64,000 nt of DNA from positions 3,642,036 to 3,706,035 of the forward strand of contig NC_019683.1 of NCBI RefSeq assembly GCF_000316605.1. Reading direction: 5' to 3'. The translations under genes and the position numbers were made by a program. The notes below the pieces were generated by a model. It saw only the letters and a list, made by a program, of their open reading frames with translations, was not told the DNA's origin and searched no databases. The stretch comes from [Leptolyngbya] sp. PCC 7376 (lineage in GTDB: Bacteria; Cyanobacteriota; Cyanobacteriia; Cyanobacteriales; MRBY01). This document shows positions 1 through 64,000 of the stretch, one piece after another (the stretch's first letter is position 1; the number at the start of each line of letters is the position of its first letter).

Positions 1-543
1 ACCGCCGGCGCTAATCGAGAAGCAAATATCAAACTCACCTTCGGGGAAGCATTTCGGGGAGTCGAAAAACGCCTTAGCCTTGGTTCAGAAAACATTAATG
101 TCAAAATTCCCGCAGGGGTCACCACAGGAAAAAAGATTCGCGTTAAAGGCAAAGGTATGCCGAGTAATACAGGCGGACAACCTGGCGATTTGTATTTAAT
201 CGTGCAAGTAACGCCTCACAGCTTTTTCCAGTTTGACGGCGATAATCTCGTCTGTACTGTGCCCATCACGCCTGACGAAGCGGTTTTGGGAACGTCTATC
301 GATGTGCCGACTCCAGATGGCTCTGTCACAATGCGTCTCCCTGCCGGAATCAAAGCGGGTCAGTCTCTTCGTCTACGAGGTAAAGGGTGGGTGAAACCAA
401 AAGGCGATCGCACAGATCAGTTGGTAAAAATCGAGATCGCAGTACCAAAAAATCCCACCGCAGCTGAAAAGGAATGCTACCAGAAGCTACAGAGCATCGG
501 GGATTTTAAACCCCGCAAAAATTTAGCAAATATTCGACTCTAG
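1..543 (+). CDS. DnaJ-type co-chaperone, C-terminal part (cut by window start)
   Basis: The frame is open from base 1, so the J-domain and the true start lie outside the window. The 180 visible codons match the two beta-rich substrate-binding domains of Hsp40 proteins: a GDLYLIV strand near the middle, then FDGDNLVCTVPI, then PAGIKAGQSLRLRGKGW. No CxxCxGxG zinc-finger repeats are seen, which fits a type II (CbpA-like) rather than classical DnaJ, although the zinc-finger region could have been lost with the N-terminus. Such proteins hand unfolded clients to DnaK and stimulate its ATPase. The family is clear; which of the several cyanobacterial DnaJ paralogues this is cannot be told. Confidence 0.85.
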   Translation, partial: TAGANREANIKLTFGEAFRGVEKRLSLGSENINVKIPAGVTTGKKIRVKGKGMPSNTGGQPGDLYLIVQVTPHSFFQFDGDNLVCTVPITPDEAVLGTSIDVPTPDGSVTMRLPAGIKAGQSLRLRGKGWVKPKGDRTDQLVKIEIAVPKNPTAAEKECYQKLQSIGDFKPRKNLANIRL

Positions 544-620
544 CTCTGGGGCGATCGCCATGTTTTTTGATAAGAGTTGAGCTCCTAATTCGATAGCTTA
601 GCGACTCTTACCAAAACGAT

Positions 621-1241
621 CTATTTTATGGGCGTAAACATCTTGCTATTGTTCTTAATGCCATCGAATTGCCACGCTAACTTTTCTGGATCTTTTGCCT
701 TCGACCATTGCGCAAAGTGAGACTCACCTTTCTTTTGGTGTCGGCTTAATGTGGAAGGATTTGAGCTGAGGCGACGGGACAGATCAGCCTGATTTAAAAT
801 CAATTTTGTTTCTGCTTTTGGTGCAGGTTCAGAGGCCTCTGGTGTGACATCAGCCTCTGATTTATCAGTATTATCCGTCTTCTCCTCTGTTACAGTTTCA
901 TCGGTCGCAAGCTCAGATTTGAGGGCGGCGATCGCCTGTTGAATTTCCGCTTTCACCCAATCTTCAGTGGGTACATTACTTGGCAAAGTTTTCGAGATAA
1001 TTTTTTGGATCTCTTTTTTATCGATGACAGTCCCTGCGACATTACCATTCATCTCTGTCCCGAAAAAAGTCCGCAATACCTCAATAATCCCTGTACCGAG
1101 AGCAGGCTTTTCTTTACCGCTCTTCTTCCCTTGGCGAGATAGACCATGCTCTAAACAATATTCAGCGAGTCGTATTTCGATATCAGCTGGCAGGTAAGCC
1201 GTTACTGCCTTATTTTTTGTACCCATGATTTCATAGTCCAT
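621..1241 (-). CDS. Hypothetical cyanobacterial protein, possible DNA-binding
   Basis: No family name is recognised. The ATG at 1241 is preferred over an in-frame TTG at 1280 because GGAAGAAG sits just upstream; this gives 206 residues. An N-terminal stretch (KNKAVTAYLPADIEIRLAEYC) looks like a ribbon-helix-helix or CopG-like segment. An acidic, low-complexity linker rich in E, T and D follows. The C-terminal 55 residues contain LSRRLSSNPSTLSRHQKKG, which resembles a helix-turn-helix, and then a W-x-x-AKDPEKLAW motif. It could be a plasmid-type or nucleoid-associated regulator, but that is inference. It is divergent from thiL, and the 124 bases between them could hold both promoters. Confidence 0.6.
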   Translation of the reverse strand: MDYEIMGTKNKAVTAYLPADIEIRLAEYCLEHGLSRQGKKSGKEKPALGTGIIEVLRTFFGTEMNGNVAGTVIDKKEIQKIISKTLPSNVPTEDWVKAEIQQAIAALKSELATDETVTEEKTDNTDKSEADVTPEASEPAPKAETKLILNQADLSRRLSSNPSTLSRHQKKGESHFAQWSKAKDPEKLAWQFDGIKNNSKMFTPIK

Positions 1242-1365
1242 TACTTCTTCCACCGATTTTAGGGAAGGATGAAAAGACAAGTAAAGACTTTACTCATTAA
1301 AATTTACGAAATACGTTGCAAAATTTTGCCCTAATTCCATAAAAGAGCAGTGGGCGATCGCCTCA

Positions 1366-2358
1366 ATGAAACAGATAAAACACCTTTCCGATTTGCGTGA
1401 ACCTGAGATATTGAAGGTGTTGCAGAGATTTTGTCCAGCAGAAATTATCGGGGATGATGGAGCCGTCTTAGCGTGGCAAAACAATAAAGATCTCGTTGTT
1501 ACAACCGATGTATTGGTGGATACCGTCCATTTCAGTGATCGCACAACTCCAGCGAAAATGGCAGGGTGGCGAGCCGTGGCCGCAAACTTATCAGATTTGG
1601 CTGCGATGGGCGCAACACCAGTGAGCATAACAGTGGGATTATCATTGCCACCAAAAACTGAATTACGTTGGCTAGAGGATTTGTACGCAGGAATTGGAGC
1701 TTGTTTGCAAACTTATGACACGCCTTTAGTGGGGGGAGATATCACGCGATCGCCCGTGAAAACGATTGCAATTACAGCATTGGGAGCAGTGTCAAAAAAA
1801 AATGTTATCCGACGGAATACCGCGCAGGTGGGAGATGTCATTATTGCAACTGGATTTCATGGGGATTCTCGGGCTGGTTTAGAGCTACTCCTCAATCCTG
1901 AAACTGGTCGGAATTTAACGGTGGGCGATCGCCAATACCTCATCCTTGCGCACCAAAAGCCGCTACCTCGTTTAGATGTGTCAGCTTATTTAAATGACAT
2001 TGAAACGGATCGAAATTTTGCCGGGATGGATAGTAGCGATGGCCTAGCAGATGCGGTCTTACAACTGTGTGAAATGAGTCAAGCTGGCGCTGTTCTTAAT
2101 GAAACGAAAATACCAATTTCACATGCTCTCTCTCGCTACCAATCTTTAGACAAAGCATTACAGTGGACGTTGTATGGAGGGGAAGATTTTGAGCTTGTTT
2201 TGTGTATGAGGCGATCACCAGCTGAAATGTTAGTTCAAAAATTCGGCAAAGGTTGCAGCATTATTGGTGAAATTACCGCTGATAAAACCGTGCGACTCAT
2301 TAGAAAGGATGGGCGATCGCAAACCCTCTCACGACAAAATAGCTTTCAACACTTTTAG
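1366..2358 (+). CDS. thiL: Thiamine-monophosphate kinase
   Basis: ThiL phosphorylates thiamine monophosphate to the cofactor thiamine diphosphate using ATP, the last step of thiamine synthesis, in the cytoplasm. The 330 residues have the usual family length and carry the expected landmarks of this PurM-like fold. These are IGDDGAVL near residue 28 (metal-binding aspartates), TTDVLVDTVHF near 46, AANLSDLAAMGATP near 72, GGDITRSP near 124 and GMDSSDGLADA near 218. The product supplies pyruvate dehydrogenase, whose E1 alpha gene lies at 26.9 kb, but the two are not linked. The start ATG is preceded by a HIP1 site rather than a strong ribosome-binding site. Confidence 0.95.
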   Translation: MKQIKHLSDLREPEILKVLQRFCPAEIIGDDGAVLAWQNNKDLVVTTDVLVDTVHFSDRTTPAKMAGWRAVAANLSDLAAMGATPVSITVGLSLPPKTELRWLEDLYAGIGACLQTYDTPLVGGDITRSPVKTIAITALGAVSKKNVIRRNTAQVGDVIIATGFHGDSRAGLELLLNPETGRNLTVGDRQYLILAHQKPLPRLDVSAYLNDIETDRNFAGMDSSDGLADAVLQLCEMSQAGAVLNETKIPISHALSRYQSLDKALQWTLYGGEDFELVLCMRRSPAEMLVQKFGKGCSIIGEITADKTVRLIRKDGRSQTLSRQNSFQHF

Positions 2359-2364
2359 AAAAAT

Positions 2365-2589
2365 TTATTTGAGAGAGCCACCATCCCATTGGTGCTTTGG
2401 ATCTGGATAAAAAGTTACGCCACCCCCTTTACTACCACCAGAACGCACTGCCACTAGCCAACCACCAGGCACTTTTGCCCGCCATATCCCTAAACCACCG
2501 AAAGGTTGATTTTTACAGTTCAGTTTTTCCCAAATCAATTCAGGCATAAATTTTTCATCCATCAGCACTTTGAGTTTAGCTAATGGCAA
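2365..2589 (-). CDS. Small conserved-looking hypothetical protein
   Basis: A short protein of unknown function, about 65-75 residues. The longest form starts at a TTG (2589); an in-frame ATG at 2562 gives MDEKFMPELIWEKLNC and may be the real start. The middle has GGLGIWRAKVPGGWLVAV, a tryptophan/glycine-rich beta-like stretch, and the end is a YPDPKHQWDGG motif. There is no signal peptide or membrane segment. It converges on thiL with a 6-base gap, so both genes probably terminate in each other. It reads like a real protein rather than an antisense shadow because the opposite strand is not coding here. Confidence 0.6.
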   Translation of the reverse strand: MPLAKLKVLMDEKFMPELIWEKLNCKNQPFGGLGIWRAKVPGGWLVAVRSGGSKGGGVTFYPDPKHQWDGGSLK

Positions 2590-2652
2590 TAGTGGCGATC
2601 GCCCAGATGTGACAAAATCGAGAGAACCGAAAATCGTTGTGGGCAGACGGTA

Positions 2653-3477
2653 ATGTCAAAGACTTTTAAATTAATTGGAACCTATCTATTTCTTGGGGCG
2701 ATCGCCCTTGTGATGCTCTTTCCATTACTGTGGCTGCTGAGTACTGCTCTAAAATCTCCCTCCGAAAATATTTTCAGCTTTCCGCCACAACTCATCCCCG
2801 AAACACCTACCCTACAAAACTTTGTCACCGTCTGGCAGAATCATCCTTTCGGCAAATATCTATTTAACAGCACCCTGATCGCTGTATTAACCGTTGTCTT
2901 TAATTTACTCTTCTGTGCCCTTGCCGCCTATCCATTGGCACGCTTGGATTTTCGGGGACGCGATATCATTTTTGCGACAGTAGTTTCGACGATTATGATT
3001 CCGTTTCAGATTGTGATGATTCCCCTGTATGTGCTGACTGTGCAACTAGGGTTACGCAATACCTATCTCGGCATTATCTTCCCAAGTCTGGCCTCTGCCT
3101 TTGGCATTTTTCTATTACGTCAAGCCTTTCAGGGTGTCCCAAAAGAACTCGAAGAAGCAGGCCGAATTGATGGTTGCTCAGAGCTAGGCATTTGGTGGCA
3201 CATTATGATTCCAGCTGTGCGACCCGCTCTTATCACCCTCGCTATTTTTGTATTTATCGGATCCTGGAGTGATTTTCTCTGGCCATTAATCGTCATTGAT
3301 CGCCCCGAATTCTATACTCTTCCCCTCGGTGTCGCGACCCTTGCTGGACAATTTTCCCTTGATTGGCGTTTAGTAGCAGCGGGTTCAATTATTTCACTCT
3401 TACCTGTGATGATTCTGTTTGGATTTCTTCAGCGATATATCATTCCAACGGATAGTGGCAGTGGTGTCAAAGGCTAA
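2653..3477 (+). CDS. Carbohydrate ABC transporter permease (MalG-type)
   Basis: A 274-residue inner-membrane permease of the MalG/UgpE group (binding-protein-dependent transport, CUT1). Six hydrophobic segments are visible, the first at residues 12-33. The cytoplasmic EAA loop that docks on the ATPase is present as EELEEAGRIDGCSELGIWW, followed by IMIPAVRPAL. The partner permease, the solute-binding protein and the ATPase are not adjacent in this window, so it is an orphan subunit here. Scattered sugar-transporter genes are common in cyanobacteria. The substrate (for example glucosylglycerol or trehalose) cannot be inferred from this subunit alone. Confidence 0.88.
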   Translation: MSKTFKLIGTYLFLGAIALVMLFPLLWLLSTALKSPSENIFSFPPQLIPETPTLQNFVTVWQNHPFGKYLFNSTLIAVLTVVFNLLFCALAAYPLARLDFRGRDIIFATVVSTIMIPFQIVMIPLYVLTVQLGLRNTYLGIIFPSLASAFGIFLLRQAFQGVPKELEEAGRIDGCSELGIWWHIMIPAVRPALITLAIFVFIGSWSDFLWPLIVIDRPEFYTLPLGVATLAGQFSLDWRLVAAGSIISLLPVMILFGFLQRYIIPTDSGSGVKG

Positions 3478-3527
3478 ATATTGGAAACCTTGTATCGCCT
3501 TCCAATAAAAGTGATTACGCGACGCAA

Positions 3528-4472
3528 TCAGCTACAATTTCCCAAGAAAAAAGTTTCCCACACTAGACGTGGTTGGACATATCTCCGCAAATATTTTCGC
3601 ACCTCTTCTAATTTTTCGATGGCATCCCTTTGACCAGTTAATTGCCAATAATGATATTGCAAATAATCAATTAATCGCATCTGCACTTCGGTTTCGAGCG
3701 CAGCGGTCAATTCTTTGGCGAGGGTGAGTGATTGGAGTGGATTGGTGGGCATCTTTTTCAGTTTCCCGAGTAAATCCTGCGGCACATTACCGAGCAGCTC
3801 ATAAATGGCGATCGCCTCTCCCGGACTCCCTTGGGCGATCGCCAAAATTGTTTCATCATCGAGAATATGTTGATAACCCTTCTCTGTGAGAATATGAGCG
3901 ACATTTTCCTGAGATAACCGGTAAAACGGAATCTTTTGGCAGCGAGAAACCAAAGTCGGCAAAATACTATCCGCACTGGGCGCTAACAGCACAAGCGTGG
4001 CATTACCGGGTTCTTCCAACGTTTTTAGCAGAGCATTAGCAGGAGCTTCTGCCATCGTTTGGGCCTCCTCAATTACCACCAAGCATCGAGGAGCTTCCAA
4101 AGCTGGGCGCGCCAGAAATGACGAAATCTGTCGAATCTGCTCAATGCGAATTTGAGGAGGAGCCTTTCGCTTTAAACCGGCTTCCGATGCTTGGGCTGGT
4201 GTGTAAAGTTTCCCTTGGTGTTGATAAGTCGGCTCTACCCAAAGCAGATCTGGGTGATTATTTTTGTGCAATTTGTAACGAATTAATCGTTGGGCTTCTG
4301 AGTCAACTCCTTGGGTCATCAACTCAGTACTAAATCCGCGTGCTGCAAGGCTTCGGCCGATTCCTGCTGTCCCTGCAAATAGGTATGCTGGTGCAATCTG
4401 ATCCGTGGCGATCGCCCGACGAAGAAGTGTTATAGCCTGCTGTTGTCCAATAACCTGATCAAGAGAAATCAT
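3528..4472 (-). CDS. holB: DNA polymerase III clamp-loader subunit delta-prime
   Basis: Part of the clamp loader that opens the beta ring and places it on primed DNA. The 314-residue AAA+ protein starts ISLDQVIGQQQAITLLRRAI, typical of DnaX/HolB. The P-loop is degenerate (GTAGIGRS, without the GK[ST] triplet), as expected for a delta-prime that does not hydrolyse ATP. The segments VVIEEAQTMAEAPANALLKT, LEEPGNATLVLL and TLVSRCQKI correspond to the Walker B region, sensor 1 and the SRC motif. The downstream ABC permease is convergent and unrelated. The divergent neighbour at 4542 begins 69 bases from its start. Confidence 0.92.
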   Translation of the reverse strand: MISLDQVIGQQQAITLLRRAIATDQIAPAYLFAGTAGIGRSLAARGFSTELMTQGVDSEAQRLIRYKLHKNNHPDLLWVEPTYQHQGKLYTPAQASEAGLKRKAPPQIRIEQIRQISSFLARPALEAPRCLVVIEEAQTMAEAPANALLKTLEEPGNATLVLLAPSADSILPTLVSRCQKIPFYRLSQENVAHILTEKGYQHILDDETILAIAQGSPGEAIAIYELLGNVPQDLLGKLKKMPTNPLQSLTLAKELTAALETEVQMRLIDYLQYHYWQLTGQRDAIEKLEEVRKYLRRYVQPRLVWETFFLGNCS

Positions 4473-4541
4473 AACGATTGTTCATTACTTGGGTAATATA
4501 AATAGGAATGCAACAGCATTAGTATCAACAAAAGCATTTTT

Positions 4542-4895
4542 ATGGCGCGTTACACCTGTTCTTACCACGTCGGACTACCAGAAAAAGAGATGATCGCCTC
4601 ACTCAAAGAGATCATCGATGAGTGCGACCTTAACCTTACCTACGAAACAGGCGGTTACATTATGGCAAAAGAAAAACCTGGTAATGTGGCCTTCCCGAAA
4701 CTCGTCGAAGTCGAGATTCTTTACGACCGTACCAAACCCGACCAAGACTCCATCCAGGTTGATTTTGTCGCAAAAAACGAAGAACTCCCCCTCCAAACAC
4801 AGAATCACTGCTACCACATCTTTAATGGTATCCAGTCCATTATCAACACAAAAAAACCTTGGGAACCAGAGTCAGAAAATCCCCAAGACGACTAA
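4542..4895 (+). CDS. Conserved hypothetical cyanobacterial protein
   Basis: A soluble 117-residue protein with no recognised domain name. It has an alternating beta/alpha pattern: YTCSYHVGLPEKEMIASLKE at the start, a central YETGGYIMAKEKPG, then VEVEILYDRTKPDQDSIQVD and a long HCYHIFNGIQSII helix. The end is acidic. It lies directly upstream of psb28 (84-base gap, same strand). Co-transcription and a photosystem-related role are possible but not shown. The ATG at 4542 is the only sensible start. Confidence 0.7.
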   Translation: MARYTCSYHVGLPEKEMIASLKEIIDECDLNLTYETGGYIMAKEKPGNVAFPKLVEVEILYDRTKPDQDSIQVDFVAKNEELPLQTQNHCYHIFNGIQSIINTKKPWEPESENPQDD

Positions 4896-4978
4896 TATCT
4901 CAGCCTATATACAGTCGGAAAAAATTAACGATTATGAGATGATAGTTTTATAAAGAAATATAAAGAGCAGGCTAGATT

Positions 4979-5314
4979 ATGGCAGTTATCCAATTTTCTC
5001 AAGGCATCGATGAGCCTGAAATCCCAGATATTCGTGTAACTCGCGCCCAAGATGGCAGCACTGGAACCGCTGTTTTCACCTTTGAAGATCCTGCGGCTCT
5101 TGCCCAAGACAGCACTGACGAGATTACAGGCATGTACCTCATTGACGAAGAAGGTGAGATTATCACTCGCGAAGTCAAAGGTAAGTTTTATGATGGTAAA
5201 GCTCGCGTCATTGAAGCTCGTCTCATTATGCGATCGCCCGAAGAGTGGGAACGCTTTTTACGCTTTATGGAGCGTTATGGTAAACAAAATGGCTTAGAAT
5301 TCACCAAATCCTAG
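4979..5314 (+). CDS. psb28: Photosystem II assembly protein Psb28
   Basis: Psb28 binds the cytoplasmic face of PSII assembly intermediates near cytochrome b559 and CP47. It protects the reaction centre during biogenesis and influences chlorophyll-protein synthesis. The 111-residue protein has the family length and hallmark sequences: [20 protein letters not shown] at the start, [10 protein letters not shown], and [11 protein letters not shown]. It ends with [20 protein letters not shown] and YGKQNGLEF. No signal peptide or transmembrane segment is present, consistent with an extrinsic cytoplasmic factor. A hairpin terminator follows at 5381. Confidence 0.95.
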
Positions 5315-5380
5315 ACTCATGGCTACCGAAATCAGCCTTGTTTCTTCGCGATAACGGCTATTTTCAAAATACTAAGACTT

Positions 5381-5422
5381 AAGAGAGTCCATAACTATAA
5401 AGTTTAGGCTCTCTTTTTTATT
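5381..5422 (+). terminator. Intrinsic terminator after psb28
   Basis: AAGAGAGTCC pairs with GGCTCTCTT across a 16-base loop, with one bulged base, and is followed by a run of six T. It lies 67 bases past the psb28 stop, in the right orientation. Confidence 0.75.
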
Positions 5423-5521
5423 GTCCGTCTTCTGCCACCAACAAAAACTATAAAGAATATATTCGTGCTTCAGATCGCTGATGGGTTAAAGATCTCTGAG
5501 GTCTCGGCGATCGCCAACTGA

Positions 5522-6097
5522 TTAAATGTTTTCAGAGGAAGAATCTCTGCGCTTACGCATGGCAGAAAGACCCATGCCAAATAAGCCAGGCAAAACTGCT
5601 GCTGGAGTGGGAACCACCGTCGTAGGCGTAGGAACAGATGTCCCTGTTAAGTAATAAAATCCCGAATTGCCTAAAATGCCTCGATCACCCCGACTATTAA
5701 AATTCACTTGTGACAGTGGAGAAGATAATCTAACTTCCTCACTTTCAATGAGCACTGTTCCAGCACGATCACCCCGACTGCTGAGATTCAATTCAAATGC
5801 AAGCATGGCACCATGCAATTCAACGTCGCCCGGATCAGACCATTGTTGGCTACGGTGAAACTTTTCCCAGTCAACAAAAAGAGCTGCACCGATTTCATCC
5901 GCCAATCCTTGATTTCCCCACCAATCTTGATCTGCCAAAATATCCTCATTTGAGTTGAAGTTACCGAAGATAACGTCAACATCATACGAACCAAAATTTG
6001 TTGTCGTAATCACAAAGGCTTCTGCAGCTGGTGCCGTCATCATTGCTAATCCGATTACAGCAGAACCTAGACCTAACTTTCCAATTAAACTTTTCAT
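5522..6097 (-). CDS. Secreted PTPA-CTERM-type protein
   Basis: A 191-residue exported protein. The N-terminus is a signal peptide (MKSLIGKLGLGSAVIGLAMM, likely cleavage after AAEA). The C-terminus is a sorting-signal tripartite tail: PTPAAVLPGLFGMGLSAM followed by RKRR. This is the cyanobacterial PTPA variant of PEP-CTERM signals, which are processed by an exosortase and lead to attachment or release at the cell surface. The body (residues 28-160) is rich in N, G, S and D, with a repeated SRGDRG motif at about residues 106 and 135, and has no recognised domain. Its leader, on the minus strand at 6176-6212, shares the box motif of the three genes at 6.5-15 kb, so it is probably co-regulated with them although transcribed the other way. 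Confidence 0.82.
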   Translation of the reverse strand: MKSLIGKLGLGSAVIGLAMMTAPAAEAFVITTTNFGSYDVDVIFGNFNSNEDILADQDWWGNQGLADEIGAALFVDWEKFHRSQQWSDPGDVELHGAMLAFELNLSSRGDRAGTVLIESEEVRLSSPLSQVNFNSRGDRGILGNSGFYYLTGTSVPTPTTVVPTPAAVLPGLFGMGLSAMRKRRDSSSENI

Positions 6098-6175
6098 TTT
6101 CCTATCTGAGTTAGCGGACTTAGAGCAAAACGAAATTGAATTTTGTCTCTGTCGTTAATCGTGGCTGAAAATCGT

Positions 6176-6212
6176 GGTAGAAAAAATACCTGTTTAGTCA
6201 CTTTTGGTCATG
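6176..6212 (-). promoter_or_regulatory. Leader motif of the PTPA gene (regulon copy 4)
   Basis: On the minus strand this reads CATGACCAAA, AGTGACTAAA and then CAGGTATTTTTTCTACC. That is the same order and spacing as upstream of the genes at 6525, 10684 and 14296. The T-block ends 78 bases before the ATG, compared with 67-69 in the other three copies. The upstream HIP1 block and the GATAGTGG block of the other leaders are not clearly kept here. Confidence 0.7.
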
Positions 6213-6344
6213 TTTTTTCCCCAAGATGCCATCTTGCGGGGAATTTAATTTGTCATGGTCTGTCGTTTACTTAGGGAAATTAAGGCGATCGCCTCCCCCA
6301 TAAATCCCTGCTTGTTTGAAGAGCTTTGGTGAGAAGAGTGATTT

Positions 6345-6477
6345 GGCGATCGCCGTCACAACGCCAAACAGACTGGCATCACCAACATTACTTTCTATGA
6401 CCTTTTTACCCCAAAAGACATGACTAAACATGACTAAACCTGTATTTTTTCTGCCGTTGATTTTAGCGATAGTGAAA
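6345..6477 (+). promoter_or_regulatory. Leader of the LRR gene (regulon copy 1)
   Basis: Five blocks are shared with the leaders at 10506 and 14117: GGCGATCGCCGTCACAA; GGCATCACCAACATTACTTT with TATGACC; perfect tandem CATGACTAAA at 6419-6428 and 6429-6438; TGTATTTTTTCTGCC at 6441-6455; and AGCGATAGTGAAA at 6465-6477. The tandem 10-base repeats just upstream of a promoter with no good -35 resemble activator sites of the OmpR/PhoB kind, and GATAGT at 6468 could be the -10. The blocks are seen directly; the role is inferred. Confidence 0.7.
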
Positions 6478-6524
6478 CTAACGGTGAATCCGTCATAGGT
6501 CATTTATCCAAAGAGATACGGAAC

Positions 6525-9500
6525 ATGAGTACAGCTAACGTCTTACCTGCCTACGAAGTAATTGCAGCCAGCAGTTCAGATTTCCCTGTTCTACCGGACG
6601 GATATGGTTCCTATGCCGTAATAATTCCCGACTCGGTTACCGAAATTGCAGCCTTTGCATTTGTTGAGAGCAATATCACATCAGTGACAATTCCTGATTC
6701 GGTTACCTCGATTGGCAGTTATGCTTTCAGTACAACACCTCTAACCTCCATCACAATTCCTGATTCAGTCACCTCAATTGGAAATTCTGCATTTTCCCAC
6801 GCTGCTTTAACGTCGATAGTGCTCGGCAGCTCTGTTACTAGCATTGGGGGAGGGGCCTTTTCCAATACCGCTCTCACATCAGTAACCATCCCTGATTCCG
6901 TTACGAGTATTGGAAATAGTGCCTTCAGAAATACTCCTCTAACATCGGTGGCGATCGGGAATTCTGTCACTTCGATTGGCAATTATGCCTTTAACAATAC
7001 CTCCCTTACATCAATAACAATTCCCGATTCTGTCACCTCGATTGGCAGTAACGCGTTTCAAGATTCGGCTCTCACATCCGTTGTACTCGGGAATTCTGTC
7101 ATCTCGATTGATGATTATGCCTTCAACAATACTCCTCTAATATCGGTAACGCTCGGGAATTCTGTCTCTACGATTGGTAGTTATGCTTTTGCCAATACTT
7201 CCCTAACATCGGTGACGATTCCTGATTCTGTCACTAGCATCGGCACTGGAGCTTTCGCATATGCACAGCTAACCTCAGTTACAATTCCTGATTCGGTTAC
7301 TAGTATCGGAGGTTCGGCTTTTAAGGAGACTTCCTTAACATCGGTAATAATTCCTGATTCAGTCACATCCATCGGGGCTAATGCTTTTGCTAGTACCAAT
7401 GTGACTTCTGTGACGATTTATTCGGATGGCTCAGGTTTGGCGATCGCCGATGGTGCTTTCCCAGATGACATTTCCATCAATCTGATCATTAATGACTCTG
7501 TCACATCGATTGCGGAGGATGCTTTTGCTGGACTTCCCATAACATCAGCGATAATTCCTGATTCAGTTACTAGCATCGGAGCTGGTGCTTTTAGAGGTAT
7601 CCCTCAGAGATCGTCAGATTGGATTCGCCCATTAACTTCAATTACAATTCCTGATTCGGTCATTTCTATCGGGGACAGTGCTTTTGCTAATACTGCGCTG
7701 ACATCAGTAACGATTCCTAACTCCGTTGAAAATATTGGGGATGGAGCTTTCAACAATACGTTTCTTACATCGGTGACAATTCCGGATTCTGTCACTTCCA
7801 TTGGTCACTGGGCTTTCACTAACACACCTCTTACATCAGTAACGATTCCTAATTCTGTTACATCGATTGGCGAGTATGCCTTTAGCGATACTCAGCTCAC
7901 CTCAATTACAATCCCTGATTCGGTCACTTCTATCGAGGATGGAGCTTTCGAAAATACGCTTCTAACATCGGTGATAATTCCGGATTCTGTCACTTCCATT
8001 GGTCACTGGGCTTTCGCTAACACACCTCTTACATCAGTAACGATTCCTAATTCTGTTACATCGATTGAAAGTAATGCCTTTAACAATACTCAATTAACCT
8101 CAATCACAATCCCTGGTTCAGTCACTTCCATCAAGGGCGGAGCTTTTGAAAACACAAATCTGACTTCTGTCACGATTCAGGTAGATGACGCAAGTTTGGC
8201 GATCAGCACCTATGCGTTCCCAGACAGCGCCTCCATCGAATTGATCATCGGTGATTCGATCACCTCGATTGCGAATAAGGCCTTTGCAGGTCTGCCAATA
8301 ACATCGGTAACTATTCCCGATTCTGTTACATCGATTGGAAGTCGCGCCTTTGCTGATACTCAACTAACCTCAATTACAATCCCTGATTCAGTCACTTCCA
8401 TTGGTCACTGGGCTTTCGCTGACACACATCTCACATCAGTCATAATCCCTGATTCTGTTACTTCCATTGGGGAGCAAGCTTTTGTCGATACAAATCTGAC
8501 ATCAGTGACGATTCATTCAGATGGCAACAGCTTGGCGATCGCCGGGAATGCTTTTCCAGACAGTGCCTCTGTCGAGTTGATTATTAATGATTCGGCTACA
8601 TCGATTGCGGATAATGCTTTCGCTGGCCTGTCCATCACATCGATAACGATTCCTGATTCTGTTACATCAATTGGCAGTCGCGCCTTTGCTAGTACTGAAT
8701 TAACTTCAATTACAATCCCTGATTCTGTGACTTCCATCGGGGCTAGTGCTTTTGCGAATACAAATCTGACTTCTGTCACGATTCAGATGGATGACTCAGA
8801 TTTGGCGATCGCCGAGGACGCTTTCCCAGATGGAATCACTATTACCAAAGTTGCTGTGGTCGATTCTGGCACTTACAGCACTGCTGAATATTCGGGTGAA
8901 GTTTCAAGTTTTGCTTTGGATGGTAGCGGCACCCTGAATTTTGAAAGCTTTGGGGAAGACTCAACATTGACAGTGAAAGGCGATGCCTTGCTTGATGGTG
9001 GTGTCCTTGCCTTTGACATAGACAGTGTCCCCACTATTCCTGGCACATACACTCTCATTGATGTGGCTGATGGTAGTACGCTTTCCATTGACGAAAATGT
9101 TTTAAGCGCTGCTGTTGCTGCCGTTGATAACTTAGATAACATGAATGGCGATGGCTACAATTACACCTTGCTCCAACAAGATAACGATCTCATCTTAAAA
9201 GTTGAAGAGCCAATCTCTCTTGATCCGATTATTATCCCAACTATTACGCCGACGATAACGATTACAGAGCCTGAACCAGAAGATAATACTCCCGTCATTA
9301 TTGTGGCGACAGAAGATGAAACAGAATTAGATGAAGTTGTAATTAATGATGACTCTGAAGGAGAGACATTAAATGCTGGCGGCGGTAATGCGTCAGAAGG
9401 TGAACAGGTTATCACCAAGAACTCTTTTGGCCCTGAAACAAGATCTAACTCCAATGCTGCACCGACTCAACCTACGACAAATACCCCTACCGAAGAAACA

Positions 9501-10355
9501 TTTGGTGAGTACGGTACTGTTATCAACCTAGATCACAATTGGCAGACCATTGAGTTAGACAGCACTTATATCAATCCAGTTGTCATTACTTCCGATCCCA
9601 CATTCAATGGGTCAGATTTCTCTGCTGTTCGTCTCCGTAATGTTGATGGTGATTCCTTTGAAATTCGCATCCAAGAAGCAAATTACCTCGATGGAGTGCA
9701 TACCAACAAAGAAACGGTTTCCTATTTTGTTGTTGAAGCTGGGGAATGGGAGCTGTCAGACGGTACTCGCATTGTGGCTGGCTTGCACGATACTGACAAT
9801 CTAGTCACAGATCAGAATGATTTTGATTCCATCGATTTTACAGATAATGGATTAACTGATTTTGACAATGCACCAACTATTTTGTCTCAAGTTCAGACCT
9901 ATGAAGGTTCTCAGTTGGTGACAACTCGCATCCATAATCAATCCACCACGGGTTTCCAGGTGGGCATGCAAGAAGAGGAGCTGTTAAACACAGGAACTCA
10001 CGCAGAAGAAACGATTGGTTGGTTGGCGATTGAGCAAGGTGTCAGTAACGATGCCAACGGTGATTTGTTGCTCCAAGGTGGGACAACGGGCGTTTATGTT
10101 GATGAAAACATAGAGGCGATCGCCTTCAATGAGAGTTTTGATATTAATCCGCTGGTGATTGCAAAGATGGGTTCTGCTTATGGCTTAGATTCATCAGTAC
10201 TGAGACTCGATAGCGCTGGCATTTCGACTACTGGCTTTAATGCCTTTGTCCAAGAAGAACAGTCTCTAAACTCTGAACTTGATCACACAAATGAAGCTGT
10301 GTCTTATCTCGCTTTCAATGGCACTGGCGACACATTAACCGGCTTTGAACTCTAG
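6525..10355 (+). CDS. Giant BspA-like leucine-rich-repeat surface protein
   Basis: A 1276-residue protein. Residues about 30-780 are roughly thirty copies of a 23-residue BspA-type LRR unit of the form LTSVTIPDSVTSIGxxAFxNTx. This repeat type forms a right-handed solenoid found in secreted adhesins. Three spacers of the form SDGxxLAIAxxAFPD divide the solenoid into larger blocks. Residues 780-880 are a beta-rich stretch, followed by a proline/threonine/acidic linker (PTITPTITITEPEPEDNTP). The last 290 residues are a triple repeat also found at the end of the next gene, ending TGFEL. No N-terminal signal peptide is seen, so export would need a C-terminal type I signal or another route. The ATG is set by homologous leaders and the MST start shared with the gene at 10684. 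Adhesion or matrix function is inference. Confidence 0.85.
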   Translation: MSTANVLPAYEVIAASSSDFPVLPDGYGSYAVIIPDSVTEIAAFAFVESNITSVTIPDSVTSIGSYAFSTTPLTSITIPDSVTSIGNSAFSHAALTSIVLGSSVTSIGGGAFSNTALTSVTIPDSVTSIGNSAFRNTPLTSVAIGNSVTSIGNYAFNNTSLTSITIPDSVTSIGSNAFQDSALTSVVLGNSVISIDDYAFNNTPLISVTLGNSVSTIGSYAFANTSLTSVTIPDSVTSIGTGAFAYAQLTSVTIPDSVTSIGGSAFKETSLTSVIIPDSVTSIGANAFASTNVTSVTIYSDGSGLAIADGAFPDDISINLIINDSVTSIAEDAFAGLPITSAIIPDSVTSIGAGAFRGIPQRSSDWIRPLTSITIPDSVISIGDSAFANTALTSVTIPNSVENIGDGAFNNTFLTSVTIPDSVTSIGHWAFTNTPLTSVTIPNSVTSIGEYAFSDTQLTSITIPDSVTSIEDGAFENTLLTSVIIPDSVTSIGHWAFANTPLTSVTIPNSVTSIESNAFNNTQLTSITIPGSVTSIKGGAFENTNLTSVTIQVDDASLAISTYAFPDSASIELIIGDSITSIANKAFAGLPITSVTIPDSVTSIGSRAFADTQLTSITIPDSVTSIGHWAFADTHLTSVIIPDSVTSIGEQAFVDTNLTSVTIHSDGNSLAIAGNAFPDSASVELIINDSATSIADNAFAGLSITSITIPDSVTSIGSRAFASTELTSITIPDSVTSIGASAFANTNLTSVTIQMDDSDLAIAEDAFPDGITITKVAVVDSGTYSTAEYSGEVSSFALDGSGTLNFESFGEDSTLTVKGDALLDGGVLAFDIDSVPTIPGTYTLIDVADGSTLSIDENVLSAAVAAVDNLDNMNGDGYNYTLLQQDNDLILKVEEPISLDPIIIPTITPTITITEPEPEDNTPVIIVATEDETELDEVVINDDSEGETLNAGGGNASEGEQVITKNSFGPETRSNSNAAPTQPTTNTPTEETFGEYGTVINLDHNWQTIELDSTYINPVVITSDPTFNGSDFSAVRLRNVDGDSFEIRIQEANYLDGVHTNKETVSYFVVEAGEWELSDGTRIVAGLHDTDNLVTDQNDFDSIDFTDNGLTDFDNAPTILSQVQTYEGSQLVTTRIHNQSTTGFQVGMQEEELLNTGTHAEETIGWLAIEQGVSNDANGDLLLQGGTTGVYVDENIEAIAFNESFDINPLVIAKMGSAYGLDSSVLRLDSAGISTTGFNAFVQEEQSLNSELDHTNEAVSYLAFNGTGDTLTGFEL
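6640..8820 (+). repeat. Tandem 69-base repeats encoding LRR units
   Basis: The coding DNA repeats every 69 bases (23 codons), with the core CCTGATTCTGTTACATCGATTGG and close variants. Some blocks are almost identical; for example, the segment encoding SIGHWAFxxTPLTSV recurs near 7795, 7990 and 8400. Such tracts can change copy number by slippage or recombination. Confidence 0.8.
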
Positions 10356-10459
10356 AGACTGAGGTAATCAGCAGAATCAATCAGCTCAACTAGATAAGTT
10401 GATTGTGGCGATCGCCCTGCCCCTAAAAAGTTTTGATGTTTGATCGGTTGTGTTTATAG

Positions 10460-10489
10460 ATTGCTCTCCACTGTGGGAGCAATTTTTTT
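10460..10489 (+). terminator. Terminator after the LRR gene
   Basis: ATTGCTCTCC pairs with GGGAGCAAT over a short loop and is followed by seven T. It is nearly identical to the terminator at 14070, showing that the 3' flank was duplicated with the gene. Confidence 0.85.
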
Positions 10490-10505
10490 GTTTGCTGGAT
10501 GATTT

Positions 10506-10638
10506 GGCGATCGCCGTCACAACGAGACAAAGACTGACATCACCAACATGACTTTTTATGACCTTATTGCCCTAAAAGACATGACCAAACATGACTTTTT
10601 CGGTATTTTTTCTACCAGGCAATTTGACGATAGTGGAA
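10506..10638 (+). promoter_or_regulatory. Leader of the RTX gene (regulon copy 2)
   Basis: It holds GGCGATCGCCGTCACAAC (10506), GACATCACCAACATGACTTT with TATGACC, CATGACCAAA plus CATGACTTTT (10580-10599), CGGTATTTTTTCTACC (10601-10616) and AATTTGACGATAGTGGAA (10621-10638). Spacing to the ATG matches copies 1 and 3 within two bases. Here the upstream pair of TGAC boxes is also clear (ACATGACTTTTTATGACC). Confidence 0.7.
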
Positions 10639-10683
10639 TTAACAACAAAGCAGCAACATCTTCTTATCCAATAGGTGAAAGCT

Positions 10684-13600
10684 ATGAGCACAGACCACCG
10701 TCATAACCCCGAGATTCAAGCATACCTAGACCTAAATAAGGAAATCGAAGAGACCATTGAGAGCGATCTCTTCTCAGAGTCGAACACAGGGTACTTTAAT
10801 GGTGCGAACTTTGCGTTGACCACCTTGCTCACCTATGCGCCTGGATTTCTTCGTCTAAGTACGATCCAGAGTTATGCCGCTTACTACGCGATCATGTTCG
10901 CTGGTGAATTTATCAGTGCGATGCTGGAGCGCTATGGAGAAGATGAGATTGCCGGCTACTTCGGTAACGACTACGGTATCGACTTTGACTCGGGATTAGA
11001 CACACTTGAGGCCAATGCCTATGAGTCGCTAGTTCAAGCTGCATATGATGTCCTACAGGGGATTAATACCTCTATCGACCTCTTTTTTGAATTCAATATT
11101 GGTTCAAGTTTGGGCCAGACTCTAAAAGACGCCATAAATGGAACGCGTCCCACCCTCATGTACGACGAAACGCAAGAAAAAGAGGGATTTATCTTCAATT
11201 ACACTGAATATATCTTCAGAGAAGGGGATGGTAATGATTATCTAGATTTTGAGGATCGTAGACATAATTCCCGTTCAACGAGCCAAATCATAGTATACGC
11301 AGGCAAAGGAAAAGACTACATTGCCAACGTCAAAAAAGCCTACGGAGAAAATGGCGATGATCAAATTAAAGACGTTAAATATGCCTGGGGAGGAACCGGC
11401 GATGATTACATTACCAATGTCAAATACGAGGCTTATGGAGAAAATGATAACGATTACATAAGCAGTGCAAAAAAAGCTTATGGAGGAAATCATGATGACT
11501 ACATCACTGACTCAGATGAAGCCTATGGAGAAGATGGCCAGGATATCCTTGTAGACAATAAAAAAGCCGATGGCGGTGAGGGTAATGATACTCTGCTTGG
11601 CAACGGAGATTCCTACGGTCGTGAAGGTGATGACTACATTATTGGCAGTCATAGCCGTGGTAATGGCAATATTCTCAATGGTGGAGCCGACGATGATACC
11701 GTTATCGGACAAGATAAGAACGATGTATTAAAAGGCGGTACTGGTTCGGACATCCTCATTGGTGGTGGTGGCAACGATCTTATCGATGGCGGAGAAGATA
11801 GTCTTTACGATAATGACCTTGCCTCAGATGTCGCTATTTTCCGTAATGATGCTAATTTCACATTTACAAAGCAAAGTGGCACTTGGGAATATAGAGTCTC
11901 TGGTCAAGGAATAGATGAATTTAAAAATATTGAATCCGTTGTTGTTGAGGCTGGTGACAGCGACAATACCATTGATGCTTCAGCCCTAGAAATCTCCAGC
12001 AATTTAGATGGTCGCGCTGGTAATGACATCATTAAAGGTGGCGGCAACAACGATATTCTGGTTGGCGGTTTAGGTAATGATCGCCTCATTGCAGGACTAG
12101 GTTTTGACTACCTTGATGGTGGCCAAGGAAATGACATCTTGATCGGTAGTGGTACCAGTGATGTGGGTCGCTATAGCGAAACAGAACTGGCTGTGGCGCG
12201 GGGTGAATTACCGGAGTCTGCACTGCGATCGCCTTTGGTCACTATTTATCAGCATGACAGTTACGGCGGCAAATCCAAAGCATTTTATGATCTCGGCAAC
12301 TTCACCGATCATCAGCTTGGAATCGGCAACGATGCCCTCAGCTCTTTAAAAGTTGCTGATGGCTATCGAGTGACCTTATATCAGCACCATAACCGGACAG
12401 GTAATAGTCTGACCCACGACTTTAGTACAACCTATATTGGCGATTGGTTTAACGATGAAACTTCCTCAATTGTGATCGAAAAAGCACCACCAGTGACCAT
12501 TTATCGAGATGGGTCCTACCGTGGCCGGAGACAGGAGCTGAGTGTTGGTTCCTACAATGTCGGCGGTTTATCCTATATCGGTAATGAGCAGCTAAGTTCG
12601 TTAAAGGTTGCAGAAGGCTATGAAGTCACCTTGTATGAACACGCAAACTTTAGCGGTGATTCCATTTCTTTCACCTCTAACACATCCTATGTTGGTAATG
12701 GCTTTGATAATGAAACCTCTTCCATTAAGGTTGAGAAGCTTCTCGAAGTTGATGATGTTTTGGTGGGTGGTGCTGGCAATGACCTCCTTGATGGTGGCGA
12801 CGGCCATGATTATCTAACAGGTGGCACTGGCGCAGATAAATTTGTTCTGCGTAATCCGAATTCTTATGATGTGATCACTGATTTTAATGCGTCTCAAGGG
12901 GATGAAATTTGGCTTGATCGCGATGCTTTCCCTGGCATGGCTTCCTACAATATTCCGACGCAGACACTCTCTATGGGTGGTAAGAAAATTTTTGCTTTGG
13001 AAAATGCCGTTGGGTTTAATGCCCATGAGCATATAAAATTTGTCTCCGCTGAGCAGCTAGATGCCCATACGTCATTACCGGGAACAGAAAGGGCGATTGG
13101 TGAGTATGGCACGGTGGATAACCTCACCCATGTTTGGCAAACCATTGAGCTAGATGGCAACTACATCGATCCTGTTGTGATCGCCTCTGACCCCACCTTC
13201 AATGGGAGTGATTTTTCCGGTATTCGTCTCCGTAATGTTGATAGTGATTCCTTTGAAATCCGCATTCAGGAAGCAGACTACCTCAACGATATTCATACCT
13301 TTGGGGAGACGGTGTCTTTCTTTGTCGTTGAAGCTGGCGAATGGGAACTGGCAGATGGTACTCGTATTGCGGCGGGCTTACATAGAACTGACAATCTCAT
13401 TACGGCTCAAAATGACTTTGACACGATTGATTTCACGGACAATGGTCTAACTGATTTTGTGAGTGCTCCGACTGTCCTGTCCCAAATCCAAACCAACGGA
13501 ACAAACGAAGGAGGTAGTCAATGGGTTACCACCCGCCTCAAGGGACAATCTAGCACTGGCTTCAGCTTAGGGATGCAGGAAGAGGATTCGTTAAATACTG

Positions 13601-13962
13601 GTAACCATGTGGAAGAGACTATTGGTTGGTTGGCGATCGAGCAGGGAGTTAGCCATGATGCAGATGGAGATCTGTTGCTTCAGGGTGGTACTACAGGAGC
13701 TTCTGTCGATGAGAACTGGGAGACAATCTCTTTCGGTGAAGGTTTCGATGTGACTCCCACCTTGATTGCCAAGCTTGGCTCTACTCGTGGTCTCGACCCA
13801 TCAGTACTCCGACTTGATAGTGGCAGCATTTCGACGACTGGTTTTGATGCCTTTGTCCAAGAAGATCAGTCTTTGACACCAGAGATCGGTCACAATCATG
13901 AGTCAGTTTCTTACCTCGCATTTAACGGTAATAGCGGCACCTTAACTGGTTTTGAACTCTAG
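10684..13962 (+). CDS. RTX-type calcium-binding protein with beta/gamma-crystallin domains
   Basis: The ATG at 10684 (AGGTGA five bases upstream, MST start like the gene at 6525) is preferred to the GTG at 10675; this gives 1092 residues. Order of parts: an alpha-helical N-terminal domain (about 1-160); a run of atypical 16-18-residue repeats such as AYGENGDDQIKDVK (about 200-330); classical RTX nonapeptides (GGTGSDILIGGGGNDLIDGG and similar, about 335-490 and again near 690-715); two beta/gamma-crystallin domains (about 500-690); and the C-terminal triple-repeat module shared with the LRR protein, ending TGFEL. Each crystallin half has the calcium motif: NDALSS, NDETSS, NEQLSS, DNETSS. RTX proteins leave by type I secretion and fold on external calcium. 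No transporter genes are nearby. The ligand and true role are unknown. Confidence 0.85.
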   Translation: MSTDHRHNPEIQAYLDLNKEIEETIESDLFSESNTGYFNGANFALTTLLTYAPGFLRLSTIQSYAAYYAIMFAGEFISAMLERYGEDEIAGYFGNDYGIDFDSGLDTLEANAYESLVQAAYDVLQGINTSIDLFFEFNIGSSLGQTLKDAINGTRPTLMYDETQEKEGFIFNYTEYIFREGDGNDYLDFEDRRHNSRSTSQIIVYAGKGKDYIANVKKAYGENGDDQIKDVKYAWGGTGDDYITNVKYEAYGENDNDYISSAKKAYGGNHDDYITDSDEAYGEDGQDILVDNKKADGGEGNDTLLGNGDSYGREGDDYIIGSHSRGNGNILNGGADDDTVIGQDKNDVLKGGTGSDILIGGGGNDLIDGGEDSLYDNDLASDVAIFRNDANFTFTKQSGTWEYRVSGQGIDEFKNIESVVVEAGDSDNTIDASALEISSNLDGRAGNDIIKGGGNNDILVGGLGNDRLIAGLGFDYLDGGQGNDILIGSGTSDVGRYSETELAVARGELPESALRSPLVTIYQHDSYGGKSKAFYDLGNFTDHQLGIGNDALSSLKVADGYRVTLYQHHNRTGNSLTHDFSTTYIGDWFNDETSSIVIEKAPPVTIYRDGSYRGRRQELSVGSYNVGGLSYIGNEQLSSLKVAEGYEVTLYEHANFSGDSISFTSNTSYVGNGFDNETSSIKVEKLLEVDDVLVGGAGNDLLDGGDGHDYLTGGTGADKFVLRNPNSYDVITDFNASQGDEIWLDRDAFPGMASYNIPTQTLSMGGKKIFALENAVGFNAHEHIKFVSAEQLDAHTSLPGTERAIGEYGTVDNLTHVWQTIELDGNYIDPVVIASDPTFNGSDFSGIRLRNVDSDSFEIRIQEADYLNDIHTFGETVSFFVVEAGEWELADGTRIAAGLHRTDNLITAQNDFDTIDFTDNGLTDFVSAPTVLSQIQTNGTNEGGSQWVTTRLKGQSSTGFSLGMQEEDSLNTGNHVEETIGWLAIEQGVSHDADGDLLLQGGTTGASVDENWETISFGEGFDVTPTLIAKLGSTRGLDPSVLRLDSGSISTTGFDAFVQEDQSLTPEIGHNHESVSYLAFNGNSGTLTGFEL

Positions 13963-14069
13963 GAGAATAATCCCTTCAGAACAGGATGAGAATCTCACAT
14001 TCTGTTCTGAAACTGTTGCCCTATCTCTACGAGGGTTTCATGCTTTTAATTTTTGTTGTTGTATTCGGT

Positions 14070-14101
14070 AATTGCTTCTCATCGTGGGAGCAATTTTTTT
14101 T
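14070..14101 (+). terminator. Terminator after the RTX gene
   Basis: AATTGCTTCTC pairs with GTGGGAGCAATT and is followed by eight T. It shares the loop-side GTGGGAGCAATT with the terminator at 10460. Confidence 0.8.
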
Positions 14102-14116
14102 GCGCTTGAATCATGT

Positions 14117-14250
14117 GGCGATCGCCGTTACAAACCAGCATAGATCGATATCACCACTATGACTTTTGATGATCTTTTGTGATGAAAAGACATGACCAAA
14201 TATGACTAAATAGGTATTTTTTCTGCCGAAGAATTTGGCGATAGTGGAAA
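14117..14250 (+). promoter_or_regulatory. Leader of the second PTPA gene (regulon copy 3)
   Basis: It holds GGCGATCGCCGTTACAA, ATATCACCACTATGACTTTT, CATGACCAAA and TATGACTAAA in tandem (14191-14210), TAGGTATTTTTTCTGCC (14211-14227) and GAATTTGGCGATAGTGGAAA (14231-14250). The T-block ends 68 bases before the ATG. Confidence 0.7.
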
Positions 14251-14295
14251 CAACAGCAGAACTGCAATAAGTCATTTTTTAAGGAAGCACACAAC

Positions 14296-15138
14296 ATGAG
14301 CATGAACTATGGATTTATCTACGATGGAAAACAAGATGATAAATATGTTTGTAACTCGGATGAATATATCTTTAGAGAAGAATGCATTTCTTCTTTTTCA
14401 AAAATGCTTGCTGGTATCGGTTTAATAGCTGCTTCAATGATAGCTTTGATGGCTGTTCCTGCTCAAGCTCTCGTTATTACAGCTCAAGAAAATACTCCTT
14501 TTTCTACTGTTGAAAGGGCACAAACTATCACTTTTGATGATGCTCCACTTCGTGACCTAAGCTTAAGAACTCAACGTGGTGGCGTAGAATATATTGATAA
14601 AAGTGGCATTTCTTACACAGGTATTGGTGGCGACATTGTCCAAGGTCATGGAGGTGGTCGTTATGCCGCTCCTCCAAGCCAAGGTGATTATAATAATACC
14701 AATAATCCTTACTTGAGCGTCGGTAGTTTTGGAAACGAATCTTCAGATATTGTGACCATTAATTTAGATGTTGAGTCTGATTATTTTGGTTTTTACTTCG
14801 GTTCAATCGACAATCATAACAATCTATATTTCTACAATGGTGAGACACTCATTACTTCTTTAACTGGCGAAGATATTCTCACTCTAGCTAATGGTGCTCA
14901 TAATATCAACAATGCTCTTTTTCTAAATATTTTTGCAGAAGAAGGAGAAAATTTTGATCGAGTTGTTTTTCAATCTAACAATATCGCATTTGAAACTGAC
15001 AATCATGCTTACCGTATTTCAGAGCCAGTACCAACACCAGCTGCTATTTTACCAATTTTAAGTGGTTTATGTGCAGCAGCAAAACGTCGTAATCAAGCTA
15101 AAATCACCGAAAAAAATCACCAACTGGATAGTCTTTAA
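14296..15138 (+). CDS. Secreted PTPA-CTERM-type protein with extended N-terminus
   Basis: 280 residues. A hydrophobic export signal lies at residues 38-58 (MLAGIGLIAASMIALMAVPA, cleavage likely after AQA). This is unusually far in, because about 34 residues precede it. Those residues contain an IYDGKQDD stretch and EYIFREE, and resemble an internal stretch of the RTX protein (MYDETQEK followed by EYIFREG). The mature part has FDD, GxGGDIVQGHGGGRY and a FGFYFGSIDNHNNLYFY strand; similar stretches occur in other PEP-CTERM proteins. The C-terminus is PTPAAILPILSGLCAAAK followed by RR, a sorting signal. A shorter form starting at Met38 is possible. Base composition is more AT-rich than the neighbouring housekeeping genes. 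Confidence 0.75.
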   Translation: MSMNYGFIYDGKQDDKYVCNSDEYIFREECISSFSKMLAGIGLIAASMIALMAVPAQALVITAQENTPFSTVERAQTITFDDAPLRDLSLRTQRGGVEYIDKSGISYTGIGGDIVQGHGGGRYAAPPSQGDYNNTNNPYLSVGSFGNESSDIVTINLDVESDYFGFYFGSIDNHNNLYFYNGETLITSLTGEDILTLANGAHNINNALFLNIFAEEGENFDRVVFQSNNIAFETDNHAYRISEPVPTPAAILPILSGLCAAAKRRNQAKITEKNHQLDSL

Positions 15139-15333
15139 GAGCAGATCTCATCTCAACTCATATACTTCCCTCAATATTGACTGATATTTTTCTCTAAACT
15201 CTGCAAAGGTTTGGAGATTGTTTATTGACTCGTTATGAAACCAACATAAATGAAGGAAGTGGCGAGCAACCTATAGAAATCAAATAGTTGGCTACTTTAA
15301 GTTGGAAATATTCATAGTCGAGCGTTTGTAGGA

Positions 15334-15814
15334 TGAGTCAATAAATCATTTCTACAAAAACATTGCTATCCGAGAGCGATCGTCTATCGTTGCATTTGGC
15401 TCTACTACACATTTCCCTTGAGCTACCGCGATATCCAAAAGATGATGAAATATCGTGGTATCGATATCACTTATGGAACTATCCGTAAATGGTGTCATAA
15501 GTTTGCTCAAACCTCTGCCAACCACCTTCGTCGTAAGCGAGCTAAGCCAGCAGATAAATGGCATCTAGACGAAGTCGTGCTCAAAATAAAAGGCAAAACT
15601 ACCTTTGGCGAGCCGTGGATAAAGAGGGGCAAACGCTGGATATTCTTCTGCAATCCAAACGACATAGAACAGCAGCAGAGAAGTTCTTCAAGAGATTACT
15701 CAAGGGAGAATAGAGAGCCCCAGAGTGATAGTCACCGATAGACTCAAGAGTTATGGAGCCGCTAAAAAGAACATACTCAAAGGGGTAGAGCATAGACAAC
15801 ATAGAGGCTTGAAT
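15334..15814 (+). pseudogene. IS6-family transposase fragment, frameshifted
   Basis: The N-terminal half is readable in one frame: LSYRDIQKMM, TYGTIRKWC and DKWHLDEVVLKI, including the first catalytic aspartate. It then continues in a second frame as LWRAVDKEGQTLDILLQSK and, after a stop, in a third as RVIVTDRLKSYGAAKK (second aspartate). The C-terminal end with the catalytic glutamate is missing because the left end of an IS256 copy cuts in at 15815. No terminal repeats were found. Confidence 0.85.
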
Positions 15815-15823
15815 GGGTATGTA

Positions 15824-16770
15824 TAGCAGGCAAGGAGTGGGTTAAGACAGAATAGGATAGAAGCAATAAACATAGATGCCATGCCTGCTCCCCATAGTCT
15901 TGATTTACGCCTAAAAGCTGTTGCCGCCTTCGATAAAGGTGAACGAAAAAGTGATATCTGTCGCTTCTTTGGTATTAGCCGAAATACGCTAGACCTGTGG
16001 CTGAAACGACGAGAGAAAATCGGTTCAGTCGCTCCGAAGACAGATTACCGTCGAGGCCCTCAACCGAAGATTAATGATCTAGATGCTTTTCGTGCTTTTG
16101 CAGAGGAATATGGGCATCTAACCCAGAAGGAAATGGCGGAGAAATGGCCAGAGTCTATTAGTGATGCATCCAGACGTGAAGCTCTACGGAAAATTGAATT
16201 TACTCGAAAAAAAAGACCTATCGATATCAAGAGAGAGATAAAGAATTAGAAAAAGCATTTGTGGCACAACTGAAGCAGTATGTCCAAGAACGACTCGTAT
16301 ATATCGATGAAAGTGGATTTGATAATACCTTAGATTATGGGTATGGCTACTGCCATAAGTCAGAGAGGTTTATCGCAGAGAAGTTAGGTCATCGTACAGA
16401 ACGAGTTAGCGTGATTGGAGGATGGCGAGAGGGAGAGCAGATAGCACCGATGGTATTTGAGGGCTATGCCAACAGCGCCTTAGTTTGCCAATGGGTAGAG
16501 GATTGCTTAGTGCCAGAGTTGATTCCGGGTCAAATTATTATTCTGGATAATGCCAGTGTTCATCCAAAGGAAAGAATACAAACATTGGTGGCGAAGGCAG
16601 GATGTGAAGTGATATTTTTGCCACCCTACTCACCACACCTGAACAAGATAGAGAAGTTTTGGGGGAGGTTAAAGAAGGAGGTAAGTAAGCTCATCAAGAA
16701 GACTGAGGATTTGTTCGATGCCATCAGAATAGCCTTCTGTTCTATGTCCTAACCTTCTCCTTCGCTGCTA
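15824..16770 (+). mobile_element. IS630-family element, intact, inserted at TA
   Basis: The terminal inverted repeats are TAGCAGGCAAGGAGTGGGTT and, read inward from the right end, TAGCAGCGAAGGAGAAGGTT. The TA at 15822-15823 is duplicated at 16771-16772. The IS256 copy at 19902 preserves the empty site (GTAAATTAATT), so the insertion is exact. Length 947 bases. Confidence 0.92.
15881..16752 (+). CDS. IS630-family transposase (two frames, programmed -1 shift)
   Basis: The first frame (15881-16249, 122 residues) encodes the helix-turn-helix DNA-binding part (SDICRFFGISRNTLDLWLKR). It ends shortly after FTRKK, at a run of eight A (16207-16214). The second frame, entered by slipping one base back on the A run, continues as KKTYRYQERDKELEKAF and then the catalytic part from 16261. 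That part has YIDESGFD, IILDNASVHPK and PPYSPHLNKIEKFW, which carry the DDE residues. The fused product would be about 290 residues, the normal size. Slippage on A runs is how many IS630 elements express transposase, so this copy is probably functional. It belongs to a different subgroup from the two IS630 copies at 21.6-22.2 and 61.5-62.5 kb. Confidence 0.88.
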
Positions 16771-17085
16771 TAAATTAATTTGTGTAAGCGGTCAAAATCA
16801 ACAAATGGTTAAGGAGACCGTGACCCATGAAAAAACAGAATCAAACCAGTAGAGCCGATGAACTGATTGATGAATTACTGCAAGATTGTCCAGACTCGGA
16901 ATCAATTCTGAGAGAATCAGGCTTACTACAGCAGTTGAGTAAGAGATTAATTGAAAGAGCCTTGCAAGGGGAATTGAGTCATCATCTGAATCAAGCCAAA
17001 GAAGCGGGTAAGCAGAATAGTCGAAACGGCTATTCCAAGAAAACAATCAAATCAACCCAAGGGGAAATGGATATCAGCATCCTAA

Positions 17086-17217
17086 GAGGTTGTCTGAAAA
17101 GGGTCTGACTGTAACTTTTGTCATTATGAGCCTGACGAAAAAATAGGAATTTCAGAGGATTTTCTTTGTGGAATCACCTACATGTCTATGCTCAAAATAT
17201 ACTTTTCAGACATCCTC
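17086..17217. mobile_element. 132-base MITE with IS5-type ends
   Basis: The ends are GAGGTTGTCTGAAAAG and, as inverted complement, GAGGATGTCTGAAAAG (15 of 16). TAA is duplicated on both sides (17083-17085 and 17218-17220), and IS256 copy B shows the uninterrupted sequence. No coding capacity. The right end matches the end of the IS5 remnant at 21569 (CTTTTCAAACATCCTC), pointing to that IS5 as the source of transposase. Confidence 0.88.
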
Positions 17218-17355
17218 TAAGGGATAGGAAAAGTGAATTTGAGCCGCTGTTAGTGCCCAAAGGTCAAAGGCGTATTCAAGGGCTAGAAGAGAAGATGCTG
17301 GCTTTGTACAGTCGAGGTATGAGTACCAGAGATATTCAGGCTCAAATGCAAGAAT

Positions 17356-18263
17356 TTGACCTCTTGCAAAAGGGGTGAGAGTAGGTAAAAAAGAGGAAAG
17401 TAACAGAGCCATAGCGATAAAAAGGCCAACTTACGAACAGCTCCAACATTTATCTCCAGAACAATTCAGGAGAGCCTGTGGAGTTAAACTTCAGACTTTC
17501 AATCGTCTGGTAGAGGTCCTAGCAGAAGCTAAAGCAAAGCAAAAACCCGGTCGTCCCAGTGTTTTATCCCTGGAAAATCAGTTACTCCTCACCTTGGAAT
17601 ATCCGAGGGAATATCGCACTTATTTTCCTATCGCTCAATCATGGGGCATTCATGAATCAACAGTTTGTCGCATGGTGCAAAAAACAGAGAACACACTCAT
17701 CAAAGAAACCGATTGCCACTTACCCGGCATGAAACAGCTCCATGGTTCAGAAGAGTTATCTCTAACAGTAGTGGTGATGGATGCCACAGAACAGGCGATT
17801 GAAAAGCCCCAAAAAACAACGTCTTTACTACTCAGGGAAAAAGAAACATCATTCCCTTAAAGCTCAAATGGTCATTGCTTGGCAGTGGGCACAGATTATC
17901 TGTTGTGACTGTGAGAAAGGTAGCACCCATGACTTCAAACTACTCAAAAAGAGTAGAGTGCATTTTCAGCAGGGACAACTCTGCCTTGCCGACGCCGGAT
18001 ATCAAGGTCTACACAAGCGGCATCAGCGGAGTCACACTCCTCACAAGAAGCCTAGAGGAGGGGAGTTGACTGCGGAACAGAAACAGGAGAATCAGCTCTT
18101 AGCAGCTCAAAGAATCATCATTGAGATGGTATTCAGAATGCTCAAAAGATTTCGTATATTATCCAGTCGATATCGTAACCGCCGTCGGAGATGGGGATTA
18201 AGACTTAATCTCATTGCTGGTCTCTACAATTTTGAATTGCCATAACCTTTTGCAAGAGGTCAA
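17356..18263 (+). mobile_element. IS5-family element inserted in IS256 copy A
   Basis: Perfect inverted repeats GACCTCTTGCAAAAGG (17358-17373) and CCTTTTGCAAGAGGTC (18246-18261) bound about 900 bases; they extend to 18 bases with the flanking TT/AA. In copy B the site reads GCAAGAACTGTATGG without an insert. The exact target duplication is ambiguous by two or three bases. Confidence 0.88.
17375..18245 (+). CDS. IS5-family transposase (two overlapping frames)
   Basis: Frame 1 (17375-17860, GTG start) carries the helix-turn-helix part and ends with VVVMDATEQAIEKPQK, including the first catalytic aspartate. Frame 2 (17781-18245) takes over as KSPKKQRLYYSGKKKHHSLK, then CLADAGYQGL and EMVFRMLKRFRILSSRYRN, with the second aspartate and the glutamate. 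The switch point is CCCCAAAAAAC at about 17806, a plausible slippery site, so a fused protein of about 285 residues would be made by frameshifting, as in many elements of this family. Confidence 0.85.
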
Positions 18264-19893
18264 CTGTATGGGGTGGAGATTTCTGCTGGGCTAGTGAGTG
18301 AAGTGACCTCGGCAGTGATGGAGGAAATCAAAGCATGGCAGCATCGCCCTCTGGAGGAGATATATCCAATCCTGTGGCTGGATGGCATGAGAATAAAAAT
18401 CAGAGAGGAAGGACGGGATACGAATCAGACTCTCTATCTAGCACTGGGAGTGAAGCAGTCCGGTCACAAGGAGGTCTTAGGAATGTGGCTATCCTCGGGA
18501 GGAGAGGGGGCAAAATTTTGGTTATCAGTGCTGAATGAAATCCACCATCGGGGAGTCGAACATATCTGTATAGCTTGTGTGGATGGGTTGAAGGGATTTC
18601 CCGCTGCCATTGAAGCGGTGTTCCCAAAAACGAGAGTGCAATTATGTATCGTTCATCTGATACGAAATAGCCTGAAATTCGTTTCTTGGAAAGACCGTAA
18701 GTCCGTGGTGTCAGACCTCAAGCCTATTTACCAGGCCGCCACAGTTTCCGAGGCAGAATCCGCCTTAACTGCTTTTGCGGAGCGTTGGGACGGCATCTAC
18801 CCCACTATTTCCCAAATATGGCTGAATCATTGGGACAACATCATTCCATTATTTGATTATCCAGCTCCCATCCGTCGCATCATTTACACCACCAATGCCA
18901 TTGAGGCGGTCAATCGCTCTTTGCGCAAGGTGTGAAAAACCAAGAGCATGTTCCCCCATGCAGATGCTGCCCTGAAATTGCTGTATTTAGCCCTGAAGCA
19001 TTTGATGAAGAGATGGACGATACCAATACCCCATTGGAAAAGAGCTTTGAGCTATTTTGCCATTGATAATCCAGAGTATTTTCTTCACTAATTTTCTTTG
19101 CTTACACAAAATTCTTGACACTCCCTATCGTGGAAGTTGTAACGAATCCACGGCTTTCTCCCATGTCCAGTCTAGAGGCTCTGTTTTGCCATGTTAATGA
19201 TTTCTGCCAAGTCTTTGAACCCTTATGGCATCAAGCGTTACTCAGCTCTGGCAAAAAATACCGTCGCCGTCAGAGAAGCTTCAGTCTGAGTGAGGTGATG
19301 ACTATTCTCATTGCTTTCCATCAATCTCACTATCGAAATTTCAAGCATTTCTATCTCATCAAGGTGAAATGCGATTGGCAACAAGAGTTTCCTCTAGCTG
19401 TGAGCTATCAACGCTTTGTGACATGGATACCTTCGAGCTTGATTCCTCTCTGTACATATCTGCGACGATGCTTCGGACAATGCACTGGTATTAGCTTCAT
19501 TGATGCCACCAGCATCAAGGTTTGCCATAATCGCCGTATCTCTCAACATCGTGTTTTTGAAGGTTGCGCGGCAAGGGGCAAGACTTCGGTGGGATGGTTC
19601 TTCGGCTTCAAACTACACCTGGTCATCAATGAGCGAGGAGAGTTACTCAACGTCCAAGTGACGCCCGGAAATACCGATGACCGCCAACCTATAGTGGAGT
19701 TATGGCAAGACTTATGGGGTAAAGTCTTTGCCGATAAAGGCTATGTCTCACAATCTTTAGCCCAGCATCTTCAAGAGGAACATGAGGTGACCCTAATGGC
19801 TAAACCTCGTCGAAATATGAAGCATCATTTGATGGTTTATCAAGATAAACTTTTTGCTCGTAAGCGGGCTTTGATTGAGGCAGTTATTGACCA

Positions 19894-19901
19894 ACTGAAG
19901 A
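19894..19901. repeat. 8-base target duplication of IS256 copy B (left)
   Basis: ACTGAAGA here and ACTGAAGA at 21219-21226 flank the element exactly, as expected for the IS256 family. Confidence 0.95.
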
Positions 19902-21218
19902 GGGAGTGTCAAGAATTTTGTGTAAGCCAAGAAAATTAGTGAAGAAAATACTCTGGATTATCAATGGCAAAATAGCTCAAAGCTCTTTTCCAATGGGGTA
20001 TTGGTATCGTCCATCTCTTCATCAAATGCTTCAGGGCTAAATACAGCAATTTCAGGGCAGCATCTGCATGGGGGAACATGCTCTTGGTTTTTCACACCTT
20101 GCGCAAAGAGCGATTGACCGCCTCAATGGCATTGGTGGTGTAAATGATGCGACGGATGGGAGCTGGATAATCAAATAATGGAATGATGTTGTCCCAATGA
20201 TTCAGCCATATTTGGGAAATAGTGGGGTAGATGCCGTCCCAACGCTCCGCAAAAGCAGTTAAGGCGGATTCTGCCTCGGAAACTGTGGCGGCCTGGTAAA
20301 TAGGCTTGAGGTCTGACACCACGGACTTACGGTCTTTCCAAGAAACGAATTTCAGGCTATTTCGTATCAGATGAACGATACATAATTGCACTCTCGTTTT
20401 TGGGAACACCGCTTCAATGGCAGCGGGAAATCCCTTCAACCCATCCACACAAGCTATACAGATATGTTCGACTCCCCGATGGTGGATTTCATTCAGCACT
20501 GATAACCAAAATTTTGCCCCCTCTCCTCCCGAGGATAGCCACATTCCTAAGACCTCCTTGTGACCGGACTGCTTCACTCCCAGTGCTAGGTACAGAGTGT
20601 GATTCGTGACCCGTCCTTCCTCTCTGATTTTTATTCTCATGCCATCCAGCCACAGGATTGGATATATCTCCTCCAGAGGGCGATGCTGCCATGCTTTGAT
20701 TTCCTCCATCACTGCCGAGGTCACTTCACTCACTAGCCCAGCAGAAATCTCCACCCCATACAGTTCTTGCATTTGTGCCTGAATATCTCTGGTACTCATA
20801 CCTCGACTGTACAAAGCCAGTATCTTCTCTTCTAGCCCTTGAATACGCCTTTGACCTTTGGGTACTAACAGCGGCTCAAATTCACTTTTCCTATCCCTTG
20901 GGATGCTGATATCCATTTCCCTTGGGTTGATTTGATTGTTTTCTTGGAATAGCCGTTTCGACTATTCTGCTTACCTGCTTCTTTGGCTTGATTCAGATGA
21001 TGACTCAATTCCCCTTGCAAGGCTCTTTCAATTAATCTCTGATTCAAGTGCTGTAGTAAGCCTGATTCTCCCAGAATTGATTCCGAGTCGGGACAATCTG
21101 GCAGTAATTCATCAATCAGTTCATCGGCTCTACTGGTTTGATTCTGTTTTTTCATGGGTCACGGTCTCCTTAACCATTTGTTGATTTTGACCGCTTACAC
21201 AAATTAATTTACATACCC
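19902..21218 (-). mobile_element. IS256-family element, copy B
   Basis: A complete 1317-base element in reverse orientation relative to copy A. Its ends GGGAGTGTCAAGAATTTT (19902) and, inverted, GGGTATGTAAATTAATTT (21218) equal those of copy A. It is bounded by the ACTGAAGA duplication. Because it preserves the empty target sites of the IS630, MITE and IS5 insertions, it serves as the reference for copy A. Confidence 0.93.
19936..21155 (-). pseudogene. IS256-family transposase, copy B, frameshifted
   Basis: The N-terminal frame (from ATG 21155) shifts after KSTQG because AAGGGAAATGG has one G fewer than copy A. The rest reads MDISIPRDRKSEFEPLLVPK through to AVNRSLRKV at 20095. A TGA at 20092-20094 follows and then KTKSMFPHADAALKLL to a TAA at 19936. 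The catalytic region is otherwise intact. The single-base loss makes it non-functional unless there is frameshifting; the shared TGA is discussed in the findings. Confidence 0.88.
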
Positions 21219-21375
21219 ACTGAAGAACATCTCACAGATTGAACATTCCCGACATCGCAGTCCCACAAACTTTTGTGTGAACTTGCTGTGTGGGCTGATT
21301 GCTTACTGCCATCAACCCAAAAAACCTTCTTTACAGCTTGATTAGAGCTATCATTCCTTATCCAGAACTCACGTT

Positions 21376-21569
21376 AAAGAACAAAAAGGGTTTACTCCTT
21401 TACCAAGACGATGGGTGGTAGAGAGAACCTTTAGCTGGTTTTATTGGTGTCGTCGTTTGAGTCGAGATCATGAATGTTCCACTGAGAGTGCAGAGGCATG
21501 GATTTATATAGCTTCTATCCGCTTACTTCTCCGACGTTTAGCCTAGACTTCTACTTTTCAAACATCCTC
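21376..21569 (+). pseudogene. IS5-family transposase, C-terminal remnant
   Basis: Only the last 56 codons survive: EQKGFTPLPRRWVVERTFSW, FYWCRRLSRDHE and IYIASIRLLLRRLA, with a stop at 21544. The catalytic glutamate in VVERTF is present. The element's right end is CTTTTCAAACATCCTC at 21554-21569. The 5' part was lost to the left of the IS982 insertion. Confidence 0.85.
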
Positions 21570-22159
21570 TTAACTCTTCCGCGACGGCTTCCTGACTTGA
21601 GGTCATAAACTCTTTCCTCTTCAGGGCCATAGCCATAGTCATACTGACCGTCTCTCTCATCCATTCCCGACTCATCACAGTAGATGATTTGTTCAGGTTT
21701 TAATCTTGCTAGTTCTTGCCTCAATGCTTCCCGCTTCTGTTCATCCCTTTCCTGATACCCATAGGTCTTTTTTGCGAGTAAAACCTATCTTCTTCAACAT
21801 TCTCGATATGGTGCGACGACTCACATCATCCGACCACAACTCTGCCATTTCTGCCTGGGTTTTATCTGGATGCTGTTGCACAAAGCTTTTGAATGCTTCC
21901 CAGTCTGTGATTTTGTGACCCGAGCCTTTCTGATACCCTGTTTTGGCTCTGTAAAACTTCCTGTTTGCTCTAGTCTGTTGTATCCAGAGATAAAGGCTAT
22001 TAAGGCCAAGACCGAACATTTCACAGACATCTTTTTTCAGGATACCTAGTGCTATCGCAGCAAGGGCTTGACATCGTAGGTCATCACTATCAGCCGCTGG
22101 CATTTTTTACTTCACGCAATAACTCTCATAATACTTCCTAAACCATTTGGCTATTGCTA
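21570..22159 (-). pseudogene. IS630-family transposase/element, 5' part, copy B
   Basis: The start ATG is at 22103 (MPAADSDDLRCQALAAIALG). The DNA-binding half is readable to IGFTRKK, where an A run carries the frame switch; then YGYQERDEQKREALRQELAR, IIYCDESGMDERDG and YDLKSGSRRGRVK lead up to 21570. There the IS5 end replaces the rest, including the later catalytic residues. The element's 5' terminus is at 22159 (GGCTATTGCTA, next to TA). It is nearly identical to the copy at 61.5 kb. Confidence 0.85.
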
Positions 22160-22266
22160 TAATTGGGCAATAAATACTGACAGTAATCTAATGTGAGTAA
22201 AAGAAGTCATTTCACTACCTTAACCTCATCTACCTTATGTAGTAATTCCTGACAGAGTTCCTCTCT

Positions 22267-22328
22267 CAGAGATGCCATGGATATCACTCTTCGCGCAGCT
22301 ATGTCTTAATCCTTTTGCAACCGCTATA
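22267..22328 (+). repeat. Isolated IS630 right-end remnant
   Basis: CAGAGATGCCATGGATATCACT through CCTTTTGCAACCGCTATA matches the last 75 or so bases of the IS630 at 61545-62490 (reverse complement), including the terminal GCTATA. The 100 bases before it (22160-22266) show no gene or clear signal. Confidence 0.65.
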
Positions 22329-22490
22329 GGGAATGACAATTCGTAGAATTAGGAAAAGATTGGGCGATCACCGACTATTTGACTGCAAAACAAGAGCAAA
22401 GACTTAAACTAATCCTTGCGGTAAGTTTCAGGAAAAACCTTGTAGTTGAGAGAATAACGATTAGGATAGATTCTGTATCAATTTGCCCTA

Positions 22491-24671
22491 ATGAGTTCTG
22501 CTATGTCTGCGATCGCCGCTTTTTGTGCATTAAACTGTGCCGTTGCTTCTATACCAGCGGATGTTACTGCGCAATCCCCTCAGCCCATCGCGCAAATTCC
22601 GGCGGACGTCGAGCCACAGGAGTTTCCTGCCGAGGAACCAATCTTTAATGGTGTGCAAATTGAAGATCGAACGAATGAATCACAGCAGCAGTTTTCGCTG
22701 GAAGATCCTCCCATAACACCCACCACGGAAGACGGGACAGAAACTGAAGCATCAGTCGAGGTAGCAGAAGAAGAATTACGTGTCCTTGAAGTGATTGGCG
22801 ATCGCCAAGAATATGATGAATTGACCAATATCGTCACGGCTGTTGGAGATGTGGTTGTCCGCTTTAATGAATCAGTTTTAACCGCAGATCGGCTCCAAAT
22901 TAATCTCAATACAAAATTGGCGATCGCTGAAGGTAATGTTGCATTACAGCGAGGACAGCAACTTCTTCGGGGTGATCGCTTTGACTATTTCTTTGTGCAA
23001 AACCGTGGTTATATTCGCCAAGCCCAAGGTGAAGTTTCCCAGCAAGATCTCAGCCAAGACCTCAGTGCTCAGCCAACTCCTTCCATCTCGAATATCTCCG
23101 ATCCAGCCATATTACTGAATGAGAGACTATTACTAGATCAGCCTATTAGTAATGTTAATCAGACTAACGATGGCTTCAATATCGTTGTGGGTAGTAGTAG
23201 AGGTATTGAGAATCGTCCTCCACTGGAAAACAATATTGGTACCGTTAATCGGATCCGATATTATGCCGAAGAAGTAGAGTTTTTCGAAGATCGTTGGGAA
23301 GCCAAAAATATTCGATTAACGAATGATCCCTTTAATCCTCCAGAGCTGCAGGTCATTGCTGATACAGCCACTTACCGAGATATTGACGAGTTTACGAGTG
23401 AACTGGTTACCACTGATACGCGCTTAGTCATTGACGATAATGTTTCACTGCCAATCTATCCTCGTACCTATCGCTTTGATAGTTCTGATGATGAAGGTAT
23501 TTTTAGCTTAGTTTCTATTGGTTTTGATGACGAAGATCGAGGTGGTTTTTTTATTCAGCGGCGATTTACTCTCTTCAAAAACCAGCAGGGAAAATGGACA
23601 GTGACTCCCCAATATCTTGTTCAGAAAGTACTGTTTCCTGACAACGAATTTGGTGGGACTGAAGGGGATGATTCTGCAATTATTTCACCCGATGTTTTTG
23701 GTTTAACGACAGATTTTAATTACAATTTCAATCCTCGCGTTTTTGTGATTGCGAAAGGGTCTATCCCGAATCTGAGCTTTGAAAATCTTGAAGATGACCT
23801 AAAAGTGAATTTCCGATTTGAGCAATTATTGGGAAATCTTGCAAACCCTTTTCGTCTTAGTCAGGAATTTAATTACCGCGATCGCCTCTTTAATGGTTCT
23901 TTGGGTTTCCAGCGAGTACAGAGAAGCTTAGGTATTGTCCTGCGATCGCCTCGTTATGTTTTAGGCAGATCTGGATTTGTCTTGGACTATCAGGCTAGTA
24001 TCCAAAATATTGTGGCGAATACAGACCGCCGTGAGCTATTGGGTATCGATAATCCTTTAAGCCAAGATGAAGTAAATCTCACTCGATATCAAGCCACTGC
24101 CTCCTTAAATCACAGTCTTCCTCTCTGGAGTGGACAAGCATTGCCCTCGACCCCGGATGAAGGATTACGATTTAGTGCTCGGCCAGTAGTACCATACCTT
24201 TCCCTACAAACAGGTGTTCGAGGTGTGTCGTCTCTCTACAGTAATGGCGATCAACAAATTACGGGTACAGCGCGTATTGGCTTACAGGGGCAGATTGGAC
24301 ATTTTTCCCATAACTTTTTCGACTATACAGGTTTCAATGTTGCATATTCCTTTGGTTCAAGAGGAGAATCGCCATTCTTATTTGACCGTCTCGCTGACTC
24401 CAAAACCCTTTCATTCGGTCTAACACAACAAATTTATGGCCCTATCCGTGCAGGTTTTCAAACGGCAATTAATCTCGATAATAATGATGCGATTAGCACA
24501 GATTATTTCCTTGAGTACAGCCGTCGTACCCATTCAATCTTAATTCGCTATAATCCCGTCCTTGAAATTGGCTCCTTTAATTTCAGGATTAATGATTTTG
24601 ATTGGAGTGGCTCTACAGATCCGTTTGTCAATCAAGATGTACGACCTGTGATTGATGGGGTTATTCCTTAA
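22491..24671 (+). CDS. OstA/LptD-like outer-membrane protein, DUF3769 type
   Basis: A 726-residue exported protein. The N-terminus to about residue 28 looks like a weak signal peptide (AIAAFCALNCAVASIPADVT) and is followed by a disordered, P/E/Q-rich stretch. Residues 95-190 are an OstA-like beta-taco (LEVIGDRQEYDELTNIVTAV, VLTADRLQINLNTKLAIAEG, NVALQRGQQLLRGDRFDY). The remaining 500 residues alternate hydrophobic beta strands ending in FRINDFDWSG, as in outer-membrane barrels. Cyanobacterial proteins of this kind are proposed to insert lipopolysaccharide or stabilise the outer membrane, like LptD. The IS debris ends about 165 bases upstream, so the promoter is probably retained but close to a rearrangement point. 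Confidence 0.8.
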   Translation: MSSAMSAIAAFCALNCAVASIPADVTAQSPQPIAQIPADVEPQEFPAEEPIFNGVQIEDRTNESQQQFSLEDPPITPTTEDGTETEASVEVAEEELRVLEVIGDRQEYDELTNIVTAVGDVVVRFNESVLTADRLQINLNTKLAIAEGNVALQRGQQLLRGDRFDYFFVQNRGYIRQAQGEVSQQDLSQDLSAQPTPSISNISDPAILLNERLLLDQPISNVNQTNDGFNIVVGSSRGIENRPPLENNIGTVNRIRYYAEEVEFFEDRWEAKNIRLTNDPFNPPELQVIADTATYRDIDEFTSELVTTDTRLVIDDNVSLPIYPRTYRFDSSDDEGIFSLVSIGFDDEDRGGFFIQRRFTLFKNQQGKWTVTPQYLVQKVLFPDNEFGGTEGDDSAIISPDVFGLTTDFNYNFNPRVFVIAKGSIPNLSFENLEDDLKVNFRFEQLLGNLANPFRLSQEFNYRDRLFNGSLGFQRVQRSLGIVLRSPRYVLGRSGFVLDYQASIQNIVANTDRRELLGIDNPLSQDEVNLTRYQATASLNHSLPLWSGQALPSTPDEGLRFSARPVVPYLSLQTGVRGVSSLYSNGDQQITGTARIGLQGQIGHFSHNFFDYTGFNVAYSFGSRGESPFLFDRLADSKTLSFGLTQQIYGPIRAGFQTAINLDNNDAISTDYFLEYSRRTHSILIRYNPVLEIGSFNFRINDFDWSGSTDPFVNQDVRPVIDGVIP

Positions 24672-24720
24672 GCTGCTTCAGACTTCAGACCGTAGGGTCT
24701 AATTCCCTAAACTGAAAAGC

Positions 24721-25122
24721 TTACGAATCATCACCTGCAACTCGAAGTCTGTATTCGTCGGCAGTCATGGTTTCTGCGAGCATTTCGTCATCGAGATTAT
24801 CGACTCTAACCTTTAAAAACCAGCCTTCCAAGTAGGGATCCTCGGCGATCGCCTCTGGGTTATCAATCACCATTTGATTGCGGTCAATCACTGTGCCTGA
24901 AATAGGAGCATAGAGATCTTCGACGGCCTTCACTGATTCAATCGATCCAAAAGTTGAACCTACTTCGAGAGCATCTCCTTCATCTGGGAGTTCGAGGAAA
25001 ACAATGTCACCAAGCTCATCAAGTGCGAAGGCACTGAGGCCAATAGTCGCAATTTCACCATCTAGTCGAATATATTCGTGGCTATCAAGGTAGCGGAGGT
25101 CATCGGGGTAATCAAGTGCCAT
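24721..25122 (-). CDS. gcvH: Glycine cleavage system H protein
   Basis: The H protein shuttles the aminomethyl group of glycine on a lipoyl arm between the P, T and L proteins; in cyanobacteria this serves photorespiratory glycine breakdown. The 133-residue lipoyl domain has ATIGLSAFALDELGDIVFLE, GSIESVKAVEDLYAPISG and LEGWFLKV. The modified lysine is K65, in ESVKAVE. Genes gcvT and gcvP are not in the window. glyA, at 59.6 kb, works on the same one-carbon pathway but is distant. It converges with the DUF3769 gene. Confidence 0.95.
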   Translation of the reverse strand: MALDYPDDLRYLDSHEYIRLDGEIATIGLSAFALDELGDIVFLELPDEGDALEVGSTFGSIESVKAVEDLYAPISGTVIDRNQMVIDNPEAIAEDPYLEGWFLKVRVDNLDDEMLAETMTADEYRLRVAGDDS

Positions 25123-25291
25123 AGGTATTTCCCAAGAATGAAAGATATTGTGGGTTCAGACGAGAACGAATGATCCTTTATACAGTCTTTGACCCTTCGG
25201 CTACTCTATGCCGGAATTTTGCCAAGATCAAGACTTAATCTGAAATTTGTTACGTTTGCTACGTTTGCTCTAGGGCTTAGAGGCGATCGCC

Positions 25292-25411
25292 TTACTCTTT
25301 GTCTTCAGGTCGCTGAAAAAGTTTAGTACCCATTTCAGTTTTTGCAGACCATAAGAGATACAGACCAAGGGCGATCGCAAACAAAGCAAATTTGAGAAGA
25401 TCCACAGACAT
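25292..25411 (-). CDS. Small single-span membrane protein, 39 residues
   Basis: A short frame beginning MSVDLLKFALFAIALGLYLL, continuing with SAKTEMGTKLFQRP and ending EDKE. Residues 4-21 form one hydrophobic helix; the rest is polar. It starts 8 bases after the pepP stop on the same strand and could be translated from the pepP message. The hydrophobic-then-charged design is like small thylakoid or plasma-membrane subunits, but no specific family is recognised. Base composition and a HIP1 site inside the frame are normal for the genome. Confidence 0.6.
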   Translation of the reverse strand: MSVDLLKFALFAIALGLYLLWSAKTEMGTKLFQRPEDKE

Positions 25412-25419
25412 GAGGTTGC

Positions 25420-26748
25420 TTAACGATTCTCCAAATCACTGATTTCTTTCGGAACTGCCGCGGTAAGAATATCGTTACCTTCGGAGGTAACGAGAACATC
25501 ATCCTCAATGCGAATACCAATGCCCTGCCAGCGTTCTGGAATTTCGGGCTGCCCTTCGATGGGTTTGATGTAAGGCGAGATATAAATTCCTGGTTCGACA
25601 GTGATAATATTGCCAGCTTCTAGGATTGTCCAATCGTCTTTGTCTGCGCTGAGTTTGTAAGTACCAGCATCATGGACATCTAAACCAAGCCAGTGGCCTG
25701 TTCCATGCATAAAGAATGGTTTATAGGCTTCTTTTTCGATTAATTCTTCAAGCTCCCCTTTAAGTAGTCCCAAATCGATTAAGCCTTGGGTGATCACGCA
25801 AATAGCAATCTCATGGGAAGCACGATAGGAATTTCCCGGTATAACTTCGGCGATCGCCTGTTTTTGAGCATCAAGGACAAGCTCATAGAGGATTTTCTGT
25901 TCGGGCGTAAAGGTCTTGCCGACAGGGAATGTGCGGGTAATATCGCCGTTATAGTACTTAAATGCTGCACCCGCATCAATCAGTAAAAGTTCATTGTCAT
26001 TGAGGCGATCGCCATTCTCGATGTAGTGCAACACACAGGCATTCGCGCCCCCAGCCACAATTGATGGATAGGCAAAACCCTGCGCCCCTTCCTGCAAAAA
26101 AGTATGCTCGATTTCCGCTTGCACCTGATATTCGTATCGGCCAGGTTGAGTATATTCCATCGCTCGAAGATGAGCTTGAGCTGAAATTGCCGTCGCTCGC
26201 CGCATCATTTCGATTTCCGCTGGACTTTTCACCATTCGCAATGGATTCGTGATTTGGTTGCTATCCACCAAAGCCGTTGGCCCCGTGCCGCGCTTTGAAC
26301 GGGTCGCTAATAACCACTGGTAATGACGCAGGATGGTGTTATTAAACTTCTCATCATTCCCAAAATGATAAATCAGGCGATCGCTACCCTTCGTATATTC
26401 TGGTAATTTTGCCGCAAGCTCTGTAATCGAAAACGCAATATCCGCACCATATCGCTCTTTTGCATTCTCCACCCCAGTACGATAACCAACCCAAGTTTCT
26501 TTCTCTAAATCTTTGGGCTGTACAAACAAAATAAATTGATGCTCTTCATGATGGGGAGCCAAAACCGCCACTGCTTCCGGCTCATTAAAACCCGTCAAAT
26601 AATAGAAATTACTTTCTTGCCGAAAATTATATTCCACGTCATTGTGCATTACCGCGTAGGGAGCGCTCCGGAAAATCGCTGTCCCCTGACCAATTCTCGC
26701 CATCACTTCCCGACGACGTTGCTGATATTCCTGCAATGTAATGCCCAT
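25420..26748 (-). CDS. pepP: Xaa-Pro aminopeptidase
   Basis: Removes an N-terminal residue preceding proline; a cytoplasmic enzyme with two metal ions. The 442 residues show the N-terminal AMP_N domain (EYQQRRREVMARIGQGTAIF, FYYLTGFNEPEAVAVL) and the M24 pita-bread catalytic domain. Metal ligands are visible: the two aspartates of LLIDAGAAFKYYNGDITRTF, the histidine of HGTGHWLGLDVHDAG, and the glutamates of TVEPGIYI and RIEDDVLV. Length is normal. The small membrane-protein gene follows 8 bases downstream. Confidence 0.95.
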   Translation of the reverse strand: MGITLQEYQQRRREVMARIGQGTAIFRSAPYAVMHNDVEYNFRQESNFYYLTGFNEPEAVAVLAPHHEEHQFILFVQPKDLEKETWVGYRTGVENAKERYGADIAFSITELAAKLPEYTKGSDRLIYHFGNDEKFNNTILRHYQWLLATRSKRGTGPTALVDSNQITNPLRMVKSPAEIEMMRRATAISAQAHLRAMEYTQPGRYEYQVQAEIEHTFLQEGAQGFAYPSIVAGGANACVLHYIENGDRLNDNELLLIDAGAAFKYYNGDITRTFPVGKTFTPEQKILYELVLDAQKQAIAEVIPGNSYRASHEIAICVITQGLIDLGLLKGELEELIEKEAYKPFFMHGTGHWLGLDVHDAGTYKLSADKDDWTILEAGNIITVEPGIYISPYIKPIEGQPEIPERWQGIGIRIEDDVLVTSEGNDILTAAVPKEISDLENR

Positions 26749-26885
26749 CGATTCTATTTATTGCGTAGTTTGATGTGAACTAGATGGTAGCAAAATTTTT
26801 TCGACCAAATAGTTAAACCCCCAACTTCCAGTAGAAATCAGGGGCTATACCTAAAAAATTAAGTATTAACTTTAAGGACAAAATT

Positions 26886-27917
26886 TTAGTCAGCAAAAAT
26901 ATACTTGCGAAGTTCACTTGGATCGGGCTCAGGACTACTCTCCGCATAAGTAACAGACTCATTCACCTCTGCCTGAATCTTATCGGCGATCGCCTTTAGC
27001 TCTTCAGCAGTCGCAAGCTTACGACCAAGAATGAACGACTCAAATTGCGTAATCGGATCTTTCTTTGCCCAGAACTCTTTCTCGTCTGCCGAACGAAGCT
27101 CGTCTGGATCCGCGAGGGAGTGACCACGGAAACGATAAGTCAAGGCTTCAACCAAAGTTGGGCCTTCACCAGCACGGGCACGGGCTACCGCTTTTTGCGC
27201 CACGTCACGCATCGCAAGGACATCCATACCATCCACTTCATAACCAGGCATATTAAACACGCTAGCTTTCTTATAAATTTCAGGCTGGGAAGTGGCGCGT
27301 TCATGGGCCATACCAATCGCCCACTTATTATTCTCAACCACAAAAATAATGGGAAGCTTCCAGAGCGCCGCCATATTCAAGGTCTCAAAGAATTGACCAT
27401 TGTTGGACGTGCCATCACCGAAGAAACAAGCCGTTACATTATCTGCTGACTTATCGCCCATTACTTCGCGGCGATATTTACTTTGGAGTGCTGCACCAGC
27501 CGCAACTGGAATACCTTCACCGATAAATGCATAACCACCGAGGAGCTTATGCTCTTCAGAGAACATATGCATCGAGCCGCCACGACCCTTGCTACAACCC
27601 GTTTCCTTACCGAAAAGCTCTGACATTACTTCGCGAGCCGGGACGCCAGCACTAAGGGCATGGACGTGGTCACGGTAGGTACTACAAACATAGTCTTCGC
27701 CGGGTTTCATGGTGCGAATAATGCCAGTGGAAACCGCTTCCTGTCCGTTGTAGAGGTGCACGAAGCCGAACATTTTGCCGCGATAATACATCTCAGCACA
27801 TTTGTCCTCAAACATACGACCAAGGGTCATATCTTCGTAGAGCATTAATGCTTCTTCTTTGGTGATTTTTACCGAAGAGTGATCAAATTTTGGGGCTGTC
27901 CGTTCTGTGTGCATCAT
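26886..27917 (-). CDS. pdhA: Pyruvate dehydrogenase E1 component, alpha subunit
   Basis: Forms the alpha2beta2 thiamine-diphosphate decarboxylase that feeds pyruvate into acetyl-CoA. The 343-residue protein has the cofactor-binding [20 protein letters not shown] and ending ENN, plus [33 protein letters not shown] and [16 protein letters not shown]. The start has two consecutive ATGs; either could be used. pdhB and the E2 and E3 genes are not adjacent, as is usual in cyanobacteria. The gene is divergent from ftn2 with a 277-base shared upstream region. Confidence 0.95.
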
Positions 27918-28194
27918 TAAATTGGTGATTTTCTGAGTGATCGGCGCTGTGGCTCACTGCGCTGACTATAGACTGTGTGAAAACTGCAACTACAGTTTAG
28001 AATTAAACTGACTTCCAGAGAAGCCAGCAGGTGTCTGTTGTGGATTCCACATCATCTCAAGACATCCTATTTTGCTGGAATGCTATCAAGGATGCAAGGG
28101 GAAACCACGAAACAATGTTGCAACTTTTAGTGTGAAAATTCTTTGGTTAATATAACCTTAATTGACGTGACTTTTGCTGATAGGAAAGTAAACT

Positions 28195-30342
28195 GTGCGC
28201 ATTCCGCTCGACTATTACCGAATCCTTGGGGTTCCCACTAAGGCGACCACTGCCCAAATTACTCAGGCTTATCGTGATCGCGTTGCGCAATTGCCTCGTC
28301 GTGAACATAGCGATCTGGCAATTCAAGCTCGCAACAATATTATTGAGCAGTCGTACCAAGTGCTCTCTCAGACAGAAAAGCGAGCTGTCTATGACAATGA
28401 GTTTTTAAATGATACTTACCAGCTAGAGTCCCAGAGCCGTCTCCGATTACCTTTCCAGAGTAGTGAGATAGAAGCGGCGGAGGATGCTGAAACTAGTAAT
28501 CCGGCGATCGCCATTGAGCAAACAGATTTTCTTGGTGGGATTTTATTGCTTCTGGAACTCGGGGAATATGAGCTGGTTTTAAAGCTTGTGCCTCCCTATT
28601 TGAAATCCAAAAGCAATCTCGTTAAGCAAGATTTGTTTGGATCGGCAGAAGTTGTTACTAGCGAATTGATTCTCTGTTTGGCGTTGGCGTATCTCGAACT
28701 GAGTCGTGAACAGTGGCAACAAGGTCGTTATGAAGCAGCGGCAGAATCTGGCTTAGCAGGTCAAAAGCTATTAATTGATGCGGGTATTTTCCCAAGCTTG
28801 CGAGGAGAGATCCAAGGAGATCTGGATCGTCTCCGCCCTTACCAAGCACTGGAATTATTATCGCAACCAGAATCTGAAACGGCCTTACGCACCAAGGGAT
28901 TGCAGTTATTGCAAGCGATGCTTGATGCACGTGGTGGCATCGATGGCGCTGGAGATGATCAGTCCGGCCTCAGTATGGATGATTTTCTGCGGTTTATTCA
29001 GCAGCTGCGTAGTTATCTGACAGTCAAAGAGCAGCAAGATTTATTTATCGCTGAGTCGAAGCGTCCTTCGGCTGTGTCTACTTATCTTGCGGTTTATGCG
29101 CTCCTTGCTGGTGGCTTTTCGTCACGACAACCAGAATCAATTATCAAGGCCAAGGAAAAATTATTACGTCTCGGCAAACGTCAGGATGTCCATTTAGAGC
29201 AGGCGATTTGTGCGTTGCTTTTGGGCCAGACTGAGGAAGCAAATCAAGCGCTAGAACTGAGTCAGGAATATGAGGCGATCGCCTATATTCGTGATAACTC
29301 AAAAGATGCCCCTGATTTATTACCAGGACTTTGTCTCTACGGCGAAAAATGGCTCAAAACTGAAGTGTTCTCCCACTTCCGAGATCTCAGCAGCGAATCG
29401 GTATCTTTGACTGAGTATTTTGCGGATGATCAAGTTCAGCAATATCTTGAGCAACTACCTGCAGAAAGTGGCGCTCAAGATTGGTCAATCGTTGCCAGTG
29501 AATCTGCGAAACCTACTGGACAAACTCGTTTAGAGCCCGTTGCTGATTTATCGGTGAGCAGACCATCTAAAGTTAGTAAACCAGAGGAAACGGCTCCAAC
29601 AACAAGCGCTACAGCAACGTCGAAAGTAACACCTATTTCTCGACCGAGTTCGGCACCTATAACACCTCGAACTCAGACTGCAACCCCGGCTCAAACTGCA
29701 AAGATAAAGAAACCGAAAAAGCGCAAATCTAATCGCAATTTGAAGCGTAAGCCTTTTCCTTTCAAGGGCATTGCGATCCTTGTCGGTGGTCTTGTTGCAC
29801 TAATTTTGGTGGTGAAGGCGATCGCCTCTTTAGTTGGTGGCGGTAATACCATCAAAGATCCATTGCAAGTCTCTGTGACTGGTGAGCCTCCGATTCCAAT
29901 TCCGATTATTGAAGAAGTTGCCACAGAGGCGCCGTTAAGTAAGGTGCCTGAAGGGGAATTTGATGCGGCGATCGCCGAACGTCTTATTCAAACATGGCTT
30001 GATGGCAAAGCCCTTGCCTTTGGTGAAAGCCACGACACTTCGAGTTTGCCAGAAATTTTGGCAGAGCCTTTACTCTCTCGTTGGGTAAATGGTGCGAGGG
30101 ATGTGGAAGCTGTAGGCAACTATCGCGAGTATGAGCATGAGCTGAGTATTTCTGAAGTGAGTTTTGACCCAGAAAGTCCTGATGTGGCCAATGTCGTTGC
30201 AGAAGTCACTGAAAATGCAAAGTATTATTTGCCAGGCGGAGAACTAGATTCAGGACGTTCCTACGATTCTCAGTTGACGGTGCGCTATGGTCTCATTCGT
30301 CAGGGTGAGCAGTGGTTTATCCAGTCCTCAGCTGTTCTCTAA
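28195..30342 (+). CDS. ftn2: Cell-division protein Ftn2/ZipN (ARC6 homologue)
   Basis: The cyanobacterial/plastid divisome organiser that anchors FtsZ at the membrane. The start is a GTG giving MRIPLDYYRILGVPTKATTA. Residues 6-70 are a J-like domain lacking the HPD motif, as in ARC6. The long helical middle (about 80-450) is followed by a T/P/S-rich linker and a basic stretch. One transmembrane segment lies at about 523-547 (FKGIAILVGGLVALILVV), and the C-terminal 130 residues are the IMS domain (AAIAERLIQTWLDGKALAFG, YLPGGELDSGRSYDSQLTVR). Length 715 is in family range. A DUF2227 gene follows after 3 bases, implying co-transcription. Confidence 0.93.
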   Translation: MRIPLDYYRILGVPTKATTAQITQAYRDRVAQLPRREHSDLAIQARNNIIEQSYQVLSQTEKRAVYDNEFLNDTYQLESQSRLRLPFQSSEIEAAEDAETSNPAIAIEQTDFLGGILLLLELGEYELVLKLVPPYLKSKSNLVKQDLFGSAEVVTSELILCLALAYLELSREQWQQGRYEAAAESGLAGQKLLIDAGIFPSLRGEIQGDLDRLRPYQALELLSQPESETALRTKGLQLLQAMLDARGGIDGAGDDQSGLSMDDFLRFIQQLRSYLTVKEQQDLFIAESKRPSAVSTYLAVYALLAGGFSSRQPESIIKAKEKLLRLGKRQDVHLEQAICALLLGQTEEANQALELSQEYEAIAYIRDNSKDAPDLLPGLCLYGEKWLKTEVFSHFRDLSSESVSLTEYFADDQVQQYLEQLPAESGAQDWSIVASESAKPTGQTRLEPVADLSVSRPSKVSKPEETAPTTSATATSKVTPISRPSSAPITPRTQTATPAQTAKIKKPKKRKSNRNLKRKPFPFKGIAILVGGLVALILVVKAIASLVGGGNTIKDPLQVSVTGEPPIPIPIIEEVATEAPLSKVPEGEFDAAIAERLIQTWLDGKALAFGESHDTSSLPEILAEPLLSRWVNGARDVEAVGNYREYEHELSISEVSFDPESPDVANVVAEVTENAKYYLPGGELDSGRSYDSQLTVRYGLIRQGEQWFIQSSAVL

Positions 30343-30345
30343 TCG

Positions 30346-30945
30346 ATGCCTTCTGGCCGTACCCATGACCGCATAACACTGTGGGGATTACCCTGGGTTG
30401 TGGCGATCGCCTACATCCTTACCCGCAATGGCGAACTAACATTAATCGTGGGTTTAGCCTATTTATTTAGCGGCTTAATGTTTGGCCCGGATCTTGATAT
30501 TCACTCGGTGCAATTTAAGCGTTGGGGGATGTTCCGCTGGATTTGGCTGCCTTATCAAAAAACCCTCAGTCACCGCTCTAGTCTTTCCCATGGATTTTTA
30601 GTGGGAACGACATTACGTGTTCTTTATTTTTCAATCTTTCTTTTAGTTGTCGGAATTATTGGTGTGGCGATCGCCCAGGGTGTGTGGGGATTTGATTGGA
30701 ATTGGCGATCATTTTTTGTGGTTGGTGGACAGCAAGTTCAGCAAAATTATTGGGCAGAAGTTTTAGCCTTATTTGCCGGACTCGAAACAGGAGCAATGAG
30801 CCATTCAGTCAGTGATTGGACCGGATCCACTATTAAACGCTTTAAGAAAAAAGGATTGGCAGGAATTTTCGAGCAGAAAAAAACCAAACGTAAATCATCA
30901 CGTCGTCGCAGAGCTTCATCCTCTCGAAAACGGAGTCGGAAATAA
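30346..30945 (+). CDS. DUF2227 putative metal-binding membrane protein
   Basis: A 199-residue protein typical of a conserved cyanobacterial family annotated as metal-binding. Conserved histidines and aspartates are GRTHDRITLWGLP, FGPDLDIHS and LSHRSSLSHGFL, in an arrangement like membrane metal-dependent hydrolases of the YdjM group. There are three hydrophobic segments (about 10-50, 80-110 and 130-150). The last 35 residues are very basic (KKTKRKSSRRRRASSSRKRS). It begins 3 bases after ftn2 and its stop overlaps the next start (TAATG), so the three genes form a tight operon. The substrate is unknown. Confidence 0.8.
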   Translation: MPSGRTHDRITLWGLPWVVAIAYILTRNGELTLIVGLAYLFSGLMFGPDLDIHSVQFKRWGMFRWIWLPYQKTLSHRSSLSHGFLVGTTLRVLYFSIFLLVVGIIGVAIAQGVWGFDWNWRSFFVVGGQQVQQNYWAEVLALFAGLETGAMSHSVSDWTGSTIKRFKKKGLAGIFEQKKTKRKSSRRRRASSSRKRSRK

Positions 30946-31415
30946 TGGTTGATCGCGTTATCTCTTGGACTGAATATCACCAAACGATTGAGAAGCTGGC
31001 TGAACAAATCCAAACTTCAGGTTGGGAATTTAATCAAATTTTGTGCCTTGCAAAAGGAGGATTAAGAGTTGGCGATATTTTGGCTCGAATTTTTGATCAA
31101 CCCCTCGCCATTCTGAATGTCAGTAGCTATGGCGGCAACGACAATCGACAACAGAGTCAAATTCGTTTTGCAGAACATCTCACAAATTTTGGAGAATTGG
31201 GCGATCGTCTCCTCTTAGTGGATGACCTTGTGGATACGGGGGTGAGCCTCGAAAGAACCTTGGATTGGCTGCAAAATTATGCGCCTCATCTCATCGAAAT
31301 CCGTACCGCAGTCCTCTGGTATAAGGCTAGATCTCACGCTAAACCCGACTATTTTGTGGAATATCTAGAACATAATCCGTGGATTCAGCAGCCCTTCGAA
31401 CATTATGAAAAGTGA
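30945..31415 (+). CDS. Type I phosphoribosyltransferase
   Basis: A 156-residue enzyme with the PRPP-binding loop LLLVDDLVDTGVSLERTLDW and an upstream ILCLAKGGLRVGDILARIFD. The closest recognisable group is xanthine/guanine-type phosphoribosyltransferase (Gpt-like), which salvages purine bases to nucleotides; the exact base is not determinable. The start ATG overlaps the stop of the preceding gene in TAATG, suggesting translational coupling. A further small frame begins inside its 3' end at 31405. Confidence 0.82.
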   Translation: MVDRVISWTEYHQTIEKLAEQIQTSGWEFNQILCLAKGGLRVGDILARIFDQPLAILNVSSYGGNDNRQQSQIRFAEHLTNFGELGDRLLLVDDLVDTGVSLERTLDWLQNYAPHLIEIRTAVLWYKARSHAKPDYFVEYLEHNPWIQQPFEHYEK

Positions 31416-31527
31416 CTGTGAAAATTTATTTTGTTCCATTAGAGATAATGGCGATCTCCTCATTGAATTAAAAGGCGATAGAATCTCGCAAAATATTCCA
31501 GAATGGATAGAGAGACATGATGATTAG
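31405..31527 (+). CDS. Possible 40-residue protein overlapping the phosphoribosyltransferase end
   Basis: The frame begins at the ATG in CATTATGAAAAG, eight bases before the stop codon of the previous gene. It encodes MKSDCENLFCSIRDNGDLLI, then ELKGDRISQNIPEW and IERHDD. The composition looks protein-like (acidic, balanced). The overlap would allow coupled translation. No family is recognised and there is no conservation information, so this remains tentative. Confidence 0.4.
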   Translation: MKSDCENLFCSIRDNGDLLIELKGDRISQNIPEWIERHDD

Positions 31528-31647
31528 AGAGAAACGTAACTTTTCTTAAAAAAATGAGGGCAATCGCAGCAGGCTGAATTCCTTGTGAGACAATAGGCGA
31601 AGCTATTAAACTAAACTAAGAATCAACTAATTTAAAATACCAATCAT

Positions 31648-32133
31648 ATGAGCGTCGTTAGTCAAGTTATCTTAAAAGCCGATGACGAACTCCGCTATCC
31701 CAGCAGCGGTGAGCTGACCGGCATGGAGAGTTTTCTCGCAACAGGTGCAATCCGCATCCGGATCGCTGAAGCATTAGCAGACAGCGAGAAAAAAATCGTT
31801 GATGAAGCCCAGAAAAAATTATTTGCGATTCACCCCGAATATCGTGCTGCTGGTGGGAATGCCTCCACAACTAAGCGGTATAACCAATGTCTTCGGGACT
31901 ATGGTTGGTACTTGCGCCTTGTAACCTATGGTGTGCTTGCTGGCGATAAAGATCCCATCGAAAATATTGGTTTAATTGGCGTTAAAGAAATGTACAACGC
32001 TCTCGATGTACCTGTTACAGGGATGATTGATGCGATCCGTTGTCTGAAGGAAGCAGCTCTTGGCGTTCTCGATCTCGAAGAAGCTAGCATTGCGGCACCT
32101 TACTTTGACTTTATTACTCAGTCCATGTCGTAA
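31648..32133 (+). CDS. apcD: Allophycocyanin alpha-B subunit
   Basis: ApcD is a terminal energy emitter in the phycobilisome core, passing light energy to photosystem I and taking part in state transitions. The 161-residue globin-like phycobiliprotein starts [20 protein letters not shown]. It carries the chromophore-binding C81 in [19 protein letters not shown] and ends [10 protein letters not shown]. Relative to the ordinary alpha subunit ApcA, the ADDELRYP start and LRLVTYG are characteristic. It stands alone, as apcD usually does. A good terminator follows at 32166. Confidence 0.93.
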
Positions 32134-32165
32134 TTTTGTCTACACAATTTAAAACGAACAATCCG

Positions 32166-32199
32166 ATCGGGTGCTTGATGTTTAGGCGACCCGATTTTT
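32166..32199 (+). terminator. Terminator after apcD
   Basis: ATCGGGT (32166-32172) pairs with ACCCGAT (32189-32195), and the sequence ends in five T. It lies 33 bases past the stop. Confidence 0.8.
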
Positions 32200-32302
32200 G
32201 TTTGGACAGTAATTGTTCGGTAGATGCAAATAGTGGGCGATCTCCAAATTTTCACTCCCATCCTGCTACAAGTCCTAGGTTTTTTGAGCGACCGAATCGC
32301 TT

Positions 32303-35044
32303 TTAATGGATTATTGTTTTTGTGAGTTCTTTAGATGAAGTTCGCTGTCGCTGCGGTAAGGGTTGTGGTCTTGCAATGCCATAACCTTGGGCGTAATCAA
32401 CTCCAATTTCCTGTAGTTTTTCAATCGTGGCCTCATCTTCCACAAACTCTGCAATGGTTTGAATATTAACCGCCTTTGCCACTTGATTGAGAGCCGTAAC
32501 AATAATTTCATTCATCGAATTTTGGCATAGCTCTCGAATAAATAGGCCATCAATTTTCAAGAAATCAACGGGTAATGTTTGCAAATAGCCAAAGGAAGAC
32601 ATGCCACTCCCGAAGTCATCTAGGGCAAAGCGGCATCCTAGATCTTTGATCGCACGAATAATTTTGATTGCTCGATGTAAATTGGCGATCGCCACTGTTT
32701 CTGTAATCTCAAAGCAAATCACCTCTGGTGGAACGTGATATTGCCTGAACTGTTCTTCGAGGAAAGGTAAAAACTCGGGATCATTTAAACTATCAGCTGA
32801 CAAATTTAGACTATAAAAACTCTGTTTTGAGACATTTTCAGAGGAGTACTTATTCCACATTTCCTGTAGATAAATATGTTGCGACTCAAGAAAATGTGAG
32901 ATGACCCAACGATCAATTTTGGTCATTAATTGATAGCGTTCTGCAATGGGTAAAAAGCTACCAGGCGATAAGATCTTGCCATCCTCAGTCCGTAAACGAA
33001 TTAAGATTTCAAAGTGTTCATGAGCTATATCATCGACAACAAGACTGCTGATTTTTTGCTGATACAAACAAAAATGATTTTTTTCTAAGGCATGATTAAT
33101 TCTTGCCAGCCAGTTCATCTCACGATTTTGGCCATCAAGATGACTTTCATTATTATCAACCGTATAAATTTGATTGCGTCCCTGATTTTTTGCACCATAA
33201 CAAGCCGCATCGGCAGCTTTCATCACAATCAGAGGCTCATCTTCATTTGGCGAATAGGGAACAACACCAATGCTTACCCCTAATGAAAATTGATGTTGTC
33301 CCCAAATAAAACGATACTTTTGCATCATGGTGAGAATTTTCTCGGCTACAATCATCGCATTTGTAACAGGACAATATTTGAGAATAATGCCGAACTCATC
33401 TCCTCCTAAACGAGCCAGTGTATCACCTGCTCTAATTTCTTCTTTCATGCGTTGAGAAATCTGTTTCAGTAATGCATCACCAGCATCATGACCACAGGTA
33501 TCGTTGACGATTTTAAACCGATCTAAATCAAGATATAAGATCGAATGCATCGTATTGGGATCATCATGAGTCTGTCGTAAACTTTCGAGTTGAGATTGAA
33601 ATTCTCGACGATTAGCTAACTTCGTTAATGGATCATGGGAAGCTTGCCAAAAAAGCTCTTTTGTTGCATCTAGCAAAGCCGTCATATCGCGAAAAACAAC
33701 GACAATCCCTAGAACTTCCTTGTCCTCAGAAAGGATTGGCGCATGGGAAATATCAAAAACTTTAGCCTCATTACCATAGTTTTTTAACGTTAACCAACAG
33801 GATTCTTGGGACTTTGATAAATGCCATTGTTTCTTTTCATCTTCTTGTGGATCGTTGAAAATTTCATCGAGAGTCTTGCCTCGGATTTGTGTAGCAGGAC
33901 AGCTAAGCAAAGCTTCTGCAGCTAAATTTGCGGAGGTAATAATACCTTCTTGATTCGTCGTGATGACGCCATCACCGATAGAGCGCAGAGTAAAGGAGAG
34001 AAGCTGTGTCTCTTCAGCAAGTTGCTCTTTGATTTTCACTTGCTGAATACGATTTTCTGCAAGGCTTTCCACCATTTGATTAAAGGCCAAACTTAGATTT
34101 GCAACACCATCATTCAGGGCGATCGCCTTATCCAGCTCTTGTTCTGTGAGACGTTCACTTAACCAATCATCTTTATCGGCTTGGGCATTACGACTAATCC
34201 ATAAGGATTTTTGAGTGATTTTTTCTAGAGAATGAGAAAACCGTCGCATTGTTAACAGCATTAATCCAGAGCCAAAAGCTAAGGTTATGACGAGTAATGA
34301 TAGGTCATAAACCTTCAGTTGCTCCTGCTCTTTTAAAGTAAAGGCAAGGGATGTTTCAATATCTTTCTCAAGACCTTGCTGAATTTGTTTGAGAATAGCA
34401 ATGCTCCGGTTAATAGAATTATCAATCTCTTCTAACGTCGAAATTGTAGGCGTGTGTATTTTTGAATTATCAGATTTAAAAATATTGAAGTTCTCGACTT
34501 CACTATATTGATTATTTAGTTTCAAACTATATTTCTGCTGAATATAGTTCTCAAACATTTGCATAGATTTATGATGAGCTTCATAAAATTGATCAAATAA
34601 TATAGTTAGCGTCTCGTGTTCTGTTAGCTTATGTTTAGAGAGAAAATTCAAATCTCTCTTAAAGTCTGCTGAGTGAAATAATGCTAATTCTTTTCCTTTG
34701 TTAAACGTAGCCTTTATTTTTTCATGCCTGTTACTTATATCTGGAAGGAAGTTTTTGACAAAAGCCATTTCTTTATTCTTTTGGCTTGGCAGTTCTTTGA
34801 TTATAAAATCAATATCCGTTGCATGATTTTCACTCTGAATAGCTAGTTCTGAGACTGTCTCTAGCAATGGCAATTCCAACTCAATTGATTTGATGGCTAT
34901 CTTGTTTATATAACGGAAATCAAACCAATACTTAATATAAATTGCCAACAACAAACAAACAAATACACTTAATATCCCTGCTAGCTTATAAGGATTTTTT
35001 GGATTTATCCAAGCTTTTATTTTCTGGAATATGACATCAGTCAT
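32303..35044 (-). CDS. Membrane-bound PAS-GGDEF-EAL cyclic-di-GMP enzyme
   Basis: A 913-residue sensor. Transmembrane helix 1 lies at 23-40 and helix 2 at 247-266, with a periplasmic helical sensor domain between them. A HAMP-like linker (about 267-325), PAS domain (about 345-460), GGDEF domain (about 465-630) and EAL domain (about 650-890) follow. The cyclase site is intact (RLGGDEF, 545-551), and RAGD five residues before it is a product-inhibition I-site. The EAL motif reads EIL at 679-681, with FEITETVAIAN, ALDDFGSGMSSFGYL and LKIDGLFI all conserved, so phosphodiesterase activity is plausible. It probably adjusts cyclic-di-GMP in response to an external cue, affecting motility or biofilm. 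No partner gene is adjacent. Confidence 0.92.
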   Translation of the reverse strand: MTDVIFQKIKAWINPKNPYKLAGILSVFVCLLLAIYIKYWFDFRYINKIAIKSIELELPLLETVSELAIQSENHATDIDFIIKELPSQKNKEMAFVKNFLPDISNRHEKIKATFNKGKELALFHSADFKRDLNFLSKHKLTEHETLTILFDQFYEAHHKSMQMFENYIQQKYSLKLNNQYSEVENFNIFKSDNSKIHTPTISTLEEIDNSINRSIAILKQIQQGLEKDIETSLAFTLKEQEQLKVYDLSLLVITLAFGSGLMLLTMRRFSHSLEKITQKSLWISRNAQADKDDWLSERLTEQELDKAIALNDGVANLSLAFNQMVESLAENRIQQVKIKEQLAEETQLLSFTLRSIGDGVITTNQEGIITSANLAAEALLSCPATQIRGKTLDEIFNDPQEDEKKQWHLSKSQESCWLTLKNYGNEAKVFDISHAPILSEDKEVLGIVVVFRDMTALLDATKELFWQASHDPLTKLANRREFQSQLESLRQTHDDPNTMHSILYLDLDRFKIVNDTCGHDAGDALLKQISQRMKEEIRAGDTLARLGGDEFGIILKYCPVTNAMIVAEKILTMMQKYRFIWGQHQFSLGVSIGVVPYSPNEDEPLIVMKAADAACYGAKNQGRNQIYTVDNNESHLDGQNREMNWLARINHALEKNHFCLYQQKISSLVVDDIAHEHFEILIRLRTEDGKILSPGSFLPIAERYQLMTKIDRWVISHFLESQHIYLQEMWNKYSSENVSKQSFYSLNLSADSLNDPEFLPFLEEQFRQYHVPPEVICFEITETVAIANLHRAIKIIRAIKDLGCRFALDDFGSGMSSFGYLQTLPVDFLKIDGLFIRELCQNSMNEIIVTALNQVAKAVNIQTIAEFVEDEATIEKLQEIGVDYAQGYGIARPQPLPQRQRTSSKELTKTIIH

Positions 35045-35688
35045 GGTATTTTCTCTGGATCCATATGGGGTCTATAACAGAATTGAATTTAGATATTCAG
35101 TTTTAAAGAATACGGTTTTATAATTCCTTTGTATTTCCCTTTTTCAAGCTTAGCAGATCACTTTATTGATTGCATAGGTTAACCTCTACATTTTTGTCAT
35201 CAAGATATCTTTTAATCTTGTTTAAAGATTATTGCTATTGTTTGCAAATACAACTATTAGATAAATGATTACTACATGAAAATAATAAAAACAAGGGTAT
35301 ATCATTATTTTTTTGATGCCTATATCCCGCATTATTCTGGTTGACATAAGAATCATATTAAGCAGGTTGTTAGGTTTGTTACTGTAAAAAATATGGCTAA
35401 GGGTTAGAGTTGGATAAAATTTGCCTTATTTAAAGGGGCAGTCAATCTTTGTGTTCATATTGCTCAGTGCTCTATTTATTTTCTGTCTGGTAAAAACTGC
35501 GAAGGACTTAATTAACCAATAGTGATGTACTAATCGATTGACGTCTAGTAGTGGCAATCTCCTTGAAGTGCCAAAGTTTTTGGTAGAGTCAAGCTGGTAT
35601 TCACGGATGAATCTCAATTTTGGGGCTGTTCCTATCTTTCTCTATAATTGCTGGAGCGAAATTTTATAGAGGCTTTTGGGCGATCGCC
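35045..35688. other. AT-rich intergenic region
   Basis: About 640 bases between divergent genes. It is markedly AT-rich with many homopolymer runs. It should contain the promoter of the GGDEF/EAL gene on the left and of the small membrane protein on the right. No tRNA-like, repeat or strong promoter consensus was recognised. Confidence 0.5.
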
Positions 35689-35934
35689 ATGAATTTAAGG
35701 AAAAAGATTAGATCAAGTAAATTAACGTGGTACATCACAGCACAGATTGGCGTATTGATGTTTCCTTTTGGGCTGTGTCTGTTGGGCGAATCTATTACCC
35801 GTCGGATTAATGGTGAGCCTTGGTTTTGGTGGGGCACGGTCAGTTTGGCTGTGATCAACGCGGGTTTGGGGCTGATGATTGAGAGTGGTCTCATCGGTGG
35901 CTATCCTGGCAACAATACTGAAGAAGAGTCCTAA
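35689..35934 (+). CDS. Small two-span membrane protein
   Basis: The ATG at 35689 is chosen over an upstream in-frame codon at 35620, because the preceding 69 bases overlap a HIP1 site and look non-coding; this gives 81 residues. A basic N-terminus (MNLRKKIRSSK) is followed by a first hydrophobic helix (WYITAQIGVLMFPFGLCLLG), a short GEPWFWWG turn and a second helix (VSLAVINAGLGLMIESGLIG). The end is acidic (NNTEEES). The family is unknown. It precedes the alpha/beta hydrolase by 21 bases on the same strand and may be co-transcribed. Confidence 0.65.
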   Translation: MNLRKKIRSSKLTWYITAQIGVLMFPFGLCLLGESITRRINGEPWFWWGTVSLAVINAGLGLMIESGLIGGYPGNNTEEES

Positions 35935-35955
35935 TTTTGTAAGTTTATTTTTCAA

Positions 35956-36798
35956 ATGACATTTATTTCCCCAACGCGGCGATCGCCTAAGCTTAATCAC
36001 GGACTCGAACTGTCCTATCTCGAATGGGGGCAGGGTGGTGAGCCTGTTTTACTGCTTCATGGTCTCGCGGATAATGCTTTGGTTTGGTCGCAATTGGGGG
36101 GATTTTTAGCTGAGAAATATCATGTCGTGGCACTCGATTTGCGGGGACATGGCGATAGTGCAAAACCTGAAATGGGCTATGCTTGCGACGACTATATAGA
36201 AGATTTCCACGCGTTATTTGAGCATCTGGGTTGGTCACAAGCCCATGTGTTGGGACATAGTTGGACTGGGAAATTAGCAGCGATTTGGGCCACTCGCGAA
36301 CCGCAATATTTTAAAAGCCTGATGCTGGCTGACCCATTTTTTAACAGCAAAATTCCAAATTGGTGGACGATCACTTTTCCCATTGCCTATAAAGTATTGC
36401 CCTTCCTAAAACTGATGGGGGAATTTCCGAGCTACGAAAAAGTAGAGGCGATCGCCAAGAATTTAAAACAATTTCGAGGTTGGAATGAGTGGCAGGAAGC
36501 AATTTTTAAAGCCAGCATTGAACCCACCGAGCATGGCAGATATCGCAGTAAATTTGTGAAGCGCGCTTGCGATGGTATTTTCCTTGATGTGATGCAGGAA
36601 GTAGGTGTTGGCAGTGAGATTGAAATCCCGAGCTTATTTATTCAGCCGGAAAAAGGTTTAAATCGCCTGAGTTTCCAGCTAGCACCCTACCGTAAATACC
36701 TCAAACATTTGACTTGGCAAGTTGTACCCGGAAATCATTGGGCACATATTGTTGAACCCGCAGCATTTAATCAGGCAGTTATTGAGTTCTTATCTTGA
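35956..36798 (+). CDS. Alpha/beta-hydrolase
   Basis: A 280-residue cytoplasmic hydrolase. The oxyanion-hole stretch is VLLLHGLADNALVW, the nucleophile elbow is VLGHSWTGKLAA (serine near 103), and the acid is in FIQPEKGL or the preceding strand. The catalytic histidine is in PGNHWAHIVEP. DLRGHGDSAKPEMGY is the typical motif after strand 4. Substrates of this large family range from esters to haloalkanes, and nothing here fixes one. The 3' end of the gene lies inside a long inverted repeat (36784-36841). Confidence 0.85.
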   Translation: MTFISPTRRSPKLNHGLELSYLEWGQGGEPVLLLHGLADNALVWSQLGGFLAEKYHVVALDLRGHGDSAKPEMGYACDDYIEDFHALFEHLGWSQAHVLGHSWTGKLAAIWATREPQYFKSLMLADPFFNSKIPNWWTITFPIAYKVLPFLKLMGEFPSYEKVEAIAKNLKQFRGWNEWQEAIFKASIEPTEHGRYRSKFVKRACDGIFLDVMQEVGVGSEIEIPSLFIQPEKGLNRLSFQLAPYRKYLKHLTWQVVPGNHWAHIVEPAAFNQAVIEFLS

Positions 36799-36841
36799 TG
36801 ATCACAATAATTATCATATGCGTTCATCAAGACAAGAACTC
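36784..36841 (+). repeat. Long inverted repeat across the hydrolase stop codon
   Basis: GAGTTCTTATCTTGATGA and TCATCAAGACAAGAACTC match at 17 of 18 positions around a 22-base loop. The stop codon lies in the left arm. No T-run follows, so it may stabilise the mRNA or act as a two-way transcription stop rather than a classical terminator. Confidence 0.6.
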
Positions 36842-36974
36842 AATCACTAGTTTGAGTCGCTCACGTCTACGTTGCTTAAGTAAGTCTTATTACAAAATAA
36901 ATAGGAACCTGTAAGTATACTTAGGCGTCCTGAGCAAATATCTATCTACCGCTGATTCTTCTGGAGGAGTCACA

Positions 36975-37403
36975 ATGGAAAAGAACAAAAAGCAAAATGT
37001 GTTTAAGAGATTATCTCTATCGGTTACTAGCACATTATTGGCCCTATCATCAGGAATTGTTGGAACTTTAGGCACAACTAATTTAGCTTCAGCTCAAACA
37101 ATTTCGTGTCGCAACTATGTATATCAGGGAAAAACTTTAACTTGGAGCACACGAGAAAATGGTGTATTTCACAATAGTGGTACTTTGAAAATCACAAAAA
37201 TCCGAAGCGACGGTACTTGGAGTGGGTATCAAGTCAACGGAACCCATGAAGAAGATGTTCTGGGTGAAGTTTCTGGAGGGAGTTTTGTTTTGAGAGTACC
37301 TCGTTGGAATGAGACATGGGTAGGGGTTTGTGGCTCAGATAGCGTTGCTGGCGTTATTCAAAGAACTTCCGATGGTAATGATTTTACTTTTTTAATCAGA
37401 TAG
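36975..37403 (+). CDS. Small secreted protein, unknown function
   Basis: A 142-residue exported protein with a strong ribosome-binding site (GGAGGAG). The signal peptide is LSVTSTLLALSSGIVGTLGT, with likely cleavage after LASAQ. The mature part (about 95 residues) is beta-rich and has two cysteines that could pair: CRNYVYQGK near the start and VGVCGSDSV near the end. Strand-like stretches are TLKITKIRSDGTWSGYQVNG and GSFVLRVPRWNETW. No domain is recognised. A strong hairpin follows at 37420. Confidence 0.75.
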   Translation: MEKNKKQNVFKRLSLSVTSTLLALSSGIVGTLGTTNLASAQTISCRNYVYQGKTLTWSTRENGVFHNSGTLKITKIRSDGTWSGYQVNGTHEEDVLGEVSGGSFVLRVPRWNETWVGVCGSDSVAGVIQRTSDGNDFTFLIR

Positions 37404-37419
37404 ACAAACCAATTATCAA

Positions 37420-37457
37420 AAACATAGGGGATCGCCATTTGGTTATCCCCTATGTTT
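37420..37457 (+). terminator. Strong hairpin between secreted-protein gene and gshB
   Basis: AAACATAGGGGAT pairs perfectly with ATCCCCTATGTTT (13 base pairs, 12-base loop). The T-run is short (three), but it sits 17 bases after the stop, so termination is the simplest reading. Confidence 0.65.
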
Positions 37458-37509
37458 CCCTGTCGCAATTGACTATGATCGACAGAGCAAAAAATTAGAG
37501 TTCCTTGCC

Positions 37510-38481
37510 GTGAAATTCGCTTTTATCCTCGATCCCATCGCCAATCTCGATCCTGGTCATGACACCACCGTCGCTTTTATGGAAGCAGCACAACAGCTCG
37601 GTCATGAAGTTTGGATCACTCAGATCGAAGGATTAAGCATTGTCAAAAATCAGGCATGGGCAACCTTGCAATCTGTCTCCCTAAAACCAGTGCAGCTTAT
37701 CGATGGTTTATGGCGAACGGAGGCAAATTGGTTTGAGTTGGGCGAGCAGAAATTTATGCCTCTCACCGAAATGAATGCGGTCTTTCTGCGCACTGACCCA
37801 CCTGTTGATCAAGCTTATCTCTATGCCACCTATATTTTGGATTTGGTAGATCCAGCGAAAACCCTTGTGGTGAATAATCCCCAAGGTATCCGTGCCGCAA
37901 ACGAAAAATTATATGCTCTGAATTTCAGTTCTGTCATTCCCACAAGTATTGTCACGACTCAAACCTCGATTGTGAAAAAGTTCGTTGAAGAAAAAGGAGC
38001 TGCCGTTATCAAACCCCTTGGAGGTATGGCTGGCGCAGGAATTTTGTTTTTACCGAAGGGCGATCGCAACTTTAATTCTTTGCTCGAAATCAGTACTAAA
38101 AATGGAACAGAACCCGTGATGGTACAGGAATTTCTCCCTGCCGCAAAAGATGGTGACAAACGCTTAATCGTTCTCGATGGTGAACCGATTGGTGCTGTCA
38201 ACCGGATTCCCACAGGCGGTGATTTCCGTGGAAATATGGCAGTGGGTGGACGTATTGCCCAAGTGGATATTACAGAGCGCGATCGCCACATTGCCGCAAC
38301 CGTTGCACCCAAACTTCAAGAAGATGGCCTTTATTTTGTTGGCTTAGATATTATCGGTGGCAATTTAACTGAGGTGAATGTCACTAGTCCTACTGGGGTG
38401 CGAGAAGCAGATCGCCTTGATGGTCTTTCCCTCGGTAAGAAAGTGATGGAATGGACTGTCGCCAAAGTTAACAGCTTATAA
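37510..38481 (+). CDS. gshB: Glutathione synthetase
   Basis: Joins gamma-glutamylcysteine to glycine with ATP, completing glutathione. The 323-residue ATP-grasp enzyme starts with GTG: KFAFILDPIANLDPGHDTTV. It carries VFLRTDPPVDQAYLYATYIL, VIKPLGGMAGAGILFL, MVQEFLPAAKDGDKRLIVLD, GAVNRIPTGGDFRGNMAVGG and DIIGGNLTEVNVTSPTGVRE, all hallmark stretches of GshB. gshA is not in the window. A frameshifted ATP-grasp gene follows after 37 bases. Confidence 0.95.
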   Translation: MKFAFILDPIANLDPGHDTTVAFMEAAQQLGHEVWITQIEGLSIVKNQAWATLQSVSLKPVQLIDGLWRTEANWFELGEQKFMPLTEMNAVFLRTDPPVDQAYLYATYILDLVDPAKTLVVNNPQGIRAANEKLYALNFSSVIPTSIVTTQTSIVKKFVEEKGAAVIKPLGGMAGAGILFLPKGDRNFNSLLEISTKNGTEPVMVQEFLPAAKDGDKRLIVLDGEPIGAVNRIPTGGDFRGNMAVGGRIAQVDITERDRHIAATVAPKLQEDGLYFVGLDIIGGNLTEVNVTSPTGVREADRLDGLSLGKKVMEWTVAKVNSL

Positions 38482-38518
38482 AAGTTAGTCAGAAGGGCGA
38501 TCGCCAATTGGGTGAGGA

Positions 38519-39309
38519 ATGTATTCTATGAGAGTTTTATTTCCTGAGAATCCATTAAATAAGTCTGAAGCAGACGACATCTATCACGAAGAATTTCTCG
38601 CGATGCAAGCAGCGGGCTATGACTGTTCTTTGTTTGATTTTGATGCTTTATCTTTTGGTGACTTTGCGCCTCGACCAAAAATTCAAACAGGCGATCGCCT
38701 TCTCTATCGAGGTTGGATGTCAAAAACTATGACACTTTAACTCAAAAAATTGAACAAAAAGGAGGAATTCCGATCACTTCCCACACGGAGTATGTGTGTT
38801 GTCATCATCTACCCAGTTGGTATGACAAATGCTCAGAATTTACAGCTGAATCCCATTTTTTTGAGGTTGATGAAGACTTAGAAAAAAATGTTGCAGCATT
38901 GGGATGGGATGCATATTTCGTCAAAGACTTTGTGAAATCGAATAATGCCAATAAAGGATCTATCGCTCAGTCTCCCGCGCAAGTGCGAGAAATTGTGGAG
39001 CAACTAGAACTGTATCGAGGCGAGATTGAAGGAGGCATTAGTATTCGGCGAGTCGAAGAATATCGACCAAACACTGAATGTCGCTATTTTGTTGTGCGAG
39101 GAGAAGCCTATTCACCTAATAGAAAAATTCCTGACCTTGTCACTGAAATTAATCATTTAATTGATGCGCCTTTTTATTCGATTGACATCATCGAAAATGC
39201 CCAAGGAAAGTTGCGACTTGTTGAGTTGGGAGATGGTCAAGTGTCTAGCCGAAAAAACTGGCCACTGAAGAAATTCATTGAGATGTTGACTGCGATCGCC
39301 AAGGTTTAA
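38519..39309 (+). pseudogene. ATP-grasp family protein, disrupted by a 1-base frameshift
   Basis: The first frame (38519-38740) starts MRVLFPENPLNKSEADDIYH (ATG at 38528 or 38519) and runs to LLYRGWM. The second frame takes over as KNYDTLTQKIEQKGGIPITS and continues to 39309, with FVKDFVKSNNANKGSI, EYRPNTECRYFVVRG and VELGDGQVSS (ATP- and metal-binding strands). Inserting one base after ATG at 38717-38719 restores a single protein of about 262 residues. It could be a recent mutation or a sequence error. The substrate is unknown. The position just after gshB suggests, but does not prove, a peptide or thiol ligase. Confidence 0.75.
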
Positions 39310-39358
39310 AGGATAGGCGATCGCCACACTTCCAGTCATTCAGAATAAATTTTGGAGC

Positions 39359-40210
39359 TTACCAACTGGTTAAAGGCTCTTGCAAAATTTGTTTGTCTCC
39401 TTGGGTCACACTTAGGAAACTGCCTTTTGCCGTCTCGAAAATAATGCTGTAAGTATAGTCGCCATTAATCGCTTCAAAATAACTGCCATCTTCTTCGTAA
39501 TAGGACAACCCTAAACGCAGTTCATCGCCCGTATCTTTACTCACGCCGATATAAGTATGGGGTAAGTCTCCTCCACAAATATTCAGCCAAAAATTCTCTG
39601 TCTCAGCAATTACGAAAACACTGTCATTCGGGTCACAAAAAGTATCGGATGCGAGATCTTCGTCCACAAAATCCGTGTCGTTTTCATCTAATGTGCTGAG
39701 TAGATCCCAGGGTGGATTTGCTTCGAAATATTCGAGATGATCCGCATATTCATTACAGCCGATAATGCTTAAAAGATTGACTGTAGTTTCCAATTCCTTC
39801 ACCCTAAAGAACCACGTTTCATCCGCGCTATCGGTAGATCCTTCAATTGTTGTCGTTACGAGTAAATCTAATTCTTCATCTTCAAGAGTGCCGTTAAACT
39901 CTAGGAATGCATAGGCAGAATAATCAGCTTCAGCACTATAGTTACTGATGTGTGATTCTCCTGTTACGTTTTGATTGTCATCAATTTCTAAACGGCTCCA
40001 AATACTAACGTATCGATCATTGAAGCCGTAGCAAAAAGTACCCGATGGTTCCTTCTTCTGGGAAGTATCAGAGGAATCTTGCTCAGGACTCCTATTGTCA
40101 GTATTGCTAACTTGATTTTCAGAACTTGTTGATACTGGGGTGGTCTCTTCGCCACAGCTCACCAATAGCCAAATAAAGCACAAGCCGAAAACAAGCTTTG
40201 GGAAACGCAT
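39359..40210 (-). CDS. Putative lipoprotein, unknown function
   Basis: The 283-residue protein has a type II signal peptide: KLVFGLCFIWLLVSCGEE with the lipobox LVSC, so Cys19 would carry the lipid and anchor it to a membrane. A low-complexity S/T/D/E/Q stretch follows (about 20-55). The mature domain is acidic and beta-rich, with FCYGFNDRYVSIWSRLEI, four or more conserved-looking cysteines, and repeated LS/YYEEDGSYFEA-like strands. No domain is recognised. Confidence 0.75.
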   Translation of the reverse strand: MRFPKLVFGLCFIWLLVSCGEETTPVSTSSENQVSNTDNRSPEQDSSDTSQKKEPSGTFCYGFNDRYVSIWSRLEIDDNQNVTGESHISNYSAEADYSAYAFLEFNGTLEDEELDLLVTTTIEGSTDSADETWFFRVKELETTVNLLSIIGCNEYADHLEYFEANPPWDLLSTLDENDTDFVDEDLASDTFCDPNDSVFVIAETENFWLNICGGDLPHTYIGVSKDTGDELRLGLSYYEEDGSYFEAINGDYTYSIIFETAKGSFLSVTQGDKQILQEPLTSW

Positions 40211-40362
40211 TGCTAATCATCACAATAGTTGTTGATATTCATGCTAGGTCAGCGATCGCCCGTTATTTGAGGAATATCAATGAAATGTAATGGGTCGATC
40301 TATGTTTCGTCTTAGGCAATAATATGAGACCGTGATTTTTGAGTAATGTTTTGTGAGGCGAG

Positions 40363-42381
40363 ATGTCTAGACTTCCCCAACAACGGTGGCGTATCGCTGA
40401 GAGTCAACCTGAAATCGTTGCAGCTTTGGTTGAGGCAGTGAATGTCAAGCCTTTGGTCGCGCAAGTTCTCGCTAATCGCAATATTCGCACAGCTGAGCAA
40501 GCCCAAATTTATATCCAACCCGAAGCCGAACGTCTACCTGCGCCGATGGTGGAGTTTGAGGATCTAGCTCTCAGTGTTGAGTTGCTCCGGGAGGCGATCG
40601 CCGAAGAGACGTTGATTGCAATCTGTGGAGATTATGATGCAGATGGCATGACCAGCACGGCGTTGTTGTTGCGGGCATTGCGGCACTTGGGAGCCAACGT
40701 CACCTATGCGATTCCGAGTCGAATGAAGGATGGCTATGGCATTAATGAGCGGATTGTCACCGAATTTGCGGAGGAAGGTGTCGGCATTATTTTGACCGTT
40801 GACAATGGCATTTCTGCTTACAATCCGGTTGCTGTCGCGCGGGATTTAGGACTGGATGTGATCATTACCGACCACCACGATTTACCCGAAAAATTACCGC
40901 CAGCAAACGCAATTCTCAATCCCAAATTAATCCCCACAATGTCACCCTATTATGGTTTGGCGGGGGTTGGCGTTGCCTATGTTTTAGCGGTTTGTTTAGC
41001 ACAGGCTTTAGGCAAATTAGAAGGGTTAACCTCACAGATTTTAGAGTTATTTACTCTCGGAACAATCGCTGACCTGGCCCCTTTAATAGGGGTAAATCGT
41101 CGTTGGTTAAAACGAGGTTTAAGACTATTACCTCAGTCCAATTTGGCGGGTGTGCAAGCTCTGATGCAAATGGCGGGCGTTGATGAGAAACAAAAACAAT
41201 TGAAACCAGATGATATTGGCTTTCGACTTGGGCCGCGTATTAATGCGGTTGGACGAATCGACGACCCGCAAAAAGTGATTGAACTTTTAATTACGGAAGA
41301 TGAAGGGATCGCGCTCGAACGGGCAATGCAGTGCGAACAAATTAATAAAGAGCGCCAACAAATGTGCGCCGAAATCGAAGAAGAGGCGATCGCCCTTGTA
41401 GAGGAAACGCCTATTGATTATCGAGGCTTGCGAGTTTTAGTGTTGTGTAAAAGTGGCTGGCATCATGGTGTGATTGGCATTGTGGCATCGCGCTTGCTCG
41501 AAAGATATGGTGTGCCCGTGTTTATTTGCACCGATGAGGAAGATGGACACCTGCGTGGCTCTGCGCGTGGCATCGAGGAATTTAATATTTTTGATGGGCT
41601 AAATTACTGCCAAGATTTGTTGGGAAAATTTGGAGGGCATAAAGCTGCTGGCGGGTTTTCCTTAGAAAAAAAGAATCTCGAAACATTCATCCAAAAGTTA
41701 AGTGAATTTGCCCATAAATGCCTTGAGCCAGAACACTTAAAACCTCTCGTTAATATTGATGCTGAAGCAAAATTCACAGATATTACGCCGGATTTTTATC
41801 AACAAATCGATAAGCTTCATCCTTGGGGAATCGGTAACCGTGAGCCCATTTTTTGGACGCCAGCGGTCAAAGTATTAGAGCAACGGGCAATCGGCAAAAA
41901 CCACGTAAAATTTTCCCTTGGACAAACCATCAATAATCAAACATTTTCGATTACGGCGATCGCCTGGCGCTGGGGAGACTATTATCCGTTGCCGCGCGAG
42001 ATGGACATTGCCTACAAGCTTAAGGAAAATCACTGGAACGATCAGGTTAACCTCGAGCTGGAATTAGTCGGTGCAAGACCAAGCAGCAAAACGAATGCAA
42101 ATGCTGATATTCCTCAACAGCAAGCGATTCCGCACCTTACGCCACCTGTTGTCAAAACATTATCTAATCCTGCTGAAAAATCATTTGATTACAATAATCG
42201 TCTTTATCTTTGTCAGCTCGAAAATCAAGGAAAAATACTCAAGATTTCCAACGATCAAGGCAAAATTTTAACGGTACAAAAAGGCAAACGACAGGGCAAA
42301 CTTGGTGAGCAAATTGTAGACGTGACCCAGCCACCATTTTTTCAGATGATAAAAAAGGCGATCGCCACTTTAGATGAATAA
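40363..42381 (+). CDS. recJ: Single-stranded-DNA-specific exonuclease RecJ
   Basis: Degrades single-stranded DNA 5' to 3' in recombination and mismatch repair. The 672-residue DHH-family enzyme has ICGDYDADGMTSTALLLRAL near 86, LTVDNGISAY near 145, and VIITDHHDLPEKLPPANAIL with the DHH motif near 169. It continues with LAGVGVAYVLA, RLGPRINAVGRIDDP (DHHA1 region), LRGSARGIEEFNIFDGL and GGHKAAGGFSL. The C-terminal OB-fold domain follows, and an additional 130 residues are typical of cyanobacterial RecJ. Length and motifs are complete. Confidence 0.93.
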   Translation: MSRLPQQRWRIAESQPEIVAALVEAVNVKPLVAQVLANRNIRTAEQAQIYIQPEAERLPAPMVEFEDLALSVELLREAIAEETLIAICGDYDADGMTSTALLLRALRHLGANVTYAIPSRMKDGYGINERIVTEFAEEGVGIILTVDNGISAYNPVAVARDLGLDVIITDHHDLPEKLPPANAILNPKLIPTMSPYYGLAGVGVAYVLAVCLAQALGKLEGLTSQILELFTLGTIADLAPLIGVNRRWLKRGLRLLPQSNLAGVQALMQMAGVDEKQKQLKPDDIGFRLGPRINAVGRIDDPQKVIELLITEDEGIALERAMQCEQINKERQQMCAEIEEEAIALVEETPIDYRGLRVLVLCKSGWHHGVIGIVASRLLERYGVPVFICTDEEDGHLRGSARGIEEFNIFDGLNYCQDLLGKFGGHKAAGGFSLEKKNLETFIQKLSEFAHKCLEPEHLKPLVNIDAEAKFTDITPDFYQQIDKLHPWGIGNREPIFWTPAVKVLEQRAIGKNHVKFSLGQTINNQTFSITAIAWRWGDYYPLPREMDIAYKLKENHWNDQVNLELELVGARPSSKTNANADIPQQQAIPHLTPPVVKTLSNPAEKSFDYNNRLYLCQLENQGKILKISNDQGKILTVQKGKRQGKLGEQIVDVTQPPFFQMIKKAIATLDE

Positions 42382-42489
42382 TTTCTGAAGATAAAAACGC
42401 ACTAATATCAACAAAAAAATAGCGATTAATCCGAAGATCAACCGCTGAGTAATAAATACTTTTTAAAATTGCTTTTCTGAAAAAAAGAC

Positions 42490-42621
42490 TTACATGTCGC
42501 CGCCACGAGCAGCCAAAAGAAAGATGATGACGGGGCCAGAAATGAGAATCAGAGCGACGAAAGTCAACTGAAAAATCACTTCAAAGTCAAGGGCACCAAA
42601 AAAACCTGTGATAAAATCCAT
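42490..42621 (-). CDS. psb30: Photosystem II reaction-centre protein Psb30 (Ycf12)
   Basis: A 43-residue thylakoid subunit that sits at the edge of the PSII core near cytochrome b559 and PsbZ and stabilises the complex. The ATG at 42621 (MDFITGFFGALDFEVIFQLT) is chosen because the protein then has family length. The single membrane helix is VALILISGPVIIFLLAARGG, and the end GGDM matches the family (ARGG[DN]). Standing alone on the minus strand fits its usual single-gene organisation. Confidence 0.92.
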   Translation of the reverse strand: MDFITGFFGALDFEVIFQLTFVALILISGPVIIFLLAARGGDM

Positions 42622-42769
42622 ATTTCTCCTATTCCTGAATTGGGCAAAAGACAGGGTAAAAGTGTTTTTCCTAAAAATCATTGTCTATCATACCCTGTTG
42701 TCTACGCGTGCTTGTCTGAGAATTGGAGAAAATCAATGAAGTTTTGTAACACAACGGGAATAAAAGGCG

Positions 42770-43129
42770 ATGGCAACTTGGCAATGTATTGAAAACTGTG
42801 GAGCTTGTTGTCACCTAGAACCCGGCGATCGCCCCGATTTAGAAGACTATCTCACTCCTGAACAGCTCACTAAATATATGTCGATGGTTGGGGAAGATGG
42901 CTGGTGCATTAATTACGATAAAGACAACCGTAAATGCAGCATTTATGAGGAGAGACCTCGTTTTTGCCGCGTTTTGCCCGAAACTTTTGATGAAATGTTT
43001 GAAGTGCCCAAAGACGAGTTACAGCAGTTTGCCATTGATTGTTGTGTAGAGCATATCGAAAGTATCTATGGCGACGAAAGCCCGGAAATGGAGCGCTACG
43101 TCACTAAGGTTGTGCAAGCCAACACCTAA
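42770..43129 (+). CDS. YkgJ-type cysteine-cluster protein
   Basis: A 119-residue protein of the Fe-S-cluster-like YkgJ/UPF0153 family. The cysteines are in WQCIENCGACCHLEPGDRP, GWCINYDKDNRKCSIYEERP and RFCRVLPE, followed by IDCCVEH. Together they could hold a zinc ion or an iron-sulfur cluster. A role in cofactor or electron transfer is unproven. A hairpin lies just downstream at 43142, and the next gene is convergent. Confidence 0.85.
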   Translation: MATWQCIENCGACCHLEPGDRPDLEDYLTPEQLTKYMSMVGEDGWCINYDKDNRKCSIYEERPRFCRVLPETFDEMFEVPKDELQQFAIDCCVEHIESIYGDESPEMERYVTKVVQANT

Positions 43130-43141
43130 CTTCCATAAGAA

Positions 43142-43172
43142 ACAGCCACTTCCCAATCTGGGAAATAGCTGT
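43142..43172. terminator. Hairpin between converging genes
   Basis: ACAGC, then TTCCCA, pairs with TGGGAA and AGCTGT. The stem lies 12 bases after the YkgJ-type stop, with its start in the A-rich side on the other strand. It can serve both convergent genes. Confidence 0.55.
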
Positions 43173-43211
43173 AATCTACTGTCTAAAATTTTGATTCGCC
43201 GGGTTGATGGT

Positions 43212-45404
43212 CTATGCGAAAATCAAACCATGGGTAAACAACCAATACAACGCCGCGAATAAACCAATAACACCTAACACACCTAAGATCCGTTCAAGAA
43301 TGGGTTTGCCTGTGGATAACTCGGTAACAATATCGAAGGTATCGCCATTATCGAAAAGCTTCAGCAATTTGTGGGCTGGCTTTTGGTCTTGAGTGACGAG
43401 ACTTAAGCCCTGCCAAACATAGTCAAAATTATAGGCATTAGGGCCCGTTTTCACGCCACCAAAATTCTTGAACAACTCCTCTGAAAAATAGGTGGTATCT
43501 GTCAATGCTTGGTTATGGAATGCCACCAATTTTTTCTCAGGTTTAGACACAGAAAAATAGATGGCTTTGGTATTGCCTTTAATCTGATCATAGCTCGTAC
43601 TATCAGAGAATAAAGTTGTTTTGACCCAAGCCTTTGGACGCACAATGCGATCACTCTCTCCATGCAAAATTCCCACAGGAGTACCTTCTAGGTATTCGCC
43701 AGTATCAGCAATTTTTACTGGGGATTCAAGGAAAGGAATATTAAAGATTTTTAAGAAAGGCACGATAAAGCCAGGAACGCCCATTTCTGTGCTGGGAGAG
43801 GGATCCGCCGTGACAATCTGTTTAGCCTGAAAGCGTTTAATAAAGTCTAGATAGGGATGGTTTTGGGTTTCCTTGAGATTTCTCTCATAGAAATAAGGCC
43901 AACTGAGCGCCAATAAGCCACCCAAGGAATGACCAAATACATAAAAGTCAAAATCGGCTTGTAGATCAGAATATTCTTCACTGAGTTTTTTGCAGGCGAT
44001 CGCGGTCAAATCAAAAGCTTGATCTCCCCATTGTTGTGGCGAATAAGCTAAACTCACTGCGACTGTTGTGACTAACTTAACAAAATTATCCCCTAATTTT
44101 TTGTTGACCAGCGAAACGGTTAGTCGAATCGCCAAAATAATTAAGGTTAAAGAGATGGAAACCCGCACATATTTTAAAGTGCTAGGCTCGATTAGCTTGC
44201 GGGCGATCACCTTAGTCTTACTATTAGAACTAGATTTTTTTACACTTTTGAAAATATCTCCCAAATCCAATTTTTCATCCTTAGCTTTGGCGATCGCCTT
44301 CTTTAGAAGTTCAAACAAAGATGTAAGGGGCGAAGTTTCGTCGAAGCCTTCTGGAGTTGCATCGAGTTCGTCGCTATAGGTGCTGACCTGAAAGTCAGGG
44401 AACAGGACATAACAACCTTCTTTCGCTGCCAATTCGGCCAAGTGAATTTGATAAAACCGAGGCAAACCCAGAGCAAAACCATGCAAATAGGCAATGACTT
44501 TTAACTTGCCCTCACTATTTTTCTGGGGTGTTTTGGGCACATAAGCTTGAATAAAATCACCATCTTTATGATTACCTGCTTGATAAAGATAAAAGTCAGC
44601 CTCTTCTACAGAGATAGGTTGTACTTTATATTTGTCATCTTCTTGAATTAGCTGATAGGGCTTCTTCTCTTCCTCCCAAACAAAATCTTGAAAGGGATCA
44701 GTCTCTGGCTCAGTAGCCTTTTCATCCCGTACTTGAATAAATTGTTCGGTTAGCAATAAGCTCAAAGCCATAATGGTTTCCGCGGCACTGCCCGGCAAAG
44801 TTCCCCCTGCAGTAATGGCATTGCCGATAAAAGCAATTAATGTACCGACAAACAGGATTGACCATTTCATCCGAATCCAAACACCAATGGCGATCACCAA
44901 CATAAAGACATTGACAGCAATGGTTACCAAAGGCGGCCCACTGAGATTTGCGGCGGTGTAGCGCAACATCCCCAGATAATGGGTGGGCTCTAGTTCCAGC
45001 CCAACATAATTAATCGACACATCAGCAATCGCCAATCCGACTGCCACAATCCAAGATAAAACTCGCGTGAATTTATTAGCCCAGCGTGCCCCAGCTTCAT
45101 GGGCAATTTCCACACCGACCACAATGAAGAAAGGCACAATGAGGTAATGAAACAGGAAGCGAAACATACTCAATCGTTCGAGAATATTCCCTTCGCCAAT
45201 AGCCCAACCCGCACCCAAGACAAAATTGTCAAAGCTTAAACTCACCAGCAAAACAGGTAAGACGAGGGTTCCCAAGCTATCTGCCTTTTTATTCAAGCGA
45301 ATAGACCATCCAATCAGAAACCAATCAATGGTTGCTAAACCCAGATGGGCAATCGGATAAAGCCAAAAAAGAGTTTTTTTAAGGAAAGAAGTCAAAATTT
45401 TCAT
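43212..45404 (-). CDS. Multipass membrane protein with alpha/beta-hydrolase domain
   Basis: 730 residues. The first 210 contain about six hydrophobic helices (including TLVLPVLLVSLSFDNFVLGA and TIAVNVFMLVIAIGVWI). A linker rich in E, K and P follows. The hydrolase domain (about 290-700) has YLHGFALGLPRFYQIHLAEL, the nucleophile elbow VFGHSLGGLLALSWPY, GILHGESDRIV (acid) and LVAFHNQALTDTTYF (histidine). A hydrophobic helix near 420 and another at the very C-terminus (GVIGLFAALYWLFTHGLIF) suggest the hydrolase is anchored on both sides. The gene lies upstream-to-downstream with the membrane protein at 45427 (22-base gap) and probably forms an operon with it. The substrate is unknown. Confidence 0.75.
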   Translation of the reverse strand: MKILTSFLKKTLFWLYPIAHLGLATIDWFLIGWSIRLNKKADSLGTLVLPVLLVSLSFDNFVLGAGWAIGEGNILERLSMFRFLFHYLIVPFFIVVGVEIAHEAGARWANKFTRVLSWIVAVGLAIADVSINYVGLELEPTHYLGMLRYTAANLSGPPLVTIAVNVFMLVIAIGVWIRMKWSILFVGTLIAFIGNAITAGGTLPGSAAETIMALSLLLTEQFIQVRDEKATEPETDPFQDFVWEEEKKPYQLIQEDDKYKVQPISVEEADFYLYQAGNHKDGDFIQAYVPKTPQKNSEGKLKVIAYLHGFALGLPRFYQIHLAELAAKEGCYVLFPDFQVSTYSDELDATPEGFDETSPLTSLFELLKKAIAKAKDEKLDLGDIFKSVKKSSSNSKTKVIARKLIEPSTLKYVRVSISLTLIILAIRLTVSLVNKKLGDNFVKLVTTVAVSLAYSPQQWGDQAFDLTAIACKKLSEEYSDLQADFDFYVFGHSLGGLLALSWPYFYERNLKETQNHPYLDFIKRFQAKQIVTADPSPSTEMGVPGFIVPFLKIFNIPFLESPVKIADTGEYLEGTPVGILHGESDRIVRPKAWVKTTLFSDSTSYDQIKGNTKAIYFSVSKPEKKLVAFHNQALTDTTYFSEELFKNFGGVKTGPNAYNFDYVWQGLSLVTQDQKPAHKLLKLFDNGDTFDIVTELSTGKPILERILGVLGVIGLFAALYWLFTHGLIFA

Positions 45405-45426
45405 AACTATAATGAGCTAAAACTCC

Positions 45427-46266
45427 CTAATTTGCTTCGCTTTCAGGCTTAAAGTTGGCAATACCTTTGTCATAAACCAACCAAGTAAAGACCGCGACCC
45501 CAGCCAAGGTTCCTGCTAAGTCATGCAAAATATGAAAAAAGGCATTGTAGACCACCTGAGGATCACTACAAGGATCCCCACCATATTTATCCAACAACAT
45601 AATAAAAGTGAGATTTACACCCACGGAAAGCAAGGGTACAAATACAATTTTCCAATCTTTCAGTAGTTTGTAACCTCGGTATGTAAGCACAGCAAAAACT
45701 AAGGTCATCAAGATATAAATAGGAATTTTGCAACTGTCATTACCAACCTTGGCCCCCATAGGATAAAGAATTGAAACGGCTAATAAACCAAGGGCAAAAA
45801 CAGCATTAGAAATTCTTGTTAATACTGTTTCCTGTTCTACTAAGCCTCCAGCCCACAAGGCAAAAGCTGAGATCAGAAAAAAGTAGAACATAAAGTTCAA
45901 CATCGTGAAATCATTGGCATAATACCAACCTTGGGTCACATGCCAGCCAATTTCACCTGCGATCGCCACCATTACGAATCCCAATCCCAATTGTGATGCG
46001 AAAATACTTTTTGAAGGGACTTGCAGATTTTTTAATCCTTCATAAAAAATACGCATTGCGACAGGAATTAATGCAAAAGTTAATATATGGGTCGAAACCA
46101 AACCATATTTCCAGATCCCAGTAATCTCTGCGGCATTAGGACAGGTATCAGCAATACTCGGTAAGCTAGTCAAAATATAGCCAAAACCTACCAAACCGAT
46201 AGCAAAACATAGGGCAATAAATCCAAAATCTGGTGTAAAAATCCGCTTATCTGCTGAATCACTCAT
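45427..46266 (-). CDS. Multipass membrane protein, unknown function
   Basis: 279 residues with about eight hydrophobic helices (GFIALCFAIGLVGFGYILTS, LVSTHILTFALIPVAMRIFY, SQLGLGFVMVAIAGEIGWHV and others). Histidines and acidic residues lie inside membrane segments, and there are two cysteine-containing loops (DTCPNA and DPCSDP). The overall pattern resembles small redox or hydrolase-associated membrane proteins, but no family name is recognised. It is upstream of the membrane-hydrolase gene on the same strand (22-base gap), and a secreted-protein gene lies 176 bases upstream. Confidence 0.7.
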   Translation of the reverse strand: MSDSADKRIFTPDFGFIALCFAIGLVGFGYILTSLPSIADTCPNAAEITGIWKYGLVSTHILTFALIPVAMRIFYEGLKNLQVPSKSIFASQLGLGFVMVAIAGEIGWHVTQGWYYANDFTMLNFMFYFFLISAFALWAGGLVEQETVLTRISNAVFALGLLAVSILYPMGAKVGNDSCKIPIYILMTLVFAVLTYRGYKLLKDWKIVFVPLLSVGVNLTFIMLLDKYGGDPCSDPQVVYNAFFHILHDLAGTLAGVAVFTWLVYDKGIANFKPESEAN

Positions 46267-46442
46267 GTCTTTTCCAAGGTCAAAATATAGAAAAAGAGAA
46301 GTAGAGTTTGAAAGTAATAAATCTTTCTCTGTCTAACTTCTCCTTTAAAGTTCAAATTTAGTTTTGCAATTAGTTCAGTCGATAAAAGCATTTCAGAATG
46401 CTCAAATTATTTAGTTAACGAACAGTTAGCAATATTTGATTT

Positions 46443-47018
46443 TTATAGTCCATATAAGTCTTGAACACTCTTGACTGTGCTGTCTTCAGCAGTTCCATAC
46501 ACTTTCTTGTATTGGTCAGAATAGGTGTCGTTTAATGTTACTGATAAGTTGATTTCAGAACCAGGATTAGACTTGGAAGCAAAACCACTACCACTCGCTT
46601 GATAAACAGTGAAACCAGGCTCTAATACCGCAGGGCCACCACAAATAAGTGTGAGGTCATCACCAGTTTTTACTTTCGCATTCACACAACCAAATTCAGT
46701 ACTTACTGGCGGCTTGAGGGCTTTGGGATTGGATTTCTGAACAGCATCACTGCGTGTAATGTTAATGCTGTTAATCGTGCCAGTTGTATCCTTTGGACTT
46801 AAGGAAATGACGACAGAACGAATTACTTTTGTACAACCAAAATCAATAGGGGGAGTTGCAACTTTAAAGTCACCACTAGCCGGGATCTTAATCGATTTAA
46901 CAAGATTTGTGACTGGTGGACAACCAGAATCAGCTAGAGCGGTGGGAGTCGGTGGAACAAAAGCAAATACAGTGAAGGCGAGAGCAAAGGAAAGAAATAG
47001 ATTAGTCAGCTTTTTCAT
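46443..47018 (-). CDS. Secreted protein, unknown function
   Basis: 191 residues with a clear signal peptide: LTNLFLSFALAFTVFAFV, and cleavage near TALADS. The mature domain is beta-rich and has several cysteines (CPPVTNLVKSIK, DFGCTK, EFGCVN and LICGGPA) that could form disulfide bonds. No family is recognised. It is first in a minus-strand group with the two membrane proteins, although the 176-base gap may mean a separate transcript. Confidence 0.7.
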   Translation of the reverse strand: MKKLTNLFLSFALAFTVFAFVPPTPTALADSGCPPVTNLVKSIKIPASGDFKVATPPIDFGCTKVIRSVVISLSPKDTTGTINSINITRSDAVQKSNPKALKPPVSTEFGCVNAKVKTGDDLTLICGGPAVLEPGFTVYQASGSGFASKSNPGSEINLSVTLNDTYSDQYKKVYGTAEDSTVKSVQDLYGL

Positions 47019-47517
47019 AGATTTGTTGAGTGACGATTGTCACACGCAAAATGTAAATTAATTAAGTTCTCGATGCTATGCATAATCGAATAGAATCTTA
47101 ATTTTCTGTTAGTGTATCTACATGTATTTATTGATGAAGTTCCGAGTATTTCGAAGACACTAAAAGTGCGTCGTCAGAGCCTCATATTGCCCAAGCTTTT
47201 TATGGCTTTTGAGTTATGCAGACATAAGTACACTATCTATGATTTCTTGGGATTTCCGTGACAGTGATCACCTTGGTTGGTGTCGTCAGAACAAATTGTT
47301 GGTGACCTAGACTATTTACTTTCAAAAGCTTTTGTGAATGAAAAATAGCTTTTCCTATTGTTTGGGTATTGAAATTATTTTATGTGGCATCTTTTTGAAA
47401 CAAAGAAAAAGAGTACCAGCCCAAGGACTCTGATACTCAGTCATAAACCTAAATTTTGTTCAACTGCAATGCTTGTGTTAAATCAAATCAAATCTGGATT
47501 TCTCCAGCGGCATTCAT
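47019..47517. other. Intergenic region upstream of the secreted-protein gene
   Basis: About 500 AT-rich bases. It should hold the promoter of the gene at 46443-47018 and the 3' end of the small gene at 47518. Apparent short frames on the plus strand around 47382 are the antisense of that small gene. Nothing else was recognised. Confidence 0.5.
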
Positions 47518-47655
47518 TTATTCGAGATAGTTTGCGTAAGGTTCGCCTTCAAAGGGTTGTGTACCGATTTCAGGGACTGGCTCTTCATTTGGTGCAAAAA
47601 TTCCGCCGATCGCCTGCGATATGTAGCTGATGATATTTTCTAAAAGCTTACTCAT
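47518..47655 (-). CDS. Small 45-residue protein, unknown function
   Basis: The frame begins MSKLLENIISYISQAIGGIF, continues with APNEEPVPEIGTQ and ends PFEGEPYANYLE. An amphipathic or hydrophobic N-terminal helix is followed by a proline/acidic tail. AGAGG upstream of the ATG is a usable ribosome-binding site. The layout (helix, then P, E, PFEGEP) looks conserved and designed rather than random. It stands alone in a 960-base gap between annotated genes. The plus-strand frame over the same bases (47382-47630) has no protein-like features. Confidence 0.6.
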   Translation of the reverse strand: MSKLLENIISYISQAIGGIFAPNEEPVPEIGTQPFEGEPYANYLE

Positions 47656-47976
47656 CTGGAATACCTCTATAGATTAATTTCTAGGGACGAGTTACTCAGT
47701 CGTAAAGAGAAAAATATGTTGGCTTTGGCACAATCGCCCCTTCAAATCGTATTGAGACAAGCGATGTAACTTCTTTTAAAGGTTTTACTCTCTTGACCTA
47801 GTGGTTTCACCTCGTGTGAGCTCCTCTCTATTATCAGTGAGCTAGATTCTCCAAAGGGTTTGCAGTAGTGTTTCTTGAAATAGCTTTAGGTTCAAAACAA
47901 TAGACGCTAGTGCAGACCCCTCAGAGTATTGCGAACCATTAAAAGCAAAAATATTGATGAGGAAATCCAAGAATTT
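47656..47976. other. Intergenic region, no feature seen
   Basis: About 320 bases. It holds the upstream region of the 45-residue gene on the minus strand and the 3' end of the inositol-phosphatase gene. No hairpin with a T-run, repeat or RNA-like structure was recognised. Confidence 0.5.
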
Positions 47977-48792
47977 CTACTGATTTACAGCAAAGCGTTG
48001 TAAGGCATCAATGAGTTGTGGACTGAGATGAGTATTACTTCCTAGGGTGAAGCGAGAATTGAGGTTATGAGTCGAACCGTCATAATCAAAAACTCGACCA
48101 CCAGCTTCGCTAACGAGCAATTTCCCGGCTTGCACATCCCAAGGTTTATTGGAGAGTGTAATGCTTAAATCCAAACGACCTGCTGCCAACCACGCTAACT
48201 GTAAAGCCGCTGAGCCGAGCATTCTGATCCGCAGACAATGTCCAGCATAATGCTGCAATAAGTTATGGGTTAATTTGTGTTTGACGATCGCCTGTTTGCC
48301 TGTAGAAAAATCACCTAAGCCAATAATTGCGTCTTTGATATTGTGTGTCTGTGAAATTTTGAGAGGTGAGCCATTTAGGGTTGCGCCGTGATCTTTAATT
48401 GCTTCGTATCGTTCTCGAAGGTTGGGGAAAGAAATCCCGGCGGCGATCGCCTGAGAATTCACAATGAGCGCAATAGTGATACCAAATAAAGGTAGTTGGC
48501 GGGAGAAATTCACCGTGCCATCAATAGGGTCGATTATCCAAAAATTTGGTGGTAAAGTTGCGTCTTTTATAAAAGATTCTTCGCCTAAAACTGGAATGTC
48601 TGGCGTTAACTTCGTGAGCAATGTCTGCAACTGTCGTTCAATATTGTGGTCTGTATCGAGAGCAAAATCCCTTATTCCCTTTTTAAAATATTGGTGTTCG
48701 GTGGCGATCGCCTGGGTTGCGAGTTCATCAGCGAGGTCTAAAGCTTGACGGATGCAGTTACGGTAATGCTCTGAGGAATAATTTGGGGTCAT
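47977..48792 (-). CDS. Inositol-monophosphatase-family enzyme
   Basis: A 271-residue Mg-dependent, lithium-sensitive-type phosphatase. Metal-binding motifs are present: VLGEESF (GEE) near 69, WIIDPIDGTVNF (DPIDG) near 85 and WDVQAGKLLVSEAGG (D) near 215. Family members hydrolyse inositol phosphates, histidinol phosphate or 3'-phosphoadenosine phosphate, and the sequence does not decide which. It is convergent with nothing nearby and divergent from the ndbB-like gene (119-base gap). Confidence 0.88.
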   Translation of the reverse strand: MTPNYSSEHYRNCIRQALDLADELATQAIATEHQYFKKGIRDFALDTDHNIERQLQTLLTKLTPDIPVLGEESFIKDATLPPNFWIIDPIDGTVNFSRQLPLFGITIALIVNSQAIAAGISFPNLRERYEAIKDHGATLNGSPLKISQTHNIKDAIIGLGDFSTGKQAIVKHKLTHNLLQHYAGHCLRIRMLGSAALQLAWLAAGRLDLSITLSNKPWDVQAGKLLVSEAGGRVFDYDGSTHNLNSRFTLGSNTHLSPQLIDALQRFAVNQ

Positions 48793-48911
48793 GGATAGTC
48801 ATGTCGAAACGAAATGAATGTTGAGCATAGTGATGGGCGATCGCCAGCTGGACACCACCCTGCTAGAGAAATTAAGGCACAATAAATAGGAATTAAAAAA
48901 AGCCCTGTTTC

Positions 48912-50096
48912 ATGAGCCAAAAGCACATCGTTATTATCGGCGGCGGTTTTGCCGGATTGTACACAGCCCTACGTCTGGTGGAATTTCCATGGGAAGATGC
49001 GACTTGCCCTGAGATTACCCTAATCGATCGCCAAGATCATTTTGTGTTTAGCCCATTGCTCTATGAATTAATTACTGAGGAAATGGAACCTTGGGAAGTG
49101 GCGCCTCGTTATACAAAACTGCTCGAAAATAGCTCGATTCAATATCGGCAAACGCAAGTGACAAGTGTTGATGTGGCAGCGCGGACTGTCATTTGCAATG
49201 AACAGGAGCCAATCTCGTATGACTATCTCGTGATTGCGGCGGGTGGCACGACAAAAACCCTTGATATTCCCGGTCTCAAAGAAAATGCGATTCCGTTCAA
49301 ATCATTAGATGATGCGCTGCGACTAAAGGATAAATTACGGTTACTCGAAAACTCTGAGGCGGAAAAAATTCGGATTGCAGTAGTAGGCGGTGGTTATAGT
49401 GGCGTCGAATTAGCATGCAAATTAGCTGACCGATTGGGCGATCGCGGCCGTTTAAGACTCATTGATCGTGGTAAAGAAATTCTTGATAATGCGCCAAAAT
49501 TCAATCAAACAGCAGCGAAAGAAGCCCTTGAAGCTAAAAAGATTTGGGTGGACTACGAAACCAAGGTTGTGGGTTTAACGCCTGAAACCATTAGTCTCGA
49601 ATACAAAGATCAAGTGGATGAGATTCCCGTTGATCTCGTGATGTGGACAGTGGGGAATGCGATCGCCCCTTGGGTTGAAGCACTTGATTTACCCCATGCG
49701 GAAAATGGTCGCCTCGAAATTTCCGAAAAATTGCAAGTGAATGATCATCCCAATATTTTCGCCCTTGGGGATGTCGCCCAGTTTGATCAAGACTTACCGA
49801 TGACAGCACAGGTGGCGATCCAACAAGCTGATGTGTGCGCTTGGAATTTGCGATCACTAATTGAAGAAAAACCGTTACTCTCTTTCAATTTTTATGATCT
49901 CGGTGAAATGCTTACTCTCGGCGAAGATAATGCCACCCTGAGCGGATTAGGCATTGAATTAGATGGAAATTTAGCACATATTGCCCGGCGACTCGTATAT
50001 TTATATCGGCTACCCACTTGGCAACATCAGCTCAATGTTGGGCTAAATTGGATGGTGCAACCAGTGGTAAAGTTTTTGGCAAATCAGGATGCGTAA
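48912..50096 (+). CDS. ndbB: Type II NAD(P)H:quinone oxidoreductase, NdbB-like
   Basis: A 394-residue FAD enzyme with two nucleotide-binding folds: IIGGGFAGLYTALRLVEFPW at the start (FAD) and AVVGGGYSGVELACKLADRL near 160 (NAD(P)H). NIFALGDVAQF near 285 contacts FAD. The sequence is closest to the cyanobacterial NdbB group, which in Synechocystis reduces demethylphylloquinone during vitamin K1 synthesis; this makes a role in photosystem I quinone biogenesis plausible. It could also be another NDH-2 paralogue. A HAD phosphatase gene follows after 3 bases in the same operon. Confidence 0.78.
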   Translation: MSQKHIVIIGGGFAGLYTALRLVEFPWEDATCPEITLIDRQDHFVFSPLLYELITEEMEPWEVAPRYTKLLENSSIQYRQTQVTSVDVAARTVICNEQEPISYDYLVIAAGGTTKTLDIPGLKENAIPFKSLDDALRLKDKLRLLENSEAEKIRIAVVGGGYSGVELACKLADRLGDRGRLRLIDRGKEILDNAPKFNQTAAKEALEAKKIWVDYETKVVGLTPETISLEYKDQVDEIPVDLVMWTVGNAIAPWVEALDLPHAENGRLEISEKLQVNDHPNIFALGDVAQFDQDLPMTAQVAIQQADVCAWNLRSLIEEKPLLSFNFYDLGEMLTLGEDNATLSGLGIELDGNLAHIARRLVYLYRLPTWQHQLNVGLNWMVQPVVKFLANQDA

Positions 50097-50099
50097 AAG

Positions 50100-50783
50100 A
50101 TGAAGCAGCAAAAGCCTAAGGTTATTTTTTTCGACGCGGTAGGTACCTTATTCGGCGTCAAAGAGGGTGTTGGTAAAACCTATGCCAAAATTGCGAAAAA
50201 AAATAATGTTGATACAGATCCAGATGTTCTCGAAAAGGCTTTTCGTGCCGCATTTAAACGCTCAAGACCGCCTATTTTTCCGGGGGTAGACTCTTTCCAA
50301 ATTCCCGAAAAAGAGTTTCAGTGGTGGGAGGCGATCGCCAGAGATACTTTTACTGAAGCGGGTGTGATTGATCAATTCGAAGATTTTTCTGGCTTTTTTA
50401 CTCAGCTCTATGCCCATTTTGCGACCCCAGATCCTTGGTTTGTTTTTCAGGATGTGATGCCATCCATTAAAAGTTGGCATAAGCAAGGCATCGAACTGGG
50501 TCTTGTGTCTAATTTTGATTCGCGTCTATTTGCAATTGTCGAACTGCTCGACATGAAACAGTATTTTAGTAGCATTACGATTTCATCGGTGGTTGGCGCT
50601 GCTAAGCCCGATAGCAAAATGTTTTTGTCTGCCCTCGATAAGCACAACTGTTTACCGAGTCAAGCTTGGCACATCGGTGACAGTGAGCTTGAAGATTATG
50701 ATGGTGCGACAAAAATTGGAATGAAAGCGTTTCTTTTAGAGCGATCGCCCGAACAACGTTTTCCTTATAGTCGCCAATATTAA
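50100..50783 (+). CDS. HAD-family hydrolase
   Basis: A 227-residue phosphatase-like protein. Motif I is VIFFDAVGTLFGVKEGVGKT (nucleophile D near 12). Motif II is GLVSNFDSRL near 137, and motifs III and IV are GAAKPDSKMFLSAL and HIGDSELEDYDGATKIG. The long helical cap (about 20-100) resembles HDHD3-like proteins. The substrate is unknown. It follows the ndbB-like gene by 3 bases and its stop overlaps the crtD stop by 4 bases on the opposite strand. Confidence 0.85.
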   Translation: MKQQKPKVIFFDAVGTLFGVKEGVGKTYAKIAKKNNVDTDPDVLEKAFRAAFKRSRPPIFPGVDSFQIPEKEFQWWEAIARDTFTEAGVIDQFEDFSGFFTQLYAHFATPDPWFVFQDVMPSIKSWHKQGIELGLVSNFDSRLFAIVELLDMKQYFSSITISSVVGAAKPDSKMFLSALDKHNCLPSQAWHIGDSELEDYDGATKIGMKAFLLERSPEQRFPYSRQY

Positions 50784-52285
50784 TTCCTGTCGGCTTGCTC
50801 AATTTGTCGCACTGCGGTTAAAGCTGAATAAGTTACTCCGGCTGTCCCCTCACCTGGATGCACCGAATCTCCCACCAACCAAACATTTTTGAAAGGGGTA
50901 CGCGTGGCTAATCCAAAAGGTGCGAAAGTTGAAACCCGTTGACCTACGCCACCAACATAGCCTTTTTCTCGCGCGGTGAAGTGGGCAAATGTTCGAGGCG
51001 TGCCGGCTTCCTGCACCACAATGTTTTCTGGCGATAAATCGAAATAGGAACTCAAATTGGCGATCGCCTCGTTTGTAAATCGCTCCTTTCGTTCTTCATA
51101 ACCTTCCCCAAACCAAAGCTCAGCTTCCACAAAAGATGACGCGATAATCGTGGCATGACCCTCTGGCGCACGGCCATCATTGGGTTTACTGACCGAGACA
51201 AATAACGAATTATTCTCGCCAATTTCTTTAGTTGGGTCGTAGAGAAATTGTAGGTGAGGCGGACAATTTTCTGGAATAGCCTCACGCTTCACGCCAAGAT
51301 AAACAACAAATGCACCGGATGGTTTGTCTAAATTTTCAATACGTTTTTGATAACTCTCACTAAAAACGGAACTCGGGGGATTTTCGACTAACTTTTTGAG
51401 ATCCTGAACCGTTGTATTCGCCACCACATGGTCAAAAGATTGTTCGAAAATCTCTGTTTTTCGCTGATTGAAAAGAGTAATTTTTGTTTGGGCATTACCA
51501 AGTGTAATTTCCTTCACTCGATGCCGCATCAATAGTTTGCCGCCATGTTTTTCAAGGGCTTCGATTAGGCGATCACTCAGAACTTGCATACTACTCTGAA
51601 GGTGAAATAAACCTTGGGGTGTTTGAGAGACTGCTAGGGCTGTCGCGCCATAAAGCAGTGCTGTTTCTGAAGTATCAACTTGCGAATAAAGCTTGAGTTG
51701 TAAATCCAGAAATGTTTTCAGGCGCTTATCCGATACCACACCACATAATTTCAATGCATCTAAAACTGTCATCAAGGTAAACGGCACAGTCACCAAGGTA
51801 TCCAACCGTAATGCTTGCAATAATTTCAACACATCCCAAGGATTGCGGGGTGGCACAACAGGATCGCGGGATTGAAACTTCCAACTGGCATCAAACAATG
51901 TCTGCAATAATGCCCAAAACTTTTCGCTGCCGGGAAATTGACGCAATCTTTCCTCATGCCATTTCTGGCGATCGCGCCACACATTGATTGGTTCAGATTC
52001 ACCCGGTAAAAACACAGCACAAGCCGGATCACAGAATGTCGCTTCCGGTAAATCCACTCCTAATTCCGAGAAAATTCTGTGATGGATGCCGCCCTCTTCT
52101 AGTCCGGCTACCTGAGTTGCCCCCACATCAAACGTAAATCCCCGCCGCTTAAAGGTCGATGCGCATCCTCCGGCGATCGCCGCCTGCTCATAAACAGTCA
52201 CGTCATAACCACGCTTGGCCAGTAATGCCCCAGCGGTCAACCCACCAATCCCTGCACCGATTACCGCGACTGTTTGCCCTGCCAT
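50780..52285 (-). CDS. crtD: C-3',4' desaturase CrtD
   Basis: A carotenoid desaturase that adds the 3',4' double bond needed for myxoxanthophyll, in the thylakoid or plasma membrane. The 501-residue FAD enzyme starts VAVIGAGIGGLTAGALLAKR (dinucleotide-binding). It has CASTFKRRGFTFDVGATQVA near the start, GGKLLMRHRVKEITL in the middle, and ends with NVWLVGDSVHPGEGTAGVTY, the C-terminal FAD-binding motif. Long similarity with the cyanobacterial CrtD/CrtI-like group over the whole length is evident. The gene converges with the HAD gene. Confidence 0.85.
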   Translation of the reverse strand: MAGQTVAVIGAGIGGLTAGALLAKRGYDVTVYEQAAIAGGCASTFKRRGFTFDVGATQVAGLEEGGIHHRIFSELGVDLPEATFCDPACAVFLPGESEPINVWRDRQKWHEERLRQFPGSEKFWALLQTLFDASWKFQSRDPVVPPRNPWDVLKLLQALRLDTLVTVPFTLMTVLDALKLCGVVSDKRLKTFLDLQLKLYSQVDTSETALLYGATALAVSQTPQGLFHLQSSMQVLSDRLIEALEKHGGKLLMRHRVKEITLGNAQTKITLFNQRKTEIFEQSFDHVVANTTVQDLKKLVENPPSSVFSESYQKRIENLDKPSGAFVVYLGVKREAIPENCPPHLQFLYDPTKEIGENNSLFVSVSKPNDGRAPEGHATIIASSFVEAELWFGEGYEERKERFTNEAIANLSSYFDLSPENIVVQEAGTPRTFAHFTAREKGYVGGVGQRVSTFAPFGLATRTPFKNVWLVGDSVHPGEGTAGVTYSALTAVRQIEQADRN

Positions 52286-52366
52286 GAAAATACTCGTTAC
52301 ATTTCGTTACCTTTTAGGTATAACCCAAAATGAACGGCAAAATCAGCGCCGGAAAACCGAAGGCTA

Positions 52367-53092
52367 TTAGGGCTGGAGATTTTTTCGTGCTTCTTCGATA
52401 TATTCGACAGGTTCTGTCAGGGTGGGATGAAATTCTAGGGCTTTCTCAAATGCGGCGATCGCCTCTTCCCATTCTTCATATTGCATAAAAACCAATCCCA
52501 AACCTTGATAGGCAAAAGGTTGTTGAGGATCGATGCTGAGTGCCTTTTCGTAGGCAACCTCGGCATTGTGCCATTGCTTAAGGGTGCTGAGCGTATCCCC
52601 CAATCGGACGTATGCATAGGCGGTGCCATCTTCATACCCTAAATACTCTTCACCTAAGGGACGAAAGGCATCGAGAGCCGCATAGTACTGTCCATGAACG
52701 ACCAGATGATAGCCAATTGCATCATATTCAGAGCCGTCTAGAATTACTGGGCTGGATAGGGCAAAGTTATAAAACTCAAATGCTTCTTGCCATTGCCATT
52801 TTTGTCTTAATACTTCTCCAAGGGGCAATGTGACTTTGCAGAGAGGACAGCCCAAATCATCCTTTTGCTCCAAAGTCATCTGATGCATTAGGGCTGTGGC
52901 TTCTTCCCATCGGTCTTCGCAGGTCAGTCGGTTAACTTCTTGCCATTGCAAAGTGGTTTCATCGAAAAGAATACCTGCTGGTTCATTGGCACAGTTCTGA
53001 TCTGATGATTCTTGAGCTTGTACTGTAGGTATCCAGACGAAGTAGCTCAATCCACTCACCAAAGCACTCAAGATAATCGATGTCTTTTTCAT
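52367..53092 (-). CDS. Exported TPR-repeat protein
   Basis: 241 residues with a signal peptide (TSIILSALVSGLSYFVWI, cleavage near VQAQE). At least three TPR units are recognisable in the second half: YAYVRLGDTLSTLKQWHNAE, VAYEKALSIDPQQPFAYQG and WEEAIAAFEKALEFHPTLTE. Two cysteines (CPLCKV) near the middle could form a disulfide or bind metal. TPR proteins in the periplasm or thylakoid lumen usually scaffold complexes; the partner is unknown. It is upstream of crtD on the same strand with 82 bases between. Confidence 0.8.
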   Translation of the reverse strand: MKKTSIILSALVSGLSYFVWIPTVQAQESSDQNCANEPAGILFDETTLQWQEVNRLTCEDRWEEATALMHQMTLEQKDDLGCPLCKVTLPLGEVLRQKWQWQEAFEFYNFALSSPVILDGSEYDAIGYHLVVHGQYYAALDAFRPLGEEYLGYEDGTAYAYVRLGDTLSTLKQWHNAEVAYEKALSIDPQQPFAYQGLGLVFMQYEEWEEAIAAFEKALEFHPTLTEPVEYIEEARKNLQP

Positions 53093-53232
53093 ACAAAATG
53101 CCCTTGTTGAGAAATGAGCTATGAATATATTTTAGCTCTGACAATTTGATTTACTGGTATTGATAAGGAGGGCGATCGCCTGTCTATATCTCCAAACTAC
53201 AATCTTTGTAGCGAACTAGAATAATTAGCCAT

Positions 53233-54299
53233 TCAACCATCCATAAACTGCTTACGTATAAATGGAGAAGTCATCGCCTTAAGTAGACTGCCATAATTGA
53301 GGCTAAAATTCACGGCATCCCCAACTTGTAAATTGTGTTCTTCACTATCAATAATTAGATGATCGCTGCTAGAACCCAAGATTTCTAAGCGGCTATCTAA
53401 GCTCAAACCAGAGACTAAAGTGTCTTGTCTTCCTAATGCAATGATCGATCTTTGATGTATACCTTGATCTTGAAAAGTTGGTACGTTGCCAAAAGCATCT
53501 CTGCAAATTTCACCAAAGGGCAAAGATGGCTTTTTTTTGATTCGATCACCTCAGCCACCAGCTGAAAAGCTTTAGTCTGTAAGCCTGGAATCACATTGCC
53601 ATAAACTGTTTCGCAACCTAATAAAATAGATTCGCCCAAACGCAGGTTATTAATTCTCCCTACATCTTGAGTCTCTTTATACCACTCATAGTTGGCGGAG
53701 TTTCCCCCTGAAATAATGCTTAAATTAATCTGAAATTCCTTTTCGAGTAGCTCAACTTGTTCTGATAGCCCATGCATATTTTGATCGTCTGGTTTAATGC
53801 CGCCATAGCAAGCCAAATTACAACCAATCCCCACAATTTTGATATGGCTTAACGTTAAAATTTCTCTGATAAATTTGGCTAGATCACAAGGCAGTATCCC
53901 TTCGCGGCGATCGCCCAACTCTACCATTAAAATTATCTGGTGAATCTTATTGTTTAAACCCGCATAATAGGCGATTTTTCTAATCGTTTCTAGCTCAGAA
54001 TTTAGACTAATATCGACAATTTCAACAATCAATTCTGCCTGACTGGGAGCCGTACGCAACAGCACAAAATCAGTCGATATACCCGCAGCCTTCATTTTTT
54101 GAATATTTTCAAGGCGAGAGTCAGCAATAAATTTAACCCCCCCTTGAATCATCGCTTCGATAATAGCGGGTTCCCCAAGGACAGCCTTAGAAACGCCCAT
54201 AATGGAAATACCCTGTGCCCCATAAAGATCTGCCAGAATCCGAGTATTATCCCGTATTTTGGATAGATCTATTTCCATCCTCGGCATAAATGGTTGCAT
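53233..54299 (-). pseudogene. PLP-dependent amino-acid racemase, frameshifted at an A8 tract
   Basis: The N-terminal part (54299 down to 53540) is MQPFMPRMEIDLSKIRDNTR, then ISIMGVSKAVLGEPAI with the PLP lysine, and ADSRLENIQKMKAAG. It also has LGCETVYGNVIPGLQTKAFQ. These fit the alanine-racemase-fold group COG3457 (ornithine-racemase-like). At eight A on the minus strand (53531-53538) the frame ends wrongly (ESKKSHLCPLV). With a ninth A it continues as KPSLPFGEICRDAFGNVPTF to 53233, including GRQDTLVSGLSLDSRLEILG, the C-terminal beta domain. The restored product would be about 355 residues. It lies 20 bases after the DUF1611 gene. Confidence 0.75.
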
Positions 54300-54319
54300 T
54301 TATTTGTTAGACAAATAGT

Positions 54320-55441
54320 CTACGCTTTTGCTAAAACACGTGTCTCTGGGAAATTTTCTGGCTTAATCTTTTGACTGAGTTTAGGGAAGTGAACGGCCAA
54401 TGCTTGAATCAGTTTTTTGCATCCGTAGCTCAATACATCCGTCGTCGGCAGGTTCAGCTGAGTCTCATATTGCTGGATCGTGCTCAAAATTTCTTCAATT
54501 GCCAGATTTTCATGACTTAAGGCGATCGCCAAAACCCTAGCACTAGAAATTGTCTCAATCAGCTGAATTTCGCTTTCAATAGTCGGCATCAATAAAGCCG
54601 GAAAATCACATCGAAACTCCCTAGCTGGTGGATGTTGCAGAATAATTCCATCCGGCATACTACCTTTCAAAATACCCAGAGAACTCATGAAAGCAGGGTG
54701 ACTTACAGCACTTTGACCCTCGACCAAAATGATGTCTGGCTTTTCTTGCTCGAATGCCTGAATCACAGCATTTTCGATTTCACCGATTACAAACTGCGAA
54801 ATTAGAGCGTCAATCGAAGCACCATAAATCGCTCCCTGCATCAGACTAGTCTGGCCCGTGGCGACGAACACGGACTTGATCCCAAGCCTATTTAAAGCAT
54901 TATTTAGCTCGACTGCGGTGGTCATTTTGCCACAAGCACAATCGGTTCCTAATATAGCGATGACTGGCACAGTAATTTCATAGATTCGCCCTGAAAAAAC
55001 ATGCAGATCTTTCACATTTGGTGATTTTCTGATGTCTTTAATTTGGACATTATTTTGGACAGCAGCGGCAACAAATTCTTGATCTTCAGAGAAAAATTCG
55101 TGGAGGCCATTAATTATATTCATACCATGTTCCATGGCTTCTAAAATCAAAAGTCTCTCGTCACTGGGAATGCAAACATCTAAAGGAGCTTTGCCATAAA
55201 TATAGCAGTGAGGAGTTTCTGACAGATGAGCTAAGGCGTCCTGAAAATCGGAAAAAATGGGAATATCACTTATTGCTTCGCCTAGGATTTCGCCTGCATC
55301 ATTACCTGCTGACAAGCTATCAATCACACCAACAATTGTATAAAGCTCTGAGTGTCGAACCAAGGCAGCTGCTGTTTTTCCGTCTACTAAACCGAATTGA
55401 TCTTGGCAGTAAATCAATGCCGTTTTTTTCGTGATTGTCAT
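54320..55441 (-). CDS. DUF1611 (DgcN-type) protein
   Basis: 373 residues (ATG 55441). The first 110 residues are a Rossmann-like domain (TAALVRHSELYTIVGVIDSL, RLLILEAMEHGMNIINGLHE). The second half has the P-loop-like AILGTDCACGKMTTAVELNN near 179, QTSLMQGAIYGASIDAL and the family signature LVEGQSAVSHPAFMSS near 262. DUF1611 proteins include DgcN, a D-glutamate N-acyltransferase, and are often paired with racemase or epimerase genes. Here the partner at 53233 is an alanine-racemase-fold protein in the same orientation, so the pair probably makes or consumes a D-amino-acid derivative. The exact substrate is inference. Confidence 0.82.
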   Translation of the reverse strand: MTITKKTALIYCQDQFGLVDGKTAAALVRHSELYTIVGVIDSLSAGNDAGEILGEAISDIPIFSDFQDALAHLSETPHCYIYGKAPLDVCIPSDERLLILEAMEHGMNIINGLHEFFSEDQEFVAAAVQNNVQIKDIRKSPNVKDLHVFSGRIYEITVPVIAILGTDCACGKMTTAVELNNALNRLGIKSVFVATGQTSLMQGAIYGASIDALISQFVIGEIENAVIQAFEQEKPDIILVEGQSAVSHPAFMSSLGILKGSMPDGIILQHPPAREFRCDFPALLMPTIESEIQLIETISSARVLAIALSHENLAIEEILSTIQQYETQLNLPTTDVLSYGCKKLIQALAVHFPKLSQKIKPENFPETRVLAKA

Positions 55442-55444
55442 CAA

Positions 55445-55975
55445 GTAATCTGCTCTTTAATAAATTATCACAAAAAATTCTTGAAAAGCTATTTTGAAAT
55501 CATCTCTCCTTTCTAAAACTTAATATTCTCAAGCATAAAAATATATATTATGTATTGAGATCTGATCTTTTTTATTATTTAGGATTTAATGAGAAAAAAT
55601 AATCATTCCTGTATAATCAGGCAGTTCTTAAGAGTAATTAGAATTCAAAAAATACCTTCATTAACAAAGCAAAAAATATTATTTCTTGTCAGGATTTAAT
55701 ATTGGCGTAATTAGATTGTAACGTAGAATACTTTTGGATGTTGTACTATCCAAAAAAATCACCCTAAAGTGGCATGTCAATTATTAGTAAATATAGTTTT
55801 TTCTCGATAATTCACCCTGACAATGGTATAAAGTTGTCTGAAAATATATTGCGTTGAAAAACAGATGGAATCAAGAGTGATCGCCGCCTGGTTTTGTAGG
55901 ATTACCCTAAAGCCATCCTTTACCAACAAAACTTTAGTGTTAAGTGACTAATCCCTGTGCGAAATTTCCCGCCTC
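55445..55975. other. AT-rich intergenic region upstream of ffh
   Basis: About 530 bases of AT-rich DNA with no recognised gene. It should hold the promoter of the DUF1611-racemase unit on the left. No SRP RNA (ffs) was recognised although ffh is next to it. Confidence 0.5.
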
Positions 55976-56004
55976 TTGACAAAAAAGCCTCACCCATAGA
56001 TAAA
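55976..56004 (+). promoter_or_regulatory. Sigma-70-type promoter for ffh
   Basis: TTGACA at 55976-55981 and GATAAA at 55999-56004 with a 17-base spacer, 74 bases before the ffh ATG. This is the best consensus promoter seen in the window. Confidence 0.6.
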
Positions 56005-56077
56005 GAGAGATTGCCGAACATGCCAGAGTCCGAGACTTGGTAAAGTAATTAGCAGCCACCGAAAGTAGACAAGATTT

Positions 56078-57523
56078 ATGTTTGACGCACTAGCAGAACG
56101 CTTAGAAGACGCCTGGAAATCCCTGCGAGGGCAGGACAAGATCAGTGAATCTAATGTTAAAGATGCCCTAAAGGAAGTGCGCCGTGCTCTGTTGGAAGCC
56201 GATGTGAACTTGCAGGTGGTGAAAGGTTTTATTGGGGATGTCGAGAAAGCAGCCCTCGGTGCAGACGTTATTTCGGGTGTGAATCCCGGTCAGCAGTTCA
56301 TCAAAATCGTTAACGATGAGCTGATCAAAATTATGGGGGAAAGCAATGCTCCCCTCGCCGAAGCAGAAAATAAACCGACCGTTATTTTGATGGCAGGTTT
56401 GCAGGGTACAGGTAAAACTACTGCAACCGCGAAACTCTCCCTTTTCCTCCGCAAACAAGAAAAGACAACCTTAATGGTTGCAACCGACGTCTATCGTCCG
56501 GCGGCGATTGATCAGTTAAAAACCCTTGGTGCCCAGATTGATGTACCTGTATTCGACCTCGGTAGCGATGCAAACCCCGTTGAAATTGCCCGCCAAGGTA
56601 TCGAGAAAGGTAAAGAATTAGGCGTTGATTACGTCATCGTGGATACGGCCGGTCGCTTACAGATCGATGCCGACATGATGGGCGAGCTGAAGCAAATCAA
56701 AGACACCATTCAGCCCGACGATACCCTGCTTGTTGTCGACGCGATGACAGGCCAAGAGGCTGCAAGCTTAACCCGGACATTCCATACAGAGATTGGCGTA
56801 ACTGGTGCGATCCTCACCAAAATGGATGGCGATACCCGTGGTGGTGCGGCGCTGTCTGTCCGAACCATTTCTGGCCAGCCTATTAAATTTATTGGTGTTG
56901 GTGAAAAGGTCGAAGCCCTCGATCCGTTCTATCCCGACCGGATGGCCTCCCGAATCCTCAATATGGGTGATGTCTTAACCCTCGTTGAGAAAGCTCAGGA
57001 AGCAATTGACCTCTCTGATGTAGAGGAAATGCAGTCCAAGCTTCTCGAAGCTCGGTTTGACTTTGACGACTTCGTTAAACAGATGCGCCTGTTGAAAAAT
57101 ATGGGTTCGCTGGGTGGCTTGATGAAGCTTATTCCCGGGATGGGAAGTAAACTCGACAGCGGCATGTTGGAGCAGGGTGAAGCACAACTTAAGCGCGTAG
57201 AAATCATGATTAATTCCATGACGAAAGAGGAGCGCAAAAATCCAGATTTATTAGCTCAAACACCAAAGCGTCGCACCCGTATTGCGAAAGGTTCTGGAAT
57301 GTCTGATAAGGATGTATCCAAATTGATCACAGACTTCACTCGGATGCGTAAAATGATGCAGCAGATGGGTCAAGGTGGCGGCATGCCTGGTATGGGTGGC
57401 ATGGGTGATATGTTCGGCGGCGGAATGCCTGGAATGCCCGGGATGGGTGGTCGCCCTGGACGTGGCGGTGGTCGTAAGAAAAAGAAAAAAAATAAGAAGA
57501 AAAAAGGCTTTGGTGATCTCTAG
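56078..57523 (+). CDS. ffh: Signal recognition particle protein Ffh (SRP54)
   Basis: Binds signal sequences and SRP RNA and delivers ribosomes to the membrane through FtsY. The 481-residue protein has the N domain (FDALAERLEDAWKSLRGQDK) and the GTPase G domain with GLQGTGKTTATAKLSLFL near 110, DTAGRLQIDADMM near 192 and LTKMDGDTRGGAAL near 249. The methionine-rich M domain is about 320-440, with GSLGGLMKLIPGMG. The C-terminal 50 residues are an unusual glycine/methionine repeat (GGGMPGMGGMGDMFGGGMPG) followed by a lysine-rich tail (KKKKKNKKKK). A terminator follows at 57557. Confidence 0.95.
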   Translation: MFDALAERLEDAWKSLRGQDKISESNVKDALKEVRRALLEADVNLQVVKGFIGDVEKAALGADVISGVNPGQQFIKIVNDELIKIMGESNAPLAEAENKPTVILMAGLQGTGKTTATAKLSLFLRKQEKTTLMVATDVYRPAAIDQLKTLGAQIDVPVFDLGSDANPVEIARQGIEKGKELGVDYVIVDTAGRLQIDADMMGELKQIKDTIQPDDTLLVVDAMTGQEAASLTRTFHTEIGVTGAILTKMDGDTRGGAALSVRTISGQPIKFIGVGEKVEALDPFYPDRMASRILNMGDVLTLVEKAQEAIDLSDVEEMQSKLLEARFDFDDFVKQMRLLKNMGSLGGLMKLIPGMGSKLDSGMLEQGEAQLKRVEIMINSMTKEERKNPDLLAQTPKRRTRIAKGSGMSDKDVSKLITDFTRMRKMMQQMGQGGGMPGMGGMGDMFGGGMPGMPGMGGRPGRGGGRKKKKKNKKKKGFGDL

Positions 57524-57556
57524 AGAATGATTCTTCACAACCACAAGATAAAACAT

Positions 57557-57604
57557 TCACCAGAATTGAGACATTTAGTATTTCTGTGTTCTGGTGAGGT
57601 TTTG
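57557..57604 (+). terminator. Terminator-like hairpin after ffh
   Basis: TCACCAGAA (57557-57565) pairs with TTCTGGTGA (57589-57597) around a 23-base loop, then GGTTTTG. It lies 33 bases past the ffh stop. Confidence 0.6.
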
Positions 57605-57667
57605 CTAGTCAAACATGCAGGATACTGGTGATCGCTCCAAGATATTTATCCTGACTATATGGCTTCC

Positions 57668-58462
57668 GGTAGTGATGCACAAGTAATGGTCATAACTGAA
57701 GAGAGAGATTATAGTGTCTGAGAAAATAGACCACTGCTCCAATGTGGTTTTCCCACTTCTTCGAGAAGGAAAGTGCCTGACGGACTAAGCGGGACGTTCT
57801 CTGACGTAGAGTGTTGTTGAATCTCTCAATATGATTTGTTTGTCCAGTCTCCTTGCCCACAACTCGATGACGTTTACTCGGTAAGACACAGCCATAGGCA
57901 TCCCAATAATCGGTGTAGACCAGCGCACACTGACGATACACAGGAGGCAGAGAATCCCATAATTGTTTCGCAGTCTTTTGACTACGGTCTCCGATGGCAT
58001 ATCCCACCACCTCTCGGGTGTCTCGGTCAAGAGCCAGCCAAATCCATGCTTTCTCACCTTTACTACCGACAAAAGACCACAATTCATCCATTTCGATGGT
58101 CAGTTGCCCTCTTTTTTTTGAGTCACAGGTAACTCGTGAGGCACAGTCTCTAATTTGGCATTGACATAGTACTGTAGCCAGCGCAGAGAGACCCCTGTGG
58201 CACGAGTGATACCAGCGAGAGAGAGACGTTCTAATAGGAGACGGTCAATCAATTGACGAGTGTCAGTTGCAATGGGAGGGTGGGCAGGATGTTCCACAAA
58301 CTGGCGACCACATTCATGGCAACGATAGCGCTGCTTTCCCGAATGGGTGTGACCATATTTAATGGTGCTGGGAGACTGACATTGAGGGCAAGTGAGCACG
58401 GTGAGACTTGACGTTTAATCTTGCCCCTATTCTTCCACAACCATTACTAGTGCACCACTACC
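57668..58462 (-). mobile_element. IS1-family element, complete
   Basis: 795 bases bounded by 23-base inverted repeats: GGTAGTGATGCACAAGTAAT (57668) and, inverted, GGTAGTGGTGCACTAGTAAT (58462), 21 of 23 matching. The flanks do not show an 8-9-base duplication, so one side may have been altered after insertion. It lies between ffh and the glycosyl-1-phosphate transferase gene. Confidence 0.9.
57690..58399 (-). CDS. IS1-family transposase (InsA and InsB frames)
   Basis: InsA part (58100-58399, GTG start): zinc-finger-like CPQCQSPSTIKYGH and YRCHECGRQF, and a helix-turn-helix LSLAGITRATGVSLRWLQYY. InsB part (57690-58091): MDELWSFVGSKGEKAWIWLA with the first catalytic aspartate, then YTDYWDAYGCVLPSKRHRVV and QTNHIERFNNTLRQRTSRLV. 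The two frames overlap at eight A before GAGGG on the minus strand, a standard IS1 slippery site, so a fused transposase can be made. All parts are present, so the element may be active. Confidence 0.88.
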
Positions 58463-58470
58463 CGTCATCG

Positions 58471-59538
58471 TTATTTTTGAGGATTGGGGATATCCCGCAC
58501 GCGCCAAAATTGCCAGCCAATCATCCCCAGCAAACCGGAAGATACCGCCACCACAATTAATCCTTGGGACAATCCGGCGATCGCCAACGCAAAACTCCCA
58601 GACCAGAGGGTGAGGGCATAGATAAATACGACGGCGGTTCTCTGGGAAAATCCAGCTTTTAATAATTTGTGGTGTAGGTGACGCTTATCGGGTTTAAACG
58701 GCGACACACCATCTCCTAAACGCGTGAAAACCACCACAGTCATATCGATGAGCGGCACGAGCAAAATAATGTAGGGCAACATCACCGCTGTCGCTTTCGG
58801 TTCGCCGGACAACCCGAAAATGGCGAGGCCAGACAAAATAAAACCAATAAAATTGGAGCCGCCATCCCCCATAAATAATTGTGCTGGATTGAAGTTGTAC
58901 CTCAGGAATCCCACTGCCGCACCCGCAAGGGCGATCGCCACAATCGCCACCGCAGGTTGACCGACGACGACCATCACCACAAACAACAAAATGCTGGTGA
59001 TACTTGTTACGCCAGCCGCCAACCCATCCAGACCGTCGATCCAGTTAATCGCATTCACCATACCCACGAGCCAAATTAGCGTAAAAGGCAAACTCAGCAA
59101 CCCCACCGAAAATGCGCCCACAAATGGCAACGCTAAATAGTCGATCCGTACGCCGAAATACCAGGCGATCGCCGCGACAAAAAATTGCAAAATCAACCTT
59201 GAAATTGCACTTAGCTCAAACACATCATCTAATAGGCCAAACGCAAAAAAGGCGATCGCCCCGCAGAGCAACGCCAGTAATGATCCACCTTCCGTGATTT
59301 CAAATCCCGATTGCCACAGTCCCCCGGCGATCGCTGTCATCGTACCCAGAAAAATCGCGATGCCCCCCAATCGCACCATGGGTTGACTATGCACCTTTCG
59401 CTCATCCGGTTGATCAAAAAGACCATTCTTTAGCCCAAGAGATTTCACAATGGGCGTGAGTACTAGAACGATAGTCAAGGAAACAAGAAAAATACTGGGA
59501 TAGAGAAATTCCGTTGGCATTGGCTCGTAAGCGGTCAT
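58471..59538 (-). CDS. WecA/TagO-type glycosyl-1-phosphate transferase
   Basis: An integral membrane enzyme that transfers a sugar-1-phosphate from a UDP-sugar to undecaprenyl phosphate, starting polysaccharide or lipopolysaccharide synthesis. The ATG at 59538 (MTAYEPMPTEF) is preferred to an upstream TTG; this gives 355 residues with about eleven hydrophobic helices. Motifs are KVHSQPMVRLGGIAIFLGT, AFGLLDDVFELSAISR (DD), MVNAINWIDGLDGLAAG, FMGDGGSNFIGF and KPDKRHLHHKLLKAGFSQ (HLHH). MraY is excluded by the WecA-type HxHH and DG-L-DG patterns. A terminator for the upstream glyA lies at 59558-59596. Confidence 0.88.
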   Translation of the reverse strand: MTAYEPMPTEFLYPSIFLVSLTIVLVLTPIVKSLGLKNGLFDQPDERKVHSQPMVRLGGIAIFLGTMTAIAGGLWQSGFEITEGGSLLALLCGAIAFFAFGLLDDVFELSAISRLILQFFVAAIAWYFGVRIDYLALPFVGAFSVGLLSLPFTLIWLVGMVNAINWIDGLDGLAAGVTSITSILLFVVMVVVGQPAVAIVAIALAGAAVGFLRYNFNPAQLFMGDGGSNFIGFILSGLAIFGLSGEPKATAVMLPYIILLVPLIDMTVVVFTRLGDGVSPFKPDKRHLHHKLLKAGFSQRTAVVFIYALTLWSGSFALAIAGLSQGLIVVAVSSGLLGMIGWQFWRVRDIPNPQK

Positions 59539-59557
59539 AAAGATCGAGTTAAGCAAA

Positions 59558-59596
59558 GAAAAAGCTTAGGCTTATTTACTTCATTAAACCTAAGCT
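59558..59596 (-). terminator. Terminator after glyA
   Basis: Read on the minus strand, AGCTTAGG pairs with CCTAAGCT around an 18-base loop and is followed by TTTTTC. It lies just beyond the glyA stop and before the next start. Confidence 0.7.
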
Positions 59597-59623
59597 CTCC
59601 GTATTTGTTGAAAATTAATTTAC

Positions 59624-60907
59624 TTACACAGGGGTAGTCACTGGCATTTGTAGATGAGCATAGAGTGGGAACTTCTCACAGAGGTCTGCAACCCGGCCGA
59701 GACAGTCTTGCTTAATCGCCTCATCTTCAGGATTTAGGAGTCGATCTGCAATGATATTAGCAATCTCTGCAAAGTCTTCTTCCAACAAGCCACGGGTCGT
59801 CATTGCAGGCGAACCGAGACGAATACCACTACCAATCCAAGGCTTTTCTGGGTCGAAAGGTACAGTGTTCTTGTTGGCCGTGATATTGATTTCGCTAATG
59901 AGTTTGTCGGCACGCTTACCGTTCATCCCGATAGAACGCATATCCACCAACATGAGGTGATTATCAGTGCCATCAGAAACGAGCTTAAAGCCACGCGCTA
60001 CAAGGGTTTTTGCCATCGCTTGGGCATTGGCGATAACCTGGGCAGAATAGTCTTTAAATTCAGGCTTGAGGGCTTCACCGAAAGCAACCGCCTTACCAGC
60101 AATCACGTGCTCTAGGGGGCCACCTTGAGTCCCAGGGAAAACGGCTTTATCAAATTTCTTGCCGAGGTCTGCATCGTTGGTCATGATCAAACCGCCACGG
60201 GGACCACGGAGGGTTTTGTGAGTTGTCGTTGTCACAACGTGGCAGTGAGGAAGGGGGTTGGGGTGGTGACCCGTCGCAACCAAACCGGCGATATGTGCAA
60301 TGTCTGCCATGAGGTATGCACCCACTTCATCGGCGATCGCCCGGAATTTTTCAAACTCAATGATGCGAGGATAAGCAGAATAACCACAGATAATCATCTT
60401 CGGCTTTTCACAGAGGGCAATCTCACGAATTTCGTCGTAGTCAAGGCGTTCAGTTTCTTTATTAACGCCGTATTGAACCACTTCAAACCACTTACCAGAA
60501 ACATTCACTGGCGAACCATGGGTGAGGTGACCACCATGGGATAAATCCATCCCCATAATTTTGTCGCCCGGCTCAAGCAAGGTAAGGAATACTGCAAAGT
60601 TTGCCTGCGCACCGGAGTGGGGTTGAACATTTGCGTGGGCTGCACCAAACAGTTCCTTAACGCGGTCAATGGCAACCTGCTCAACCTGATCGATAAACTC
60701 ACAACCGCCGTAGTAGCGTTTCTTCGGTAAACCTTCCGCATACTTATTTGTCAGGACGGAGCCTTGGGCTGCCATCACTGCCGGAGACGTAAAGTTCTCA
60801 CTAGCAATTAGTTCGAGGTGTACCCGTTGGCGATTGAGTTCGCTGGCAATCATTCCGGCGACAACATCATCAGTTTGTGCCAAAAAATCAAGGTTGGTAT
60901 GAGTCAC
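59624..60907 (-). CDS. glyA: Serine hydroxymethyltransferase
   Basis: Interconverts serine and glycine with tetrahydrofolate, supplying one-carbon units and consuming photorespiratory glycine; cytoplasmic, PLP-dependent. 427 residues with a GTG start ([19 protein letters not shown]). Key stretches are [60 protein letters not shown] and the PLP lysine in [15 protein letters not shown]. Length and motifs are complete. The neighbouring genes are unrelated. Confidence 0.96.
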
Positions 60908-61132
60908 TGTTAAAGTCTTCCCTATTTCTTCAATGTCAAGTAGTCACTTGGGGCGGTGGGCTAAAGATTTCACCATTATGCAGCTAAGATTTTAGCAAAT
61001 CTTTTTCACCAAAACTCTCATCATAAAGTCTTTAGGGTCGTAATGTGTCGCATCATTAACTAACTTTTCTGAAAGTTGAGCTTACAATACTAGATATAGA
61101 GACGCTGTTGAACCGCTCTGGGAGGAAGTTTG

Positions 61133-61345
61133 ATGCTAGTCATCCTAACCGAGGGACAAATTGTACCAACAGACCAAGTTTGCCAAGGATGTTTGATGGC
61201 AGACAGAAGTGGCGCTCCGCGAGTACGCCATGGTGTGCTGAAATGTGGCCGAGCCATTAAAAATGCAATTGGCGATCAAATGCCGACTTATCAGTGCCAG
61301 ATGGGCTTTCGGGTTGCTCAAGTTGGTTCTTCCGCAGCAGGCTAA
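61133..61345 (+). CDS. Small cysteine-containing protein, 70 residues
   Basis: The ATG at 61133 is chosen because GGGAGGAAG lies just upstream; a TTG immediately before it is less likely. The protein reads MLVILTEGQIVPTDQVCQGC, then LMADRSGAPRVRHGVLKCG and IGDQMPTYQCQMGFRVAQVG. Four cysteines in a C-x2-C, C, C pattern suggest metal binding or an iron-sulfur cluster. It looks like a conserved small cyanobacterial protein. No family name is certain. Confidence 0.7.
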   Translation: MLVILTEGQIVPTDQVCQGCLMADRSGAPRVRHGVLKCGRAIKNAIGDQMPTYQCQMGFRVAQVGSSAAG

Positions 61346-61544
61346 TTTCACTGATGTTGTGAAGTGACTGTCAGAAATAGTCAAATTTAGCCGATCTTTA
61401 TCTGTAAAGAATTACCAAGGATAAATTTGGTTATCTTACCCACCAGTTGCTGGTGTAGAAAAGTTTGGCTGGCGATCACCTATTCTTTCAGTTATTACTT
61501 CTCTTAAATCTACTTGTCTAGGAGGTGTCACCAAATATGAAGTA
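61346..61544. other. Intergenic region before IS630 copy C
   Basis: About 200 bases with no recognised gene. The region ends at the TA target where IS630 copy C begins. Confidence 0.5.
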
Positions 61545-62490
61545 TAGCAGTAGCCAAAAGGGCTAAGGAGTTGCTATACGCAGAGTCATATCCATGGCAT
61601 CTCTGGGGGATGGACTATGTCTGAGTTGCTTCCAAATACGACTTTTTAGCCAAGATCAGCATTGTGCAATCTTGTTTAAGTCTGGTGAATAGGGAGGCAG
61701 ATACCACACCTCACATTTCGCCTTTGCCAGGATTTCTGCAACCCTTCCTCCCTTATGGAAAGTGGCATTATCCAAAATCAATATCTGATTGGGCTTTAAT
61801 TCCGGTAGCAAACAGTTCTCTAACCACACCTCAAACACATGGGGGTTACAAGAGCCTTCCACAATAAAAGGTGCAAACAGTTTGCCTCGACTCCATGCGG
61901 CAATCCTCTTAACTCTTCCGCGACGGCTTCCTGACTTGAGGTCATAAACTCTTTCCTCTTCAGGGCCATAGCCATAGTCATACTGACCGTCTCTCTCATC
62001 TATTCCCGACTCATCACAGTAGATGATTTGTTCGGGTTTTAATCTTGCTAGTTCTTGCCTCAATGCTTCTCGCTTCTGTTCATCCCTTTCCTGATACCCA
62101 TAGGCCTTTTTTGCGAGTAAAATCTATCTTCTTCAACATTCTCGATATGGTGCGACGACTCATCACATCACCCGCTGCCATTTCTGCCTGGGTTTTATCT
62201 GGATGCTGTTGCACAAAGCTTTTGAATGCTTCCCAGTCTGTGATTTTGTGACCATAGCCTTTCTGATACCCTGTTTTGGCTCTGTAAAATTTCCTGTTTG
62301 CTCTAGTCGTTGTATCCAGAGATAAAGGCTATTAAGGCCAAGACCGAACATTTCACAGACATCTTTTTTCAGGATACCTAGTGCTATTGCAGCAAGAGCT
62401 TTCCGACGTAGGTCATCACTATCAGCAACTGGCATTTTTAATCTAGATACAGACTTCCCTCCTCATTCTAAAACTATTCGGCCACTGCTA
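61545..62490 (-). mobile_element. IS630-family element, copy C
   Basis: Ends: TAGCAGTAGCCAAAAGGG on the left and, inverted, TAGCAGTGGCCGAATAG on the right, with TA on both sides (61543-61544 and 62491-62492). Length 946 bases. It is the same subgroup as the truncated copy at 21570. The right side abuts an IS1 remnant; the left side does not, so flanking DNA was rearranged after or during insertion. Confidence 0.88.
61656..62435 (-). pseudogene. IS630-family transposase, copy C, degenerate
   Basis: The start ATG at 62435 (MPVADSDDLRRKALAAIALG) leads into a frame that shifts early (LEQTGNFTEPKQGIRKAMV) relative to copy B. The catalytic half is readable from 62063 as RQELARLKPEQIIYCDESG, LILDNATFHKGGRVAEIL and WYLPPYSPDLNKI. 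It then stops at a TGA after NKIAQC, where relatives continue with a tryptophan codon. Together with copy B the full ancestral protein can be reconstructed. Not functional as it stands. Confidence 0.85.
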
Positions 62491-62492
62491 TA

Positions 62493-62756
62493 GCTGGTTT
62501 TACCTATCTCTTTACCGACAGCTTGATGACGTTTACGAGGGAAGACAGTGCCATAGGCTGACCAAAAATCAGTATAAGCCACATCACATTGACGATAGAC
62601 CTCAGGTAAAGATTCCCACAAATGCTTTGCTCCTAACTCAGAGCAGTCTCCCACGTAGACTCCCACAATCTCACGAGCATCGACTCTATAGCAGTCGCCA
62701 GATAGATTAAGACACTCCACAATGGTTTTGCAGACAAGCTCAGGATTGAGGTTCAC
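62493..62756 (-). pseudogene. IS1-family transposase remnant
   Basis: About 85 codons of an InsB-type protein: KTIVECLNLSGDCYRVDARE, IVGVYVGDCSELGAKHLWES and YTDFWSAYGTVFPRKRHQAV, ending at GKEIGKTS where IS630 copy C begins. The N-terminal catalytic region and the C-terminal part are missing. A GACCACTGCTATA end at about 62779-62791, like an IS630 terminus, lies just beyond it. Confidence 0.8.
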
Positions 62757-62792
62757 ATGATGTATTCAAACTAAATGACCACTGCTATATAT

Positions 62793-63317
62793 CAAAGGAA
62801 ACAGTCAATCTGCAATCGATGATGTAACTATCACCGACAACAACATCTCAACATCTGGAGACGTTAATACCTTTGGTGCCTAAATGAATGTCAACACAAT
62901 CCTTTTGCAGAATACTATGGTCTCAGGCAATACCGTTACGACAATTGGAAATAGCGCTAGTGGTATTTATGTACTTGCTCAAAATCTCAATGGAAAAATC
63001 GAAACTTCTACCATATCGGGCAATACAGTACAAACATTTGGAAATATATTAAGACGGAATCATCATGCGTGCAGCAGGGCCTAATGCAACAATTGAGCAA
63101 GCTGTAATCACAGACAATACGGTATCTTCGGCAGGCAACTATGCTGATGGCACAGGTATTCTTACCCATAATGACACCTCTTTCCTTAATCAGGTAACCA
63201 TTATAGGTAACAACGTTCTGCAATCTGGCGCTAATAGTTTTATTGTCCAAGCGCGAAATGCAAGTGAAGCTATCTGCATTGCTCAATTCAGCAACAATAG
63301 CAGTGGTCTTCCTCATG
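62793..63317 (+). pseudogene. Decayed beta-helix-type surface protein gene
   Basis: Repeats of the form VTITDNNISTSGDVNTFG, TMVSGNTVTTIGNSASGIYV, STISGNTVQTFGN and AVITDNTVSSAGNYADGTGI indicate a right-handed parallel beta-helix, as found in secreted adhesins and pectate-lyase-like proteins. A TAA at 62881-62883 and a frameshift near 63050 break the gene. The 3' end is cut by an IS982 at about 63318, and the 5' end by the IS1/IS630 zone. The original length is unknown. Confidence 0.7.
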
Positions 63318-64000
63318 TAACGTGAGTTCGGGATAAGAAAGAAAAAGGAGAAAGTGCATATTGTGGAAGCTGATAACCAGTCCACCACTTTCTCCCATGA
63401 CCAGTCTAGAACCTTTGTTCTGTTCCATTGATGATTTCTGCCAAGTCTTTGAACCTCAATGGCAACAACAATTACTGGTCTCAAAACAAAGACAGCGGCG
63501 TCGCCCCAGAAGCCTTAGTCTCAGTGAGATAATGACGATACTGATTACTTTTGATCAATCTCATTATCGTCACTTCAAGTATTTCTATCTCATCAATGTG
63601 CGTCATCACTGGCGACGAGCCTTTCCCAGAGCCGTGAGTTACCAACGTTTTGTGGAGTGGATGCCTTCAACATTAGTACCGCTGTGCATCTATTTGCGTC
63701 ACTGTTATGGCCAATGCACAGGCATCAGCTTTATTGATGCCACCAGTATCAAGGTTTGCCACAATCGCTGCATCGTGAAAGTCACACCCGGCAACACCGA
63801 TGATAGAAAGCCGGTAGTGGAGCTTTTGAAAGAGTTATCGGGAAAAGTCTTTGCCGATAAAGGTTACGTCTCTCAAGCTCTGGCACAGTATTTACAAGAA
63901 GAATATGATGTGAGGCTTCTAGCTAAGCCTCGTCGCAATATGAAGAATCACCTGATGCTTTGGCGTGACAAAGTGTTTGCTCGTAAGCGAGCTTTGATTG
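63318..64000 (+). mobile_element. IS982-family element, copy B (cut by window end)
   Basis: The left end AACGTGAGTTCGGGATAAG (63319) is the counterpart of the right end of copy A at 21375. The element continues past the window end. Confidence 0.85.
63397..64000 (+). CDS. IS982-family transposase, partial, with internal deletion
   Basis: ATG at 63397 (MTSLEPLFCSIDDFCQVFEP). It is collinear with the copy at 19163 through CTGISFIDATSIKVCHNRCI and then jumps directly to KVTPGNTDDRKPVVELLKEL. About 37 residues are absent, without loss of frame, between NRCI and VTPGN, relative to copy A. The remaining FADKGYVSQALAQYLQEEYD and KPRRNMKNHLML are intact, and the gene runs off the window. The missing part lies between the first and second catalytic aspartates, so activity is doubtful. 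Confidence 0.82.
   Translation, partial: MTSLEPLFCSIDDFCQVFEPQWQQQLLVSKQRQRRRPRSLSLSEIMTILITFDQSHYRHFKYFYLINVRHHWRRAFPRAVSYQRFVEWMPSTLVPLCIYLRHCYGQCTGISFIDATSIKVCHNRCIVKVTPGNTDDRKPVVELLKELSGKVFADKGYVSQALAQYLQEEYDVRLLAKPRRNMKNHLMLWRDKVFARKRALI

Follow-up and report, generated by a model that had tools for sequence, protein, structure and literature searches.

In the DgcN-DgcA pathway of D-glutamate catabolism, the N-acetyltransferase DgcN, a DUF1611 protein, acts together with DgcA, an N-acetyl-glutamate racemase of the enolase superfamily. The activity of DgcN is, to our knowledge, the one described activity of a DUF1611 protein. In cyanobacteria the canonical DUF1611 protein (2obn, Ava_3511) is likewise associated with an enolase-fold epimerase (MR_MLE), which adjoins it in 17 of 22 loci and is located upstream of the DUF1611 gene. 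The ornithine racemase Orr (NF040742), a PLP-dependent enzyme of the alanine/ornithine racemase family, represents another type of racemase, and the gene annotated as orr on an Ilyobacter plasmid has no annotated DUF1611 neighbour.

The window, i.e. the whole stretch of 64,000 nucleotides of [Leptolyngbya] sp. PCC 7376 analysed here, carries, according to ORF calls and Pfam matches, a two-gene unit on the minus strand, in which a DUF1611 gene is followed by the gene of a PLP-dependent racemase of the alanine racemase fold, with a gap of 20 bases (54300-54319) between the DUF1611 stop codon and the racemase ATG (Table 1). Coordinates and domain matches agree with the two-gene unit proposed in an earlier note on this DNA. 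The unit resembles the DgcN-DgcA system in that a DUF1611 protein of the same fold (7xrj) is encoded beside a racemase or epimerase, but its partner differs from DgcA in fold and chemistry. In contrast to the cyanobacterial epimerase loci, the racemase gene is located downstream of the DUF1611 gene. The pair is a variant on the theme of DUF1611 plus racemase.

Table 1. Features of the DUF1611-racemase locus in the window, and of the two related loci with a different gene in the DUF1611 position.
Feature	Position	Strand	Basis and remarks
DUF1611 protein, 373 aa	54320..55441	minus	ATG at 55441, stop at 54320, start position common to relatives; Pfam; Rossmann-like N domain and P-loop C domain (GTDCACGKMTT)
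PLP-dependent alanine-racemase-fold (COG3457/Orr-like) racemase gene	53233..54299	minus	ATG at 54299; frame broken near codon 253; Pfam, NCBIfam, relatives
Open frame before the break	53433..54299	minus	288 aa to its end at 53433; about 255 native residues (TIM barrel, Lys38), then out-of-frame residues
A8 tract (T8 on the plus strand) at the frame change	53531..53538	minus	one base fewer than in intact relative G005
Conserved C-terminal domain in the -1 frame	53233..53530	minus	GSSSDH, Y and AMTSPF all retained
NtcA-like palindrome GTATTCTACGTTAC	55718..55731	minus	290 bases upstream of the DUF1611 start; kept in several cyanobacterial lineages
Ddl-like ATP-grasp gene replacing DUF1611	L110: 4989-5996; L121: 4619-5605		

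The DUF1611 protein and the racemase

The DUF1611 protein was recognised by the Pfam models DUF1611_C (E=3.4e-64) and DUF1611_N (E=4.6e-20), scoring 216.4 and 72.2 bits against PF07755 and PF17396, respectively (cut-offs 25 and 22.6 bits). It is encoded by the sole DUF1611 gene of its genome; the canonical cyanobacterial version, which belongs to the same family with 30-35% identity and occurs in the same phylum, is absent from this genome. The structure was predicted with moderate confidence (pLDDT 78). It most closely matches the experimental structures of DUF1611 proteins, namely 2obn, 2g0t and DgcN (7xrj), with which the protein is thus predicted to share its fold.

The earlier suggestion of a DgcN-type enzyme found no support. 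The protein reached 147.5 bits against the DgcN equivalog model (NF041892), which has a cut-off of 480, and the adjacent gene encodes the alanine-racemase-fold PLP enzyme instead of an enolase-superfamily DgcA. As PLP racemases act on amino acids whose amino group is free, a DgcA-type conversion of an N-acetylated substrate is not available to the pair, and its chemistry is incompatible with a simple copy of the N-acetyl-D-glutamate/DgcA steps. In the literature collection searched, no paper on DUF1611 together with a racemase was retrieved.

The racemase matched the Pfam model Ala_racemase_N (E=8.1e-22), and its best NCBIfam match is Orr. The Orr model hits both halves of the racemase, with model positions 2-258 (E=5.9e-78) in the first frame and 256-350 (E=4.1e-32) in the second; this division over two adjoining frames indicates one gene split by a frame change. 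Intact close relatives match Orr over their full length and have the same fold, but they score 386-399 bits (386.3 bits for the intact racemase of the same genus), which is below the cut-off of 480, so that they are Orr-like rather than Orr; in the window the match is split. This family furthermore differs from Orr in its coupling to DUF1611.

The structural model of the intact same-genus racemase (G005, pLDDT 88) shows an alanine racemase fold, and its best matches are alanine racemases (TM up to 0.81 to Alr). A TIM barrel, a C-terminal beta domain and the PLP lysine, which define fold type III, are found in the models of intact relatives, while the product of the window lacks the C-terminal domain. 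Lys38 is invariant across the family alignment and presumably represents the PLP lysine. The catalytic Tyr265 of Alr appears not to be conserved, since an alignment by eye places F, W or S at this position, and catalysis may therefore differ in detail.

Distribution and partner genes of the pair

Among 60 cyanobacterial genomes, the racemase was present in all eight that encode this DUF1611 subfamily (69-100% identity), whereas none of the 52 others has a close one. It was detected in 13 of 386 cyanobacteria, seven of them picocyanobacteria, where in most pairs the DUF1611 gene overlaps the racemase gene by 4 bases. A scan of one genome per species yielded more than 550 related stretches, of which the best 80 were analysed. 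In 78 of these 80 the DUF1611 gene lies directly upstream of the racemase gene, although L087, which is counted among the 78, has an additional ORF of 482 codons between them; as the 80 loci were picked by their likeness to the cyanobacterial racemase, this proportion describes the present branch and not all Orr-like racemases. The pairs among the 80 loci are distributed over Cyanobacteriota, Nitrospinota, Bacillota, Bacteroidota, Thermodesulfobacteriota, Campylobacterota, Euryarchaeota and others, and plasmids of marine Vibrio, Phaeobacter and Ruegeria carry the pair with 4-base overlaps. The earlier reading of the pair as a cyanobacterial peculiarity is therefore not supported, as it is present in many bacterial phyla and some archaea. 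Protein distances of DUF1611 and racemase correlate with r=0.93, compared to at most 0.12 in 999 permutations. Judged from these sequence comparisons, the pair is a conserved, widespread and uncharacterised operon.

The operon variants suggest that the pair acts on D-amino acids, which may be basic. In 23 loci the racemase has a fused or neighbouring M15 peptidase of the D-Ala-D-Ala dipeptidase/carboxypeptidase type. In the two exceptions among the 80 loci (L110 and L121) a gene for a D-Ala-D-Ala-ligase-like ATP-grasp enzyme occupies exactly the DUF1611 slot; a search of both genomes with PF07755 detected no DUF1611 gene, both being MAGs that may be incomplete. Relatives of VanX/DdpX-type M15 dipeptidases and of the Ddl ligase hence serve as a third partner or as a replacement of DUF1611, but they form no part of the operon in the window and score below the VanX and DdpX cut-offs. 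Two plasmid loci, one of Shinella and one of Roseateles, encode a fusion of a related racemase with an arginase domain (checked in the Roseateles protein), adjoined by genes for a D-amino acid dehydrogenase and a 5-guanidino-2-oxopentanoate decarboxylase. DUF1611 is missing from these loci, so that their evidence is limited to the wider racemase family. One Sulfurimonas pair is preceded by a guanidino kinase gene 16 bases upstream. The M15 fusions and adjacencies, the Ddl-like enzyme and the arginase fusions are in line with the D-amino-acid theme proposed earlier. Given that the canonical cyanobacterial DUF1611 neighbours an enolase-fold epimerase, the racemases that accompany DUF1611 proteins belong to two unrelated folds.

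Several further observations concern the surroundings of the pair. Genes for GroES and/or GroEL were found within about 7 kb of it in about six lineages (L086, L106, L133-L144, L142, L210, L215), which by a rough estimate exceeds chance. SPFH/Band_7 or HflK-HflC genes occur near the pair in picocyanobacteria, Gomphosphaeria, Flavobacteriaceae, Vibrio and Ruegeria (L040/L089, L072-L076, L128, L129-L152, L131, L209, L219), and NhaA on one Vibrio plasmid. In L121 an octopine-dehydrogenase-like gene and a large gene are located upstream, and in L097 an insert of about 90 bases (5416-5508) interrupts the DUF1611 gene. Since the Ffh gene and the TPR gene of the window differ from the neighbours in relatives, no link to a dedicated neighbour is claimed. 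A phage origin of the pair found no support, as just two distant matches were obtained, both in unannotated records.

The frame break in the racemase gene

The frameshift described in the earlier note was confirmed by comparison with the same-genus relative G005, in which the racemase gene is intact (355 aa), whereas the window is one base short. Its placement exactly in the A8 run had to be corrected, however: the sequence reads GAA TCT AAAAAAAA G in G005 and GAA TC AAAAAAAA G in the window, so that both runs comprise eight A and the net change is one base missing at the 5' edge. Either the loss of a T or a silent T-to-A change (making A9) plus the loss of one A would account for this difference. 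The C-terminal domain of this fold helps to build the active site of the partner subunit. The break removes this domain, and the shortened product is therefore probably inactive as a racemase.

Downstream of the break the coding signal is not lost, as had been noted before. Between the window and G005, dN/dS amounts to 0.07 for DUF1611, 0.19 for the racemase before the break and about 0.09 (0.086) after it. One clear residue change was assigned to the lineage of the window before the break and two after it (two and four further changes, respectively, are unclear), and all family-invariant residues of the tail are retained. Since the gene shows no visible decay, the break is recent, is bypassed by slippage or represents a sequence error. 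We favour a recent mutation in the organism, although we give this reading only about an even chance.

The break is observed in the one assembly examined, which by itself cannot tell a mutation from a sequence error. An assembly or sequencing error in a gene that is intact in the organism would agree with the purifying selection on the tail, with the few amino acid changes and with the position at a homopolymer. To judge this, forty 20-kb samples of the genome were considered together with the window (864 kb), containing about 51 coding runs of at least eight A or T within open frames. Besides the racemase, frame switches at runs of eight were confined to repeated sequences, including two IS transposases (IS1-type and DDE_3-type), and single-copy genes broken at long runs were rare. 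As simulated deletions were picked up in nearly all A8 runs, frequent errors would have become visible. Taking furthermore into account that the simplest difference from G005 is a T lost beside an A-run of equal length, the sequence error considered in the earlier note, which finds support in the conserved tail and the homopolymer but not in an excess of such errors, appears possible but rather unlikely.

The repeated elements themselves deserve mention. In the window, two frames meet at A8G tracts in the IS1-type (57690-58399, minus strand) and the DDE_3-type (15827-16749, plus strand) transposases. About ten copies of the DDE_3-type element were found in the 864 kb, all requiring a -1 shift, and one A7 copy requires +1. 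A third repeated element (AGCCTC-A8-CATTCT) shows a +1 frame change in L165, L176, L193, L195 and L197. Another racemase frame break, near codon 108 (L154, 6318-6324), is located on a low-coverage MAG contig that is labelled Gracilibacteria yet cyanobacterial in sequence, and it is probably an assembly error.

The broken racemase might also be expressed by ribosomal or transcriptional -1 slippage on A_AAA_AAA, as the IS transposases of this genome appear to be. In the zero frame the tract reads TCA AAA AAA AGC, and a -1 slip would yield exactly the residues of the relative (ESKKKPSL). The two multi-copy IS types in which an A8G tract coincides with a -1 frame change and the tail without decay are consistent with this, as is a stem-loop around and after the tract, although the latter is modest (z=-2.2 against shuffles). 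Slippage on A-runs and frameshifting in the IS1 and IS630 families are documented (PMC5009743); however, A_AAA_AAG is more shift-prone than A_AAA_AAA in E. coli (PMC5009743), which counts against slippage here. Moreover, most of the racemase relatives examined have 3-5 A in the matching stretch, and the frame is kept in the few with long runs, which argues for neither a conserved slip site nor a conserved switch. Rescue by slippage thus seems quite improbable.

That the A8 tract acts as a switch by reversible phase variation, as envisaged in the earlier note, is far less probable still. A homopolymer inside a coding region with the intact frame one base away would suit it, but the tract is not conserved, the frames are intact where the position was found in relatives, and the long runs there arise from SKKKP codons, in keeping with an origin of the A-run from lysine codons. 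Eight A are furthermore short for a contingency locus, the intact G005 has as many, and an enzyme gene would be an unusual target.

Proposed function and possible nitrogen control

Upstream sequences hint at a control of the cyanobacterial pair by the nitrogen regulator NtcA. The GTAN8TAC sequence expected of the NtcA regulon is located at -277 to -301 from the DUF1611 start and is conserved across several lineages. It was present in eight of 21 cyanobacterial loci, which are not independent samples, compared to 0.74 expected; of 97 other genes at these loci six had one, and of 53 non-cyanobacterial pairs none. The lead had come from nine loci, two of which recur among the 21 (L081, L089), and the independent count is therefore 7/19. 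Since the site has no clear -10 box at the usual distance, it is a good lead rather than proof. Between the site and DUF1611, no conserved small ORF or known RNA was seen.

We tentatively explain the locus, with somewhat less than even confidence in all parts jointly, as a widespread operon of a D-amino-acid racemase and a conjugating DUF1611 enzyme that is probably controlled by NtcA in cyanobacteria and whose racemase was recently broken in this strain. The fold-type-III PLP racemase would convert a free amino acid between its L and D forms; this substrate may be basic (ornithine/arginine type), as suggested by the best match to Orr, the arginase fusion and the guanidino kinase neighbour. 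The DUF1611 P-loop enzyme would probably conjugate the D-amino acid by N-acylation or ligation, and in some lineages the conjugate would be cleaved again by the M15 dipeptidase. In the strain analysed here, the recent loss of one base presumably left the racemase without its C-terminal domain and probably inactive, and an occasional -1 slip on A_AAA_AAA would regenerate exactly the protein of the relative. That the widespread pathway makes a D-amino-acid conjugate (possibly of D-ornithine or D-arginine, perhaps as a stress solute), with DUF1611 doing the job of the Ddl-like enzyme and nitrogen control in cyanobacteria, is conceivable but on the unlikely side.

Alternatively, the pair may serve the salvage of D-amino acids: the dipeptidase would free them from conjugates or cell-wall fragments, the racemase would return the L form, and DUF1611 would feed catabolism in the manner of DgcN. 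The role of DgcN, the M15 fusions and adjacencies, the epimerase beside the canonical cyanobacterial DUF1611 and the occurrence of wider-family racemases in operons of D-amino-acid and arginine degradation point in this direction. However, a reversible PLP racemase acting on the free amino acid makes acetylation by DUF1611 unnecessary for the conversion from D to L, a ligase-like enzyme occupies the DUF1611 slot in the two exceptions, and no conserved dedicated uptake gene was found adjoining the pair among the loci compared. We consider salvage possible, albeit doubtful. Synthesis and salvage of a D-amino-acid conjugate may both be compatible with the data. The M15 fusion is as consistent with breakdown as it is with synthesis.

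The broken racemase copy is a minor, strain-level matter. Beyond the case of DgcN, the DUF1611 family is linked to a PLP racemase in a second partnership that extends across phyla, which provides testable clues to its function, and the lineages with a ligase-like replacement or a fused dipeptidase or arginase offer direct functional clues. For the cyanobacteria, the pair possibly adds a D-amino-acid branch to nitrogen metabolism.
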